Part shown: positions 1-55,329 of the stretch, piece after piece | Position numbering within the stretch: position 1 is the first letter of the stretch | Layout of the letters: each line of letters begins with the position of its first letter | DNA from: Ferroacidibacillus organovorans | GTDB lineage: Bacteria > Bacillota > Bacilli > Alicyclobacillales > SLC66 | Length of the DNA stretch: 55,329 bases | Reading direction: 5' to 3' | NCBI RefSeq assembly: GCF_001642725.1 | Contig: NZ_LSUQ01000013.1 | Span: 1-55,329 of the forward strand | Notes under the pieces: generated by a model | The model's database searches: none | Seen by the model: the letters and a program-made list of their open reading frames with translations, nothing else | What the model was told of the DNA's origin: nothing | Program-made: the position numbers and the translations under genes

Positions 1-66
1 TGGCTCTATTCGATTAACGAGGTGGCTCTAAACTATTAACCTAGTGGTCCTACGGCACTGAAATAT
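1..66. repeat. Tandem 22-bp repeats, probable insertion-sequence end
   Basis: Two copies of a 22-bp unit that starts TGGCTCTA and ends with an ATTAAC-type block lie at 1-22 and 23-44. A weaker third copy starts at 45 with TGGTCCTA. Such tandem subterminal repeats are typical transposase-binding sites at the ends of IS21-like elements, and a transposon-type protein lies next door. The rest of the element would lie outside the window. The family assignment is from memory of IS21-like ends and is uncertain. Confidence 0.4.
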
Positions 67-172
67 TCACTTGACCCCTGTATCATTGGGATCCTCCTCC
101 TCCTTTTTGGGCTATGAACCCATTTTCATAGCAATCGGAGGAAGGCTCCATAGACACATTTTGTGGGGAAGT

Positions 173-763
173 TCAGTTTGCAAAATATTGATTTGAGTGG
201 CGTAGGCGGGATAGGCCGTGAAACAACCCAACGCTCACTCCCATTGGCAGTGCTTCGCGCCAAATCCGTTTCCACAGCCCAATCCGCTTCACAGGACGGT
301 CTCTGCCACGGGGTATCTCCAAGGAGGGCTTGGCGACGAGGACACACTGCCAGAACCCTGTTTCCATCGAATCCATCCGCGCCTTCCACCGTTTATACCA
401 TCGCCAAACGGTTTTGGAGGAAATGGGGCCGGAAGGGTAGGGGACCGATTCGCCCACTTGCTCCAGCGACTGCCCGTTTTCGTGTTCAAGCAATACATTT
501 TCTTGCAAATCCCATATACATCGCTGGTAACGGCCAATGAAAGATGGATATACAGTTACGGTTTTACCGCAGGCTTCACACCTGAACCGGAACAAACGAA
601 TGCGGTCTCTGTGCTTCCCGCAACACACATCCCGCTCGAACTGATCGTGCTTACTTAAGGGATGTTGCCTCCCACAACGGGTACACGTTTGTGGACGAAT
701 TATGGATAGATCTGGATGCTCACAAAACTCCAAATAAGAATGGACATTTGATAACGGATCCAT
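173..763 (-). CDS. DUF6431-like zinc-ribbon/HTH protein, transposon-associated
   Basis: A 196-aa protein with two Cys pairs near the N-terminus (CTRCGRQH at about residues 27-34 and CEACGKTV at about 62-69), consistent with a zinc ribbon. A helix-turn-helix-like stretch follows (SSKTVWRWYKRWKAR, about 114-128). This arrangement matches DUF6431 proteins, which I know mainly from Firmicute mobile elements. It faces the tandem repeats at 1-66, which supports an IS context. No DDE transposase is visible, so it may be an accessory protein or a solo remnant. No convincing Shine-Dalgarno precedes the ATG. Its function is unknown. Confidence 0.55.
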   Translation of the reverse strand: MDPLSNVHSYLEFCEHPDLSIIRPQTCTRCGRQHPLSKHDQFERDVCCGKHRDRIRLFRFRCEACGKTVTVYPSFIGRYQRCIWDLQENVLLEHENGQSLEQVGESVPYPSGPISSKTVWRWYKRWKARMDSMETGFWQCVLVAKPSLEIPRGRDRPVKRIGLWKRIWREALPMGVSVGLFHGLSRLRHSNQYFAN

Positions 764-810
764 GTATTATGTAGGCATATTCAGGCGTGCGTAAGCACGA
801 CCTTGTGGAG

Positions 811-854
811 AGAAGAGAGACCAGGCCGCCAAAACCTGAGGTCTCTCTTCTTTT
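811..854 (+). terminator. Long perfect inverted repeat with short T tract
   Basis: AGAAGAGAGACC at 811-822 pairs perfectly with GGTCTCTCTTCT at 840-851, and AGG/CCT can extend the stem. A short T run follows. It resembles an intrinsic terminator, although no plus-strand gene clearly ends here. It could also mark the far boundary of the mobile segment. Confidence 0.5.
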
Positions 855-1420
855 ATGCCATTACCCTCCCGCTGATGGTTGTCGTTTCAACGATGATCTG
901 CATACGACAATCATTGACAAAATCCTTCGTCAAACGGGGCGACAAAAAACCGCTCATCCGCGGTCAAACAGCGTGAGCGGCTACAGAATAGCTCGATGAA
1001 TTGAAACAGGAGATCATCAATCAGATGGTGTAATTTCACGTTTACAATATGGGATTTAAGTGAAACGAAAATCTTCGGGAATACTTGCCTTGCTTGAATT
1101 TTTGGCTATTTATTGGTCGTTCCATATATATTTATGAATAATCAAACGTATTATGTCAAATCTAACAGCTTTCGTGGGTGCGCTAAGAGAAAGGTAAAAA
1201 GGATAGCTCAGCATTAGCGCGGTATTGACCGACTCTGCGAAAATATCAGAGGACAATATGTTATGGATATCTCAAAACTGAGCACACGGATGACGTTGTT
1301 CGAGTGGTAACAGCGGAGAACGGGTAAGAGGAAAGAGTAGGAATTAGGTTGTGAATCAATTTGATAGAGAATGTATGCTGTGTGATAATAAAAGGAAAAC
1401 TTGAAAAGGAGATTTTCCGT
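855..1420. other. Intergenic region with no supportable gene
   Basis: AT-rich sequence of about 570 bases. The short reading frames here have no recognisable domain and mostly no ribosome binding site. A weak hairpin (CCGCTCAT/GTGAGCGG) lies near 950-985. A GAGGAAAG at about 1329 is too far from the next start to be its Shine-Dalgarno. Confidence 0.5.
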
Positions 1421-3166
1421 TTGGGCAATTTTAAAAAATGGGCTTGGATAGAATCTAGTCTGCTCGGCCTTATCTCTTTGGTCGTATATTTAGCTAATGG
1501 TATATTTACTAACCCATCAGGTGACGTCGTACCTGCATCTGTGCTTCCATTTTCCATAATACTGCATCATAATTTTTATATCGGACGCTATCTTATGTTT
1601 TCTCATCAAGATAGCCCCTATTATTTGGATGCCTTCAAAAATCATTTTATTTCTGCATATCCCATAGGCTCTGCCATCACGGCGCTCCCAGTTTATTTAA
1701 TATTTCTGCTCTTTGGCGGTCATGCGACTGCTATCACGGGCGCGATTCTGGGAAAGATTAGTGCGTCGATTATTTCTGGCGCATCAGTCATTTGGCTTTA
1801 TTGGACTATGGAACGTCTATCGATCAAGCGGTCAGTAAAAATTGTTTTCGCTATTCTCTACGGCTTGGGATCCGAGACGATGTCTATAAGCAGTCAAGGT
1901 TTGTGGCAACACGGTCCTGCACAATTTTGGATAGTAGGATTCTTGTATTTTGTGGTCATGGCCTATGATAGAGAAAGAGCACGAGCTTGGATTTATATCT
2001 GTACCGGAATATCGGTAGGTATGATATTGCTGTCGCGTCCCGTAGATTTACTTTTAATTCTTCCCTTCCTTATTTTACTTAGGAATCAGCATATTAGGAA
2101 AAACATATGGATAACAGTGGCTACATTCGTTCCTTTTCTTGCTTTTAACATGGCTTATGATCATTATTTCCATGGCCACATAGTTTCAACTGGATATGGA
2201 TCGGTGGCTAAAGAATTGTCATTGTTCAGTTTTCCTCTCATTCCCGGTCTGCTAGGAAATCTCTTCAGCCCTAGCAAAGGCCTGTTCGTGTTCATGCCAT
2301 GGGCTCTCATATCGTTTGCGTGGATCACCAGATTTCGCTCACAACGATTTAATAATTCAATTTATTTCCCTGCGCTTCTCTCTTTTTTTCCTTACATCGT
2401 ACTGTACGCTCTTTATTATCAATGGTCAGCTGGGGCCAGTTACGGACCTAGATACATGACTGATGTACTACCGCTGTTAGCAATATTAGGATCCGGATAT
2501 ATGACTAACTTAAATATAGCTAATTTAACATTACTAAAACTCAACACGTTTCGTGCATTGACTGGGCTAGTAATAGCATGGAGTATTGCGCTGCAACTTC
2601 TTGGAACTTATGTGCCTGGCGGTTCTGCGTGGAATGATGCATACAGTCCGAATAATTTCTTTACTCCGCTATGGATAATTCGAGGAAGTGAAGCGGCATA
2701 TTATTTCAATACACTCAAGTCATCGTTGTTGCCAGCAGCGCCAATTACTAAACCAGATGCCATTTTCTCGAATATGCAATTGTTATACAAACCGTATATT
2801 TACGAAAAAGGAATCATGCCATCTATTTTTATTCCTAATACAACATATGTCGGTACCGTTGTGGTAAAGAACGCTGGTAGCCAAGGATGGTCTGCGTATC
2901 CGTCGTCATCCGGGGGCGATGTCGTCCATTTTAGCTATAACGTGTGGCAACATAGAAAACTGATTGCGTCAGTTTCAGGCCTACGCTCAGCCCTGCTCCA
3001 CTCCGTGCAGCCTGGTAAAAGTATAAAGATTTACTTTCATTTTGTTACTCCAAGCATTCCAGGAAAATATACCTATGTGTTTACCCTCGTTGACGAAGGA
3101 GTGTGTTGGTTTCAAAACGAATTGAGTTCCACCAACGCGGACATCGCAACTATTAAAGTTGGTTAA
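1421..3166 (+). CDS. GT-C-like membrane glycosyltransferase with C-terminal beta-sandwich
   Basis: A polytopic membrane protein with about ten hydrophobic segments spread over residues 1-440, including the WQHGPAQ motif seen in dolichyl/polyprenyl-phosphate-sugar glycosyltransferases of the GT-C fold. The last ~110 residues are not hydrophobic. Their W-G...V.FSY..W...PG..Y.F.LVDEGV.WF pattern suggests an Ig/NBR1-like extracytoplasmic beta-sandwich. I chose the TTG at 1421 because AAAAGGAG ends 9 bases upstream. An in-frame TTG at 1361 would add 20 residues but has no good ribosome site. The gene is clearly more AT-rich than the rml operon next door, which suggests recent acquisition. Donor and acceptor are unknown; cell-surface glycosylation is an inference. 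Confidence 0.65.
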   Translation: MGNFKKWAWIESSLLGLISLVVYLANGIFTNPSGDVVPASVLPFSIILHHNFYIGRYLMFSHQDSPYYLDAFKNHFISAYPIGSAITALPVYLIFLLFGGHATAITGAILGKISASIISGASVIWLYWTMERLSIKRSVKIVFAILYGLGSETMSISSQGLWQHGPAQFWIVGFLYFVVMAYDRERARAWIYICTGISVGMILLSRPVDLLLILPFLILLRNQHIRKNIWITVATFVPFLAFNMAYDHYFHGHIVSTGYGSVAKELSLFSFPLIPGLLGNLFSPSKGLFVFMPWALISFAWITRFRSQRFNNSIYFPALLSFFPYIVLYALYYQWSAGASYGPRYMTDVLPLLAILGSGYMTNLNIANLTLLKLNTFRALTGLVIAWSIALQLLGTYVPGGSAWNDAYSPNNFFTPLWIIRGSEAAYYFNTLKSSLLPAAPITKPDAIFSNMQLLYKPYIYEKGIMPSIFIPNTTYVGTVVVKNAGSQGWSAYPSSSGGDVVHFSYNVWQHRKLIASVSGLRSALLHSVQPGKSIKIYFHFVTPSIPGKYTYVFTLVDEGVCWFQNELSSTNADIATIKVG

Positions 3167-3173
3167 TAAGTCA

Positions 3174-3415
3174 ATCTGAATTCGGTAACTTCAGGTAGCC
3201 GGTAAATGTGGACGTCTTATCGGGGTCAATGGTGATAATTGTCGTGCTAAAACTTACCCTTGAATCCCGACAGCATTGTTCAGTAGTGGCATGTTCGTAA
3301 GCGTGAAAGGGAAAGTAACTGTATTGGGTGTCGTCATTTCGTTTTCGTATGCGTCCAAATAGAAGATGAATTTCTTCGTTGTTCCGAGATCGGGCTATGC
3401 ACAATAAATAGTGAT
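3174..3415 (-). pseudogene. Frameshifted remnant of an extracytoplasmic-type protein
   Basis: Read on the minus strand, two consecutive protein-like segments sit in different frames. One is KKFIFYLDAYENEMTTPN...LTNMPLLNNAVGIQG, ending in a stop. The next, one frame over, is VSFSTTIITIDPDK...GYLKLPNSD, ending in a stop at 3174. Alternating hydrophobic residues suggest beta-strands of a secreted or stalk-type protein. No start or upstream domain is visible, so this would be the C-terminal end of a decayed gene. The family is not recognised. Confidence 0.35.
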
Positions 3416-3429
3416 TTAGCTTTGACAGT

Positions 3430-3464
3430 GAAACACATGGAGTTGTGCCATGTGTTTCTTTTGT
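3430..3464 (+). terminator. Intrinsic terminator upstream of rmlD
   Basis: GAAACACATGG (3430-3440) and CCATGTGTTTC (3448-3458) form a perfect 11-bp stem with a 7-nt loop, followed by a T-rich tail. It separates the upstream membrane glycosyltransferase from the rhamnose operon. A TATGAT at about 3477 may be the -10 element of the operon promoter, but no clear -35 is seen. Confidence 0.75.
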
Positions 3465-3520
3465 GTGTAGTAGGAGTATGATAAAGTCAACATTGAGAAT
3501 GACTTGGACGTGGTGATGGC

Positions 3521-4384
3521 ATGAAGGTATTGATCGCAGGTGCGGGCGGTATGCTTGGCACGGATTTGCAGAAGGCGTTTGCAGACACGCCATGCATCGC
3601 GCTCACGCGCAATGAACTGGATATCACGCAGGAGCTTGCGGTGCGCGAGGCGGTTCAGATGCATCGTCCGGACGTGATTCTAAACGCGGCGGCGTACACG
3701 AATGTGGATCGCTGTGAGACGGAGATTGATCAGGCATACGCGGTGAATGCGGTCGGCGCGCGCAATGTGGCGGTCGCCGCCGAGCAGATTGGTGCGCGGT
3801 TGGTTCATGTGAGCACGGATTATGTGTTTCCAGGGGTCAGTGACCGTCCGTATCGCGAGGAAGACGAAACGGGACCGATCGGGGAGTATGGCCGGAGCAA
3901 ACTCGCCGGAGAACAGCTCGTGAGAAGCTTATGTAAAAAACATTATATTGTGCGAACGTCTTGGCTTTATGGAAAACACGGCCCGAATTTCGTGAAAACG
4001 ATGTTGAGGATAGGGAGAGAACAGGGTGCGGCGCGCGTCGTGGATGACCAGGTGGGGAGTCCGACGTATACGGCCGATCTGGCGCAGGCGATTCGGACGC
4101 TTGTCGAGACGCCGCAGTACGGCGTTTACCATCTGTCCAATCAGGGCGCCTGTTCGTGGCACGCGTTCGCGGAGGATATTTTTACGCTGGCGGGCGTCGA
4201 TGTAAACCTTCAGGCGATCAAGACACACGAATTTCCGCGCCCCGCAAAACGCCCGGCGTATTCGGTGATGGACAACATGATGTGGCGACTAAGCGGCCAT
4301 GCGTCGCTTCGCCACTACCGCGCGGCACTCGTTGCCTATTTGCGGGAGACGGACGAGATTCAGGGAGGAGATCACACCTCGTGA
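3521..4384 (+). CDS. rmlD: dTDP-4-dehydrorhamnose reductase
   Basis: A 287-aa member of the RmlD family of extended short-chain dehydrogenases. It catalyses the last step of dTDP-L-rhamnose synthesis, NAD(P)H-dependent reduction of dTDP-6-deoxy-L-lyxo-4-hexulose. The N-terminal Rossmann motif GAGGMLG (residues 7-13), STDYVF (about 99-104) and the catalytic YGRSK (about 128-132) are all present. The length is normal for the family. It is the first gene of the rmlD-A-B-C cluster, and its stop overlaps the GTG of rmlA by 4 bp, which indicates translational coupling. The ATG start has only a weak GGTGAT ribosome site. Confidence 0.93.
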   Translation: MKVLIAGAGGMLGTDLQKAFADTPCIALTRNELDITQELAVREAVQMHRPDVILNAAAYTNVDRCETEIDQAYAVNAVGARNVAVAAEQIGARLVHVSTDYVFPGVSDRPYREEDETGPIGEYGRSKLAGEQLVRSLCKKHYIVRTSWLYGKHGPNFVKTMLRIGREQGAARVVDDQVGSPTYTADLAQAIRTLVETPQYGVYHLSNQGACSWHAFAEDIFTLAGVDVNLQAIKTHEFPRPAKRPAYSVMDNMMWRLSGHASLRHYRAALVAYLRETDEIQGGDHTS

Positions 4385-5445
4385 AGGCGCTTATTCTAAG
4401 TGGAGGTACAGGGTCGCGTTTGCGACCGCTCACGTACACGGGCGCAAAGCAACTGATCCCTGTGGCGAACAAACCGATCTTGTTTTATGCGATTGAAGCG
4501 ATCCGCGAGGCCGGCATCACGGAGATCGGCATGATCGTCGGAGAAACGGGAGCCGAGATTGAGCGCGTGGTTGGTGATGGACAAGCGTTTGGTGTGAAGA
4601 TCACGTACATACCGCAGGAGGCGCCGCTCGGGCTTGCGCACGCAGTCAAGATCGCGGAACCGTTTATCGGAGCGGACGATTTTCTCATGTTTCTCGGGGA
4701 CAATTTGGTGCGTGACGGGGTACGCGCGTTTTCTGAGCAGTTTCAAACGAGCAAGCCAAACGGCATGATTCTTTTGAGTCGCGTACCCAATCCACAAAGG
4801 TTTGGCGTGGCGGAGATTCAAGGCGGTCAGGTTACACGACTTATCGAGAAGCCGAAGGTTCCGCCGAGCGACTTGGCGCTGGTGGGTGTGTACTTGTTTG
4901 ACCGCTCGATCTTTCGCGCGGTCAACGAGATTGCGCCGTCGGCGCGCGGAGAGCTTGAGATCACCGATGCGATCCAGCACCTGATCGATCACGGCTACCG
5001 CGTCGAGGCGCACATCATCGACGGTTGGTGGAAAGACACGGGGAAGCCGGAAGACATGCTGGAGGCTAACCGCATGATGGTCGAGAACATCACGCCTTCG
5101 TGTGACGGAAAGGTCGATCAACATTCACAGGTGATCGGTCGCGCATGCATCGCGTCGGGCGCGGTGATTGAGAATAGTGTGATTCGCGGCCCTGTCGTGA
5201 TTGGGGCAAACGCGGTGATCAGAAATTCGTATATCGGGCCATTCACGAGCATCAGCGAGGGTGTGCGGATCGAAGGCAGCGAGCTTGAAAACAGCATCAT
5301 CCTGCAAGATACGGTGATCGAGTTTATTCCGACAAGGATCGACAGCAGCCTGATCGGGAAGAACGTTCACATCTCCAAGGTGATTGAACGGCCGAAGGCA
5401 CTGACGTTTGTGCTCGGGGATAACAGCCGCGCCGAAGTGCAGTAG
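4381..5445 (+). CDS. rmlA: Glucose-1-phosphate thymidylyltransferase, long form
   Basis: Makes dTDP-glucose from dTTP and glucose-1-phosphate, the first step of the rhamnose pathway. The N-terminal nucleotidyltransferase signature is LSGGTGSRLRPLT, followed by GAKQLIPVANKP and later the EKP motif IEKPKVPPSD. About 354 residues is longer than the ~290 of classic RmlA. The extra C-terminal ~100 residues contain hexapeptide-like repeats (SGAVIENSVIRGPVVIGANA), giving the StrD/long-type architecture with a left-handed beta-helix. The GTG start is preceded by GGAGGAG and overlaps the rmlD stop. Longer upstream in-frame starts lie inside rmlD and are rejected. Confidence 0.92.
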   Translation: MKALILSGGTGSRLRPLTYTGAKQLIPVANKPILFYAIEAIREAGITEIGMIVGETGAEIERVVGDGQAFGVKITYIPQEAPLGLAHAVKIAEPFIGADDFLMFLGDNLVRDGVRAFSEQFQTSKPNGMILLSRVPNPQRFGVAEIQGGQVTRLIEKPKVPPSDLALVGVYLFDRSIFRAVNEIAPSARGELEITDAIQHLIDHGYRVEAHIIDGWWKDTGKPEDMLEANRMMVENITPSCDGKVDQHSQVIGRACIASGAVIENSVIRGPVVIGANAVIRNSYIGPFTSISEGVRIEGSELENSIILQDTVIEFIPTRIDSSLIGKNVHISKVIERPKALTFVLGDNSRAEVQ

Positions 5446-5513
5446 GGAGAATACGCTGTAGAGCGACGCGTGCTGTGAGGTGCATAAGCGTAGACTTGGA
5501 AACGGGGGATGGC

Positions 5514-6488
5514 ATGGTTTCGCGACTGTTGGTGACTGGTGGCGCAGGCTTTATTGGTTGTCATTTTATTCGCATAATGCTTGAGACGCATTCGGATCTG
5601 CACATTGTAAACCTTGACGCGCTTACGTATGCGGCCAATCGCGAGGCATTGCGTTCTTTCGACGGAATTCCGCGCTATACGTTTGTGCAAGGGGACATCA
5701 CCGACGCGGTACTTGTTGATCGCCTGATGCAGCAGGTGGACGGAGTGGTCAACTTTGCCGCTGAATCGCACGTCGATCGCAGCATCGCCGATCCGGGAAT
5801 TTTCGTAAAGACGAACGTGTTGGGGACGCAGGTGCTGCTTTGTGCGGCGAGACAGCATGGCGTGAAGCGCTATCTGCAAGTGTCGACGGATGAGGTGTAC
5901 GGGACGCTTGGCGCAAAAGGGCACTTCACGGAAGAAACGCCGCTTGCCGCGAACAGCCCATACTCGGCGAGCAAGGCGGGCGCCGATTTGATGGTGCGCG
6001 CGTATCACGAGACGTTTGGCCTTCCGACGCTGATCACGCGCTGCTCGAACAACTATGGACCTTACCAGCATGACGAGAAGTTGATCCCTACGCTGATTCG
6101 AAAAGCACTGCGGAATGAACTTCTGCCAATCTATGGCGACGGACAGAATGTGCGCGATTGGCTGTTTGTGGAGGATCACTGTCGCGCGATTGACCTTGTG
6201 CTGCGTGAAGGAACGGTCGGTCAGGTGTATAACGTAGGTGGACACAACGAGTGGAAAAATATTGATATCGCTAGATTGATTCTAAGTATGCTAGGGAAGT
6301 CGGAATCGCTGATCTCGTATGTGGATGACCGTCTGGGGCATGACCGCCGCTATGCGATTGACGCAAAGAAGATGCAGGATGTGTTTGGCTGGGTACCTGA
6401 CGTGACGTTTGAGCAGGGAATTCAGTCGACGATCGCGTGGTATGCCGAGCATTACGCCACGTCGAGCGCGAGGAGTGAAGAGCGATGA
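5514..6488 (+). CDS. rmlB: dTDP-glucose 4,6-dehydratase
   Basis: Converts dTDP-glucose to dTDP-4-keto-6-deoxyglucose with bound NAD+. The NAD-binding motif GGAGFIG lies at residues 8-14, STDEVYG around 120-126 and the catalytic YSASK around 146-150. RCSNNYGPYQ and DWLFVEDHC are further family landmarks. I take the ATG at 5514 because GGGGGAT lies 5-10 bases upstream and the Rossmann motif then sits at the usual distance. A GTG at 5475 would add 13 atypical residues. The ~325-aa length is typical. The gene overlaps rmlC by 4 bp (ATGA). Confidence 0.94.
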   Translation: MVSRLLVTGGAGFIGCHFIRIMLETHSDLHIVNLDALTYAANREALRSFDGIPRYTFVQGDITDAVLVDRLMQQVDGVVNFAAESHVDRSIADPGIFVKTNVLGTQVLLCAARQHGVKRYLQVSTDEVYGTLGAKGHFTEETPLAANSPYSASKAGADLMVRAYHETFGLPTLITRCSNNYGPYQHDEKLIPTLIRKALRNELLPIYGDGQNVRDWLFVEDHCRAIDLVLREGTVGQVYNVGGHNEWKNIDIARLILSMLGKSESLISYVDDRLGHDRRYAIDAKKMQDVFGWVPDVTFEQGIQSTIAWYAEHYATSSARSEER

Positions 6489-7027
6489 AGGTGGAACCGC
6501 TAGGATTGCCAGGCGTCTTTTTGATTACGCCAACGGCGCACGGCGACGCGCGCGGATTCTTTATGGAGAGTTATCGCCGTGACGTTCTCTTGGCGCACGG
6601 GGTCGACATCGAATTCGTGCAGGACAATCACTCGCTGTCCGCACAAAAAGGTACGGTGCGAGGGCTCCACTACCAGGAAGAGTCGATGGCCCAGACGAAG
6701 CTGTTGAGAGTACTGACAGGTTCCGTGTATGATGTAGCAGTGGACATTCGCCGCGATTCGCCGACGTATGGCAAATGGGTCGGTGTGACCTTGAGCGCGG
6801 AGAACCGCCAGCAGATCTTGATTCCGAAAGGGTTCGCACACGGCTTTTGCACGCTAGAACCAAACACACAGATCCACTACAAAGTCGACGCCTACTATTC
6901 CTCGGCACACGACCGCGGCATTCGCTGGAACGACCCGGCGATTGGGATCGACTGGCCCGTGACGGAGGCAGAAGCTGTGCTGTCTGCGAAGGATGCGGCG
7001 TCGCCGATGCTGAGTTTCTTAGAATGA
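6485..7027 (+). CDS. rmlC: dTDP-4-dehydrorhamnose 3,5-epimerase
   Basis: A 180-aa cupin-fold epimerase that inverts C3 and C5 of the 4-keto sugar between the RmlB and RmlD steps. It shows the family motifs DARGFFMESY, QDNHSLSAQKGTVRGLHYQ (with the catalytic His) and PKGFAHGFCTLE. The start overlaps the rmlB stop. This is the last gene of the operon and completes all four dTDP-L-rhamnose enzymes. No rhamnosyltransferase or polymerase follows directly. No strong terminator is visible between it and the next gene at 7136. Confidence 0.94.
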   Translation: MKVEPLGLPGVFLITPTAHGDARGFFMESYRRDVLLAHGVDIEFVQDNHSLSAQKGTVRGLHYQEESMAQTKLLRVLTGSVYDVAVDIRRDSPTYGKWVGVTLSAENRQQILIPKGFAHGFCTLEPNTQIHYKVDAYYSSAHDRGIRWNDPAIGIDWPVTEAEAVLSAKDAASPMLSFLE

Positions 7028-7135
7028 GGTCACGGACAGAGATACGATAGGATCATAATCGCTCCATTTGTTTATGGTCACTGAGGACGCTCTGTGGGAA
7101 AATGAGTTTGAATCGATCAAATTGGAGGGGATAGC

Positions 7136-7822
7136 TTGCTCAGTGACCGAGATTTAAAAAGACTGGCGCTTACGCATGAACTTATCACTCCGTTTGATCT
7201 TAATGATTTTGAAGGTGCAACGATCAATCTAAGGCTTGGACAAACGATTCGAAAGTATATCTCGGATGAATCGATCATCCTCGGAAAAGAAGTTTTCGAA
7301 GATGATTATTTGGAGATCGATCTCACGGAGAATGATTTTTTCCTGGAACCAGGAGAGTCTGTTTTGATACAAACCTATGAATTTATTAACGTTCCAGAGT
7401 CGCTAAGTGCGCGTGTTTATGAACGATATAGTATCAAATCACTGGGCCTTATGATTAGTCCGGCGCATTACCTCACTCCCGGATATCGCGGAAATATCGG
7501 CCTTCTGGCGATAAACCACTCTGCTGTACCGATCAGGCTGACGCCAGGTATCAAGATTTGTCAGATCGGATTCTTTGCGTTGTCGTCCATTCCCTTAAAA
7601 CCCTATGAGAAACAAGATGGTAAGTATATGGACGCCAAGGATGTAAGCATTTCGAAGTTGCACTTGGATAAGGATATCCAGGAATTTTTAAAACAAAAGG
7701 GTATCTCGCGTGTGTCTGATGATATGGCCAAAGCGCTGGGAGATCATTTAATGGGGCATATTCGTGAATCTGCAAAGCGACTTGCCGATACCATTCGATA
7801 TGAACAGGATTTATTCGCGTGA
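7136..7822 (+). CDS. dCTP deaminase/dUTPase-fold protein lacking the catalytic Glu
   Basis: 228 aa. The N-terminus (MLSDRDLKRL...ITPF...GATINLRLG) and the central ARVYERYSIKSLGL...PGYRGNIGLLAINHS...CQIGFF follow the dCTP deaminase fold. In canonical Dcd the segment G-F-x-G-x-I-T-L-E carries the catalytic Glu. Here the aligned position (about residue 124) is Leu, and the RSS motif is RYS (97-99). The dUTPase catalytic Asp motif is also absent (LTPGY). About 55 extra C-terminal residues form a probable helical tail. The TTG start has GGAGGGG 5 bases upstream. The stop overlaps the next gene by 4 bp. Base composition is more AT-rich than rml. It may be a nucleotide sensor rather than an enzyme; that is inference. 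Confidence 0.72.
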   Translation: MLSDRDLKRLALTHELITPFDLNDFEGATINLRLGQTIRKYISDESIILGKEVFEDDYLEIDLTENDFFLEPGESVLIQTYEFINVPESLSARVYERYSIKSLGLMISPAHYLTPGYRGNIGLLAINHSAVPIRLTPGIKICQIGFFALSSIPLKPYEKQDGKYMDAKDVSISKLHLDKDIQEFLKQKGISRVSDDMAKALGDHLMGHIRESAKRLADTIRYEQDLFA

Positions 7823-8175
7823 GTGATTTGAGGGATATTGTAACTCGACATGTTGAAGACCAGCTTCGTAGTGAGTTCCCAGTGAAAGAATTCAGTGACG
7901 AGCAATTGTCTAAAATTCTAGATAATAAACGCGCAGATGGCAGTATCAATCGCGAAGTCAATCGTATTCTTGACACTTTTTTAGAGGAAATTGAAGAGAA
8001 CTCTTCCAAGAAAAAAAGAAGACGCATCCTCAATTTCTCATTTTCAGCCGCTGGCCTGATCCTCACAACGATCATCGGATATGCCGTAAACATGACCAAT
8101 TGGTCTATGGTGATTGGTATGATCATTGCGATGTTGATCGTCAATGCGTTGTTCTTATTTTTTGCTGATCAATAA
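7819..8175 (+). CDS. Small two-helix membrane protein coupled to the Dcd-like gene
   Basis: 118 aa, translated from a GTG that overlaps the stop of the upstream gene (GTGA). Residues 1-70 are charged and probably helical and cytoplasmic, ending in a Lys/Arg-rich stretch (KKKRRR, 65-69 region). Two hydrophobic segments follow at about 72-92 and 96-116, and the protein ends right after the second. The soluble head with a C-terminal two-helix hairpin resembles 2TM effector layouts such as SLATT in defence systems, but no family is recognised. Tight coupling says the two products act together. Function unknown. Confidence 0.6.
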   Translation: MSDLRDIVTRHVEDQLRSEFPVKEFSDEQLSKILDNKRADGSINREVNRILDTFLEEIEENSSKKKRRRILNFSFSAAGLILTTIIGYAVNMTNWSMVIGMIIAMLIVNALFLFFADQ

Positions 8176-8328
8176 GCTGTTACTTTGTGAAGGAGGCGCT
8201 GATGTAGAGTTGTATGTGGATGAAATGGGATTTGGCGCGTATTGTATTTCATCTTCTTACAGTGTCCAACCATCAATTGATACGTTCAATTACACGTGTT
8301 ACAATGAGAGTCAGGGGCGATGGAGACG

Positions 8329-8529
8329 ATGAAAAGCTATTCGTCCAGAGAGCTTATAAAAATCATCGAAGCGGACGGATGGTATTTCGTCAGAGCAGTT
8401 GGCGACCACCACCAGTACAAACATCCAACAAAACTCGGCAAAGTTACCATCACTCATCCTGTGAAAGATGTACCTCTCGGGACGGTTAGAAGCCTATTTA
8501 AGCAGGCGAAATTGCCCATACCTCAATAA
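8329..8529 (+). CDS. hicA: HicA-type mRNA interferase toxin
   Basis: A small YcfA/HicA protein. The N-terminus MKSYSSRELIKIIEADGWY and the GDHHQYKHP segment with the catalytic His match the double-stranded-RNA-binding-like fold that cleaves mRNA. It ends with TVRSLFKQAKLP, also typical. I prefer the ATG at 8329 (66 aa). An in-frame ATG at 8320 would leave only 2 bases between AGGGG and the start. hicB follows 60 bp downstream in the same direction, the usual hicAB order. Confidence 0.88.
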   Translation: MKSYSSRELIKIIEADGWYFVRAVGDHHQYKHPTKLGKVTITHPVKDVPLGTVRSLFKQAKLPIPQ

Positions 8530-8589
8530 GACTTTCAATACCATCGAATACGCGCAGTCCGGTAGAAAGTGCATAGGAGATGATTCTGC

Positions 8590-9000
8590 GTGACGAAAGA
8601 CCGCTACGTGTATCCAGCCATTTTTGATTATGCAGATGATGGTATTTCCATCCAGTTTCCAGATCTCCCCGGCTGTTTGCCATGCGCACAGAGCACGGAG
8701 GTTGCAATGAAAAATGCGCGCGAAGCGATGGCACTCCACTTGTACGGAATGGAACAAGATTGCGATGCAATTCCGGAGGCAACACCCATTCATAAACTAC
8801 GAGCTGCCGAGAATCAGGCTATCGTGCTCGTTGAGGCGTGGATGCCACCTTTCCGGGACGAAATAGAAAAGAAGGCCGTTAAAAAGACACTGACCATCCC
8901 GAAGTGGTTGGATGACTTGGCGGTTGATCAGCACGTAAATTTTTCTCACCTGCTTCAGGATGCGCTTAAGCGATACCTCGGTGTCACAGATAAACAATGA
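8590..9000 (+). CDS. hicB: HicB-type antitoxin
   Basis: 136 aa. Residues 1-65 form the HicB partial RNase H-like fold (YVYPAIFDYADDGISIQFPD, then LPGC and AREAM), which caps the HicA active site. The C-terminal KTLTIPKWLDDLA...FSHLLQDALKRYL is a ribbon-helix-helix-like DNA-binding segment that would autoregulate the operon. The GTG start has AGGAG about 10 bases upstream. Partner toxin HicA is immediately upstream. Complete and apparently functional. Confidence 0.88.
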   Translation: MTKDRYVYPAIFDYADDGISIQFPDLPGCLPCAQSTEVAMKNAREAMALHLYGMEQDCDAIPEATPIHKLRAAENQAIVLVEAWMPPFRDEIEKKAVKKTLTIPKWLDDLAVDQHVNFSHLLQDALKRYLGVTDKQ

Positions 9001-9016
9001 AGGATAGGAGTCGCAT

Positions 9017-9742
9017 CTATCTCGCGATCGTATGATGCCGCATGTCCCTCTTTACGACGCTGGCGGCGCTTCTCAACTGTTCTTCGCTCGCAGGGGAGAG
9101 TTCGAGTGCAACAGATAGCTTATGCAGGGTACGCAGCGGATCGTCGAGCAGCGTGTGATAATCGATGATCGTGGCCTCGTCCCAAGCGGTATCCCCTTGA
9201 TCGGCGCGCGTTTGCGAGACAAGGGCGAGGTGTGCGTGGATCGCGTTCATGTGTAACTGCCAGAGGGCGAGGGATTTCTCCTGCGCGAAACCGTCGCGCA
9301 CGGCGAGGGATGCGGCGACTTCGTGGGGGTTGCGGGTCATGACGACGTAGCGCGCGTCGAGGTCGAGCGTCTCGATCAGTCTCGCCCAAAGCGGCAGCAG
9401 CAGGCAGGTGCGCGGGTCTTTGAACGCGAACACGTCGGTGTTCTGAAACTCATACGCGATGAGCATGGTCATGATCCCTAGTGCTTCGTTCGCTATGTCG
9501 GTCTCCCACCACGCGTCGGGCATGGGTTCCGTGCTGTGCCAGGTTCGCCCTATCGTTTGCAAGAGGCTTTCCTGCACAATCACCAGGTTCTCATTCTCAA
9601 AGTAGCCGTCCGGGTTGTCTGCCGCCCCTTTTAGCGTCACGCCGAGGGGCACGCCGAGTCTGTGAATCATGTGGGTGAGCACGGACGTCCCGCTGCGGTG
9701 CATCCCGAGAATGAGAATGAGCTTTTGTTTGGCGTTTGGCAT
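9017..9742 (-). CDS. Sulfotransferase family protein
   Basis: 241 aa. The N-terminal ILGMHRSGTSVLTHMI is the 5'-phosphosulfate-binding loop (P-loop-like) of PAPS-dependent sulfotransferases. NPDGYFENENLV, FKDPRTCLLLPLW and YVVMTRNPHEVAASLA (3'-phosphate-binding region) support the family. The substrate is unknown; exported polysaccharide or a small molecule is possible given nearby surface-glycan genes. The gene stands alone on the minus strand between hicB and a secreted-protein gene. The downstream end is only 16 bp from the convergent hicB stop. Confidence 0.78.
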   Translation of the reverse strand: MPNAKQKLILILGMHRSGTSVLTHMIHRLGVPLGVTLKGAADNPDGYFENENLVIVQESLLQTIGRTWHSTEPMPDAWWETDIANEALGIMTMLIAYEFQNTDVFAFKDPRTCLLLPLWARLIETLDLDARYVVMTRNPHEVAASLAVRDGFAQEKSLALWQLHMNAIHAHLALVSQTRADQGDTAWDEATIIDYHTLLDDPLRTLHKLSVALELSPASEEQLRSAASVVKRDMRHHTIAR

Positions 9743-9800
9743 CTGCGATTTCCTTTCCCCTATCGCGCAACGGCGAACTCGCGCGGCTGCGTGATAAACC

Positions 9801-9860
9801 CCTTCCTATACCTGCAAACACATCCTGATCCTGCAAGCTTATCCTAAACCTGCAAGCTTT
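9801..9860. repeat. Three imperfect ~19-20-bp tandem repeats between divergent genes
   Basis: Units built on CCT-N3-CCTGCAA(G/A)C follow one another: CCTATACCTGCAAACAC, then ATCCTGATCCTGCAAGCTT, then ATCCTAAACCTGCAAGCTT. They lie in the region between the minus-strand sulfotransferase and the plus-strand DUF4855 gene. This spacing is compatible with side-by-side binding of a regulator, but the binding protein is unknown. Confidence 0.5.
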
Positions 9861-9977
9861 AAAAAAGATTAAAATTTTCTAAGCCTTGAAACCTACCGAA
9901 GATTTTCATCGTCTTTTCATATGCTTGGTGTTCCCTTTTGGTATGTTCAACCAAAGCATAAACACGGAGGATATTTC

Positions 9978-11942
9978 ATGCATCGAAATAAACGTACCGT
10001 TACATCCCTTTCCATCGCGCTTTCCCTCGCGTCCGCTCTCCCGCTCGTCTCGATGCAATCGCAAAACGCGTTTGCCAATTCCTCTGCGTCCTCTCCCTCT
10101 GTGACGTCCGCCACCTACGGAACGGCCACAGGTGCGCCCGCCCCGACGATCGCGCCGACAGGAACGACAACAGGGACGACCACGACCTCGCCCAGCAGTG
10201 GAGGGTCATCGAGTAGTACAGGCACGTCCCCCTCATCGCCTGGCGGTTCGGGTTCGACGCTTACTTCACCGTCGTCGACTTTGACCCCACCCTCGTCCGG
10301 CACAAGTGTGATCACAAGCACACCGTCCACGCCTGTCAACCCGGTTACCGGCGCGCCGATTCTCTCCGGCAGTCAGGGCAACCCGTCGGCAAATGGTTTA
10401 TCGTCTTCTACAGGCGCGGCGCCACTCGTCAATTTCGCGCATGTCGGGTCTGTTTCGTGGACCTCAAATGGACCGGCCGACGCGCAGTTTCAGAAGCTTG
10501 AAAAGCGCTACGACGCGAAGTTGCTTGGCAATCCGCACTGGCACGGCTTTCTCAACCAAGAGGGCCGCACGATCACGGTAAACCTCTATTATTTGCATAC
10601 GATCAACGGCCTGTCGATCCAGATGGAACAGGACCCAAAGGCGGGCATTTTCTACCCGTCCCACGTTGACTTCGAGGTCAATCTGTATGGCAAGTGGTAC
10701 ATGCTCGGCTCCGTGCCGACGAAGATTCCGCAGAGCGCGAGCGGCAACTCGACGCAGTGGTTCGCCGTGCAGACACACAACTTGCAGGCGAGTGAGTTTC
10801 GTATCGTGTTCCCCGTGACCAACTGGGTGTTCACGCGCAATCTCGGCATCTGGGGGAGTGACTTCTCCGTCCCCACGTCGCAATCGCTGCCGAATCTGCC
10901 GCAAGTGCCGAAACCGTTCACTCAGATGATGTCCATCTTTGATCCGCGCTCTGCGGGGATTCGCAACATGATGCTCGCGTACAGCGGAAGCTACGGACAG
11001 ATGGGGACGTGGACGACGAAAGATTTCCTGCCTGTCACATCGTACCTGCTGCAAAACGGGCAGATCGGCGGGCGGCTGTTTGACACGGTACTCTTTCTTC
11101 CGTATACCCTCGCGCAAAACCAGCAGGCGTGGCTGAGCTATCTCAATAATCTGTTCGCCAAAAATGAGCAGTTGAGCGCGCTCAACCAAGCGATGGTAAA
11201 GACGGATCAGGGCATGAACAAGTTTGGGTACAACCCATACCCAAAGGAAAAAGTGGTAATCGCGCTACCGTATCCGTCATACCATTCAGGAGCGTGGGGG
11301 CTTTTGGGCGGACAGATCCTCTCGTTTACGCCGACGCCGTCTGATCCAGGGAGTGTCGCGAACCGCCTGACGGCGATCCAGTGGTATCTGAATACGTTCC
11401 TCGCGAAGTGGAAGCAGGCTGGATTCAGCAATCTATCCCTCACCGGATTCTATTTGAACGATGAGACGGTGCACTACACGTTCCCCGGCGAGGTGAACCT
11501 GATTCAGGGTACGAGCCAGATGGTGCAGAAGGCGGGCTACCCGCTCTTTTGGATTCCCTTTTATGACGCGGGTGGGATCGAGGACTGGCAGAGTCTCGGC
11601 ATTAACGCCGCGTGGATTCAGCCGAACTATGCGATTCAAGGCAAGGCGGCGCCCGCAGGCCGGGTTGCCAATACGGTGCAGCTCGCCAAAGACAACGGGA
11701 TGGGCGTGGAGCTTGAACTGCCGACGGCGGCGCTGACCAGCCCCCTCTATCGGAATCTGTATCTCTCCAGTCTCCAACAGTTCCAGCAGGCGGGGGCGGC
11801 GGGCTCGGTGTCGCACGCGATGTATGCGGGATCGAAGGTTTTGACGCAGGCGGCCTACTCGACGAATCCGGCGGTGCGCGCGCTCTACGATCAAACGTAC
11901 GCGTTTCTCGCCAATCAATCGAATGGGGCGCAGGTGAATTGA
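9978..11942 (+). CDS. Secreted DUF4855-domain protein with Ser/Thr/Pro linker
   Basis: About 654 aa. The start is the ATG at 9978, preceded by CGGAGG; a longer reading from 9921 lacks this site. A signal peptide (basic start, hydrophobic core, cleavage near NAFA) precedes a low-complexity Ser/Thr/Gly/Pro segment of about 110 residues. A discoidin-like region follows (LYYLHTINGLSIQME...FEVNLYGKWY). The C-terminal ~300 residues match DUF4855, with WTTKDFLPVTSYL, FDTVLFLPYT, KVVIALPYPSYH and TGFYLNDETVHY. DUF4855 proteins are predicted exported carbohydrate-active or surface proteins. The enzymatic activity is unknown. Confidence 0.75.
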   Translation: MHRNKRTVTSLSIALSLASALPLVSMQSQNAFANSSASSPSVTSATYGTATGAPAPTIAPTGTTTGTTTTSPSSGGSSSSTGTSPSSPGGSGSTLTSPSSTLTPPSSGTSVITSTPSTPVNPVTGAPILSGSQGNPSANGLSSSTGAAPLVNFAHVGSVSWTSNGPADAQFQKLEKRYDAKLLGNPHWHGFLNQEGRTITVNLYYLHTINGLSIQMEQDPKAGIFYPSHVDFEVNLYGKWYMLGSVPTKIPQSASGNSTQWFAVQTHNLQASEFRIVFPVTNWVFTRNLGIWGSDFSVPTSQSLPNLPQVPKPFTQMMSIFDPRSAGIRNMMLAYSGSYGQMGTWTTKDFLPVTSYLLQNGQIGGRLFDTVLFLPYTLAQNQQAWLSYLNNLFAKNEQLSALNQAMVKTDQGMNKFGYNPYPKEKVVIALPYPSYHSGAWGLLGGQILSFTPTPSDPGSVANRLTAIQWYLNTFLAKWKQAGFSNLSLTGFYLNDETVHYTFPGEVNLIQGTSQMVQKAGYPLFWIPFYDAGGIEDWQSLGINAAWIQPNYAIQGKAAPAGRVANTVQLAKDNGMGVELELPTAALTSPLYRNLYLSSLQQFQQAGAAGSVSHAMYAGSKVLTQAAYSTNPAVRALYDQTYAFLANQSNGAQVN

Positions 11943-11952
11943 GCGGAGGCTC

Positions 11953-12076
11953 GCGGCAGTGAGGTGGATGCGCACGCTTTATGATGTGCCGAAAATTGTC
12001 ACTGCCGCAGGGCGACCCCCAAAAAAGGATAGGGGTGCCACGAAAGCATTCGTAGAGACTTGAGAGAGTCCAAGAA
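11953..12076 (+). other. Inverted repeat and series of small hairpins before the surface-protein gene
   Basis: GCGGCAGTGA (11953-11962) is the exact complement of TCACTGCCGC (11999-12008), and a GCAC/GTGC hairpin lies inside. Downstream are three smaller potential hairpins: ACCCC/GGGGT, ACGA/TCGT and GACT/AGTC, ending about 22 bases before the next ATG. No U-tract is present, so this is not a standard terminator. It may be a structured mRNA leader. It does not match any riboswitch consensus I know. Confidence 0.4.
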
Positions 12077-12098
12077 TCTTTCTGAGGGAGTGTCACCA

Positions 12099-13742
12099 AT
12101 GAATCAACGATTTGGCAAATTAGCATCAGGTTTGAGTGCGGCAACGCTCGTGCTCGGAATGGTCGCAGTGCCGACCGCAGCTTTCGCAAAAGAAAAACAT
12201 ACGGTTAAGTCACACGCTACGAAGTATATGGATCACCACAAATCGAAGAAAGATCACGGCGATGGAAATGGAAATGGAAATGGAAACAGCAATTTTGGCG
12301 GAGGCTTTTATGGAAGCGGTTGGCTCACATTGCCGACGCTCCCCACACCGCCGACACCGCCGGCTGGGCAAGTACCACCTGTGGGGCCGACGCCACCGAT
12401 TGGAACAACGCCGCCACCTGTTAACTTGGGCGCGGGTGGCCTTGCTTGGGTGGAGGATGGCAAGGCGCCGAAACACGGCGGGGACAACCACTGGGGCGGC
12501 AGGTTTGGACGGTATGACGCGACGGTGCTGGTCAGTCTGATGCAGCGGGCGGAAAACTACTATGATCCGATCGTGACGGCAGAAGTGCAGAAGGTTCAGG
12601 CGGAACTGCAGAGCATCTCGGCGACGGTGAGCGCGTCGGCAACGGTGGCGGCAACCGCGTCGGAACTCACGGTCAATCAGCAGATTCAACAGTTGGCAAC
12701 GCAGATCAGCACGGAGACGGATCCGCAGGCGCTCGCGGCGGATGTACAGCAGTTGGAGCAATTGGCAAGCCAACTCCACGATATGGTGCAATCGGAAGAT
12801 AACCAGGATAACTCGGGAACGCTCCAGGCGGATGCGCAGCGTCTGCAGGATGTGCAGGATCAGTATGTCCGGGTGCTTACGAATCTCAAAGACGTGTTGG
12901 CGCGTCTGCAAGCGGGCGGCTACTCGCGCGGCGACTTGCACGAGGCGTACGGTGTGCTTCGCGAATACAGCAGTGTCAGCATCAACGATGTGCGCATGTT
13001 AGAGCGGATTGACATGCAGCTCGCCATGTACGCGGGGCAGTCGGGAACGGCCACGACGGGTACGACGACGGGCACTACGACCACGACGGGTACCACGACA
13101 GGTACGACTACCGCGACGTCCGGGAGCACGGTGACGCTCTCGACCGGAACGGTGACGGCGGGTCAAGCCGTGAATGTCTCGGGCACGGTGTATGACGCGA
13201 ACGGATCTGTGGTTGCCAATGCGCCTGTGGTTGTGACGTTTGACGGGATTACGGCGACGGGCACGACGAATCTGAGCGGCCAATACGCAGTATCGGTGAC
13301 GCCGACTGCGGCGGTTACGAACAGTGCGGTAGCGGTTGTCGCGGCTGGCAGCACGATCAGCACGGCGGCTGACGTCGCGAGTGTGACGGCGGGCGCTCCG
13401 GCGATCCTCCGAAGCAATGACACGTCGGTGGAATCTGTTCAGGCGAACAATGCGCAGCCACTCATCACGTATCAGTTGCTTGACGCGTATGGCAACCCGG
13501 TTTCCGGGCAGACGATCAACTTTGCGGTGCGTCAAGCGGTCGGATCGACCACGGAGGCGAGCAATGAAGTGACCGAGGCGGCAGGCAGCCTGTCTGCGCC
13601 GAGCGCTGTGACGAATGCGCAAGGCCAGGCAACAGTGACCTACACGGCGAGCGCGACGGCTGACGCGGATGGCGATCTGCTTGACACCATCGTCGCGACG
13701 AACAACAACCTCTCGAACACGAGTGCGCAGTTCAGCTATTAA
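12099..13742 (+). CDS. Secreted surface protein with Big-1-like Ig domains
   Basis: About 547 aa, ATG preceded by GAGGGAG at 8 bases. The signal peptide ends near AAFA (about residue 28). Then come a His/Lys-rich stretch, GNGNGNGN, a Pro-rich linker, a helical Ala/Gln-rich region (about 150-300) and a TGTTTG repeat linker. The C-terminal part has a carboxypeptidase-regulatory/Ig-like unit (VNVSGTVYDANGSVVANAPV) and an invasin Big-1-like unit (YQLLDAYGNPVSGQTINF...TNAQGQATVTYTAS). There is no LPXTG, so attachment would be non-covalent. Probably a cell-surface or S-layer-associated protein; its role is unknown. Confidence 0.7.
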   Translation: MNQRFGKLASGLSAATLVLGMVAVPTAAFAKEKHTVKSHATKYMDHHKSKKDHGDGNGNGNGNSNFGGGFYGSGWLTLPTLPTPPTPPAGQVPPVGPTPPIGTTPPPVNLGAGGLAWVEDGKAPKHGGDNHWGGRFGRYDATVLVSLMQRAENYYDPIVTAEVQKVQAELQSISATVSASATVAATASELTVNQQIQQLATQISTETDPQALAADVQQLEQLASQLHDMVQSEDNQDNSGTLQADAQRLQDVQDQYVRVLTNLKDVLARLQAGGYSRGDLHEAYGVLREYSSVSINDVRMLERIDMQLAMYAGQSGTATTGTTTGTTTTTGTTTGTTTATSGSTVTLSTGTVTAGQAVNVSGTVYDANGSVVANAPVVVTFDGITATGTTNLSGQYAVSVTPTAAVTNSAVAVVAAGSTISTAADVASVTAGAPAILRSNDTSVESVQANNAQPLITYQLLDAYGNPVSGQTINFAVRQAVGSTTEASNEVTEAAGSLSAPSAVTNAQGQATVTYTASATADADGDLLDTIVATNNNLSNTSAQFSY

Positions 13743-13794
13743 AGGAAGCGAATGTGCGTGTGCGTGTGAGCATGCATGGCAGTGCGTAGATCAG

Positions 13795-13831
13795 GAAGGG
13801 GCTCCCGAGATCGCTCGGGGGCCTCTTTTTA
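13795..13831 (+). terminator. Intrinsic terminator after the surface-protein gene
   Basis: GGGGCTCCCGAG pairs with CTCGGGGGCCTC around an ATCG loop and is followed by TTTTT. It lies about 55 bases after the preceding stop codon. Confidence 0.85.
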
Positions 13832-13914
13832 ACAAGCGCACAGGCTTTTTAGTGTGTGGTTGATATAATGGGTATAACGGTTTGAAACGGGGATAGAAAT
13901 AGGGGGAGTGAGCG

Positions 13915-14187
13915 ATGTCAACTGGAGTTGAACCTATGGATAGAGTTCATCGTAAAATAACGAGGATTGGGAATAGCCTGGGCGTTACATTCGCAAAGGA
14001 TTCACTGCGAAAACTGAATTTAAACTTAGGGGACGATGTTGATATCATCGTGAATGAAAAAGCAGGTGAAATTGTGATTCGCAAGGCGATTTCGCTTCCT
14101 CAAGGGCTTGATCCAGCATTCTTTGAAACGCTGGAAACAAACGCAAATCGCTATCGTCAGACGATTGAAGGATTGAAGGATCGATGA
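13915..14187 (+). CDS. AbrB/MazE-type antitoxin
   Basis: 90 aa. The segment HRKITRIGNSLGVTFAKDSLRKLNLNLGDDVDI is a SpoVT/AbrB swapped-hairpin DNA-binding domain. The acidic C-terminal part (DPAFFETLETNANRYRQTIEGL) would wrap around the toxin. GGGGGAG precedes the ATG. The gene overlaps the Doc toxin by 4 bp (ATGA), typical of toxin-antitoxin operons. A TATAAT at about 13863 may be its -10 element. Together they form a type II system in which this protein neutralises Doc and represses the operon. Confidence 0.85.
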   Translation: MSTGVEPMDRVHRKITRIGNSLGVTFAKDSLRKLNLNLGDDVDIIVNEKAGEIVIRKAISLPQGLDPAFFETLETNANRYRQTIEGLKDR

Positions 14188-14606
14188 TCAAGTATCTAAC
14201 CCCCGAAGAGGTCATTGCGATTCATCTCTATGTAATTCATGAATTTTCTCCGGGTGAGCAGAGTGGTGTAGCGTTTCCAGACATGCTCGATTCTGCGATC
14301 CATCGACCTAGACATTCAGCTTTCGGTGAAGATGCATATCCTGGAATATTTGAAAAAGCGGCTGCATTGTTTGCGTCGCTCGCACAAAATCATGCTTTTC
14401 ACAATGCAAACAAAAGAACGGCCTTTCTCTCGTTGCTACAGTTTCTTAGTTATAACGGATATGTTTTTTTGATGGATCAAAATATGAGGTTATTCGCGAT
14501 GACATTGGACAGCAAAAGGTCGTTCCTTTTCATGGCTAACCATCCTCTGATATTGGGAGAGTGTCGAACTTCACGAGAACATGCACAACATTACATCAAA
14601 TCATGA
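14184..14606 (+). CDS. doc: Doc-family (Fic) toxin
   Basis: 140 aa. The motif HAFHNANKRTAFLS (about residues 71-84) is the Fic/Doc active-site loop HxFx(N/D)xNKR. LTPEEVIAIHLYVI is the standard Doc N-terminus and the length is typical. Known Doc proteins phosphorylate EF-Tu and stop translation. It overlaps the AbrB-type antitoxin upstream. Its 3' end overlaps the convergent nucleotidyltransferase gene by 16 bp. It appears intact. Confidence 0.88.
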   Translation: MIKYLTPEEVIAIHLYVIHEFSPGEQSGVAFPDMLDSAIHRPRHSAFGEDAYPGIFEKAAALFASLAQNHAFHNANKRTAFLSLLQFLSYNGYVFLMDQNMRLFAMTLDSKRSFLFMANHPLILGECRTSREHAQHYIKS

Positions 14607-14920
14607 ATTTCGATTCCCGTCCGCAGGATTTCGTCAACGATGCCAAGACGCTCCTCAAGTTCCTTGTTCGTAAAAGCTAAGGGTTCTATATCGACTGGGT
14701 ATTCCATGGCGTACCGCAATAAATAGGTAATTCCTTCTACTCGTGACATGGACTCGAAGTGGTTGGAGAAAATAGCGAGATCGACATCGCTTTCTGAATT
14801 AAAATCTCCCTTCGCAAAGGAGCCAAATAGAATTGCTTTGCTCACGGGTATCTGACGTTTTATTTTCTCTAGATAGTCGACGATGGTTAACTTTATTTCT
14901 TGAGGGACATGACCGTCCAA
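14591..14920 (-). CDS. MNT-type minimal nucleotidyltransferase
   Basis: 109 aa. The motif ILFGSFAKGDFNSESDVDLAIF (about residues 30-51), with GSx10DxD, is the nucleotidyltransferase active site of MNT/KNTase proteins. MNT proteins commonly act as antitoxins of HEPN RNases by AMPylating them. No HEPN partner is seen on this strand, so it looks orphaned. The TTG start follows GGAGGAA by about 12 bases, a slightly long spacing. It is convergent with doc. Confidence 0.75.
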   Translation of the reverse strand: MDGHVPQEIKLTIVDYLEKIKRQIPVSKAILFGSFAKGDFNSESDVDLAIFSNHFESMSRVEGITYLLRYAMEYPVDIEPLAFTNKELEERLGIVDEILRTGIEIHDLM

Positions 14921-15081
14921 TGCCAGTGTGGGTTCCTCCGATCATCTTTGTCATCACTTTTAATGCTAAGTATACACTTGTTAATGCTCATTGAGTTCAG
15001 AAACTGAGGATTCCGTGTGCGAGTAGGGGGGCAATAATATATAATGAACGTACATATTTTGTGTTCTAAAGGGGAGGTTCT

Positions 15082-15264
15082 ATGAGCGCGACTGTCAATC
15101 GACTTGTGGAGGAATTCAAGAGACTGTCTGACGAAGAAAAGCGGGAAATGATTGAGAAGCTTGAGGCAGAGGAATTTTACCGTCAGGTTCTTCAATATTC
15201 ACTGCGTGACTGGGATTATGCAAAGGACGATGCCTACAATGACCTATTTAAACCGTTAGGGTGA
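15082..15264 (+). CDS. Small antitoxin-like acidic helical protein
   Basis: 60 aa, ATG preceded by AAAGGGGAGG with good spacing and by a TATAAT at 15040-15045. The sequence (LVEEFKRLSDEEKREMIEKLEAEEFYRQVL) is strongly helical and acidic. It recalls short addiction-module antitoxins with an N-terminal LSDEEK-type segment, but lacks a clear DNA-binding domain. No toxin follows; the next gene is convergent. It may be an orphan antitoxin or an unrelated small protein. Confidence 0.55.
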   Translation: MSATVNRLVEEFKRLSDEEKREMIEKLEAEEFYRQVLQYSLRDWDYAKDDAYNDLFKPLG

Positions 15265-15290
15265 AGTGAGACCGCCGCGCAGTGCGGCGA

Positions 15291-16946
15291 TCACTGATCC
15301 TGAATGCCGAGCATCTGGTGTGTGCTGTTCAGCAGACTCGCCGGCGGGTTGAACCACTGCGGCTGTGTGAGAAAGAGATCGCCGGGGCCGGGATACTGCT
15401 CGCCGGCGGACGTCAGGATGTACTCGCGCGACCAGGTCGGGTCGAAGTACACCCACGCGCCGCTTATCCACGAGCGATTCCAGGCGTGTCCGGTGTTGCC
15501 GTTGTCAACCTGCGGTGACGCCGCGTCGTTCGCGTAGCCGACGACCATCTCTGTCGGGATGCCGAGCGCGCGCAGCATGGCGTCTGCGACGTTCGCGTAG
15601 TCCACGCAGATGCCTGAGCGCGTCGCGAGCGTTTCTTCTGTCGTGCTCCAGCCATAGCCGCCATTTTTGAGCAGCGGCCCGTTGTAGCCGATGTGGTTCA
15701 TCTCCCAAGTATAGACCGCTTGCGCCTTCGCAAGTGGTGTCGCGGCGCCTGCCGTGATCTGTTTTGCCAGCGCTTGCACAGATGGGTCGAGCCAGTTTGC
15801 CCACGCGGAGGCGAGCATGCCGAGCTGTTGATCGCTGTCCTGACCGCTGTAGGTGAGTGTGAACGGAGCCGTGACCGACTGGTGCGCCGTGTCAAACGTG
15901 TAGGTGAGCGACGTCATCTTGGTCGTCAGCGGCGGTGCAGCCTGCACTTGATAGGTGTCGGCGGGAAACGGGACGTGCAGTAAAACGCTGAAGCTTCCGT
16001 TTGCCGCGACAGGAACGTCGTAGATCCACTGCGCGGATTGGCCTGTCGCGTCGCCCGACTCGTTGATCTCTACCCACACAGAGGTCAGTGGCGCGCTGTG
16101 CGCGACAACGTGTCCCGTCGCGTAGACTTGCGGCAGCGCGGGATTGTAGAAAACGCTCGTGAGATCGACGAGCGGATGCACCCCTTTCGCGGGCGCGGCG
16201 ATGGTCGCCTGGCGCAGTGATTTGTTCGCTGTGAGCGCAGCCGTTGTCGGCGCAATCGAAAAGACAAGCTCGCCGCTTGCCGGCGTGCCGGGCAGTGCAT
16301 AAGGTGTCACGTAAGGGGTCGGCTTTGTGATTTTCTTGGGAACGTAAGCCACCCTTTTCTGCTGTGCGATTGTCTGCCGAACGCGCGCGGCGAGGAATGG
16401 AAGTTCTGCCTGTGTCGCATACAGCGGGGCGTTCGCGGTGATCCAGCCTGAGCGCTTGGCAAACGTCAGCGGCGCGAGTCCCTTGGTTGATACACCGAGC
16501 ATTCTAATCAGTCCGGTTACCGCCGTCTGTTGCGTCACGCGATCGCTAAATCCAAAGTGTTGCGCGTGATCAGCCAGCGTGAGGTGCGCCTCGATCGCTT
16601 GTGTCACGAGTGCGGCGAGCGAGAATGGCACATCTGCGAAGTGAAACGGGCGTACCGTTTTTGCGGTGCGGTGCGCAAAGGTGTGCATCGCCCACTGCAC
16701 GAACGCGCCTTTGGTCAGCATTACAGGTCGCGCAGCGACGAGCATTTTTCGAGTTGTCGCATGCGTGTGCGCAGGCAGCTGTGTGACCGTGCGGGCGTAG
16801 GTCATTGTTCGCGCGACCGCGTGCGAGCGAGTCACAGGTAGTGTCTGTGCAAACGCGCCGACAGGGCTGCCGAGGGCGAGGCCGAGCGCGGCGAAGGAAG
16901 AGATAAAGGTGTGATTTTTTCTTGGTGTCCGAACGCGCGCGGTCAT
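15291..16946 (-). CDS. Exported transglutaminase-like protein with SLH-like N-terminal region
   Basis: About 551 aa, starting at the ATG at 16946 (AGGAGGGG 5-6 bases upstream) rather than 16973. A signal peptide ends near GAFAQ. Residues about 60-180 have features of S-layer-homology repeats (FHFADVPFSLAALVTQAIE, FGFSDRVTQQTAV). A beta-rich region follows. The C-terminal transglutaminase core shows the triad Cys in SGICVDYANVADAMLRALG, His in GHAWN and Asp in VYFDPTW. Such proteins act outside the cell, cross-linking or cleaving wall or surface proteins. The substrate is unknown. Confidence 0.78.
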   Translation of the reverse strand: MTARVRTPRKNHTFISSFAALGLALGSPVGAFAQTLPVTRSHAVARTMTYARTVTQLPAHTHATTRKMLVAARPVMLTKGAFVQWAMHTFAHRTAKTVRPFHFADVPFSLAALVTQAIEAHLTLADHAQHFGFSDRVTQQTAVTGLIRMLGVSTKGLAPLTFAKRSGWITANAPLYATQAELPFLAARVRQTIAQQKRVAYVPKKITKPTPYVTPYALPGTPASGELVFSIAPTTAALTANKSLRQATIAAPAKGVHPLVDLTSVFYNPALPQVYATGHVVAHSAPLTSVWVEINESGDATGQSAQWIYDVPVAANGSFSVLLHVPFPADTYQVQAAPPLTTKMTSLTYTFDTAHQSVTAPFTLTYSGQDSDQQLGMLASAWANWLDPSVQALAKQITAGAATPLAKAQAVYTWEMNHIGYNGPLLKNGGYGWSTTEETLATRSGICVDYANVADAMLRALGIPTEMVVGYANDAASPQVDNGNTGHAWNRSWISGAWVYFDPTWSREYILTSAGEQYPGPGDLFLTQPQWFNPPASLLNSTHQMLGIQDQ

Positions 16947-17030
16947 ACGGTCGCCCCTCCTTTTCCGAGTCATCTAGTAGGATGATCTTAGCACGTCGCG
17001 CGCGCGTTTTGGTCTGTCAGTTTATGGGCA

Positions 17031-17060
17031 TAAAAAACAAAAAGCCCGTCCGAAGACGGG
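17031..17060 (-). terminator. Intrinsic terminator of the cold-shock gene
   Basis: On the minus strand CCCGTC-TTCG-GACGGG forms a stable tetraloop hairpin followed by CTTTTTGTTTTTT. It lies 30 bases after the csp stop. Confidence 0.88.
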
Positions 17061-17089
17061 GTGTACATTTCATTTGCATAAGAGATGGA

Positions 17090-17287
17090 TTAAAGCTTGT
17101 TTACATTGGCTGCTTGCGGACCGCGCTGTCCTTCAACAATATCGAATTCGACTTGTTGACCTTCTTCGAGCGTGCGGTATCCGTCGCCGCTGATCGCGGT
17201 GTAGTGGACGAAAACATCGTTTCCGCCATCGACACGGATAAATCCGTAGCCTTTTTCGCTATTGAACCATTTAACGACACCTTGCAC
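17090..17287 (-). CDS. csp: CspA-family cold-shock protein
   Basis: 65 aa, a single OB-fold cold-shock domain. RNP1 KGYGFIRV and RNP2 VFVHYTAI bind single-stranded RNA/DNA; the protein acts as an RNA chaperone. The length is exactly typical. The start is GTG with AGGGGGAT at good spacing. It has its own promoter (TTGACA-17-TATGGT) and terminator, so it is monocistronic. The transcript would have a leader of about 55 nt. Confidence 0.95.
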
Positions 17288-17347
17288 TAAGAAATCCCCC
17301 TACGGAAAGTACAACCTACGTACTTATTTAGATGTAGTCTCTCACAA

Positions 17348-17376
17348 ACCATATCATTTTGGCAAGATACTGTCAA
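17348..17376 (-). promoter_or_regulatory. Sigma-A-type promoter of csp
   Basis: On the minus strand a perfect -35 TTGACA (17371-17376) is separated by exactly 17 bp from TATGGT (17348-17353). Confidence 0.8.
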
Positions 17377-17483
17377 TTACCGAAACCAATAAATTTCCAT
17401 TGATCCTTCAACATCCTTCTACTATCCTATGATAGGTTATGGATAAGAAGATTACACAGTATGGTGCAAAGGAGTTCTCTTTC

Positions 17484-18467
17484 ATGCGAAAGTTGACGAA
17501 AAACGCGCTCGGATACTCGACCGGACTGATCGCGGGTGTCGCGCTGTTTGGCGGCGTCACGTTTGCGAGCACGGGTGTTCGCTCGATTCTCGCGGAATAC
17601 GCGAACATTGGCATCAACGTCGGCGGGCGCACGATTCACACCAGTGCGCAACCTTTCATTTATAACAAGAACGTGTACGTCCCGATCAGCACGATTGCGA
17701 TTGGACTTCACGCGACGGCAACGTGGAACGGACCGAAAAAGAGTGTTGAAGTCGGCGCGCCTTTTGTGCCGCAGGTTCAGACGGGAATGCTTACGTACTA
17801 TGGTTTACCCGTTTATAGCGGAACGCATACGGTCACGCTCAATCAGCAGCAAGACATCGCGGCGTACGCGCTGGCGGCGATTGCTAACTTGCCTTTCTAC
17901 AATGATACGCGCACAAACACGGTCTATATCGGGAAGGGGCCAGCGTCTGGTCTCCCGCTGAGCGCATTTTACGATGTGCACGATGTGGGCGATTATGCGC
18001 GCTCGTTTAACGGTGGGATCGGGCCGATCTACGGGTGGAGTCAGGGTGCCCCGCAGATCGCTGGACAGACGTATAACAACCTCGATTCGCTCGTGTGGGG
18101 TACGGCGTCAAGCGGCCCTTCGCAGGTTCCGGGCGTCACGTATGCGATGAATGGAAACTTCACGTCGATGACGGGGATGTTCGGGCTCGATGACGCGTCG
18201 GATGGGCATGAGGCGGTGCAACTCACGATCTCTGGGGACACGGGCAACGGGACGATGAAGACGCTTTATCAATCGCCATGGATGAAGCGCGGCGTGGCGG
18301 CGACGCCAGTCTCCGTGGATTTGACGGGCATGAAGCTTGTCAACGTGTCGTTTAGTGTGGAGGCGCTGCAGAAAAACGGTTCTGCGGGTACGGTGTATCA
18401 AGCGGGACAGACGTTGCCATCTGGCATGATTACGGACATCGACTTTGCAAATGTGCGCGTCCACTGA
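17484..18467 (+). CDS. Exported stalk-domain (copper amine oxidase N-like) protein, copy 1
   Basis: About 327 aa. The ATG at 17484 has AGGAG 9 bases upstream; an in-frame ATG at 17439 does not. A signal peptide precedes a CuAO_N1-like stalk segment (INVGGRTIHTSAQPFIYNKN, VYVPISTIAIGLHATATWN), a domain used as a cell-wall-facing module in Firmicutes. The C-terminal half is an NPCBM-like beta-rich region (GMFGLDDASDGHEAVQLTI, LTGMKLVNVSFSVEAL). It is followed by a paralogue 66 bp downstream. Function unknown, probably surface-associated. Confidence 0.68.
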   Translation: MRKLTKNALGYSTGLIAGVALFGGVTFASTGVRSILAEYANIGINVGGRTIHTSAQPFIYNKNVYVPISTIAIGLHATATWNGPKKSVEVGAPFVPQVQTGMLTYYGLPVYSGTHTVTLNQQQDIAAYALAAIANLPFYNDTRTNTVYIGKGPASGLPLSAFYDVHDVGDYARSFNGGIGPIYGWSQGAPQIAGQTYNNLDSLVWGTASSGPSQVPGVTYAMNGNFTSMTGMFGLDDASDGHEAVQLTISGDTGNGTMKTLYQSPWMKRGVAATPVSVDLTGMKLVNVSFSVEALQKNGSAGTVYQAGQTLPSGMITDIDFANVRVH

Positions 18468-18533
18468 CGTGCCTGAATCGAATCTGGTCGATTACTTGGC
18501 TTATTGATTTGAAACGAGAGGGGAAAACGTTCT

Positions 18534-19508
18534 ATGAATCCACGCCCGTTTGTGCTCGGGGCGGTCACGAGTCTCTTGCTGGCCGGAGGAACGGCGTATG
18601 CAAGCGCTACGTTTCGGCACATTGAAGCGTCTTATGCGAACATCTCGATCCAGGTCAACGGCAAACCGGTGCCGACGAGTGCGGAACCGTTTATCTATAA
18701 CAAGAATGTGTACGTTCCAATCAGCACGGTGGGGCATGCGCTCGGCGCGAACGTCCAGTGGATCAACAACCCGGCGACGGTGAAGGTGACGCCTTCAAGC
18801 ACGGTGCACCCTGTCTCGGTCTATTACAATGGACAAGCGCTCCCGTCGGGGATTACGGATGGGTCGACGTTCCTCGATGTGCCTGCGTCCTCGACGGCGT
18901 ACACTTCGGTGACGGGGCTTTTGCCGACGATTGACAGCGCGGGCAATGTGGATATCAAGCAATCGACGCCTCCCGCGTTTCCAACAGGGTCGACGCCGCT
19001 TGTCTTATCGATGCAGCCGACGCATTTGTATGGGGACTTTGCGAATACGAACCTGTACCCGAAGGGGCAACTGTCTGGCTATTGGAACGCGACGGTGCTA
19101 GGACAAGTGTACCCAGGGATCTACACGATGGAGTGGGGCGTCGTTCCGGGGACAGCTGCGCAGGTTCCGGGCGTCGATTATGCGCTCAACGGAAAGTACA
19201 CGACGTTTAGCGGCACGCTTGCGATTGATGACCTTTCAAAAAATTACGGCGGCGCGGTGCAGTTGGTGTTTTTGGGAGACGGCAAAACGATCGGGCAAAC
19301 GGGCTGGGCCCACGGTGGGACGGAGCCAATCTCGTTCTCGGTGCCCGTCGCGGGCGTCCAGACGCTTGAGATTCAGTATGAGGTCAAAGGGCCAAATGGC
19401 AACATCCATTTGATGGGTTCGACCTATACGCCGCCTGCGATCAATCCAGACGGCTCGAAGACGGATCCAATTCTCGTTGTCGATTTGATGAACGCGGCAT
19501 TGCAATAA
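18534..19508 (+). CDS. Exported stalk-domain protein, copy 2
   Basis: 324 aa, ATG preceded by GAGGGG. It has a signal peptide and the same stalk signature as its upstream neighbour (IQVNGKPVPT then AEPFIYNKNVYVPIST). The C-terminal NPCBM-like module is also shared (TFSGTLAIDDLSKNYGGAV, VAGVQTLEIQYEV). This is a tandem duplication that has diverged strongly except around the NKNVYVPIST core. Probably cotranscribed with copy 1. The role is not known. Confidence 0.68.
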   Translation: MNPRPFVLGAVTSLLLAGGTAYASATFRHIEASYANISIQVNGKPVPTSAEPFIYNKNVYVPISTVGHALGANVQWINNPATVKVTPSSTVHPVSVYYNGQALPSGITDGSTFLDVPASSTAYTSVTGLLPTIDSAGNVDIKQSTPPAFPTGSTPLVLSMQPTHLYGDFANTNLYPKGQLSGYWNATVLGQVYPGIYTMEWGVVPGTAAQVPGVDYALNGKYTTFSGTLAIDDLSKNYGGAVQLVFLGDGKTIGQTGWAHGGTEPISFSVPVAGVQTLEIQYEVKGPNGNIHLMGSTYTPPAINPDGSKTDPILVVDLMNAALQ

Positions 19509-19531
19509 ATTGTTAGGCGGCCTTCCCTCGC

Positions 19532-19560
19532 TTCCCGCGGGTTCTCTGCAGGTGTACAAT
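19532..19560 (+). promoter_or_regulatory. Possible moaA promoter
   Basis: TACAAT (19555-19560) is a good -10 element. A weak -35 TTCCCG lies 17 bp upstream. The position, about 38 bases before the TTG start, is reasonable. Confidence 0.35.
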
Positions 19561-19597
19561 AGAGAAATCCATAGGTTGCGAGAGAGGGGAATGGCAC

Positions 19598-20596
19598 TTG
19601 GCGCTCGTCGATCGGTTTGAACGGGTTCACGATTATCTGCGTATTTCGGTCACGGATCGGTGCAATCTCCGATGTGTCTATTGCATGCCGGCGGAAGGCA
19701 TGCAGTTTTTGGATGAGTCGGAGGTCATGACGGATGATGAGATTGTCGGTATCGTGAAAGCTGGCGCAGAGCTTGGCATTCGCAAGCTGCGCATCACGGG
19801 CGGTGAGCCGACGGTTCGCAAGAATTTGGTGGAGCTGGTCGAGCGGCTGGCGGCGATTCCGGGGATTGAAGATATCGCGCTGACGACGAATGGCATGACA
19901 CTGCGGGAACAGGCGCACGCGCTCAAGCGCGCGGGGATCTCGCGGCTCAACTTGAGTCTTGACTCGATGAAACCGGAAGCGTTTCAGGCGATCACGCGGC
20001 ACGGGGATTATGTGCGCGTGTGGCGGGGGCTTGAGGCGGCGATCGAGGCGGGGTTCTCGCCGATTAAGTTGAACGTGGTGCTGGTCAAAGGATTTAATGA
20101 GACGGAGATCGTCGAGTTTATCCGCCTGACAAAAGAGTGGCCGCTGATCGTGCGGTTTATCGAGTATATGCCGATCGGACAGGACGCAGAGCAGTGGCGC
20201 GCGCGCTATGTTCCGCTGACGCAGGTGTTCGAGGAAGCAAAAGCGGCGGGGCTCACGCTTGAGTCGGGGGATCAAGTGCGCGGCAACGGGCCTGCGGAGT
20301 ATTTTCGCGTGCCGGGATTTGCGGGGCAGATCGGCCTTATCCACCCGGTGAGCGATCACTTTTGCGCGACGTGCAATCGCCTGCGTCTTACGGCGGATGG
20401 GAAGCTGAAACCGTGTCTCTATTGGGAAGACGAGGTGTCGGTGCGGGACTGCGCGCACGATCCGGAGAAGCTCAAGGAGCTTTTTTATCGGGCGCTGAAG
20501 CTGAAGCCGGAGAAACACGAGATGGCGCGCGCGGGGGAATTGCTTGAGAATGGGCTCACACCGACGTGGCGCGCGATGTCGCAGATCGGCGGCTGA
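19598..20596 (+). CDS. moaA: GTP 3',8-cyclase (molybdenum cofactor synthesis)
   Basis: 332 aa radical-SAM enzyme that converts GTP to the cyclic intermediate used by MoaC. The N-terminal cluster motif is CNLRCVYCMP (about residues 24-33). GGEPTVRKN is the SAM-binding segment. The C-terminal second Fe-S cluster has CATCNRLRLT and a later Cys in KLKPC. The C-terminus ends in GG, which is required in MoaA. The TTG start has GAGGGG about 8 bases upstream. No other moa gene is in the window, so it is separated from its pathway partners here. Confidence 0.94.
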   Translation: MALVDRFERVHDYLRISVTDRCNLRCVYCMPAEGMQFLDESEVMTDDEIVGIVKAGAELGIRKLRITGGEPTVRKNLVELVERLAAIPGIEDIALTTNGMTLREQAHALKRAGISRLNLSLDSMKPEAFQAITRHGDYVRVWRGLEAAIEAGFSPIKLNVVLVKGFNETEIVEFIRLTKEWPLIVRFIEYMPIGQDAEQWRARYVPLTQVFEEAKAAGLTLESGDQVRGNGPAEYFRVPGFAGQIGLIHPVSDHFCATCNRLRLTADGKLKPCLYWEDEVSVRDCAHDPEKLKELFYRALKLKPEKHEMARAGELLENGLTPTWRAMSQIGG

Positions 20597-20671
20597 CGTG
20601 TGGCGAGGCTTGTGGCGTCGTGAAGGTCGACGGGCGTGTGGCGAGTGTGGTCTGCTCGCGCCGGGTGACTG

Positions 20672-20733
20672 AAACCGATTTGTTCCCTGCTGTTTCTATG
20701 CGGCAGGGAATGAATCGGTTTTTTATTTTTTGT
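20672..20733 (+). terminator. Intrinsic terminator of moaA
   Basis: AACCGATT-TGTTCCCTGC pairs with GCAGGGAA-TGAATCGGTT and is followed by TTTTTATTTTTT. The tail reaches into the 3' end of the convergent gene at 20723. Confidence 0.88.
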
Positions 20734-21199
20734 TGAATAGTCCGTCAAGGAAATGGATCATGGTCCTGCTTGTCCTTTTATTCGAAAATAAAGATATATT
20801 ATAGATGATCCCGGTTTTAACGTTTTCCATGGAATGACCAGGGAGATTGACGATCATGAGTTGATCTTCGGATGTATTCTGATAGCGAAGGCTTATATAA
20901 TAATCAATTGGCGGGAGTGGAAGCCCGCTATAAATTGCACCCCTCGGGATGACCCCATACTCTTTGTTGAGGAGATCCATTAACGTTTTAATTTGCTTTG
21001 ATTGGTGGATATTAAAGAGGCGTGACTGTACATTCGTGGATGCGTACACGCGGGTTACAATAACCAATTGCGGGTTGGGCGAGAGCGATTGAGAGGCGTA
21101 TCCTGGGGATTGTAAACCATGAATGACAATGCCTGCCGTGATCAGTAGGGCGACAGCAATACCTACAATATACACTTTTCCCTTTGCGTTGATGATCAT
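20723..21199 (-). CDS. Hypothetical membrane-anchored extracytoplasmic protein
   Basis: About 158 aa from the ATG at 21199, preceded by GAGGCGGGTG. The upstream extension of the open frame reads through the toxin remnant and is not credible. One N-terminal hydrophobic helix (VYIVGIAVALLITAGIVI, about 9-26) is followed by a soluble domain (PQLVIVTRVYASTNVQ, IDYYISLRYQNTSEDQL) that should lie outside the cell. I do not recognise a family. Confidence 0.5.
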   Translation of the reverse strand: MIINAKGKVYIVGIAVALLITAGIVIHGLQSPGYASQSLSPNPQLVIVTRVYASTNVQSRLFNIHQSKQIKTLMDLLNKEYGVIPRGAIYSGLPLPPIDYYISLRYQNTSEDQLMIVNLPGHSMENVKTGIIYNISLFSNKRTSRTMIHFLDGLFNKK

Positions 21200-21242
21200 G
21201 TACGCACCCGCCTCAGATCGCAGAATATAAAGATTGCGGAAA

Positions 21243-21349
21243 TCAAGATGCGTCAATAGGTGGCCACTTCCGAGATGAATGGAGGACACGAAGAATCTCA
21301 ACCCGATCCTGCAGGACTCGATAATGGAGAACAAATGAAGTCTCAATTA
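21243..21349 (-). pseudogene. Truncated RelE/ParE toxin remnant
   Basis: The minus strand encodes FVLHYRVLQDRVEILRVLHS followed by SRKWPPIDAS and a stop. The YRV..DRVEILRVLH pattern is the C-terminal core of ParE/RelE toxins. The first ~60 residues of the toxin are missing: the fragment begins right after the antitoxin stop. This indicates a deletion that removed the toxin's N-terminal half. Confidence 0.6.
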
Positions 21350-21541
21350 TCACGAGTTCCCTCGTTCCGCTGCTTTAACACCTTGTACAATGGCATGAAT
21401 CTGCCGGTCCTGCGTCTCTAAATAGTCTTGAATGCTTGGCTAGCCAGATCGGCCTGGGTGCGGTCAGTGGCTTTTGAAAAGACTTCCAAACGATCCTTGA
21501 CTTTGGAAGGGATACGGACCAGTCAGTGTCACTGTTTTCAT
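21350..21541 (-). pseudogene. Frameshifted ribbon-helix-helix antitoxin remnant
   Basis: GGAGGT precedes an ATG at 21541 that reads MKTVTLT. The frame then shifts to RIPSKVKDRLEVFSKATDRT-QADLAS, and shifts again to IQDYLETQDRQIHAIVQGVK-AAERGNS before a stop at 21350. Joined, these give a normal-sized ParD/CopG-type antitoxin. Two indels therefore inactivate it. It sits directly upstream of the truncated toxin, in the expected antitoxin-toxin order. Confidence 0.6.
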
Positions 21542-21732
21542 GGGGTCAACCTCCGTTGTGTACATGCGAATAGTATAATACACAGAAGAAAACAAGTGAT
21601 CACTCCCCTTAATTACTTAAATGCGGTATGGGTATCTCGGTCAAATCCATCAAACACGAGGCATGTCATGCCCTTGTCGGGTGCCTGAAATCGATTCGTT
21701 TGATAAATCCTTTAAAAATGCTTGAAAAAGGC

Positions 21733-21761
21733 TTGTCACACCGTGTCGTATCTTGTAGAAT
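21733..21761 (+). promoter_or_regulatory. Strong sigma-A-type promoter
   Basis: TTGTCA (21733-21738), a 17-bp spacer and TAGAAT (21756-21761). It lies about 300 bases before the LCP gene at 22067, with no credible coding frame between. It predicts a transcript starting near 21768. Confidence 0.6.
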
Positions 21762-21767
21762 CAAGAG

Positions 21768-22015
21768 CATGGAGAATAAGCAATTGGGTAGAGTTTCTGC
21801 GCGTAGGGCGTAGTTTTCTAGTCCCCCCTAGAACGCATGTCCCCATGGCGTTCTACGCGCAACTTTATAGCAATTTTTATGGATTCATTCTTATATCTTC
21901 GCGGCATGACTGCGCGGTGTGCGGATTGCCTGTTTCGTCAGGATGACCTTGACTGCACCCACGAGTATGATCTTCGGCGTGACCTTACCACCCTTCGCGG
22001 GTGGTTTTTCTTTTT
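21768..22015 (+). ncRNA. Candidate structured leader or small RNA of ~245 nt
   Basis: Between the promoter and a terminator there is untranslated sequence with strong pairing potential. TGCGCGTAG (about 21799) is complementary to CTACGCGCA (about 21854). TAGAACGC is complementary to GCGTTCTA nearer the loop, and the two stems share bases, so they may be alternatives. The transcript ends at a U-tailed hairpin 50 bases before an LCP gene. It could be an attenuator leader or an independent small RNA. It lacks the T-box GGGTGGNACCGCG and other riboswitch cores I know. Confidence 0.4.
21987..22015 (+). terminator. Intrinsic terminator or attenuator upstream of the LCP gene
   Basis: ACCACCC (21987-21993) pairs with GGGTGGT (21999-22005), followed by TTTTCTTTTT. 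Confidence 0.75.
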
Positions 22016-22066
22016 CTCAGCGATGTTTGGACATCCTAAGAAAAAGTGACGAGGGGGCATCTGCTC

Positions 22067-23200
22067 GTGAAGCGTTTTTTTCGATCAGGTCTTATGGCGT
22101 TTGGCGTAACTGGCGCGACGCTTTTGCTGGGGTACGCATGGATGGCGCGCCAGCCAGCGCCGATCCGCATGGTGCCGGCGCAGACGTCGGCCGTGGCGGC
22201 CGCGCAAACAAACGGGGAAGCACCGCGCACGGGAGTCGCGCAGCCAGCGCAAGGGGCAGCGGGATCGTCTGGCGCGCCAGGTGTTGTGGGCATGCCAAGC
22301 GACGCGCAGGGCGCACCTGATACGCCTGCCGCACAGACGCGAGCGGGGACGGCGCAGACACGAACGCAGACGGGGACGGGTGCTTCTCCTGCGCAAACGG
22401 ATGAATCGAGTTCAGCGCTATTGCAGTCGCTGTTTCACGCATCGCCGCGGCAGGCGGCTCCGCTGTGGCTGATTGTCGGGACGGATTCGCGGGCGGGTGA
22501 GTCTGCCCGCTCGGACACAATGCTTTTGGCCAAGAGCAATGCGGCAGGGACGCGCGTGCTGCTTATCTCGGTGCCGCGCGACATGCGTGTCGCGATCCGC
22601 GGCTATGGTATGACAAAGGTCAATCACGCGCTTGCGTACGGCAATCTTCCTCTTCTCAGAAAAACGCTTGATGAGACGTTTGGCTTCCATATTGATCACG
22701 CGCTGTCCGTGGATTTTGACGCGTTCAAGGAATTGGTCGACGCGCTTGGCGGCGTGCCGATGACGGTGGAGCGCGCGATGGATTATGACGACGCGAGCGA
22801 CGGAACGCACATTCACTTGCGGCCGGGGCGGCAAATCCTCGATGGGAAAAAGGCGCTTGACTATGTGCGCTTCCGGCATGACGCGCTTGCGGATACGGGT
22901 CGTATGGAGCGCCAGCAAAAGCTGCTGCGGGCGATTGTGACGACGAATGTGCCGCCAGACCATTGGTTTGCGGTGGCGAAGACGGCGGTGACGATGCCGA
23001 CGCACTTGCACACGGACGCGAGTGTGTGGGAGGCGGTGACCGCGCTCATGCATGTGATGCTGAGTCCGCACCACACGGTCGTCACGGAGATGATGCGCGG
23101 GCGAAATGCCGTAGACCCGATAGACGGCTTGTGGTATTTTTACGTAGATCCACGCGAATTGTACAAGGTGCGCGCTGAGATCGACCACTTTGGAAAATGA
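22067..23200 (+). CDS. LytR-CpsA-Psr family glycopolymer-wall ligase
   Basis: About 377 aa from the GTG at 22067 (GAGGGGG 9 bases upstream; an earlier GTG would include this site). One N-terminal transmembrane helix (about 8-25) is followed by an Ala/Gln/Thr-rich linker of about 100 residues. The LCP domain then contains LIVGTDSRAGESARSDTMLL, ISVPRDMRV, KVNHALAYG and YVRFRHDALADTGRMERQQ. The conserved Asp/Arg residues that bind the pyrophosphate lipid are present. LCP enzymes transfer glycopolymers such as teichoic acids from undecaprenyl carriers to peptidoglycan on the outer face. The next gene is the matching glycosyltransferase. Confidence 0.88.
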   Translation: MKRFFRSGLMAFGVTGATLLLGYAWMARQPAPIRMVPAQTSAVAAAQTNGEAPRTGVAQPAQGAAGSSGAPGVVGMPSDAQGAPDTPAAQTRAGTAQTRTQTGTGASPAQTDESSSALLQSLFHASPRQAAPLWLIVGTDSRAGESARSDTMLLAKSNAAGTRVLLISVPRDMRVAIRGYGMTKVNHALAYGNLPLLRKTLDETFGFHIDHALSVDFDAFKELVDALGGVPMTVERAMDYDDASDGTHIHLRPGRQILDGKKALDYVRFRHDALADTGRMERQQKLLRAIVTTNVPPDHWFAVAKTAVTMPTHLHTDASVWEAVTALMHVMLSPHHTVVTEMMRGRNAVDPIDGLWYFYVDPRELYKVRAEIDHFGK

Positions 23201-23213
23201 TGAGGGTCGCTAC

Positions 23214-23960
23214 GTGAAACAGCCAGACGAGACGGTGCTATGTATCTTAAATGTTCCATTTACAACCTATACAGAGAATGAAGTGATCGCGCGCTGTACA
23301 GACTATGCCATGGATCAAAAACCGCATGTGGTCATCACGGCAGGTCCTGAGTTTGTGATGCACGCGCAGCGCGATCCTACGCTTTTGCCGCTGCTTGAAG
23401 GTGCGGATCTGATCACGCCGGATGGGATCGGCATCGTACTCGCTGCGCGCTTTCACGGCCATTCTGACCTGGAGCGTGTGACGGGGGTCGCGCTTGCGGA
23501 AAAGCTGCTCGCGCAAAGTGCCGCGCGCAACTTTCGTGTTTTTCTTCTCGGCGCGTCGCCGGAGTCAAACGAAAAAGCGCTGAATGCTGTCAGAGCGTTG
23601 TACCCGGAACTTGTCGTGAGCGGGCGCAACGGCTACTTTGACGCGACGGAATTGCCTTCAATTTTAGAACAGATTCGAAATTTTGAGCCACACATTCTGC
23701 TCGTAGGACTTGGACAACCACGGCAGGAACGCTTCATTTGGGAGCATCGCGACGCGCTGTCCGTTCCACTGATGATCGGGGTGGGTGGAACCATTGACAT
23801 TCTAGCGGGCACGGTCAAACGTGCGCCGGCGCTGTTTCAGCGGATGCATCTGGAGTGGCTTTATCGGCTCCTCACGGACCCGAAACGGTGGCGTCGACAG
23901 TTGGCGCTGCCCCAGTTTGCGTATCTGGCGTACCAAGAACGGCTGCGTAAGGGGTCTTGA
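23214..23960 (+). CDS. tagA: WecG/TagA/CpsF-family glycosyltransferase
   Basis: About 248 aa. The GTG at 23214 has GAGGG upstream and gives the usual N-terminus. Family landmarks are HVVITAGPEFVMHAQ, GADLITPDGIGIVLAAR, FLLGASPESNEKAL, HILLVGLGQPRQERF and IGVGGTIDILAGTVKRAP. TagA adds ManNAc to GlcNAc-PP-undecaprenol, the linkage-unit step of wall teichoic acid. The donor sugar here is inferred from the family. It lies between two LCP-type genes, which supports assembly and attachment of a wall glycopolymer. Confidence 0.88.
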   Translation: MKQPDETVLCILNVPFTTYTENEVIARCTDYAMDQKPHVVITAGPEFVMHAQRDPTLLPLLEGADLITPDGIGIVLAARFHGHSDLERVTGVALAEKLLAQSAARNFRVFLLGASPESNEKALNAVRALYPELVVSGRNGYFDATELPSILEQIRNFEPHILLVGLGQPRQERFIWEHRDALSVPLMIGVGGTIDILAGTVKRAPALFQRMHLEWLYRLLTDPKRWRRQLALPQFAYLAYQERLRKGS

Positions 23961-23967
23961 GATACGA

Positions 23968-24954
23968 TTGAGTGAGTTTTTTTTACGATGCACACGCTTT
24001 GTCGTGACACTATCGCTGCTTTGCTCTACGCTGCTTATTCGCATACCGAACGCATTTGCCGCAAATGACTCGTCCAGGGGACAAACTGCGCTTTCACATT
24101 TGGGTAAAGCGCGATCGGGACTGTCAGGCGGCGCGCTTGACGTTTCAATGAAAGCGCAACCCTTTTCTCTGCTGCTCGTCGGCATTGATCGCGACCCGGA
24201 GAGTCCGCTTGCGTGGCGCCATCAGGAAATGCAGGCTGACGCGCTCGTCTTGCTCACGGCGCGTCCGGAGACGGGTGTTGTCGATGCGTTACATATTCCT
24301 CGCGATACGCGTGTCGTTGACGCGCGCGGGAGGTACCAAAAGATCAACAGTTTGCTCCTCTCGTCAGGTTCTGGGGGACTCAAGCGCGCGGTGGAACACT
24401 TGACGCATCAGCCGATAAGCGCCATGATGTCGCTTGATTTTGCCTCATTTCGCAGAGTGATGGCGCACCTCGGGCCCTTGCCGTTTCATGTGGATCGGAC
24501 GGTGGATTCGCCGGAGGGCGTACACGTGCGCAAAGGGTGGCAGCGTCTGTCGCCACAGGCGGCGCTCGCAGTCGTCCGCTTTCGCCACGAGCCGCTCGGG
24601 GATATTGGACGAATTCATCGGCAGTCGCGGTTTTTGCGCGCGTTGATTTGGCATGTGGGAGGGCTTCCTTATCCGGTGTTTGCGGCGTGTATCAAACTGA
24701 CGACGACGGATCTGACGCCGGGTGCGACGCGTCAATTGTATGACGCCTTACAGGGGCTCCGCGCATATCACGCGCATACCGTACCCGGCAATTTCAGTGT
24801 GGGGAGTCCGAGCTATTGGCTGGTCGATGAGGACGCGATGGCGGTTTGGCGCGATGAGTGCAGTGAAGAAATGGGTGCCGTTCCTGCCCTTTCCCACCCG
24901 CTTGAGCGCGCGGCGCGCGGCGACGCGGATGACGGGCGCGACCGCTCGCTGTAG
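23968..24954 (+). CDS. Second LCP-family protein, divergent
   Basis: About 328 aa. I use the TTG at 23968, 8 bases after the tagA stop, because it gives a good signal peptide ending at NAFA; the ribosome site (AAGGGG) is rather distant, so the start is uncertain. The LCP landmarks are LLLVGIDRDPESP, ADALVLLTA, LHIPRDTRVVDARGRYQKIN, and AALAVVRFRHEPLGDIGRIH with RQSRFLRA. It is shorter than the upstream LCP and less similar to the consensus at the metal site. Probably in the same operon; possibly a specialised ligase. Confidence 0.75.
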   Translation: MSEFFLRCTRFVVTLSLLCSTLLIRIPNAFAANDSSRGQTALSHLGKARSGLSGGALDVSMKAQPFSLLLVGIDRDPESPLAWRHQEMQADALVLLTARPETGVVDALHIPRDTRVVDARGRYQKINSLLLSSGSGGLKRAVEHLTHQPISAMMSLDFASFRRVMAHLGPLPFHVDRTVDSPEGVHVRKGWQRLSPQAALAVVRFRHEPLGDIGRIHRQSRFLRALIWHVGGLPYPVFAACIKLTTTDLTPGATRQLYDALQGLRAYHAHTVPGNFSVGSPSYWLVDEDAMAVWRDECSEEMGAVPALSHPLERAARGDADDGRDRSL

Positions 24955-25071
24955 GTGGGATTTGCCCCAAGATGTGACGTCCTAAATTGCGTGATTGGAG
25001 CCACACTAGACCTGTACACCGAATGCAATGCGTCGCAATCAAGTGTCGCGACGCGTGAGGAGGTCACACGG

Positions 25072-25296
25072 ATGGCGAGTGGATTCACGCAAGTGGTAAA
25101 GGGCGCGCATAAGGCGCTCGATGATCTGAAGTACGAAATCGCGGGCGAATTGGGTCTCCCCGTCCATCAGGGCAGTGAGGATTATTGGGGGAACGTGATG
25201 ACGCGTGATGCGGGAACGGTGGGGGGTCATATGACGCGCAAGCTTGTGGCGTTTGGCCAACTGGCGTTAAAGGGGAGTCAGCCGGAAGGGAAGTAA
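25072..25296 (+). CDS. ssp: Alpha/beta-type small acid-soluble spore protein
   Basis: 74 aa, ATG preceded by GGAGG. The segment ALDDLKYEIAGELGLPV is the conserved first DNA-binding helix, with the GPR protease site around KYEIA. The second helix region is TRDAGTVGGHMTRKLVAFG. These proteins coat forespore DNA and are degraded on germination. The presence of this gene marks the organism as a spore-former. A sigma-G-like CACACTA lies at 25002-25008, but a matching -35 was not found. Confidence 0.9.
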   Translation: MASGFTQVVKGAHKALDDLKYEIAGELGLPVHQGSEDYWGNVMTRDAGTVGGHMTRKLVAFGQLALKGSQPEGK

Positions 25297-25314
25297 TGTT
25301 CGAGGGTACGGCTG

Positions 25315-25341
25315 GGTGGCTGCGTGAGCGGCCGCCTTTTT
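25315..25341 (+). terminator. Intrinsic terminator of ssp
   Basis: GGTGGCTGC (25315-25323) pairs with GCGGCCGCC (25328-25336) over a GTGA loop with two G-U pairs. TTTTT follows. Confidence 0.8.
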
Positions 25342-25356
25342 CAAGTTAGGAGCGTG

Positions 25357-25455
25357 TGTGTTTGACTCCGAACCAGGAGTGACCGTGAACCCGAACCGGG
25401 CCTTCTTCATATCGTGAGGGAAGGCAATGGCCTAAAACACAGGGCTTGGGAAAGG
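25357..25455 (+). other. Hairpin-rich leader before the peptidase gene
   Basis: Successive potential hairpins: ACTCC/GGAGT, CCCG/CGGG and GGGCCTTC with GGAAGGC, the last ending about 40 bases before the next ATG. It may be a structured 5' leader. It does not match the c-di-AMP or other riboswitch consensus known to me. Confidence 0.35.
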
Positions 25456-25468
25456 GTGCGCGTGGAAA

Positions 25469-26299
25469 ATGTCTGTTTTTCCGTCGATTCGCTTGGGGTC
25501 CACAGGTCACTACGTCCGTCTTTTGCAGGCCGATCTAAACGGTTTGGCGCTCAATTATAACGGATTTGCGCTGGATGGACATTTTGATCAAAAGACGAGT
25601 GACGCGGTCAAGAATTTTCAGGATCGATTTTCTTTGAATCGCGACGGCATCGTCCGAAACAGCACATGGAAAGTTCTCGTGGATAATGTGTTGGCGGTGC
25701 AGCGACTGTTAAAGCAAAATGGGTACCACGCGGGTTACGCGGACGGCTGGTTTGGCGCGACGACGACGGCGGCAGTCATCGCGTTTCAAAAAGCGCACGG
25801 TCTCTATCCTTCGGGGATTGTTGACCCGAGAACGAGACAAGCCCTGTTTCATCCACACGACAAGGATCACTACCAAAATCGGCCGACCTCTGCCTCGCTT
25901 GACTCGCTCAATCCGCACGTGGCGGCGATGGCTAGACGCTTTCTTGAGTTGACACGGGCGAACCACATGGATGTGCGGATCTACACGGCGTTTCGCAGTT
26001 GGGATGATGAAGATCGCCTGTTTGCACAAGGGCGATGGACGCCGGGGCCGATTGTCACAAATGCGCGCGGAGGAGACTCTTACCATAATTGGGGATTGGC
26101 GTTTGACGCGGCGCCGTTTGAAAACGGCGCGATGACGACGGATGTCTCAAAGTTTAGGCTGATGGGTCAGCTTGGCAAGCAGGTGGGATTGCAGTGGGGC
26201 GGCGATTTTAAGAGCATCGTGGATTATCCTCATTTCCAACACACCTTTGGGCTAAATACATGGGATCTTTTGGATGGCGTCCGACCGCCTGGGGAATAG
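25469..26299 (+). CDS. M15-type peptidoglycan peptidase with two PG-binding domains
   Basis: 276 aa. Two N-terminal peptidoglycan-binding_1 repeats (LGSTGHYVRLLQADLN...GHFDQKTSDAVKNFQ at about 9-60, and VQRLLKQNGYHAGYADGWFG...AVIAFQKAHGL at about 72-112). The C-terminal domain has the M15 zinc motifs SYHNWGLAFD and DYPHFQH, as in CwlK/VanY-type L-Ala-D-Glu or D-Ala-D-Ala peptidases. No signal peptide is obvious, as in some phage endolysins and spore-released hydrolases. The position after ssp suggests a spore or wall role; this is inference. Confidence 0.82.
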   Translation: MSVFPSIRLGSTGHYVRLLQADLNGLALNYNGFALDGHFDQKTSDAVKNFQDRFSLNRDGIVRNSTWKVLVDNVLAVQRLLKQNGYHAGYADGWFGATTTAAVIAFQKAHGLYPSGIVDPRTRQALFHPHDKDHYQNRPTSASLDSLNPHVAAMARRFLELTRANHMDVRIYTAFRSWDDEDRLFAQGRWTPGPIVTNARGGDSYHNWGLAFDAAPFENGAMTTDVSKFRLMGQLGKQVGLQWGGDFKSIVDYPHFQHTFGLNTWDLLDGVRPPGE

Positions 26300-26323
26300 G
26301 AGCAAACGGGGTATATCGGCGTG

Positions 26324-26363
26324 GATGCAGCGTCGTCCGGATGGCGCGGGCGGATGCTGCATC
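26324..26363. repeat. Inverted repeat upstream of metK
   Basis: GATGCAGC (26324-26331) and GCTGCATC (26356-26363) are exact complements around a GC-rich 24-nt loop. No T tract follows, so it is not a standard terminator. It may be a weak terminator for the peptidase gene or an operator. Confidence 0.4.
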
Positions 26364-26443
26364 GTCATCGCGTTCCACACGGCCCGCAAACGGGGCTGTA
26401 TTTTGTTCTGGGTAAAATCTGTTCGTTGACACAGATTGTCTCG

Positions 26444-26449
26444 TATAAT
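26444..26449 (+). promoter_or_regulatory. Probable -10 element of the metK promoter
   Basis: TATAAT 40 bases before the metK start. A perfect TTGACA is present but only 12 bp upstream, too close. A weak TTCGTT lies 16 bp upstream. I see no S-box riboswitch in the short leader. Confidence 0.45.
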
Positions 26450-26488
26450 ACAGTTACAGTGTTTGTGCAGAGTCAGGAGGTGTCTTTT

Positions 26489-27682
26489 ATGGCGAAACGC
26501 CGTTTATTTACATCTGAATCCGTAACTGAAGGACATCCCGATAAAATATGCGATCAGATTTCCGATGCGTTGCTTGATGCGTTCTTAAAACAAGATCCAT
26601 ATTCGCGCGTAGCTTGTGAAACTTCTGTGACAACGGGACTCGTCTTGGTGGCGGGTGAGGTGACAACGGAGGGCTACGTGGATATTCCACGCGTTGTTCG
26701 CGAGACGATCCGCAGCCTCGGTTATACGCGCGCCAAGTACGGCTTTGACGCGGATACGTGCGCGGTGATCACGTCGATTGACGAGCAGTCGCCGGATATT
26801 GCGATGGGCGTTAACAAGGCGCTTGAGGCGCGCTCGGGCGAGATGTCTGATGATGACATTGAGGCGATCGGTGCAGGTGATCAGGGGCTGATGTTCGGGT
26901 TTGCGGTCGATGAGACGGAAGAATTGATGCCGTTGCCGATTTCACTGGCTCACAACCTGGCGCGGCGGCTTTCCGAGGTGCGCAAGCAGCGACTGGTGTC
27001 CTACTTGCGCCCGGATGGCAAAACGCAGGTGACGGTGGAGTATGAGGATGACCGTCCAGTTCGCGTCGATACGATTGTCATCTCAACGCAGCACCATCCG
27101 CTGGTGGACAAAGAGACGATTGAGCGGGATCTGAAGCGACTTGTCGTGGAAGAAGTCGTGCCGCGCCATTTGCTTGATGAGAACACGAAGTACTTCATCA
27201 ATCCGACGGGTCGCTTTGTCATCGGCGGACCGCAGGGCGACGCGGGACTCACGGGCCGCAAGATTATCGTTGATACCTATGGCGGCTATGCGCGTCACGG
27301 CGGCGGTGCGTTCTCTGGCAAGGATCCGACGAAGGTTGACCGCTCGGGCGCGTACGCGGCGCGCTATGTCGCGAAAAACATCGTGGCGGCAGGCCTCGCC
27401 CGCAAGTGCGAAGTGCAGATCGCGTATGCGATTGGCGTCGCTCGCCCTGTCTCCATCATGGTAGATACGTTTGGCACGGGTACGCTTGAGGATGAGCAGA
27501 TTGCCGCGCTGGTATCGGAGCACTTTGATCTGCGCCCGGCGGGAATTATTCGCGCGCTCGACTTGCGCCGCCCGATTTATCACCAGACGGCTGCCTACGG
27601 TCACTTTGGCCGCACGGATCTGGATCTACCGTGGGAGCGTACGGATCGCGCTGAAGCTTTGCGGGCGGCAGCGCTGCGCTGA
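26489..27682 (+). CDS. metK: S-adenosylmethionine synthase
   Basis: 397 aa from the ATG at 26489, which has AGGAGG upstream; longer in-frame starts lie before the promoter. It makes SAM from methionine and ATP. Signature motifs are [20 protein letters not shown] (N-terminal His), [10 protein letters not shown] and [16 protein letters not shown]. The length and domain order are standard for MetK. It is monocistronic between its promoter and the terminator at 27816. Confidence 0.97.
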
Positions 27683-27815
27683 GTGGTTGATGCCGCTGCG
27701 TGCATCGCTGAGTGATGGGTGACATCGCATAGTTCTCTACGCATAAGTTTCTGGGTACCCCCAAAAATAAACTGGATGGTACGAAACCTAATGGTGAAAA
27801 ACCCTAACCCCTATG

Positions 27816-27842
27816 GCGCCGCGAAAGCGGCGTTTTTTTTTG
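27816..27842 (+). terminator. Intrinsic terminator of metK
   Basis: GCGCCGC-GAAA-GCGGCG, a GNRA-capped stem, followed by a run of nine or more T. Confidence 0.92.
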
Positions 27843-28023
27843 TTTGAAGATGTTTGCTTGAAGATGACTGTCGCGATAAGACTGGGTCAGAGACTGAGAG
27901 GGGAGGTGCACTATCGCCAACTGTCTACCATCATCTGCCTATCGGGACAGATGTGTAACCGCTAATCGCTCCTCAGCATACTGTGAAACCCAAGTGCGAG
28001 AAAGCGATGGGAGGACGTTATGT
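27843..28023. other. Intergenic region, no gene seen
   Basis: About 180 bases after the metK terminator hold the presumed promoter of the next gene. I see no clear -35/-10 pair and no coding frame. Confidence 0.4.
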
Positions 28024-28455
28024 ATGATCGATGCGTTGATCATTTATGGCCTCGCGTTCTATGGCGCGATTTTGCTGATATGGCAACTCTTGCACCGTTT
28101 AAGTCACAGGGTCGATGGGTGTCACGCGCAGGTTATTGTGGTGGTCGAACACGCGCATTTATGGGTGGAATGGTTCATTCGAACGCTATCGCTTCAGTGT
28201 TTTGCGCTTGGGAGAAATGCGTCGGAAGTCGTGCTTATTGATTTGGACGGTATGGGGGAGACGGCGCAAATCATTGAACGCATGCAATCCTCATTTCCAT
28301 TCATCACATACGTTCCCAGTTCGCGGAATCGCCGTTGGAGCGATATTCTTTCAATCCTTGAGACGGCGAAACAGACACAGGCGCTTTTACTGGAAGTTCA
28401 CACAAAGGATGAGATTCAGCAGGCGGTGCAGATGATTAGTCGCGTCGTGAAGTAA
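28024..28455 (+). CDS. Hypothetical single-TM protein
   Basis: About 143 aa. The ATG at 28024 has GGGAGG 9 bases upstream; a GTG at 27994 would precede the ribosome site. One N-terminal hydrophobic helix (LIIYGLAFYGAILLIWQLL) is followed by a soluble alpha/beta domain (QVIVVVEHAHLWVEWFIRTL, EVVLIDLDGMGETAQIIERM). The pattern of strands and helices recalls a Rossmann-like or thioredoxin-like fold, but no motif is recognised. It precedes the diguanylate cyclase gene by 240 bp. Confidence 0.5.
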   Translation: MIDALIIYGLAFYGAILLIWQLLHRLSHRVDGCHAQVIVVVEHAHLWVEWFIRTLSLQCFALGRNASEVVLIDLDGMGETAQIIERMQSSFPFITYVPSSRNRRWSDILSILETAKQTQALLLEVHTKDEIQQAVQMISRVVK

Positions 28456-28518
28456 GCGCCTGGAGATCATTTGCGCGTGGAAGAGCGAGCTTGCGGCAAT
28501 GGGTGCACGATGGCAAAC

Positions 28519-28560
28519 CTGAACGCGATGCGTGAAAGAATCACGCGCGATAAGATTCAG
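28519..28560 (+). other. Long hairpin before the diguanylate cyclase gene
   Basis: GCGTGA-AAGAA-TCACGC is a perfect hairpin (28530-28546), extended by CGC/GCG with a bulge and closed by CTGAA/TTCAG. No T tract follows. It may terminate or stabilise the upstream transcript. Confidence 0.45.
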
Positions 28561-28591
28561 ATAAAATATTGGAATTCTTTGCCGTTGAGAC

Positions 28592-28620
28592 TTGCCAGAT
28601 TGTAAAAAACAGGTTAATCT
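28592..28620 (+). promoter_or_regulatory. Candidate promoter of the diguanylate cyclase gene
   Basis: TTGCCA (28592-28597) and TAATCT (28615-28620) with a 17-bp spacer. The -10 lies inside a 16-bp sequence that recurs upstream of the XRE-TPR regulator gene. The leader of about 70 nt contains CCTAGG-N8-CCTAGG. Confidence 0.45.
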
Positions 28621-28622
28621 TC
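28607..28622. promoter_or_regulatory. 16-bp sequence shared with the regulator's upstream region
   Basis: AAACAGGTTAATCTTC, identical to 33129-33144. It overlaps the predicted -10 of the GGDEF gene. A possible operator; about 0.35 such chance matches are expected in a window of this size, so the evidence rests on location. Confidence 0.3.
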
Positions 28623-28693
28623 TAGTATTCTTACTAAGCTAAACATCCTAGGACAAGACTCCTAGGTTTCCTCGACCATGAGGAGGAACACTG

Positions 28694-30424
28694 TTGAATA
28701 ACGAAGTTGGTACCAGATACCGAGTTTGTCTCGCGTTGATGGTGGCCGTGGCCTCTCTCCTCTTTATTTACAACATGATGACAGCTCCGGTCAATTCTCC
28801 ACACGAAGGCAATGGACTGCTTTTGCTCGCCTATGTGACACTCCTGTTATTTACGTGGCTCTTTCCCGTTCGACTCGGTGAACAATCGATCAATGTCTCC
28901 CTTGGAATTATTGTGCCGCTGTATCTTCAGTTTGGCGTGGTACCGACGGTGATTGTTGTGAATGTCGCCTGGTTTCTGAGCCATCTCGTCATGAACCGGC
29001 AGGTGCGCTCTCATCGCTTGATTGCGAATTTGAGCATGATGTCACTCATGGCGATGTTTTCTGATCTCGGATTTCGACTTGCGGCTGGATTCGGGCCACC
29101 TATTTCGTGGTCTGTCTCTCCGCTCAGCTATGCGACTCCGATTATCGTGTTTATGAGTGTCCACTTCCTGTCAAACTATCTGATTACACTTATCTTGGAA
29201 GCGGTGCGAACGGATGGAAAAGTCGGCGCCTGGAGTATGGGCGTGCTGTGGGATCTTACTGCCTTGGGGATTGAATCACTGATTGTCATCCTTTTGGTTA
29301 GCCTGCAACACGCGCTTGGCCCCATTGCCCTTTTGTATACGGTGCTACCCTATATCGCCTTGATCTATATCTTTCGGCTGTATTCCAATCTGGTGATTGC
29401 AAATCGACAACTCTCTCTGATTAGTGACCTTACCATAAAGTTAAACAAGGACTTGAATGAAGAAGAAATGTTGGATACGCTGCTCAAAGGTGTCATGGAT
29501 CTTGTTGTCGCATCTGCGAGTTTCGTCTTTGCACCACACGACAATGGATACTTGACTCCGATCGTGGTGAGAGGTTCGTCCGCAGAGATGGAGAATCAAA
29601 TGCGGGATGTGACCTATCTTGGGGCAGACCCGAAGCGATTGCCTGACGCATCGAATTGGCTGCGAACTACGGCGGATGCCTCCCTTGTGTATCGCGAACC
29701 TGTGCACCCTGCGTTGCGCGCAAATTCTGTGCTGAGCGTTCCGATTCAGCATGATGAGTGCATGCTCGGTATGCTTGTCGTGACACACGCAGAACGCATC
29801 CACTACTCAACGCGCGATCGCGAGATGCTTCAAATTCTTGCGAATCAGGCGGCGATCGGATGGCTCAATGCGCAGCGCCTCAAACGCTCTGAGCAGCAAA
29901 CCGTTATTGATGAATTGACAGGGTTGTTTAATTATCGCTATTTTGAAACCATGCTCCCTGTGTTGTGTAGGCGTGCAGATGAGAAAAAGGAATCCTTGAC
30001 GCTCCTCGTCCTTGATTTGGATAAATTCAAATCAATCAATGACGAGTATGGTCATCTCCCTGGAAACGAAGTGTTAAAAGCAGTTGCGCAGATCATTCGC
30101 GAACAAGTGCGTGACGGGGATGTCGTATGCCGCTATGGTGGAGAAGAATTCACGGTAATTCTACCCGGCGCAAACTCTGAAGTTGGCATGTACATCGCTG
30201 AACGTCTGAGACAATCGATCGCTTCGACGAAAATTTTGATCCCGCCTCAGGGGAACACGGTGATGTTCCCACTCAGCGTTACAGTCAGTATCGGTGCGGC
30301 TACCTATCCCGATACGGCGGATGTACCGCAGAGTTTGCTTCGAAATGCGGATCGAGCCATGTACGTTGGTTCGAAGCAGCGTGGAAGAAACCGTGTGGCA
30401 CTCTATGGTACACATGACGCATAA
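28694..30424 (+). CDS. Membrane diguanylate cyclase (TM-GAF-GGDEF)
   Basis: 576 aa from a TTG preceded by AGGAGGAAC. Residues 1-230 hold about six or seven hydrophobic segments, a probable sensory membrane domain. A GAF-like region follows (about 250-390). The C-terminal GGDEF domain has LTGLFNYRYFE, DKFKSINDEYGH and the active-site loop YGGEEF. RDGD lies exactly five residues before GGEEF, so the RxxD inhibitory I-site is intact. The enzyme should make c-di-GMP from two GTP and be product-inhibited. No EAL or HD-GYP partner is in the window. It could affect motility genes further along, but that is speculation. Confidence 0.88.
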   Translation: MNNEVGTRYRVCLALMVAVASLLFIYNMMTAPVNSPHEGNGLLLLAYVTLLLFTWLFPVRLGEQSINVSLGIIVPLYLQFGVVPTVIVVNVAWFLSHLVMNRQVRSHRLIANLSMMSLMAMFSDLGFRLAAGFGPPISWSVSPLSYATPIIVFMSVHFLSNYLITLILEAVRTDGKVGAWSMGVLWDLTALGIESLIVILLVSLQHALGPIALLYTVLPYIALIYIFRLYSNLVIANRQLSLISDLTIKLNKDLNEEEMLDTLLKGVMDLVVASASFVFAPHDNGYLTPIVVRGSSAEMENQMRDVTYLGADPKRLPDASNWLRTTADASLVYREPVHPALRANSVLSVPIQHDECMLGMLVVTHAERIHYSTRDREMLQILANQAAIGWLNAQRLKRSEQQTVIDELTGLFNYRYFETMLPVLCRRADEKKESLTLLVLDLDKFKSINDEYGHLPGNEVLKAVAQIIREQVRDGDVVCRYGGEEFTVILPGANSEVGMYIAERLRQSIASTKILIPPQGNTVMFPLSVTVSIGAATYPDTADVPQSLLRNADRAMYVGSKQRGRNRVALYGTHDA

Positions 30425-30490
30425 AGATTGTGCACTGCGTTCTTTTTGGGTATGTTAGATCTTTGAAATGTTAAGTGATGGAGGTTTTTT

Positions 30491-31840
30491 GTGTTTTCTA
30501 CATTTTATGAGTCTGTCGCCTATCTCTATCAATCCTACAATGATGCAAAAAAAAAATTCGTTTTTGGCTATGACCGCGAAACGCGTACACCTCACTATAC
30601 GAGAATCCTTCTTGATTCGATCGGCGCGCCTGATCAGCACACGAAAACGATTAAGATCACCGGAAGTAAAGGAAAGGGGACGACGTCGCGCTTTACTGCC
30701 CGTCTCCTTCAATCGCAAGGTAATAAGGTGGGCCTTTTTACGAGCCCGCACATGGTCGACTTTACGGAGCGAATTCGAATTGACGGCAAGGCGATTTCAG
30801 AGGATGATTTCATGGCCATTTTGTCGGATCTTGTTCCGGCGATTGAGCAGATTCGCCGTGAACTTCCTGACCATGCATATCTTGGACCTGTCGGCATATT
30901 AGCCGTCGTCGCGGCGCGTTATTTCTATTTAAATGATACTGACGTTAATGTGTTTGAACTTGGTCGCGGTGCACGTCACGACGATGTGAATCAAGTGCGG
31001 GGAGACATGGCGATTCTTACTCCGATTCGCCTTGAGCACAAGGAGCAGTTAGGTCCAACGCTAAACGATGTGGTATGGGAAAAGGCAGGAATTATCCAAG
31101 CAGGCGCAAGTGCGATTGTATCTGCGTCGCAACTTCCAGAAGTTACGGTGCTTCTCAAGCAACAGGCAGAGGCGCAGGGCGTGCCCCTCTTTTCACGCGG
31201 TATTGATTTTCACACAGACATTCTGTCCTCTTCTATTGCGGGGTCGCACATTCGCTATTGGTCTAAACGCGGTGTTTCGTCTGACTTTGAACTCACGATG
31301 CCTGGAGAACACGCGATTGAGAATGCGTCTGTTGCCATGTTTGCTGTCGAGCTGTTTTTAAAAGGCGAGTTGCGCAATGAATCTTGGCGCAACGCAATGC
31401 GAGAGGTGAGCGTCCCGGGACGCGCGCAGTGGTTGCCTGGGACATCGGAGGGAAGGCCTGCGGTGCTGCTCGACGGAACGATTCATCGCGACAGTGCCCG
31501 AGAAATCGTGCGTTTAGCCAAATCAGCTTTCGCATCCCGCGTCGGCGTCATACTCGCCGTCCCTGAAGATAAGGACTACGAAGGTGTCATTGAGGCATTC
31601 GCGGAGATTGCTTCTTTCTTTATCATCACGCGCGCCGCAAATCCGCATCTGGTATTCTCCCCCAACGCAAGCGCGTATGCCCGACAATACCGAACGACAC
31701 TTGAATGCGCTACGCTTGCTGAGAGCGTACATGCAGCGTGTCAGACATTGGGCACACGAGATTTATTAATCATTGCAGGTACGCAGTCACTCATCGGCGA
31801 TGCGTTGCAGTTCTTCTCTATTCAGACGAGGGATGCATAG
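30491..31840 (+). CDS. FolC-like Mur ligase, divergent
   Basis: 449 aa, GTG start with GGAGG upstream. The P-loop region is TGSKGKGTTSRFTARLLQ, where FolC has GTNGKGS. FTSPHMVDFTERIRIDG is the second folylpolyglutamate/dihydrofolate synthase signature. PIRLEHKEQLGPTLNDVVWE-KAGII replaces the usual D-H-T by E-H-K, and the C-terminal LDGAHN motif is LDGTIHRDSA. ATP binding seems kept, while the substrate and acidic catalytic positions differ. It may ligate something other than folate. It is convergent with the XRE-TPR regulator, with an 19-bp overlap at the 3' ends. Confidence 0.72.
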   Translation: MFSTFYESVAYLYQSYNDAKKKFVFGYDRETRTPHYTRILLDSIGAPDQHTKTIKITGSKGKGTTSRFTARLLQSQGNKVGLFTSPHMVDFTERIRIDGKAISEDDFMAILSDLVPAIEQIRRELPDHAYLGPVGILAVVAARYFYLNDTDVNVFELGRGARHDDVNQVRGDMAILTPIRLEHKEQLGPTLNDVVWEKAGIIQAGASAIVSASQLPEVTVLLKQQAEAQGVPLFSRGIDFHTDILSSSIAGSHIRYWSKRGVSSDFELTMPGEHAIENASVAMFAVELFLKGELRNESWRNAMREVSVPGRAQWLPGTSEGRPAVLLDGTIHRDSAREIVRLAKSAFASRVGVILAVPEDKDYEGVIEAFAEIASFFIITRAANPHLVFSPNASAYARQYRTTLECATLAESVHAACQTLGTRDLLIIAGTQSLIGDALQFFSIQTRDA

Positions 31841-33093
31841 CGGCGAATAGACGCGATCAGTTCTTCGATCTCTTCGACGGCGTCTGTTGCGCGTAGCGTT
31901 TCAATGAGTAGTTCAGAAGTTTTCGCCATGTCATCGTACCGTCTAAGCGTTTGTTGTTCTTGAAAGGCGGCTTTTAAAACCGTTTTTCGCAGCGGATCTT
32001 GAATGGGCTTTTCCTGAACCCATCTCACTAAGTGGTCTGCGCGCTCTGCGTATGCATCGGGCCACAACTCGTACGTGTCAAGCGTATTTTGTATGGCAAT
32101 CGCGACGCCTTCGCCAAACGTCTCCTGCCAAAGTGCTTCAAGCAGCGCGTAGCTCAATTGCTGTTGCGGCGTACCTGCGAGTTCCAATTGGTGTTTTGCG
32201 AGTGTCATGAAGGTCTCGCTTTGTTCAAGGTTGCGGTTTTGAATCGAAGTCCTGGCAGCGTGGATGGTGGCGTCGAGGGACAAGGCAATCCACGCTCGCG
32301 CATCCAGTCGGCTTTTGAGGTGAGCCATCTGCTGAAACTTCGCGGATTCTGCTGAATAAGGTTCTGCGCGCCACGCAGCGAGTGAGTCTTGTAGCATTTT
32401 GTCTGCGTAGGTTGTAAAGCTTGGGTGTGCCGGAAACGGGCTTTCGCGAATGAATGCAGAATCGTCTGTGCGAGATGATGCAGACGCTTTTGGCAACACT
32501 CCTGGTTCAATCGATGAGAGCAACACGTCTACCTCAGACTGTAGAATTCCCTGAGAAAGCTGCAGTTCCTCACTCACATAGCGTGTTTTGCGATACAAGT
32601 AGGCGGCCGTATCCTGATCTTGCAGGATCATGTGTAAGTCACCGATCTTTTTTAGAATCTCCGGCAGAAGTTCAACGTGATACTCTTTTGCGAGTGAGAG
32701 GGCAGTATGGTATCGGGCGTAGGCTTGTTCCAATTGGCGATTTGTCTCAGCGATCTGCCCGAGGAGAAAGTGGACGGCTGCAACGTTTGGAATATCACTT
32801 CCCAACTTGCTTAAAACTTCTTTTGCATCGGTGACGCGTCCGAGTGCCAGACATAACGCTGCAATTTCAATTCCCTGCGTGCGCGTTGCATCCTCACCTT
32901 GTGTAACCTCGTCCAATTCACCGACTGCGTCGAGCCGCTCCGCAATCTTTTTAAGGAGGGCAGAAGAAGGTTGCGCTTTTCCCGCCTCGATTTGGCTAAT
33001 CATACTCGGGGTGACAATGTCTTTTGCCAATTGCGTCTGCGTCATGCCGCGCATCAATCGCAACTCGCGAATACGTTGACCAATCGAAGTCAT
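31822..33093 (-). CDS. XRE-family regulator with TPR domain (RRNPP-like)
   Basis: About 423 aa. The ATG at 33093 has GAGGGA 6 bases upstream; the frame opens at 33111. Residues 1-60 form an HTH (IGQRIRELRLMRGMTQTQLA, PSMISQIEAGKAQPS). The rest is a helical TPR array (GRVTDAKEVLSKLG, LEQAYARYHTALSLA, ILKKIGDLHMILQ). The layout matches Rgg/PlcR/NprR-type regulators, which bind signalling peptides. No small exported peptide gene is evident next to it, so the ligand is unknown. The 16-bp sequence at 33129-33144 lies 36 bases before its start and may be its operator. Confidence 0.78.
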   Translation of the reverse strand: MTSIGQRIRELRLMRGMTQTQLAKDIVTPSMISQIEAGKAQPSSALLKKIAERLDAVGELDEVTQGEDATRTQGIEIAALCLALGRVTDAKEVLSKLGSDIPNVAAVHFLLGQIAETNRQLEQAYARYHTALSLAKEYHVELLPEILKKIGDLHMILQDQDTAAYLYRKTRYVSEELQLSQGILQSEVDVLLSSIEPGVLPKASASSRTDDSAFIRESPFPAHPSFTTYADKMLQDSLAAWRAEPYSAESAKFQQMAHLKSRLDARAWIALSLDATIHAARTSIQNRNLEQSETFMTLAKHQLELAGTPQQQLSYALLEALWQETFGEGVAIAIQNTLDTYELWPDAYAERADHLVRWVQEKPIQDPLRKTVLKAAFQEQQTLRRYDDMAKTSELLIETLRATDAVEEIEELIASIRRYASLV

Positions 33094-33128
33094 GATCCGT
33101 CCCTCATTCATTTTAGTTTATGATATAG

Positions 33129-33144
33129 AAACAGGTTAATCTTC
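33129..33144. promoter_or_regulatory. 16-bp sequence shared with the GGDEF promoter region
   Basis: AAACAGGTTAATCTTC occurs here just upstream of the minus-strand regulator gene, and again at 28607-28622. A candidate autoregulatory operator; not tested. Confidence 0.3.
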
Positions 33145-33302
33145 CATGCAGAAAGTTGCAAGGGGATGTTACTTATTATTTTGGAGATTTACTTTTGTCA
33201 CATGTGACACTCAGACTATTGGATGCACGTTCTTGATTTGATTCGAGTTCAAATTTAGAGATAATGGAATCGTGGCATCGCAACATGAATCTTTACAACA
33301 AC

Positions 33303-33331
33303 TTGACAAAAAATAAATCATATCGTGATAG
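33303..33331 (+). promoter_or_regulatory. Probable phoU promoter
   Basis: A perfect -35 TTGACA (33303-33308) followed after 17 bp by TGATAG, a weak -10. It lies about 30 bases before the ATG. No obvious PHO-box repeats were seen. Confidence 0.45.
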
Positions 33332-33357
33332 GATGAAAACAGCAGGAGGGGTTTAAG

Positions 33358-34017
33358 ATGGAACCGCGACGACAATTTCATCAGGACTTAGAAACCCTCC
33401 AGCAAGATTTGCTTCGCATGGGCGCATTGGTTGAAGAATCAATTTATAAAGCCGTGCGCGCTCTCACGGATCAGGATCCAAAACTTGCTGAAGAAGTTCT
33501 CGAAGGCGATGATCAGATCGACCGCATGGAGATCGAGATTGAGACGCGGTCGCTACGCTTGATTGCGCTTCAGCAGCCGATGGCTGGAGATTTGCGCATT
33601 TTGGGGACCGTCTTGAAAGCGGTCACCGATCTTGAGCGTATGGCAGATCACTCGGTCGATATCGCCAAAGTGGCTCTGCGGGTCAACCGGCAACCGTGGG
33701 TAAAACCGCTGATTGACATACCGCGCATGGCGAATATCGTTCAGGGCATGGTGAGAGACGGCCTGAATGCGTATATTCGCCGCGATGTTCAGATGGCGGA
33801 AACGCTCGCGACACGCGATGACGAGGTTGACGGATTGTACGGACAGATTTTTCGTGAACTGCTCGTGCTCATGCTGTCGACGCCTACGTCTGTGGAGCAG
33901 GCGACGCAGCTTTTGATGGTCGCGCAGTTTCTTGAGCGCATCGGCGATCACGCCACAAATATCGGCGAGTGGGTTATCTACATGGTCGACGGGGTGCGCC
34001 GCGACCTGAACGTTTAA
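33358..34017 (+). CDS. phoU: PhoU phosphate-signalling regulator
   Basis: 219 aa, the normal size. Two three-helix PhoU domains carry the metal-binding motifs, in LKAVTDLERMADHSVDIAK and LMVAQFLERIGDHATNIGEW. PhoU damps PhoR signalling and phosphate uptake. AGGAGGGG precedes the ATG. pstSCAB is not adjacent, but phoP and phoR lie 2.3 kb downstream on the same strand, so this may be a Pho regulatory cluster interrupted by recD2. The stop is 1 bp before the recD2 start. Confidence 0.94.
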   Translation: MEPRRQFHQDLETLQQDLLRMGALVEESIYKAVRALTDQDPKLAEEVLEGDDQIDRMEIEIETRSLRLIALQQPMAGDLRILGTVLKAVTDLERMADHSVDIAKVALRVNRQPWVKPLIDIPRMANIVQGMVRDGLNAYIRRDVQMAETLATRDDEVDGLYGQIFRELLVLMLSTPTSVEQATQLLMVAQFLERIGDHATNIGEWVIYMVDGVRRDLNV

Positions 34018-34018
34018 G

Positions 34019-36259
34019 GTGGCCACGCAACGTCTGCGGGCGACGACTGAAAAGCTCTTGGCAGGCGGACAGAGTGGGTTTGCCGCGTTACGCTTGAGGC
34101 TTCCAAACGGCGATACGCTCACCGCCATTGGACAATTTGACGAAGTGCCCTTGGGCGCTGAGTGTGACTGGGTCGGTTCCTTTGAATTTCACCCGGTTCA
34201 CGGGCGTCAGTTTCGCGTCTCTACCTTCACTGTCGTCCTTCCCACGAGTACACTCGGAATGGAGCGTTTTCTCGCGAGTGGCGCTTTTCGGGGGATCGGT
34301 CCGAAGACTGCGAAGCGTATCGTCGACACGTTCGGCGTGCGCACCTTGGATATCTTGCGTGAAGATCCGCAAGCGATCAAGAAGGTGCCGGGAATCTCTC
34401 GCGCCAAAGCGGAAGAACTCGCCAAAACGTTGGCGGAAAAAGGTGAACTGTCTCGACTGGGCGCCTTTTTGACAGGGCATGGCATGGGAATCCACCTCGC
34501 AGATAAGCTGGCAGGCGTATATGGTGGAGGACAAGCTGCACTGCAGGTGCTTCAGACGGATCCCTACCAAACGATTTCGGACGTGCGCGGGATCGGCTTT
34601 CGCACGGCGGATCAACTCGCGGCCGCGCTTGGCATTGATCGCTTGGCGCCTGCACGCGTCACAGCGGCTCTGCTGCATGTGCTCGACGCATCCATTGAAA
34701 ATGGGCACATCTATCTCCCATACTCCATGTGGCTCGAAGAAGCGATCGCGCTTCTCGGCATTGAGAAGGATGCGGTTGCGGCAGAGGCGCAACGCCTCCT
34801 GGCACGCGGGAGTGTGGTAGCCGAACAGCACGAGCTTCCGGAGTTGTGCATTTATGGGGCGCGTCACTATCGCTTGGAAACGCAGACGGCGTCGCTGTTG
34901 CGCGTCCTGAAACAGGGTGGGAGTCTCTCTGGCGCGCTCTCGCAGGGAACTGCGCCGCGTGAGGGATCATCGCTCGAAAGTATGCAAGAGGGCGCCGTGG
35001 GCGACGGTGCGCAAGAATGCGCAAATGCGAAAGAGGATGACACGATTCAAGCGCTGTCCGAGGAGCAGTTGAGCGTCTCTAAGCTGGTTGACGATCACCC
35101 GCTTGTGATTTTGACGGGAGGTCCAGGAACGGGAAAGACGACTGCCATTCGTCACGTGGTCTCCTTTTTCGAAACCCTCGGCGCAACGGTTGTGCTCGCT
35201 GCCCCCACAGGAAAAGCTGCCAAGCGTTTGGCGCAAAGCACGGAACGTCCCGCCCAAACGATTCATCGGCTGCTTGAGATGGGAAAAAACGCCCAAGGCC
35301 GCTTTGGTTTCGGGCGCGACCGGAGTCACCGGATGGACGGGAATCTGTTTATCATTGATGAGGCTTCAATGATTGACGCGCCCCTGTTTTACAGTGTGCT
35401 CGAGGCGCTGCCTGATCAGGCGCACGTTTTGCTCGTCGGAGATCCGGAGCAGTTGCCGGCGGTCGGACCAGGCATGATTTTAAAAGACCTTATAGACTCT
35501 TCACAGTTTCCCATTGTATCTTTATCTTTTGTATTCCGGCAGGGACTCCATAGTCAGATTATTCGAGTCGCACACGAGGTGCGGATGGGGCGTATTCCCC
35601 AGTTTAAACAGGATCGTGAGCGACAAGAGTGCTTTTTTATCGAGGAAGACCGCGCGGCGAACGCGGCTGAACGGATTGCCGAACTCGCGACGGAGCGCTT
35701 GCCGCGCTATGTGGGGTATGACGCGCACCAGGGGATTCAGATTTTGTCTCCGATGAAGCGTGGACACACTGGTACGGATCGATTGAACGAAATCATCAGT
35801 GAGCGTCTACGGATGAGCGATGAAGCACTGCGCGTGGGTGAGCGCACGTTTCGCGTCGGAGATCGCGTGATGTATACCAAGAATGACTATGACCGCGAGT
35901 TGTTCAATGGGGACACAGGGCGAATTGAAGCGGTCACGCGCGACGCGCTGGTGGTTCGCTTTGCAGATGAAACGCTGGAGAGACGCATGGAGTTTACAAA
36001 AAACGAGGCGCACGCGCTGATCCAGGCGTACGCAATCTCTGTTCATAAGAGCCAAGGCAGTGAATACAACACGGTGATCTTGCCTGTGATGCGCGAACAC
36101 GCGGTGATGCTCTTTCGGCAGTTGCTGTATACGGCGATGACGCGCGCCAAATCCCTCTTGGTGTTGGTGGGGACGCGCTCGGCGTTGGAGCTCGCCGTGC
36201 GGCAAGAACAGATGAATCAACGGTTTACTGGGCTATCCTGGCGTTTGAAGGATCGCTGA
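34019..36259 (+). CDS. recD2: RecD2-type ATP-dependent DNA helicase
   Basis: 746 aa. The N-terminal part has an OB-like region and helix-hairpin-helix motifs (GIGPKTAKRIVDTFG, VPGISRAKAEEL, VRGIGFRTADQLA). The SF1B motor has Walker A ILTGGPGTGKTTAIRHVV, Walker B FIIDEASMID, QLPAVGPG and the C-terminal YAISVHKSQGSEY. RecD2 acts in DNA repair outside RecBCD. A short Ser/Gly/Glu-rich insertion (about residues 300-345) precedes Walker A. The GTG start lies one base after the phoU stop with no clear ribosome site, so translation is probably coupled. Confidence 0.93.
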   Translation: MATQRLRATTEKLLAGGQSGFAALRLRLPNGDTLTAIGQFDEVPLGAECDWVGSFEFHPVHGRQFRVSTFTVVLPTSTLGMERFLASGAFRGIGPKTAKRIVDTFGVRTLDILREDPQAIKKVPGISRAKAEELAKTLAEKGELSRLGAFLTGHGMGIHLADKLAGVYGGGQAALQVLQTDPYQTISDVRGIGFRTADQLAAALGIDRLAPARVTAALLHVLDASIENGHIYLPYSMWLEEAIALLGIEKDAVAAEAQRLLARGSVVAEQHELPELCIYGARHYRLETQTASLLRVLKQGGSLSGALSQGTAPREGSSLESMQEGAVGDGAQECANAKEDDTIQALSEEQLSVSKLVDDHPLVILTGGPGTGKTTAIRHVVSFFETLGATVVLAAPTGKAAKRLAQSTERPAQTIHRLLEMGKNAQGRFGFGRDRSHRMDGNLFIIDEASMIDAPLFYSVLEALPDQAHVLLVGDPEQLPAVGPGMILKDLIDSSQFPIVSLSFVFRQGLHSQIIRVAHEVRMGRIPQFKQDRERQECFFIEEDRAANAAERIAELATERLPRYVGYDAHQGIQILSPMKRGHTGTDRLNEIISERLRMSDEALRVGERTFRVGDRVMYTKNDYDRELFNGDTGRIEAVTRDALVVRFADETLERRMEFTKNEAHALIQAYAISVHKSQGSEYNTVILPVMREHAVMLFRQLLYTAMTRAKSLLVLVGTRSALELAVRQEQMNQRFTGLSWRLKDR

Positions 36260-36287
36260 CATCCCATTTGGTAGAGGAGATCGGAAC

Positions 36288-36986
36288 GTGAGCCAGAAGC
36301 TGCTCGTCGTCGATGATGAAGAGTCGATTCGTACATTGGTTCGTTACAATCTCGTTCAGGCAGGCTTTGACGTTACGCTCGCAGAAGATGGCGAGGCGGG
36401 GTTTCAACAGATTCAGCAGGACACGTTTGATCTGCTGATCCTCGATTTGATGATGCCGGGCATGAGTGGGCTAGAGATATGCAAGCGCATGCGTCAGATG
36501 CACAAAGATACGCCGATCATCATGCTGACGGCGCGCGGCGAAGAGATCGATCGAGTGCTTGGCCTCGAAATGGGGGCGGATGATTATATTACGAAGCCGT
36601 TTAGCCCACGCGAATTGGTGGCGCGCGTGCGCGCGGTGCTCAGGCGCAAGGGCGAAGGGGAGCGCGAACAGGAGCAACAGGAGATTTTCCAGGTTGGCAC
36701 GGTGCGGTTGGACGTGTCGCGTTACGAAGTGACCGTAGATGGAAAACTGATTGATCTGACACCGCGCGAGTTTGACCTACTCTACTTTTTATTGCAGCAT
36801 ACGGATCGGGTGGTCAGCCGCGATCAACTTCTGGATCGCGTGTGGGGATACGATTATGCGGGTGACACGCGGCTTGTCGATGTGCATGTGAGCCACTTGC
36901 GTGAAAAAATTGAGCGTGACCCTAAATCGCCGCGGTATATTAAAACGGTGCGCGGTGTTGGCTACAAGTTTACGCGGAGTGAGTGA
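36288..36986 (+). CDS. phoP: PhoP-like OmpR-family response regulator
   Basis: 232 aa. The receiver domain has VVDDEESIRTLV, the phospho-acceptor Asp in LLILDLMMPGMSG, and the Lys in DDYITKPFSPREL. The C-terminal winged helix has LTPREFDLLYFLL and DVHVSHLREKIE, then RYIKTVRGVGYKF. The start is GTG with GAGGAGA upstream. It overlaps the histidine kinase by 4 bp. Naming as PhoP rests on similarity, the kinase architecture and the nearby phoU. Confidence 0.9.
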   Translation: MSQKLLVVDDEESIRTLVRYNLVQAGFDVTLAEDGEAGFQQIQQDTFDLLILDLMMPGMSGLEICKRMRQMHKDTPIIMLTARGEEIDRVLGLEMGADDYITKPFSPRELVARVRAVLRRKGEGEREQEQQEIFQVGTVRLDVSRYEVTVDGKLIDLTPREFDLLYFLLQHTDRVVSRDQLLDRVWGYDYAGDTRLVDVHVSHLREKIERDPKSPRYIKTVRGVGYKFTRSE

Positions 36987-38293
36987 GTGTGGTGTATCTC
37001 GATTTTGCGCTGGTTCTCACGGTGCTGTCTCTGTTTTCGATCATCGTTATGGGGTTGCGCGTGGCGCAGTACAGGAGTATGGGGCGTGAACTGATCAAGT
37101 CGCTCGAAGACGTCCTCTATGAAGGCGCGCATCATCAATTGGAGTGGCCGGATTTGCCGGAGCGCAGCTCGGCGTTGACTGAGCTGCGCTTGCGCGTGCA
37201 AAGCGCGGTCGTGGCGTTACGCGAAGAGCGAGAGAAGACGGTGCAAGAGCAGAGCAAACTGAGCGGTATCCTCGGACATATCTTAAGTGGTGTCATGATG
37301 CTTGACCGGGCTGGACGCATCGTTTTCGTGAACCCTGCGATGGAGACGCTGTTTGGATTGCCTGCGGAAAATTGGATCGGCAGATGGCACTGGGAAACGG
37401 CGTATCCGTACGAGGTGGCGGCGCTCGTTGACGAGTCGCTGTCGCTTGGCACGACGCAAAAGCGCGAGGTCACGGTGCATAAGCCGCACGATTTGACGCT
37501 TGAAGTGCATGTCACCCCCATTCTGCACTCGACGGGCGGCGTCGCGGGTGCGGTGCTGCTTCTGCACGATGTGACGGAGTGGCGCAGACTTGAGAGCATG
37601 CGCAGTGATTTTGTGGCGAATGTGTCGCACGAGTTGCGAACGCCGATCACAGCGCTGAAAGGGTTTGCGGAAACACTGCTCGATGGGGCGCTTGATGATC
37701 CTAAGGTGGCGCGTGAGTTTCTCGAAATCATTCGCGCGGAAGCCGATCGCATTACGCGACTCGTGAACGATCTCCTGGATCTCTCAAAGATTGAGGCAAA
37801 ACAGGTGCCGCTTCATATGGAGGATGTGTCCCTTCGCGAGATGTTTGCGCGCGTCACGCAGGTTTTCATCGCGGATGCGAAACAAGAGGGCGTCACAATT
37901 CAATCGGAACTTCCAATCCCAGATGTGCGCGTCTATGCTGACATTGACCGCTTGCAACAGGTACTTGTGAATCTGGTCAGCAATGCGCTGCAATTTACGC
38001 CGCGCGGAGGGCAGATTACGCTTTCTGCCGAAGCGGTGCATGACCGGATGGTTGTTCGGGTGCGCGATACGGGCGCGGGCATTCCTGCTCAGGATTTGGG
38101 GCGTGTGTTTGAGCGGTTTTATCGCGTTGACAAGGCGCGCAGCAGGCGATCGGGCGGAACTGGCTTGGGCCTTGCCATCGTCAAGCACATCGTGGAGGCG
38201 CACGGCGGGCGTGTCGGTGTCTCCTCTGAATTCGGTCAGGGGAGCGAGTTTTTCTTTGATCTTCCGACGTCACAAGAGACGACTCCTCTCTAG
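36983..38293 (+). CDS. phoR: PhoR-like sensor histidine kinase
   Basis: 436 aa. One N-terminal membrane helix (about residues 4-28), a PAS domain (ILGHILSGVMMLDRAGRIVF...), HisKA with the phospho-His in FVANVSHELRTPITALKGFA, and HATPase_c with N-box VNLVSNALQFTP, DTGAGIP and GTGLGLAIVKHIVEAHGG. Only one TM segment is seen, without the large extracytoplasmic loop of B. subtilis PhoR, so sensing may go through the membrane or PhoU. Coupled to phoP by overlap (GTGA). Starts at 36989 or 36992 are also possible. Confidence 0.9.
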   Translation: MSVVYLDFALVLTVLSLFSIIVMGLRVAQYRSMGRELIKSLEDVLYEGAHHQLEWPDLPERSSALTELRLRVQSAVVALREEREKTVQEQSKLSGILGHILSGVMMLDRAGRIVFVNPAMETLFGLPAENWIGRWHWETAYPYEVAALVDESLSLGTTQKREVTVHKPHDLTLEVHVTPILHSTGGVAGAVLLLHDVTEWRRLESMRSDFVANVSHELRTPITALKGFAETLLDGALDDPKVAREFLEIIRAEADRITRLVNDLLDLSKIEAKQVPLHMEDVSLREMFARVTQVFIADAKQEGVTIQSELPIPDVRVYADIDRLQQVLVNLVSNALQFTPRGGQITLSAEAVHDRMVVRVRDTGAGIPAQDLGRVFERFYRVDKARSRRSGGTGLGLAIVKHIVEAHGGRVGVSSEFGQGSEFFFDLPTSQETTPL

Positions 38294-38348
38294 TATAAAG
38301 ATGAGCGTTTAGTTGATCTCCAAAATGATGATCGTTTCATTCGCGATT

Positions 38349-38410
38349 CTATGCTAATCTGTGAAAAAATGGTGTGGGAACGCGACGTCGCGGGGTGCCG
38401 TTTAGCATAG
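38349..38410. promoter_or_regulatory. Nested inverted repeats upstream of degV
   Basis: CTATGCTAA (38349-38357) and TTAGCATAG (38402-38410) are exact complements. Between them lies the perfect palindrome CGCGACGTCGCG (38381-38392). A possible operator or RNA structure in the degV leader. Confidence 0.4.
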
Positions 38411-38450
38411 ATGGATGCTCACGGAAGCGCGATGAGATGGAGTGTGCGGG

Positions 38451-39326
38451 ATGAAGATTGCGATCGTTACAGATAGTACGGCGAATTTGACAGAAGAAGA
38501 GTGTAAAGCGTGGGGCATTTCGGTGGTTCCACTCTATTTGAATTTGGGCAGTGCCTCGTATCTTGATGGGGTGGAATTGAGCTCTGAGGAATTCTATAAA
38601 CGCATGAAGGACGAGAATACGCTGCCAACAACTTCCCAACCGTCTCCCGGACTATTTTTAGAGACGTTTGAGCGCCTTCTCAAGACGCATGACTGTGTGG
38701 TCGCTGTTTTGTTGAGCGGAAAGCTGAGTGGAACGGTGCACTCTGCCGAGACGGCGCGCGATCTTCTTTGCACCGAGCGCATCCATGTGATTGACTCACA
38801 GGTCGTAGAGTATGCGCTCGGCGCTTTAGTGCTTGAGATGGCAAAGGCCGTGCGGCTTGCGGATGAACAGGGCACAGTGTGTGATGTGCAGGGACTGGTC
38901 GAGCGAATGGCGCAGATTCGCGCGGAGATGCATATGTACATCGCGATGGACTCGCTTGAAAACTTGCGACTTGGTGGCCGAATTGGGGCGGCTGCCGCTC
39001 TGCTCGGCTCGATGATGCAGATAAAGCCTGTGATTTGGCTGAGTGATGGTCAGGTTGGCGTGTTTGAAAAGGTGCGCACGTATAAAAAGGCAGTCGACTC
39101 GATCATGAGTCGGATGTTCGAGCAGATGAGGAACGCAGGGCCGTGCGAAATCATGTTGATTCACAGTGTGACTGATCTCGATGTCGTGAGACGCTGGGTG
39201 GATACGGTCAAAGAAGCGCTTCCTGAGGCGCGTGTATCGTATCGCATGTTGGCGCCGATCGTTGGCGTGCATGTGGGATTTGGGGGACTGGGAGCAATCT
39301 ATTATGCGCGGTGTGAGGCGCAGTGA
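38451..39326 (+). CDS. DegV-family fatty-acid-binding protein
   Basis: About 291 aa from the ATG at 38451 (GGAG 8 bases upstream). IAIVTDSTANLT is the family N-terminus; LPTTSQPSPGLFLETFERLL and LSGKLSGTVHSAETA are the fatty-acid-binding motifs. YIAMDSLENLRLGGRIGAAAALL and a C-terminal GVHVGFGGLGAIYY complete the family pattern. DegV/FakB proteins present fatty acids to the kinase FakA for phospholipid synthesis. In B. subtilis degV also sits near comF. The gene overlaps the comF frame by 4 bp. Confidence 0.93.
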   Translation: MKIAIVTDSTANLTEEECKAWGISVVPLYLNLGSASYLDGVELSSEEFYKRMKDENTLPTTSQPSPGLFLETFERLLKTHDCVVAVLLSGKLSGTVHSAETARDLLCTERIHVIDSQVVEYALGALVLEMAKAVRLADEQGTVCDVQGLVERMAQIRAEMHMYIAMDSLENLRLGGRIGAAAALLGSMMQIKPVIWLSDGQVGVFEKVRTYKKAVDSIMSRMFEQMRNAGPCEIMLIHSVTDLDVVRRWVDTVKEALPEARVSYRMLAPIVGVHVGFGGLGAIYYARCEAQ

Positions 39327-40195
39327 GCGGTGAGCGCAGGAGCCGCGCCAGTCGCGATGACCACCGTGCCAGCCGCGATGACCACCGTGCCAGCCCTCAA
39401 ACGATGGGGCAGGTGCGTCGGATGCGTCAGATTCGCCAGGTGCGTCGAGCATTTCGGCGAAAGTATTTCGCGCTTCGCGTGAAGCGGATGACGATGACAC
39501 TGTTTTACCCGATGGCGGCAAAATGTCCGCGCTGTGAGAAGCTGTTTCACCACGTTCCGCTGGATGTGGCAGCTCCGCAATTGTGCAGCGACTGTGACCG
39601 TGATGTCGAACCATTGACCTCTGGAATTTGCTCCGTGTGCGGTCGAAAAACAGCGAACGGAATCTGTCGAGAGTGTGCCAAGGGTGTTCACTCTTTTTTT
39701 GCTGCGAGAGCCTATGCTTCCTATGACGGAACGGCAGAGCACCTTATCAAAGCGCTAAAATATCAGGAAGATTTTCGCGTGTTGCCCATCTTACAGACGT
39801 GGATCTGTGACGCGTACGCCGCGCACTATGGCTATTTCGACATGATCGCGCTTGTTCCCGTCCCCATGTCGATTGAAAAGGAACGAAGTCGCGGATTCAA
39901 CCTCTCCTATGAGCTGGCGCGCGCCGTTGCGCGGCGGTTCCGTTTGCCGATGATCGAACCGCTTTTGCGCATCGCGCAGGATAAGAGTCAGACGGTGCTG
40001 CACGGATGCGAGCGCAGAAACGCGATGGAACACGTGTTTCGCTGTGTCGATGATGCGCGATCGCTCGTTGGCAGGCACCCCTATTTGCTGATCGTTGATG
40101 ATGTGTTGACGACCGGTGGAACGGCTGACGCTTGCGCGCGTCGACTGTTTGAGGTTGGGGCACAGTCCGTGGAAGTTTTGACGATCGCGCGCTAG
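39323..40195 (+). CDS. comF: ComF-family phosphoribosyltransferase-like competence protein
   Basis: The recognisable protein starts near residue 55 with a zinc-finger-like region (CPRCEKLFHHV, CSDCDRDV, CSVCGRK, CRECAKG). The PRTase domain follows with LKYQEDFRVL, VPVPMSIEKERSRGFNLSYELA and the PRPP loop LLIVDDVLTTGGTADACARRL. ComF is needed for DNA uptake. The GTG at 39323 overlaps the degV stop and has GAGG upstream, but it adds about 52 basic residues containing a 21-bp tandem repeat. Starts at 39479 (GTG) or 39488 (ATG) would give a standard ComF. comFA is not present. Confidence 0.85.
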   Translation: MSGERRSRASRDDHRASRDDHRASPQTMGQVRRMRQIRQVRRAFRRKYFALRVKRMTMTLFYPMAAKCPRCEKLFHHVPLDVAAPQLCSDCDRDVEPLTSGICSVCGRKTANGICRECAKGVHSFFAARAYASYDGTAEHLIKALKYQEDFRVLPILQTWICDAYAAHYGYFDMIALVPVPMSIEKERSRGFNLSYELARAVARRFRLPMIEPLLRIAQDKSQTVLHGCERRNAMEHVFRCVDDARSLVGRHPYLLIVDDVLTTGGTADACARRLFEVGAQSVEVLTIAR

Positions 40196-40262
40196 TCTTG
40201 TAAATTATCCCATAGAGAAGTAGAGTATGAATAGAGATCTTCTATGAGGGGAGACCGCGAAA

Positions 40263-40649
40263 GTGATGTTGGCCAACTGTGAAGTATGCAACCGTCTATT
40301 TGCACAAACTGTCAGTCCTATGTGTCCGGATTGTGCAAAAAAAGAAGAGGACGATTTTGAACGAGTATCGCATTACTTGCGAGAAAATCGACAAGCAACG
40401 ATTAATGAAATTGTTGATGCATTAGAAGTGCCAAAAGGGCTCATTCTAAAATTCTTGAGAATGGGTCGACTTGAGCAGAGGGAATCTCTTAGTTATCCTT
40501 GTGAGGGTTGTAGTACGTTAATAACAAAAGGAAACTATTGTGAAATTTGTCAAGTGAAAAAACAGTTGATCATGGATCAAGTATCCAGTGGATTAAAGCG
40601 TACAAATTCAAAATCATCGAATGGATCCTATTATAGTCGCTCTCATTAA
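40263..40649 (+). CDS. yvyF: YvyF-like flagellar operon protein (TIGR03826 type)
   Basis: 128 aa with an N-terminal zinc-finger pair (CEVCNRLF, CPDCAKKEE), a helix-turn-helix-like middle (ATINEIVDALEVPKGLILKFL) and a second Cys pair (CEGCSTLI, CEICQVKK). This matches the protein found between comF and flgM in bacilli. Starts GTG 40263 or ATG 40266. In B. subtilis flgM follows on the same strand; here the flagellar genes are inverted and convergent. Function is not established. Confidence 0.83.
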   Translation: MMLANCEVCNRLFAQTVSPMCPDCAKKEEDDFERVSHYLRENRQATINEIVDALEVPKGLILKFLRMGRLEQRESLSYPCEGCSTLITKGNYCEICQVKKQLIMDQVSSGLKRTNSKSSNGSYYSRSH

Positions 40650-40654
40650 TAAGG

Positions 40655-40686
40655 GTGAGACGAGGAAAATCCTCTTCTCACTCTTT
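40655..40686. terminator. Convergent terminator between yvyF and the glycosyltransferase gene
   Basis: GTGAGA-c-GAGGA pairs with TCCTC-t-TCTCAC over an AAA loop, with short T and A flanks. It includes the stop codon of the minus-strand gene. Confidence 0.65.
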
Positions 40687-42933
40687 CACTTGAGCCCATG
40701 TTTTGGCCCAGCTCTCCCAAAATTCAATCGCACTTGCACGCTCTTCTGATTGTTCATCAATGATGTTTGGTTGCATGTACCAATTTATGCTCAGTCGATA
40801 GAAATAGGCGTACGTTTGATCCGTTTTCTGGGCTGCTTCTAGCGTAAGATCAAGCGAAGAGCGCAAAAAGGAGATAATCTCCTGCAATTGTTCAATTTTG
40901 GCTCGTCCCTCCATCACTTGATGATTGAGCGCGTCGGTGTGAATGCCGCGAACAAGGATTGCTGCCTTTTCGTGTAGTTGAGATAATTGCACATGTAAAG
41001 GTGTGGTCATCACACTTTGCGTTTGGTAAGATGCGATACGGTTCATAAAAAGCTCTCCCTTCTTGGTTTGGATCATTTGTCCAAGCTGTTTGCTAATATT
41101 TTGTAATAGCTGCGAATCTGGAAACAGTGTCAAGCCGTCTTCAACGTGTTTAAGCGCTTTTTCCGTTTGATTTTTTTGCAATAATAAATCACACTCCAGT
41201 GCGATTTTTGAAATGGTCACGGGTGTTTCGAGGCTTTTTACGATGAGTGCCTCGACGAGTGGAAAGTGTCCTTTTTGAAAGGAAGATAATGCATCCCATT
41301 CTAGCCATAGACTGTGTTCTTGCAAGGGACGGCAACCTTTGAAAATGTCTTTACGCGAGGTGTGTCTAAACCACCCATAAAAGTGATCGGCGTCTTCTGC
41401 GTATGGAAAAAGTAATGCAATGAGTGGGTAGGCGCGCGCGGCGATCAGATCCTTGATCACGCCGCTGAGAAGGCCGCCCTGAGAGGGCGTTCTGATCCAC
41501 GCTGCGAGGTTTCGGCCGCGACTGGTATGATCAAGTAATGAATAGCCAACTTCTTCACGGCCCTCCACCACGTGGATGATCCCGTTTATAACACGTGTCA
41601 TTTCATCATCAGAATTTGCATACGCAGATCGAAGCAGTGTGTACTTATCTTCGCAGTCCGTGAACCACATGCCTCGCTGAATCCATTCGGTTTTACCGAC
41701 GCGTGCCGCAATTCGTTCGATTACGTTTTCAGCGCCCGGCAAACGAAAGAGTGCGTACGATTCAGCGTAGATAGAGAGGCACAGCGCATCTTGAATTCTT
41801 GACTCAATATTTGTTTTGAGGAAGTCTTCATTTGCGGGCATGAGACTCAATAGATACGGAATAACGGTGTCAAAGGATGGATTTTCAAGAAAGGATTGCA
41901 AATACCATTTCTGTGCGGTGACAGGGTCACCGAGATGCATATAACACATCCCCATGTCAAAGGAACTATAAAAAGTGGACATTCCTTCCAATGTATCGAC
42001 AAAACTGAGCTTAGGTTCACCTACTCGTTTGCATTCCTTTAAGACTTGAATTGCCTTTTGGTAATTTCCCTTTCCCATATAGGCAATTGCCATTTTTCGA
42101 TAGAGTTCTGCGATATAAGGAAAGCGCGTCACGCCTTGCTCTGCGATCATGATCGCTCTATCCCAATCTTTTAATTCTGAGGCTGCTAAGGAACTGATGT
42201 TAAATAACCTCGGTAAATATAAAGGGAGCGCATCTGCAGACAAATCTTTTACCAGATCATATGTTTCTTCATAAAGTGGGAGGACATTTTTAAAATCTCC
42301 GATTCGCGCATACTCTACAATCATGTTTACAAGATGAAAGGGGTCAGACCGAGTTTGATCAAGTTGTTCTTTAAGCATGGCCATGTTTCGTTCGGGTTTC
42401 CTTTTGTGGGCAACAAATTCGCTGATATATCCAACATGGTGTATGGTGATAGGTGAGAACATAATATTATGGAACTCATGGTTTGTACCCAGATCAATTT
42501 GCTCATGAATGGAACCCGTATAGCGGTGTTTTTGCTTGAAGATTCTAACGGATTGTATAGGTGACGTTTTTGTTAATTTATTTACGCTACCCAAATAGTT
42601 GACGATTTGGACAAGGTAACCGTCAGCGGAGTTTGCTTCAAGAAAGGTGCGTATTTCAATCTGATCTTCTTCTTTAAAGTACTCGTCCGCATCAATGGTT
42701 AAAATATAGGTACCTTGAGCTGCTTCAATTGCTTTATTACGAGCGTTTGAGAAATTCCCATCCCACGTATAGTGAATGATATGTGCTTCATGATTTTTGG
42801 CGATTTCGAGTGATCGATCTGTACTTCCTGTGTCTGCAATGATGATTTCGTCTGCAATTCCTTTGAGCGAACGGAGGCATCGATCCAGGAGTAATTCTTC
42901 ATTTTTAATAATGAGGCAGGCTGTTAACAGCAT
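40678..42933 (-). CDS. GT2 glycosyltransferase with TPR repeats, likely for flagellin
   Basis: 751 aa. The N-terminal GT2 domain (about 1-220) has LTACLIIKNEELLLDRCLRS, IIADTGSTDRSLEIA and the metal-binding IDADEYF. The rest is helical, with TPR-like repeats (AELYRKMAIAYMGKGNYQKA, DMGMCYMHLGDPVTAQKWYL). Such SunS-like/tetratricopeptide GT2 proteins often modify surface proteins. It is the last gene of the flagellar minus-strand block, 11 bp after the fliT-like gene, so flagellin or another filament protein is a reasonable target. That target is inferred from context. Confidence 0.8.
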   Translation of the reverse strand: MLLTACLIIKNEELLLDRCLRSLKGIADEIIIADTGSTDRSLEIAKNHEAHIIHYTWDGNFSNARNKAIEAAQGTYILTIDADEYFKEEDQIEIRTFLEANSADGYLVQIVNYLGSVNKLTKTSPIQSVRIFKQKHRYTGSIHEQIDLGTNHEFHNIMFSPITIHHVGYISEFVAHKRKPERNMAMLKEQLDQTRSDPFHLVNMIVEYARIGDFKNVLPLYEETYDLVKDLSADALPLYLPRLFNISSLAASELKDWDRAIMIAEQGVTRFPYIAELYRKMAIAYMGKGNYQKAIQVLKECKRVGEPKLSFVDTLEGMSTFYSSFDMGMCYMHLGDPVTAQKWYLQSFLENPSFDTVIPYLLSLMPANEDFLKTNIESRIQDALCLSIYAESYALFRLPGAENVIERIAARVGKTEWIQRGMWFTDCEDKYTLLRSAYANSDDEMTRVINGIIHVVEGREEVGYSLLDHTSRGRNLAAWIRTPSQGGLLSGVIKDLIAARAYPLIALLFPYAEDADHFYGWFRHTSRKDIFKGCRPLQEHSLWLEWDALSSFQKGHFPLVEALIVKSLETPVTISKIALECDLLLQKNQTEKALKHVEDGLTLFPDSQLLQNISKQLGQMIQTKKGELFMNRIASYQTQSVMTTPLHVQLSQLHEKAAILVRGIHTDALNHQVMEGRAKIEQLQEIISFLRSSLDLTLEAAQKTDQTYAYFYRLSINWYMQPNIIDEQSEERASAIEFWESWAKTWAQVKE

Positions 42934-42944
42934 GGTAAAACTCC

Positions 42945-43271
42945 TTATTCAAATTTCCGGCTGGACATTGATTGATTCATTTGGTATGCGCGAAGTGCAG
43001 GGCTCGCTTTTACAAATGACGAAAACTCTTGACTGTTTTGCTTAATGATTACCGAGATTCGTTCGGCAATCTCCTGCGTTTCGTCATAGAGTTTATTGAG
43101 TTGTAACTCGGAAATTGTATCACTCTGTAAAGAGAGCACCAATTTCTGTAGGATAGACGTACGTTCGTAAGCGAGATACGGTAGAGTCTCTACTCTACCG
43201 TTATCGATTGCAAGAAGTACCTCTTGATATAAAGCGTGTGCTCGCTCAACCATCTCATGCGCCGAGATCAT
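42945..43271 (-). CDS. FliT-like flagellar chaperone
   Basis: 108 aa, largely helical (AHEMVERAHALYQEVLLAID, LYDETQEIAERISVIIKQN). No clear motif is visible. The assignment comes from size, helicity and its place directly after fliD, with overlapping ends (4 bp). FliT chaperones FliD before export. It could also be a FliS substitute, since no fliS is seen. Confidence 0.55.
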   Translation of the reverse strand: MISAHEMVERAHALYQEVLLAIDNGRVETLPYLAYERTSILQKLVLSLQSDTISELQLNKLYDETQEIAERISVIIKQNSQEFSSFVKASPALRAYQMNQSMSSRKFE

Positions 43272-44776
43272 GGTATAGCTGGTGCACTGCTTGAGGATGA
43301 AGCGCTAGAGCCGCCTCCGCCCATAAGTGAGGATAACAAGCTCATCTGTGACTGACTGTGCGCTAATGCGGTATTCAACGCATTGAGTTGGGCAGCGAAG
43401 TTCTGGACTTGCGCAGTAATTTGTTGATTAACTGTGGTCAAATAGTTTGAGATCGACGTTTGCTGCGCGCTGATGCTTGTCAATTCGGTTCCGATCTCAC
43501 CAGAACCAGCGATCGTTCCGTACCTGCTTAGCATCGTGGATACGTTCCCTAGAAGACCGCTTACGGGATATGCACTGGATGAGGTAATACCACTCACAAC
43601 GCCAAAGAAAGATTCAACAGCATTTTGATTTGAAGTGAGAGCTTGTGTAAACAAGGTCTGTCCGTTCTGGAGGGGTGCGCCACCAGCCTGAAACCCTGCA
43701 GAGGGTTGAAATTCGAGATGGCCTGTTGTGGGATCTGTGACAATTCCGATTTGCGCAAGCGCAGAAATTGTCCCACTCCCAACAGATTGATTGAGCGAAT
43801 TGGGCAGTTCAAAAAGTAATTGATTTGTGACCCCGTCTGAAAAAAGAGGGCCAACACTAGCTGCTGTATTACCGCTAGCAGGAGTATACGCTGTGCCACT
43901 GTGTATAAGATCGATGAGAGAGTTATAGGCGGACATCCACGATTGTACAGATTGAATCACACTGCTTGTATTCTGGGAAATTTGAACTGACGATGTCCCT
44001 CCTGACTGCAGTGCAGTGAATGTGACGTCAGGAATCGCATTGGAAAATGTATTGGTCTGCGATTGGACATTGATTGAGCCATCGATTGTGGCAGCTGCGT
44101 TTTGGGCAGTGACGGTTGCTGTTGATGCGGAGAGCTGGCTTGCACCTGTTGAAGTTGCTGAATCAGACAGTGTAAAGGAATTTGACAGACCCGTCTGTGT
44201 CGATTGAAACATCAACTCGTAAGGCGTTGAAGAACTTCCGGTATTGATTACGCTTGCTTGAACTGCGGTCGTCGCATTGTTCACGGCAGCTGCAATTGCT
44301 GAGAGACTCTCACCAGATGTTATTGAAATGGTGACTCCGCTTTGTCCACTTGGCGTGATTGAGAGACTTCCGCTTGCCAGTGTGGAACTTGCAGTGGCAG
44401 AAGACTGATGACCTGCCGTGGCTACATTGACTTGAGCCTGCGCGAGCTGTGTCACTGCGATCGTGTAGTTTGAATTAAGCGCACCCGCTGTAGCAGAAAC
44501 GGCAATGACCGCTGAATTTGAATTGGTAACATTGACAGGATTCCACGTTAATGTGCTTGCCAATGTATTACTCGCGTTTTGAAATGCGCTGAGCGCGGAC
44601 TGAAGCGATGTTAATGCGGTTTGCGTTCCGGACAGTGTGGCAAGCTCTGAAGTGGAAACACCGGTTAGTTGGGCAGTCAAAACCTTTTGCAGGTCCGTTG
44701 TATACTGCGTAACGGGAACGCCAATCCCACCTGGATTCGGAATTGTATTCAATTGTTGCAAGAGGTTGACGGACAT
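43268..44776 (-). CDS. fliD: Flagellar hook-associated protein 2 (filament cap)
   Basis: 502 aa. The FliD N-terminal domain is recognisable in DLQKVLTAQLTGVSTSELAT and LTSLQSALSAFQNASNTLAS, and the FliD central YTIAVTQLAQAQVN. The C-terminus (QQTSISNYLTTVNQQITAQV, LNALNTALAHSQSQMSLL) is the FliD coiled-coil. The cap folds flagellin at the filament tip. AAGGAG precedes the ATG. Ser/Thr/Gln-rich composition, common in exported flagellar proteins. Confidence 0.9.
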   Translation of the reverse strand: MSVNLLQQLNTIPNPGGIGVPVTQYTTDLQKVLTAQLTGVSTSELATLSGTQTALTSLQSALSAFQNASNTLASTLTWNPVNVTNSNSAVIAVSATAGALNSNYTIAVTQLAQAQVNVATAGHQSSATASSTLASGSLSITPSGQSGVTISITSGESLSAIAAAVNNATTAVQASVINTGSSSTPYELMFQSTQTGLSNSFTLSDSATSTGASQLSASTATVTAQNAAATIDGSINVQSQTNTFSNAIPDVTFTALQSGGTSSVQISQNTSSVIQSVQSWMSAYNSLIDLIHSGTAYTPASGNTAASVGPLFSDGVTNQLLFELPNSLNQSVGSGTISALAQIGIVTDPTTGHLEFQPSAGFQAGGAPLQNGQTLFTQALTSNQNAVESFFGVVSGITSSSAYPVSGLLGNVSTMLSRYGTIAGSGEIGTELTSISAQQTSISNYLTTVNQQITAQVQNFAAQLNALNTALAHSQSQMSLLSSLMGGGGSSASSSSSAPAIP

Positions 44777-44803
44777 ACGCTCATCTCCTTAAGGTCTTAG
44801 GGA

Positions 44804-44829
44804 GGACTCGGGCGGTGAAGCCCGAGTCC
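44804..44829 (-). other. Strong hairpin between hag and fliD
   Basis: GGACTCGGGC and GCCCGAGTCC form a perfect 10-bp stem with a 6-nt loop. No T tract follows on either strand. It probably stabilises the hag mRNA 3' end or partly attenuates fliD. Confidence 0.5.
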
Positions 44830-44845
44830 ATCGTGTCTGCGAAGA

Positions 44846-45685
44846 TTAGCTAAGTAATTTGAGGATTGCTGCAGGCTGTTGTTGCGCCTGGCCAAGCATC
44901 GAAAGACCAACTTGCTGAAGAACTTGGTTCTGGCTGAACTGCGTATAGGCGGCCGCCATGTTCGTGTTCGTGATAACGGACTGCGCGTTTGAAAGGTTTT
45001 GCGATTCATTCTGAAGGCCGGTAATGCGATAGTTCAACTGATCCTGAACAGAGCCTAGGCTCGCTTGGTTGCTCGACAATAGGGAAATTGCCGATTGGAT
45101 TGCGGAAATTGCAGAAAGCGCAGCCGATTGGGATGTAATGTTGACAGATGCTGCAGATACGCCGAGTGAAGCTGACGTGATGTTATAAAGACTGAATGCG
45201 AGTTGGGACAGGCTAGATGAGTCAAACCCGACTTGCAATGTGACGACTGCGGAACTGGATCCATTGAGCAGGTGAATGGTGTTGAATTGTGTGCTGTTTG
45301 CCGTATTATCTACCTGAGAGACAAGGGCGTTCATCTCAGACTGCAGGTTGTTTAGATCCGCCGTATTCTGTGTTCCGTTGGCCGCTTCGACAGCAAGGCT
45401 GTTCATGGTTTGCAGAATGCCTTCGACCTGGTTCATCGAGCCTGTCGCAGTCTGAATCAAACTAACGCCTTGTTGAGCGTTTTGCACAGCTGTGTTGAGT
45501 CCGTTGACCTGGGAGGTCATCTGCTGGGAGATCGCATATCCAGCAGGATTGTCAGCAGCCGAGTTGATGCTGTTGCCAGATGATAATTGGGTGTAGGACG
45601 TGTTGATGTTGTTTTGAACGTAGTTCAAGTTGGACAAAATATTGGATGCTGCCGAGTTGTTGTTTACACTGAAATTGACTGACAT
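44846..45685 (-). CDS. hag: Flagellin
   Basis: 279 aa, a minimal flagellin with D0/D1 only. N-terminal NNNSAASNILSNLNYVQNNI and LSSGNSINSAADNPAGYAIS; C-terminal SVITNTNMAAAYTQFSQNQV and a final AILKLLS-type end. It is the filament subunit. It sits downstream of flgL with only 39 bp between, so it is probably read from the operon as well as from any local promoter; TATTAT/TATACA in the gap could be a -10. I see no sigma-28 consensus there. Its AUG is preceded by AGGAAGG. Confidence 0.94.
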   Translation of the reverse strand: MSVNFSVNNNSAASNILSNLNYVQNNINTSYTQLSSGNSINSAADNPAGYAISQQMTSQVNGLNTAVQNAQQGVSLIQTATGSMNQVEGILQTMNSLAVEAANGTQNTADLNNLQSEMNALVSQVDNTANSTQFNTIHLLNGSSSAVVTLQVGFDSSSLSQLAFSLYNITSASLGVSAASVNITSQSAALSAISAIQSAISLLSSNQASLGSVQDQLNYRITGLQNESQNLSNAQSVITNTNMAAAYTQFSQNQVLQQVGLSMLGQAQQQPAAILKLLS

Positions 45686-45724
45686 CTAGACACACCTTCC
45701 TGTATAATAGAATGGGGTAAAAAA

Positions 45725-46636
45725 TTAACCGTTTGGCAAATAGGTGACGAGAGATGGCAACAGGATGCTTGCGCCCATCTTCAACGCAGCCTGATAGACG
45801 GTCTGGTCTGTGTTGAATTGAGTAATGACTTGCGCCATGTTCGCGTCTTGGATCACCCCCTTATCCGTACTCAGTGTTTGTGCGTACGTTGATAACTGGT
45901 TTTGTAAAGCGGTCAATCGATCCTGCCTGGCACCTACAGAAGCATTAAGGTCGGAGACCTGGCTGATGTTTGCCTGCAGGTTTGAAAGATCGCTTTGCAG
46001 AGCTGCGTTTGTTCCTGACGCGAGGTCGCTCGCGATGTTTGAAAGTGTCGTCTGTAAGTCTTGCGTTGCCCCGCTTGGCGTCGATTGCATAATCGAAGTT
46101 GCCGTCACATTGATAGATACCTGGATGCCGTTTGCGACCGTGTATTGAATCGATCCTGACGCACCACTTGGTGAGGTTCCTGTCGATAATGCATAACTCG
46201 AAGGTTGGACCTGATCAGCAAAGCCCCCGAAGAGATAGCGATTCTCTACTTTCGTATTGAGCAATTGACCGAGATTGCTCACGTCACTTTGTGCGACGTT
46301 GGCAAGCGCCTGACGGGCAGAGGAACTCGCTGTTGGCGCGTTTAAACCTTCTAGTACAGTAGACTGCAGTGATTGCAGTGTGGTCATCATCGTTTGAAGT
46401 GTGTTACTCGAATTGCTGAGCCACATTTGACCTGCTGCAATCGTTCCTGAATAGGCTGTCGTCTCTGAAAGCGATGCGCGAATGGCCATATCTTGAGAAA
46501 CGGCTAAAGGATTGTCGGAAGGCTGATTTAACGTTTTGCCTGTTGAAAGCTCGAGTTGTAGTGTCTGCATGTTTGCGTTTGCTTGCGTTAAGTTGTATAA
46601 AAATTGGCTTTGCATCATGGACTCTGTGACTCGCAT
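45725..46636 (-). CDS. flgL: Flagellar hook-associated protein 3
   Basis: 303 aa. The N-terminal MRVTESMMQSQFLYNLTQAN and LELSTGKTLNQPSDNPLAVS are the FlgL signature, and VENRYLFGGF is the second one. The C-terminus (LSTYAQTLSTDKGVIQDANM) forms D0/D1 helices. It links hook to filament together with FlgK. It lies 13 bp after flgK. AGGGA precedes the start. Confidence 0.93.
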   Translation of the reverse strand: MRVTESMMQSQFLYNLTQANANMQTLQLELSTGKTLNQPSDNPLAVSQDMAIRASLSETTAYSGTIAAGQMWLSNSSNTLQTMMTTLQSLQSTVLEGLNAPTASSSARQALANVAQSDVSNLGQLLNTKVENRYLFGGFADQVQPSSYALSTGTSPSGASGSIQYTVANGIQVSINVTATSIMQSTPSGATQDLQTTLSNIASDLASGTNAALQSDLSNLQANISQVSDLNASVGARQDRLTALQNQLSTYAQTLSTDKGVIQDANMAQVITQFNTDQTVYQAALKMGASILLPSLVTYLPNG

Positions 46637-46649
46637 CTTTTTCCCTCCC

Positions 46650-48161
46650 TTATGGAACGATTCCTAACAAGGTCTGCATCATCGCATTAAACACGGTGAT
46701 ATATTTGGCGGCGGCTCCGTAAGCGTTTTGGTACTGAACCATGAGTGACGCCTGTTGGTTTATATCAACACTAGAAACGGACTGACGCAGTGTTGATGAC
46801 TGTTGAGCGAGCGCCTGAGCGGTCTGGGCGTTATTCTGAACATTTGCGGTTTCGTTTCCGAGTGAAGAAGTCATTTGTGAAATGAGTTGATCTAATGTTC
46901 CTGTTGCGCTTGTTGAAGAGCTTGTTCCACTCGGAGAAGCGATCGTGTAAGAAATTGTGTAGCTCGTATTTTGTTGTGAAGCTAAATAAGATGCAAAATT
47001 ACCGTTCCCGGTTTGGCCGGGAGGTGGGGCGTCAGAGGCCGGCACTGTGTTAGGTGTAATTCCGGAATTTACGCTAAGAATTGCATTGCCGAATGCGTCT
47101 GTTGTGACCGTAAAGAACTGCGGACTCGGTGTGCCTGAATTGATGGGGTAACCTGTAATCGTTGTTCCGCTCGAAGTCGTTCCTGGATTTGTAAATGTTG
47201 AACTGATCTGATTTGCGATACTGCTCAATTGCGATAAGTAATTTCCTGTATCCGTCAATCCCTGACTATCTCCGGCAATCTGTCCGCTGCCGATCAACAG
47301 GTTTACTGAACCTGGTGTTTGCCCCGAAGCGGGTGTTGTGGGCGAATTGATCATCGTTGTGGTAGACGTCCCTGTCGACGAATTGACGATGGTTACAGAG
47401 CCAATCATGACGTTAACCGCTTCGCTTGGTATCGTTCCTGTACCGGAAGGAGAAGGGAATGCATTTGAGGATTGAGTGATTGTGATATTCGCGAGCTTAG
47501 CCATTTTATCGAGAATTGCGCCTCGTTGATCAAGAAGCGTGTTTGGACTCTGTAAGTTCTTTTGGACTGCAAGTATTTGATTGTTTAGTGTTGCCACTTG
47601 CGTTGCATACTGGTTGAACTGCGTGTACTCCTGGGTCACTTGAGACTGAAGGTTGGTTTGAACGGTTTCTAATTGGCTCGTGATCGTTTGCAAGGTTTGC
47701 GCCAATCCTTGGCCTTGAGTAATCACAGATTGACGCGCGGCTGTGCTTGAAGGGTCAGTCGAGAGTGTTTGCCAAGATGCGAAAAATTGGTCGAGCGATG
47801 TTTGAACACTCATGGAACTAGGTTCATTGAGTATACCTTCAATTTGAGTGAGTATCGTTTGATGCGCATTATACATTGCAGAGGTGCCTTGATTTGCTCG
47901 ATCCTGCTCATTATAAAAAGCGTTGATTTGTCGCGATACGGATGTGATTGAGGAACCTTGTCCCATTTGTCCGCCTATGAGCAATCCAACCTGTGTGGAT
48001 GCTGGCGGGAAAGGCGTTGCTTCTGTCGCGTTAGCCGTCTCCTGCACGTAGCCAGGGGTATTAGCGTTTGCGATGTTATTTGCAATCACATCTTCGGTTT
48101 GTTGTGCGCTGTTCAGCGCGCTCATTCCTACATTTAGGGCGTAAAATGTTGATATGTTCAT
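46650..48161 (-). CDS. flgK: Flagellar hook-associated protein 1
   Basis: 503 aa. FYALNVGMSALNSAQQTEDV, ANNIANANTPGYVQE (the flagellar rod/hook N-terminal motif) and the C-terminal SSVDINQQASLMVQYQNAYG and AAAKYITVFNAMMQTLLGIV match FlgK. It forms the junction at the hook tip. It lies 13 bp after the flgN-like gene. The length is normal. Confidence 0.93.
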   Translation of the reverse strand: MNISTFYALNVGMSALNSAQQTEDVIANNIANANTPGYVQETANATEATPFPPASTQVGLLIGGQMGQGSSITSVSRQINAFYNEQDRANQGTSAMYNAHQTILTQIEGILNEPSSMSVQTSLDQFFASWQTLSTDPSSTAARQSVITQGQGLAQTLQTITSQLETVQTNLQSQVTQEYTQFNQYATQVATLNNQILAVQKNLQSPNTLLDQRGAILDKMAKLANITITQSSNAFPSPSGTGTIPSEAVNVMIGSVTIVNSSTGTSTTTMINSPTTPASGQTPGSVNLLIGSGQIAGDSQGLTDTGNYLSQLSSIANQISSTFTNPGTTSSGTTITGYPINSGTPSPQFFTVTTDAFGNAILSVNSGITPNTVPASDAPPPGQTGNGNFASYLASQQNTSYTISYTIASPSGTSSSTSATGTLDQLISQMTSSLGNETANVQNNAQTAQALAQQSSTLRQSVSSVDINQQASLMVQYQNAYGAAAKYITVFNAMMQTLLGIVP

Positions 48162-48174
48162 CGTTTTTCACCTC

Positions 48175-48492
48175 CTACGCTTTTTCTTGAAAGGAACGGG
48201 ATGCCATAATCGTGCCCATCATTTTCTCTGAGAGTTTTTCGGCCTGCTGAAGCAACTGCTGTTGGGTATCACACATTTTATAAAGTTTGCCAAGTTCATC
48301 TCGTTGAGATGCTGTCAGTTGCGTGTTTTGTGATTCGATCATTCGTACGGAACTGCATTGTTCTGCAATGTAATGCAGCAATACATCTGGCCGGTTTTCA
48401 ATCAATGCAGCTTTCGCATTTTCCAAAGATGTGCGCAATTTGTCGATCCACGAATCAATCGCGTTGCTATTTTCTACAAAATTCGCCGTCAT
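48175..48492 (-). CDS. flgN: FlgN-like flagellar chaperone
   Basis: 105 aa, helical (IDSWIDKLRTSLENAKAALI, LGKLYKMCDTQQQLLQQAEK). It sits between flgM and flgK, exactly where FlgN (YvyG) is found in bacilli, and has the FlgN size. FlgN binds FlgK and FlgL before export. Sequence alone is weak evidence. Confidence 0.65.
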   Translation of the reverse strand: MTANFVENSNAIDSWIDKLRTSLENAKAALIENRPDVLLHYIAEQCSSVRMIESQNTQLTASQRDELGKLYKMCDTQQQLLQQAEKLSEKMMGTIMASRSFQEKA

Positions 48493-48505
48493 TATGGTGA
48501 AAACC

Positions 48506-48778
48506 TCACATCTGGAATTTCGTTAGTTCGCTCGTGTTCATTATTTTTTGAGCGAGTGGACCCAAATCGATTACATAGGCGCCTTGGGCGATCGTCTGCT
48601 TTAATTGATCTAGTTCTTTTTGACGAGTTGCCGAAACCTTTTTTGAGTTTTCAGTCGCTACAGTTTGAGCTGTCTTTTCCTGTTTTACTTGATTCCCACG
48701 TTCTGCTTTAGTCTGGCTGTTTGTCCCGTGTTGAGCAGGTGTGGCGATCGACTTTGATAACGAATTAAAATTTGTCAT
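48506..48778 (-). CDS. flgM: Anti-sigma factor FlgM
   Basis: 90 aa. The C-terminal RQKELDQLKQTIAQGAYVID followed by LGPLAQKIMN is the sigma-28-binding helix region of FlgM; the N-terminal half is low-complexity and probably disordered, as usual. GAGGGGGT precedes the ATG. FlgM holds the flagellar sigma factor until the hook is complete. The gene immediately upstream encodes a sigma-70-like protein. Confidence 0.85.
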   Translation of the reverse strand: MTNFNSLSKSIATPAQHGTNSQTKAERGNQVKQEKTAQTVATENSKKVSATRQKELDQLKQTIAQGAYVIDLGPLAQKIMNTSELTKFQM

Positions 48779-48833
48779 CGGTGATCTACCCCCTCACTCC
48801 TATAATCGGTCGTATTTCGACTGATTTTGCGCT

Positions 48834-49388
48834 TTATCGCGATACATCCAATTTTTTTTTGAGTTTTTCTATGGTTTTTTGATAACGACGCGTAATGGTT
48901 GAGACAGCCACATCCAAAACGTAAGCAATTTCTGTGAAATTGTATCCATCCTTGATGTGCAAAGATAAAAGGAGTTGTTCATCATGACTCAATTCTTTTA
49001 ACGCATTCATAACGTCCATCCACAGTTCCTGATCAATGTTTCCGTCATCTGATGTAATATCAAGCGCGTGATCAATCGAGATCGTATTTGGCATTTGATA
49101 AGCCTGTAGTTTTTGTTGATAGGAGCGTGTGACTTTTACTGGATACGAATTGCGCACAGCGTCGCGCATAGCAAATTTGACTTGTTGGCGGAAGATGATA
49201 GCCAGCGCGTCAAAATCCCATGGACTACCTTCTTGATTTAGCCTCACACAAAACTGCCACCAACGATTTTTTGCGACCGCTATAAGGTCGTCCGCGTCAA
49301 TGATGCTACTCTTGCGAAGCTGAGTGTAGCGGTACGATAAACGTCGTATATAGGCGGTTTGTTCATCAGTTAATGAAAATAGATCCAT
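48834..49388 (-). CDS. Sigma-70-family protein heading the flagellar block
   Basis: 184 aa. Region 2-like DADDLIAVAKNRWWQFCVRL and region 4 ELSHDEQLLLSLHIKDGYNF-TEIAYVLDVAVSTITRRYQKTIEKL, a helix-turn-helix. It is shorter than FliA/SigD (about 250 aa) and lacks an obvious region 3. It directly precedes flgM, so it may be the FlgM target or a regulator of this block, but it is not a canonical SigD. The ATG has GGAGAG upstream. Confidence 0.72.
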   Translation of the reverse strand: MDLFSLTDEQTAYIRRLSYRYTQLRKSSIIDADDLIAVAKNRWWQFCVRLNQEGSPWDFDALAIIFRQQVKFAMRDAVRNSYPVKVTRSYQQKLQAYQMPNTISIDHALDITSDDGNIDQELWMDVMNALKELSHDEQLLLSLHIKDGYNFTEIAYVLDVAVSTITRRYQKTIEKLKKKLDVSR

Positions 49389-49508
49389 AGATGTTCTCTC
49401 CGTTGATCCGCTTCAATAGAATTGCAAACTATAAGATTTACCATATCACAAAAGGGGACGAAGTGTCTGAAGGAATCAATAATATATATCTAAAAATTCC
49501 GCCGATCG

Positions 49509-49536
49509 TTGCGCGAGAGGTGTGCGGTGGTATAAT
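49509..49536 (+). promoter_or_regulatory. hpf promoter
   Basis: TTGCGC (49509-49514), a 16-bp spacer and a perfect TATAAT (49531-49536), 30 bases before the hpf ATG. Confidence 0.65.
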
Positions 49537-49565
49537 AGGTGCATCTTCCACAGGGAGGCTAGCGT

Positions 49566-50123
49566 ATGAACATTCACATTCGTGGTGATCATCATTTGGA
49601 CGTCACGCAAGCTCTCAAGCAGTATGTTGAGAAAAAAGTGGGGCGCATGGAGCGCTATCTTGAGGCTTCGCAAGTGCACGATGTGTCAGTTACGATGAGT
49701 GTCACGCGCGGTATTCATACCGTTGAGGTCATGGTTCCGTTGGGACAAGCTATGCTCAGGGCGGAAGAACGCTCAGACGATATGTATGCGTCAGTCGATC
49801 TGGTGATGGATAAACTTGAAAAACAACTGGAGAAATATCGGCATCGCGCGGGTCAGAAAGTGGGGCACCGCCTTAAAGTAGAAGGTTTCAAAGCAAAAGA
49901 AGGTCCACGCGTAAGCGTGACGGATGAGCAACTGGAAGAAGATGAAGCGGATGTTGTGCGCGTGAAGCGTTTTGATATGAAACCGATGTATGTTTCTGAA
50001 GCGATTCTGCAAATGGATCTTCTCGGTCACGATTTTTTTGTCTTCGCGAATGCAGAGGATGAGAAAACGAGTGTCGTCTATCGCCGACGCGATGGACAAT
50101 TCGGATTGATCCAGTCGCTGTAA
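49566..50123 (+). CDS. hpf: Long-form ribosome hibernation promoting factor
   Basis: 185 aa. The N-terminal S30AE domain (NIHIRGDHHLDVTQALKQYV, YMSV-like strands, DDMYASVDLVMDKLEKQLEK) binds the 30S subunit. The C-terminal dimerisation domain (VVRVKRFDMKPMYVSEAILQ, GHDFFVFANAEDEKTSVVYR) makes 100S ribosomes. The long form is typical of Firmicutes. GGGAGGC precedes the ATG. As in B. subtilis (yvyD), it lies next to secA and prfB. Confidence 0.94.
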   Translation: MNIHIRGDHHLDVTQALKQYVEKKVGRMERYLEASQVHDVSVTMSVTRGIHTVEVMVPLGQAMLRAEERSDDMYASVDLVMDKLEKQLEKYRHRAGQKVGHRLKVEGFKAKEGPRVSVTDEQLEEDEADVVRVKRFDMKPMYVSEAILQMDLLGHDFFVFANAEDEKTSVVYRRRDGQFGLIQSL

Positions 50124-50272
50124 GACGGTATTTGCCGGGCAGTTTGATTTCGCGAGAGGCGTGAAACCTTGACAGGCTCCTTGCATACAACTAGAAAACA
50201 GGGCGTTTTTTCGACGGGGCTTTGTCGTTGAGACGCGTGTGATCGACGGTGTAATGTGAGGGAGTGAGAGGC

Positions 50273-50530
50273 GTGGGACTGCTTGTGTGGATCTTGCAGA
50301 TCATCGCTTTTCTCGTCGTCTGGAAGGTTGTTCATCTTCTTTATTGGAATGCGCGTAAATTGCTTGGCTCTCGGTCGCTGCTTTTGACAATGTTTGTTAC
50401 GTTTTGCATTGCGTTGTTGGCAGTGATCCTGTTTCACGCCTTTCACACCGTTTGGGCGGGCGTGTTGATTGCGGCGTTTGTTCTTGGAATCGGTAACGCA
50501 GAGTACGAGTTGAACCGTGAGGCGCCGTGA
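50273..50530 (+). CDS. Small hypothetical membrane protein
   Basis: About 85 aa. The GTG at 50273 has GAGGGAG about 8 bases upstream; the GTG at 50264 overlaps that site. Two or three hydrophobic segments (LLVWILQIIAFLVVWKVV, LLLTMFVTFCIALLAVILF, VWAGVLIAAFVLGIG). No family is recognised. It lies between hpf and secA and is followed by a terminator. Confidence 0.55.
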   Translation: MGLLVWILQIIAFLVVWKVVHLLYWNARKLLGSRSLLLTMFVTFCIALLAVILFHAFHTVWAGVLIAAFVLGIGNAEYELNREAP

Positions 50531-50570
50531 GTACGATGAAGCGCGTGACCTAGATATGCAGTGTGATGGT

Positions 50571-50600
50571 AAGGGAGGGGTCATGCGCCCCTCCCTTTTA
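50571..50600 (+). terminator. Intrinsic terminator before secA
   Basis: AAGGGAGGGG (50571-50580) pairs perfectly with CCCCTCCCTT over a short loop and ends in TTTT. Confidence 0.88.
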
Positions 50601-50602
50601 GG

Positions 50603-50632
50603 TTGCGCGCACTTAGGCGTACAAGGTACAAT
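50603..50632 (+). promoter_or_regulatory. Possible secA promoter
   Basis: TTGCGC (50603-50608), 18-bp spacer, TACAAT (50627-50632). The same -35 hexamer as hpf. Confidence 0.5.
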
Positions 50633-50708
50633 GCATTATTAGGGGACGTATGTCTCAACTGCGGTTTTGCAAATCGCCGCTGACAGCAGCGGAGGGAGTG
50701 AAGCCCAC

Positions 50709-53102
50709 GTGATCGGGCTGATTAAACGAGTTGTTGGTAGTACAAATGAGCGTGAAGTCAAAAGACTACTTAAAATTGTTGACAAAGTTCGCGGGCTGGA
50801 GCCGACCTATGAAGCGATGTCGGATGATGAGTTGCGCTCGCAAACGGATCTGTTCAAAGCGCGTTACCAGCAAGGTGAGCGACTTGACGCCATGTTGCCC
50901 GAAGCGTTTGCGGTTGTTCGCGAGGCGGGCAAACGCGTGCTCGGCATGCGCCACTTCGACGTCCAGTTGCTTGGGGGGATGGTTCTTCACCAAGGTCGCG
51001 TCGCTGAAATGAAGACCGGTGAAGGAAAGACGCTCGTTTCTACGCTGCCCGCTTACCTTAATGCGCTGACGGGAAAAGGCGTTCACATCATTACGGTGAA
51101 TGACTATCTCGCACGGCGTGACAGCGAATGGATGGGGCGTATTCACCGCTTTTTGGGTCTCGCGGTGGGGTTGAATGTGCATGGTCTCTCGCACGCTGAA
51201 AAGCAAGAAGCGTATTTGGCTGATGTGACGTATGGTACGAATGCAGAGTTCGGGTTTGACTATCTGCGCGACAACATGGTGATGAATACAGAAGAGATGG
51301 TTCAACGTCCGCTTCACTACGCAATTGTTGACGAAGTGGACAGTATTTTGATCGATGAGGCAAGAACGCCTTTGATCATCTCGGGGCCGGGCGAAAAATC
51401 AACGGATCTCTATTTTATGGCGGATTTATTTGTGCGTTCGCTGGTGCATGAAGAAGATTATACGTTTGATGAAAAAGCGCGCACGGCGAACCTCACCGAT
51501 CAAGGTGTGCATAAAGCGGAGCGCTACTTCCGTCTGGAAAACTTGTTTGACCCACTTCACATCACTACAAATCATCACATTACGCAAGCGCTCAAGGCGC
51601 ATGCACTGATGCATCGGGACAAGGATTACGTCGTTCTCGGCGAGGAAGTCGTCATTGTCGATGAGTTTACAGGGCGGATGATGCAGGGCAGGCGTTATAG
51701 TGACGGATTGCATCAGGCGATTGAGGCAAAAGAAGGCGTCAAGGTACAGAATGAGTCGCGCACGCTCGCGACGATTACGCTGCAGAATTATTTCCGCATG
51801 TATGAAAAGCTGTCTGGTATGACCGGGACTGCCAAAACGGAACAGCAAGAATTTGTCGATATCTATGCGATGGATGTAGTGACGATTCCATCGAATCGCC
51901 CTAATCTGCGCAAAGATATGTCAGATGTTGTCTACAAGACCGTGAAAGGGAAATTTCAGGCGGCTGTCCTTGAAATTGAAGCGAGACATCGCACGGGTCA
52001 ACCGATTCTTGTTGGTACGACATCCATTGAAAAATCGGAGTTACTCTCCGGGATGCTTCGCGCCAAAGGTATTCCTCATCAAGTCCTCAACGCAAAGCAC
52101 CACGAGCGCGAGGCTGAGATTGTCTCGCACGCGGGCGGGCATGGCATGGTGACGATCGCCACGAACATGGCGGGACGGGGAACGGACATTCACCTTGGCG
52201 AAGGTGTCGCAGAATTAGGCGGTATGCATATCATCGGTACGGAACGGCATGAGAGCCGCCGAATTGACAACCAATTGCGCGGGCGCGCCGGTCGTCAAGG
52301 TGACCCAGGGTCGTCTCAATTTTATTTGTCACTGCAGGACGATCTCATGCGACTGTTTGGATCGGATAACATCATGGGGCTCATGGATAAGCTCGGTATT
52401 GAGGAAGACCAGCCGATTGAGAATGGAATGGTCTCAAAAGCGATTGAACGCGCGCAGCGGAAGGTCGAGGCAAACAATTACGATGTTCGCAAACACGTTC
52501 TAAAATACGATGATGTGATGAACAAGCAGCGCGAAGTGATTTATACGCAGCGTCGCCGCATTCTGCAAGAGCAGGTTCTGCGCCCTATTATTGAAGGGAT
52601 GTGCAGGGATCTGGGGGATTTTATGATTCAAACGTATTGCCTCCAAGATCAAGTTCCCGAAGATTGGGATCTAAAGGGGCTTCTTGAATATGGGGAGCAC
52701 ACTTTCTTGACGCCGCATAGAGTGACGGAAGAAGAACTGCGGCGCTTTGAACGAGAAGAACTCCAGGAGTTTTTGTACAATCAGGTGGACGTTGAATACA
52801 ACTTGCGCGAAGAAACGCTGGGCGAGTTCGTTCGCGAGCTTGAGCGAATTGTTCTGCTGCGCACGGTAGATTCGAAGTGGATGGATCACATCGATGCAAT
52901 GGAGACGTTAAGACAAGGCATTCATCTTCGCTCGTACGGTCAGCTGGATCCGCTTACGGCGTATCAACAAGAGGGTTTCCAGATGTTTGAGGATATGATT
53001 CACAGCATTCAGGAAGAGGTCGCTACGTATGTGTTTAAGGCGCAGGTCAACATGCCGGATTTGCCGCCTGAGACGCCGGAGCCGCTTTATACTTCTTCGT
53101 GA
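50709..53102 (+). CDS. secA: Preprotein translocase ATPase SecA
   Basis: About 797 aa from the GTG at 50709, which has GGAGGGAG 10 bases upstream and gives the normal SecA start (IGLIKRVVG). Walker A is in [55 protein letters not shown] and [20 protein letters not shown] are the other motor motifs. SecA drives protein export through SecYEG. The C-terminus stops at about TPEPLYTSS and lacks the usual CxCxSG zinc-binding tail. It is terminated before prfB. Confidence 0.96.
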
Positions 53103-53138
53103 TTTTGCAAAGTGAAAATCGTGGGGTAGTAATTAGGT

Positions 53139-53184
53139 AGACCGCAATGCGCGTGCAGTGTGCGCGTGCATTTTGCGGTCTTTT
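53139..53184 (+). terminator. Intrinsic terminator of secA
   Basis: AGACCGCAA (53139-53147) pairs with TTGCGGTCT (53173-53181), with an inner GCGC/GCGC stem, followed by TTTT. Confidence 0.75.
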
Positions 53185-53208
53185 CAATAGAATCAGGAGG
53201 CGGTTTTT

Positions 53209-54355
53209 ATGGCAGAAACGTTTGGTGAATTGCGTCAACAGCTTTCGATTATGGACCAACGCTTGGTCGACATTGGGAGGTCTCTTTGACGTCCCTGCCA
53301 AAACATCGCGTATTGCACAACTTGAGCATCAAATGTCGATCCCGACGTTTTGGGATGATGCGGATGGAGCTAAACAAGTCATCGCAGAGTTGAATCAGAT
53401 CAAAGGTGTCACGGAGCATTTCGGCGAGATGCGTACACGGATGGATGATCTTGTTTTAACGCTTGAGCTTGCGCAAGAAGAAGATGACGGAGAACTATTC
53501 AAGGAAGCGAACAGAAAAGCGGACGAATTTAAATTAGCGTTGGACGAGTTCGAATTGGAGCTGTTGCTCGACGGTCCGTATGACCACAACAACGCCATCT
53601 TTGAGCTTCATCCTGGCGCTGGCGGGACGGAGTCGCAGGACTGGGCAGCGATTTTGCTGCGAATGTACACGCGGTGGGCGGAAGGTCGCGGTTATAAAGT
53701 CGAGACGCTTGACTATCAGCCTGGTGACGAGGCAGGCGTAAAGAGTGTGACCCTTATGATCAAGGGATACAATGCGTATGGATACTTAAAAGCGGATAAA
53801 GGCGTCCATCGGTTGGTGCGGATCTCTCCGTTTGATAGCTCAGGTCGGCGACACACGTCATTCGCGTCGGTTGATGTGATGCCGGAGCTTGATGACAGCG
53901 TGGAAATTGATATTCGCACGGACGAGATCAAAGTGGATACGTATCGCTCAACGGGAGCTGGCGGACAGCACGTGAATACGACAGACTCTGCCGTGCGCAT
54001 TACGCACCTTCCAACGGGTGTCGTTGTGACGTGTCAGAGTGAGCGTTCGCAAATTCAAAACCGTGCGGTTGCGATGAAGATCTTGGCGGCGCGCCTCTAT
54101 GAGCGTAAGCGCGAAGAACAAGAGGCGGCACTCGCTGCAATTCGAGGCGAACAGAAGGACATTGCCTGGGGTAGTCAGATTCGCTCCTATGTATTTCATC
54201 CGTATTCGATGGTTAAAGATCACCGTACAGGGTACGAGGTAGGAAACGCGCAAGGGGTAGTTGATGGCGATCTCGATGGGTTTGTGAATGCGTATTTGCG
54301 ATGGCAATTGCATCGTCGCTCTTCGCAAACGGATGCTGAGGAGGGGAATTTGTGA
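53209..54355 (+). CDS. prfB: Peptide chain release factor 2 (programmed +1 frameshift)
   Basis: Reads 26 codons from the ATG at 53209 (AGGAGG upstream), then an in-frame TGA at 53287-53289. After a +1 shift at CTT-TGA-C, the frame continues from 53288 to 54355, for 381 residues in total. RF2 motifs are [20 protein letters not shown] and [20 protein letters not shown], with the catalytic GGQ. RF2 ends translation at UAA and UGA. The shift makes RF2 levels control their own synthesis. The stop overlaps the next gene by 4 bp. Confidence 0.96.
53275..53290 (+). promoter_or_regulatory. prfB autoregulatory frameshift site
   Basis: GGGAGG (internal Shine-Dalgarno-like), TCT, then the slippery CTT-TGA-C. 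The spacing of 3 bases between the G-rich element and CTT matches the known RF2 site. Confidence 0.93.
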
Positions 54356-55245
54356 TTGGAAATGAACTCCTGAGTGAACGCGCCGTGACAAGGCGCTTTC
54401 ACGTGGTGGATGCAGTGATGACAGAACACGGCGCGCGAATGGATGCTACTGGGGATCGCTGGTTGCTCGAACAAACGATTGCGACGGGGAGCGAGCGACG
54501 CAATCTTTTGCGAAGAATTCCGCTTGTCGAAGGTTCGGCCGTTCTTGACGTCGGGGTGGGATTTGGAGCGCTTGCGTTTGACGTGGCGGCGCTTTATCCA
54601 GTTCGTGTGGTAGGCGTCGATCAAAATCCAGAGATGATTGACCACGCGACAGTGCTCTGCGAACAAATACGCAGCGCAGATGGATTCATTCCTGGATCTA
54701 CGCTCTCGTTTCAATTGGGGGATGCACAAAAATTACCTTTTCCTGATGGGTCGTTTGACATGGTCATGGCGCGCTTTGTTTTTCAGCATTTATCCGAACC
54801 TATTGTCGCGGCAAAGGAAATTGCGCGTGTCTTAAAGGTTGGGGGTGTGGCGTGTCTCGTCGATGTGGATGAGGCGTTGTCGCTATCTTATCCTGAAGAA
54901 TCCTCTGCGTTTACACTCCTTTATAGTGCGTTTCGAGCGTTGCAGATGGAGAATGGCGGTGATCGTCAAGTCGGGCGAAAACTTGCGCACTATCTCGCGG
55001 AATTTGGGGAGCTTGAAGTCATTGGCACTTTTGTAGACCATCAGGCGCATCACGGTCGACTCTCTGATCTCTCCATGCAACTGACGGTTGCGCGTTTTGA
55101 ACAGGTGCGTAGTGATGTGATCGAGCGGGACCTTTTGGATGCAGAGCGTTATGATCATGCGTTGGAAGCGTTTCGGAGGGAAGGCCAGGCGGCGCGGTTT
55201 CAATCGGTTGGACAAGTCACTGTTTTCGCACAGAAGAAGCTTTAA
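54352..55245 (+). CDS. Class I SAM-dependent methyltransferase
   Basis: 297 aa, GTG start overlapping the prfB stop. The SAM motif [16 protein letters not shown] (about 64-79), the acidic end of strand 2 in [30 protein letters not shown] and the post-motif [14 protein letters not shown] define a UbiE/Methyltransf_11-type enzyme. The substrate is unknown. Coupling to prfB suggests a translation role, such as release-factor modification, but it lacks the NPPY motif of PrmC, so this is only contextual. Confidence 0.8.
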
Positions 55246-55254
55246 AAAAGACTT

Positions 55255-55283
55255 TTGTTAATGGATACAAATTCCAGTATAAA
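55255..55283 (+). promoter_or_regulatory. Promoter reading out of the window
   Basis: TTGTTA (55255-55260), 17-bp spacer, TATAAA (55278-55283). It is followed by CGAGGGG, a probable ribosome site for a gene beyond the window end. Confidence 0.55.
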
Positions 55284-55329
55284 ATGTGGGATAAAAGGTT
55301 TGACATGATGCGCGAGGGGTGATATATTA

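Follow-up and report, generated by a model that had tools for sequence, protein, structure and literature searches.

A FliA-like two-domain sigma factor beside flgM in Ferroacidibacillus organovorans and its relatives, probably a late-flagellar sigma factor

Introduction

The sigma factor FliA/SigD (sigma-28) and its partner FlgM provide the first point of comparison for the locus described here, which encodes a short sigma-70-like protein that we call Sig. An excerpt of PMC2859248 gives the sigma-28 promoter consensus as TAAAGTTT-n11-GCCGATAA. Like FliA/SigD, Sig is encoded beside flgM, has a FliA-like region 4 and is accompanied by candidate promoters of similar geometry, and it stands in for FliA across much of its order. 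Unlike FliA/SigD, it has no domain 3, its region 2 has diverged, and it scores far under the cut-off of the FliA_WhiG model. The -10 element of the Sig sites is also different, reading GACCGTTATA or GACCGATTATA where the excerpted FliA/SigD consensus has GCCGATAA.

With domains 2 and 4 only and a length of about 180 aa, Sig is built like the ECF (group 4) sigma factors. It differs from them in adjoining FlgM, in its FliA-like region 4 and in its conserved flagellar locus. Another relative in structure is WhiG of Streptomyces and related bacteria, the second-ranked match of Sig among solved structures. WhiG is a three-domain sporulation factor and is not known to have an FlgM partner.

The closest reported case, going by the excerpted text of PMC12826043, is RpoE6 of Azospirillum brasilense, an ECF factor in an organism without FlgM. 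That text describes a 192-aa protein encoded inside the filament gene cluster, which controls a flagellin and also metabolic genes and has its own anti-sigma factor, Asf6; it states that the organism has no FliA or FlgM homologue. RpoE6 as portrayed there is a sigma factor of similar size to Sig and is likewise placed with filament genes, but the Sig locus keeps FlgM, and Sig takes the place of a FliA. Searches of open-licence PMC papers listed neither a FliA without domain 3 nor a protein that replaces FliA in this order.

Results

Organization of the late flagellar cluster

The window, by which we mean the whole stretch of 55,329 nucleotides that was analysed, carries Sig as a minus-strand open reading frame of 184 aa with an ATG start and a TAA stop. 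The sequence-only reading had placed it directly upstream of flgM at the head of the late flagellar block, and this arrangement is borne out, with a gap of 55 bases between Sig and flgM and the genes from flgK to fliD beyond. The basis of each assignment is given in brackets.

48834..49388, minus strand: Sig, 184-aa two-domain sigma factor without domain 3 (ORF, profiles, AlphaFold model, Foldseek)
48506..48778, minus strand: flgM, anti-sigma factor of 90 aa, with a Shine-Dalgarno-like GTGAGGGGG at about 48789-48797 (profiles)
48175..48492, minus strand: gene of 105 aa for a flgN-like export chaperone (place in the cluster; weak similarity among relatives)
46650..48161, minus strand: flgK, hook-associated protein 1 (TIGR02492, 239 bits)
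45725..46636, minus strand: presumably flgL, hook-associated protein 3 (position and recall)
44846..45685, minus strand: presumably hag, flagellin (sequence and recall)
43268..44776, minus strand: presumably fliD, filament cap (position and recall)
49566..50123, plus strand: hpf, ribosome hibernation factor, a divergent neighbour and no part of the switch (profiles)

The flgM product passes its Pfam cut-off (PF04316, 26.7 bits, cut-off 25) and falls under the stricter one of TIGR03824 (34.6 vs 40.75 bits, E 2.5e-8). A convincing Pfam match was not found for the flgN-like gene. Only 39 bases separate flgL from hag, which apparently belongs to the same operon. Upstream, beyond hpf, lie two genes that we take to be secA and then prfB. 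At the other end of the cluster, the gene after fliD (40678-42933, minus strand) encodes a 751-aa protein that combines a family-2 glycosyltransferase, TPR repeats and a C-terminal FliS domain, and is probably a flagellin glycosyltransferase with its own chaperone domain.

Domain composition of Sig

Residues 129-178 of Sig match sigma region 4 (PF04545, 26.7 bits, cut-off 24.1); the Pfam models for regions 2 and 3 gave no match when the window protein was searched alone. Residues 14-180 pass TIGR02937 (47.1 bits, cut-off 42.9), a general superfamily model although it bears the name sigma70-ECF. This general sigma-70 cut-off is the only one passed among the best 25 NCBIfam matches, and FliA_WhiG scores 34.2 bits, far below its curated cut-off of 189.6.

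The same composition is seen across an alignment of 29 homologues (A1), the window Sig counted in. Region 4 is found in 29/29 and region 2 in 8/29 (Pfam, E<=0.01), the latter being too diverged for Pfam in the other 21, while region 3 (PF04539) is found in 0/29 at E<=0.01. As a control, the same procedure matched region 3 in all 19 of 19 FliA proteins. FliA_WhiG matches every one of the 29 homologues at E<=0.001 (best 7.7e-19). The 28 aligned with the window Sig are 28-53% identical to it and share 11 invariant columns. The sequence-only description of Sig as a two-part sigma-70-like protein without clear region 3 is thereby confirmed: region 4 is present, region 2 is present in divergent form and region 3 is absent.

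An AlphaFold model of Sig (11 sequences, pLDDT 74.9) has sigma-2-like helices at residues 8-98, a low-confidence linker at about 99-119 and the sigma-4 helices at about 120-183; it contains no domain-3-like helices. In Foldseek the seven best solved structures are of SigD, WhiG and sigma-28/FlgM, with E<0.001 for the first alone, and the VIA-align list mixes FliA-type with ECF factors, largely through domain 4. We used the family ranking alone from these structure searches because the pTM is low (0.42), the placing of the domains is untrustworthy and the full-length rmsd is large.

Sigma factors of the host genome

The host genome (3.03 Mb, 96.8% complete) carries flagellar genes and gave 5 matches for MCP genes. 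It holds no FliA_WhiG match above the curated cut-off. The top match scores 127.7 bits, and the top three proved on inspection to be SigA, SigF and SigG. FliA proteins of relatives within the order score 174-209 bits with this model, seven of them, at 174-185 bits, also lying below 189.6. We considered a canonical FliA elsewhere in the host and rejected it, the translated matches having been read by eye as SigA, SigF, SigE, SigG and SigK; the check for another fliA proposed from the sequence thus turned up none. Among the matches listed, G011 and G037 have a fourth FliA_WhiG match at E<=1e-15. A plasmid collection searched with the Sig protein gave no match.

The host also carries a second sigK-like gene that is split in two, its N- and C-terminal parts lying on one strand of contig C17 with about 6 kb between them (34820 and 41266; L008, L011), an arrangement that resembles a skin-type insertion in sigK. 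An intact sigK-like gene lies on C81.

Sig and FliA nearly exclude one another

Three queries were used to compare 59 genomes of the order: Sig (A1 profile, counted above 100 bits), FliA_WhiG (counted above 170 bits, the next among the matches listed scoring at most 133) and FlhA. Sig is present in 34 genomes, in two of them cut by contig ends (G014, G051), and FliA in 17, with both in 2 (G053, G057). Three further genomes (G035, G039, G048) have a FliA-like form without domain 3, which we refer to as the intermediate. FlhA is present in 54 of the 59, and these divide into 15 with FliA only, 31 with Sig only, 2 with both, 3 with the intermediate and 3 with none. The near-exclusion of Sig and FliA gives a Fisher p of 6e-7, a statistic that ignores kinship. 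In the host's family, Sig is present in 15/15 FlhA-positive genomes and FliA (>170 bits) in 0/15.

In two of the genomes with neither factor, G046 and G052, no flgK match exceeds the cut-off. This excuses them weakly because the same holds for G043, which has FliA, and for G051, with its cut Sig. The true exception is G050, where flgK is present, neither factor is found and the FlhA frame contains one stop. Near its flagellar genes this genome encodes an additional sigma factor of 466 aa in which regions 2, 3 and 4 are all present (L175 5258-6658, G050:C51).

In a survey of the class (398 genomes drawn, at most 8 candidates scored per genome), Sig-profile matches above 60 bits occur in this order only, among the matches listed. 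Those listed from outside the order mainly cover region 4 of longer proteins, and six of these that we read are SigD-like by inspection.

Sig and FliA occupy the same slot beside flgM

Of 29 loci examined, 28 have flgK on the strand of Sig and downstream of it; given this and the homologues in 34 of the 59 genomes, the Sig reading frame is not a chance one. FlgM (PF04316, E<=0.05) is encoded within about 0.8 kb of Sig in 32/34 Sig genomes and scores above the curated cut-off there in 27/34. The two misses are the genomes in which Sig is cut by a contig end. In the five FliA loci that we read (L101, L104, L111-L113), FliA holds the slot of Sig before the flgK cluster, the gene order being a comF-like gene, a relative of window 40263-40649 (which we take to be yvyF), FliA and the flgK cluster. 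FliA has another place in G059, the class outgroup, where it comes after a gene row containing flhA.

We also aligned 31 FlgM proteins. By eye, an aromatic residue soon after a G in the C-terminal part is mostly kept in the proteins from Sig and intermediate genomes, and the six taken from FliA loci within the order show a form shorter by one residue. Two FlgM forms are as expected if FlgM co-evolves with its partner.

Sig comes in two types, Sig-A, to which the window protein belongs, and Sig-B, and some loci are more elaborate. L109 (G053) holds two pairs about 3 kb from each other, FliA with a flgM-like match below the cut-off and Sig-B with a second flgM. L183 (G032:C163) reads Sig-B, its motif type, flgM, a methyltransferase gene, Sig-A, its motif type and flgN-flgK. 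A gene for a methyltransferase-domain protein of 294-298 aa precedes Sig-A in three genomes of the second family:

L181, 7320-8216: methyltransferase-domain gene before Sig-A
L183, 9704-10594: methyltransferase-domain gene before Sig-A
L110, 10914-11798: methyltransferase-domain gene before Sig-A

The promoter motif before flgM varies with the sigma factor

Two candidate promoters flank Sig in the window.

48801..48831, minus strand: proposed Sig-dependent flgM promoter, with -35 CGCAAAAT (48831-48824), a 12-base spacer and -10 GACCGATTAT (48811-48802) (motif scans)
49440..49450, minus strand: candidate sigma-A-type extended -10 TGTGATATGGT in the gap between hpf and Sig, proposed to drive Sig (by eye, low confidence)

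The site in the gap between Sig and flgM, CGCAAAAT-N12-GACCGATTAT, has sigma-28-like geometry. In FliA-bearing relatives the stretch after FliA contains a site of the type GCAAGTTT-N12-CCGAT in 9 of the 15 loci tested, out of 17 FliA genomes (regex GCAAR-N13-17-CCGAY), and this site resembles the excerpted sigma-28 consensus. Sites of the form GCAAG...CCGAT also precede hag in FliA genomes: by eye, five of nine upstream regions have a clean copy and three an imperfect one, and the ninth (G053, where hag lies in the Sig cluster) has none. No such site was seen by eye in 19 hag regions of Sig genomes. A different motif is common to the hag regions of G037 and G001, and a scan then located this motif immediately behind Sig in several genomes. 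Reading all Sig ends gave the consensus CGCAAAAA-N12-GACCGTTATA.

With a pattern and boundaries chosen after many sites had been viewed, and so not blind, GCAAA-N13-17-CCG is present in the interval -60..+110 around the end of Sig in 17 of 21 Sig-A genomes, against an expectation of 0.78 from other windows of these loci. The misses are G015, G057, G006 and G001; imperfect versions are present in G015, G057 and G001, and in G006 the motif lies 411 bases further on, before a relocated flgM. A position weight matrix was trained on six sites of one family (f2) and tested on 15 genomes of another (f1), on both strands and with spacers of 9-13 allowed. In this train/test split, with block boundaries chosen by eye, the top hit of the whole locus falls in the target in 13 of the 15 (all but G006 and G001), always with a spacer of 12 bases; G007, G013 and G016 among these 13 belong to one genus and have nearly the same site. 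The matrix scores the flgM site highest in the 55-kb window (19.4 vs 15.6).

A strict pattern, likewise chosen after viewing many sites and so not blind, has 14 distinct sites in 37 whole genomes, and its reversed control has 2. Nine of the sites lie directly after Sig (9/17 Sig-A genomes), two before hag (G037, G057) and three elsewhere. The 13 FliA genomes have 0, the 7 Sig-B genomes have one, away from flgM, and in the host genome the flgM site is the only match. The sites at G024 C11, G037 1038326 and G032 C160 were taken as chance, with no evident flagellar gene behind them.

Sig-B loci have a third type of motif. A -10-like GACG(T/G)(T/A)(G/A)T follows Sig in 8 of 9 loci by a regex run without chance control, three of the nine being near relatives and G056 being the one without the motif, and a GAACGA-like -35 is seen by eye. 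Where both forms of Sig occur, in G032, the Sig-B-type site follows Sig-B and the Sig-A-type site follows Sig-A. By eye, the -35 element itself encodes ARKK at the C terminus of Sig in several relatives. No motif was seen by eye before motA in FliA or Sig genomes, motA lying mostly close behind another gene, and in Sig genomes hag mostly sits a short way behind flgL. The evident Sig regulon is therefore small.

Descent of Sig

The FliA-like proteins of G035, G039 and G048 (A4; INTERMEDIATES) have Pfam regions 2 and 4 in 3/3 and region 3 in 0/3. The first of them scores 143.5 bits for FliA_WhiG, in two stretches. The intermediate is followed by flgM on the same strand in G035 and G048, and in G039 flgM adjoins it on the opposite strand. 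By eye, the linker reads SIDH or SLDH in Sig-A, SLDQ in the intermediates and SLEE or SIDE in FliA; Sig-B proteins have no such motif.

We weighed two origins for Sig. It may be a FliA that lost domain 3, or an ECF (group 4) factor that was captured into the flgM locus, displaced FliA and took FlgM as its anti-sigma factor. The two-domain architecture is that of ECF factors, and the ECF model PF07638, which narrowly misses the window Sig (20.5 bits, cut-off 21.1), matches 17/29 homologues at E<=0.01; it also matches 1/3 intermediates. The Sig-B motifs have by eye an ECF-like GAAC in the -35. Against capture stand the FliA_WhiG matches to all 29 homologues, the domain-3-less FliA-like proteins directly before flgM in G035 and G048, the Sig-A linker motif, which by eye resembles that of the intermediates and FliA and is absent from Sig-B, and the sigma-28 geometry kept in the Sig-A motifs.

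Profile comparisons do not separate the two origins. The Sig-A profile matches pooled FliA at 7e-17, the intermediates at 6e-16, ECF factors at 7e-15 and sporulation sigma factors at 1e-14; with two smaller FliA profiles the values are 7e-15 and 3e-14, no better than with ECF. The Sig-B profile gives 5e-14 with FliA, 7e-16 with the intermediates, 1e-12 with ECF and 4e-9 with the sporulation factors. In a first tree its two ECF factors adjoin Sig, which would favour capture, although we suspect long-branch attraction. A larger tree with 22 ECF-group rows argues the other way, setting Sig beside SigD and the intermediates (support 84/83) and apart from the ECF factors; the order's own FliA lies apart from Sig in this tree, and the ECF factors fall inside FliA. 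The AU test rejects neither Sig with ECF (p 0.318) nor Sig with FliA and the intermediates (p 0.194). Taking these lines together, we regard capture of an ECF factor as unlikely and descent of Sig from FliA as likely, the tree favouring the latter weakly.

Discussion

We propose, with a probability of roughly three in four, that Sig is a late-flagellar sigma factor doing the job of FliA/SigD, and most probably a FliA shortened by loss of domain 3. This proposal draws on the domain make-up of Sig, the host genome in which no FliA was found, the near-exclusion of Sig and FliA, the linkage to flgM, a motif that depends on the sigma type and the existence of domain-3-less FliA-like proteins. From these we infer FlgM binding by Sig, its promoter use, its timing and its descent. 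The sequence-only reading had suggested that Sig may be a divergent target of FlgM, or else a regulator of filament genes peculiar to the lineage. A host in which no FliA was found, Sig in 15 of 15 FlhA-positive genomes of the family and a sigma-28-like motif before flgM all point indirectly in that direction.

Sig is most likely a switch protein that turns on late flagellar genes, with FlgM and a promoter of its own retained. It would first be made from the sigma-A-type promoter recognized by eye and be held inactive by FlgM. Upon completion of the hook-basal body, FlgM would be exported and Sig freed. Freed Sig, together with RNA polymerase, would then fire the promoter that overlaps or follows its own 3' end and drives flgM-flgN-flgK-flgL-hag-fliD. 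Domain 2 would read the -10 element and domain 4 the -35 element, with a linker left between them after the loss of domain 3. Such a loss need not abolish FlgM control because, in the excerpted text of PMC7406223, the inhibitor of FliA (printed as FliM, with a citation of the sigma-28/FlgM structure) contacts sigma-2 and sigma-4 and not sigma-3.

Sig could also be an accessory regulator of a few genes, with sigma-A reading the late genes and FlgM binding another target or none. The sigma-A-like promoter seen by eye before Sig could indeed read the whole late cluster of the window, and the motif occurs at few other genes. This reading is nevertheless very unlikely, given a conserved motif between Sig and flgM that is unlike that of sigma-A and varies with the sigma type, and given that FlgM is kept beside Sig in FliA-less genomes, which is hard to explain if it has no target. 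That Sig is what is left of a decaying FliA and lacks sigma activity, as the strong divergence of region 2 might suggest, is scarcely credible in view of its presence in 34 of 59 genomes (two copies cut by contig ends), the conservation among its 28 homologues and the flagellar gene sets that persist without FliA.

For a late-flagellar Sig derived from FliA, we lean towards a history in which the order's flagellar checkpoint sigma factor would have been stripped from a three-domain sigma-28 to an ECF-like two-domain form by way of domain-3-less FliA-like proteins. FlgM and the locus would have been kept, and the promoter language would have drifted into at least three dialects (FliA, Sig-A and Sig-B), each found at flgM. 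Three pairs of sigma factor and motif at one gene form a natural set for the co-evolution of -10 and -35 recognition with the sigma factor. Surveys for FliA by NCBIfam-type models would overlook Sig and see an orphan FlgM, because among its best 25 matches Sig passes the general sigma-70 cut-off only. With this family two questions become testable: can the FlgM checkpoint do without domain 3, and can a larger sigma factor shrink to an ECF-like one? If our reading is true, a group 3 sigma factor can become ECF-like in architecture by reduction.
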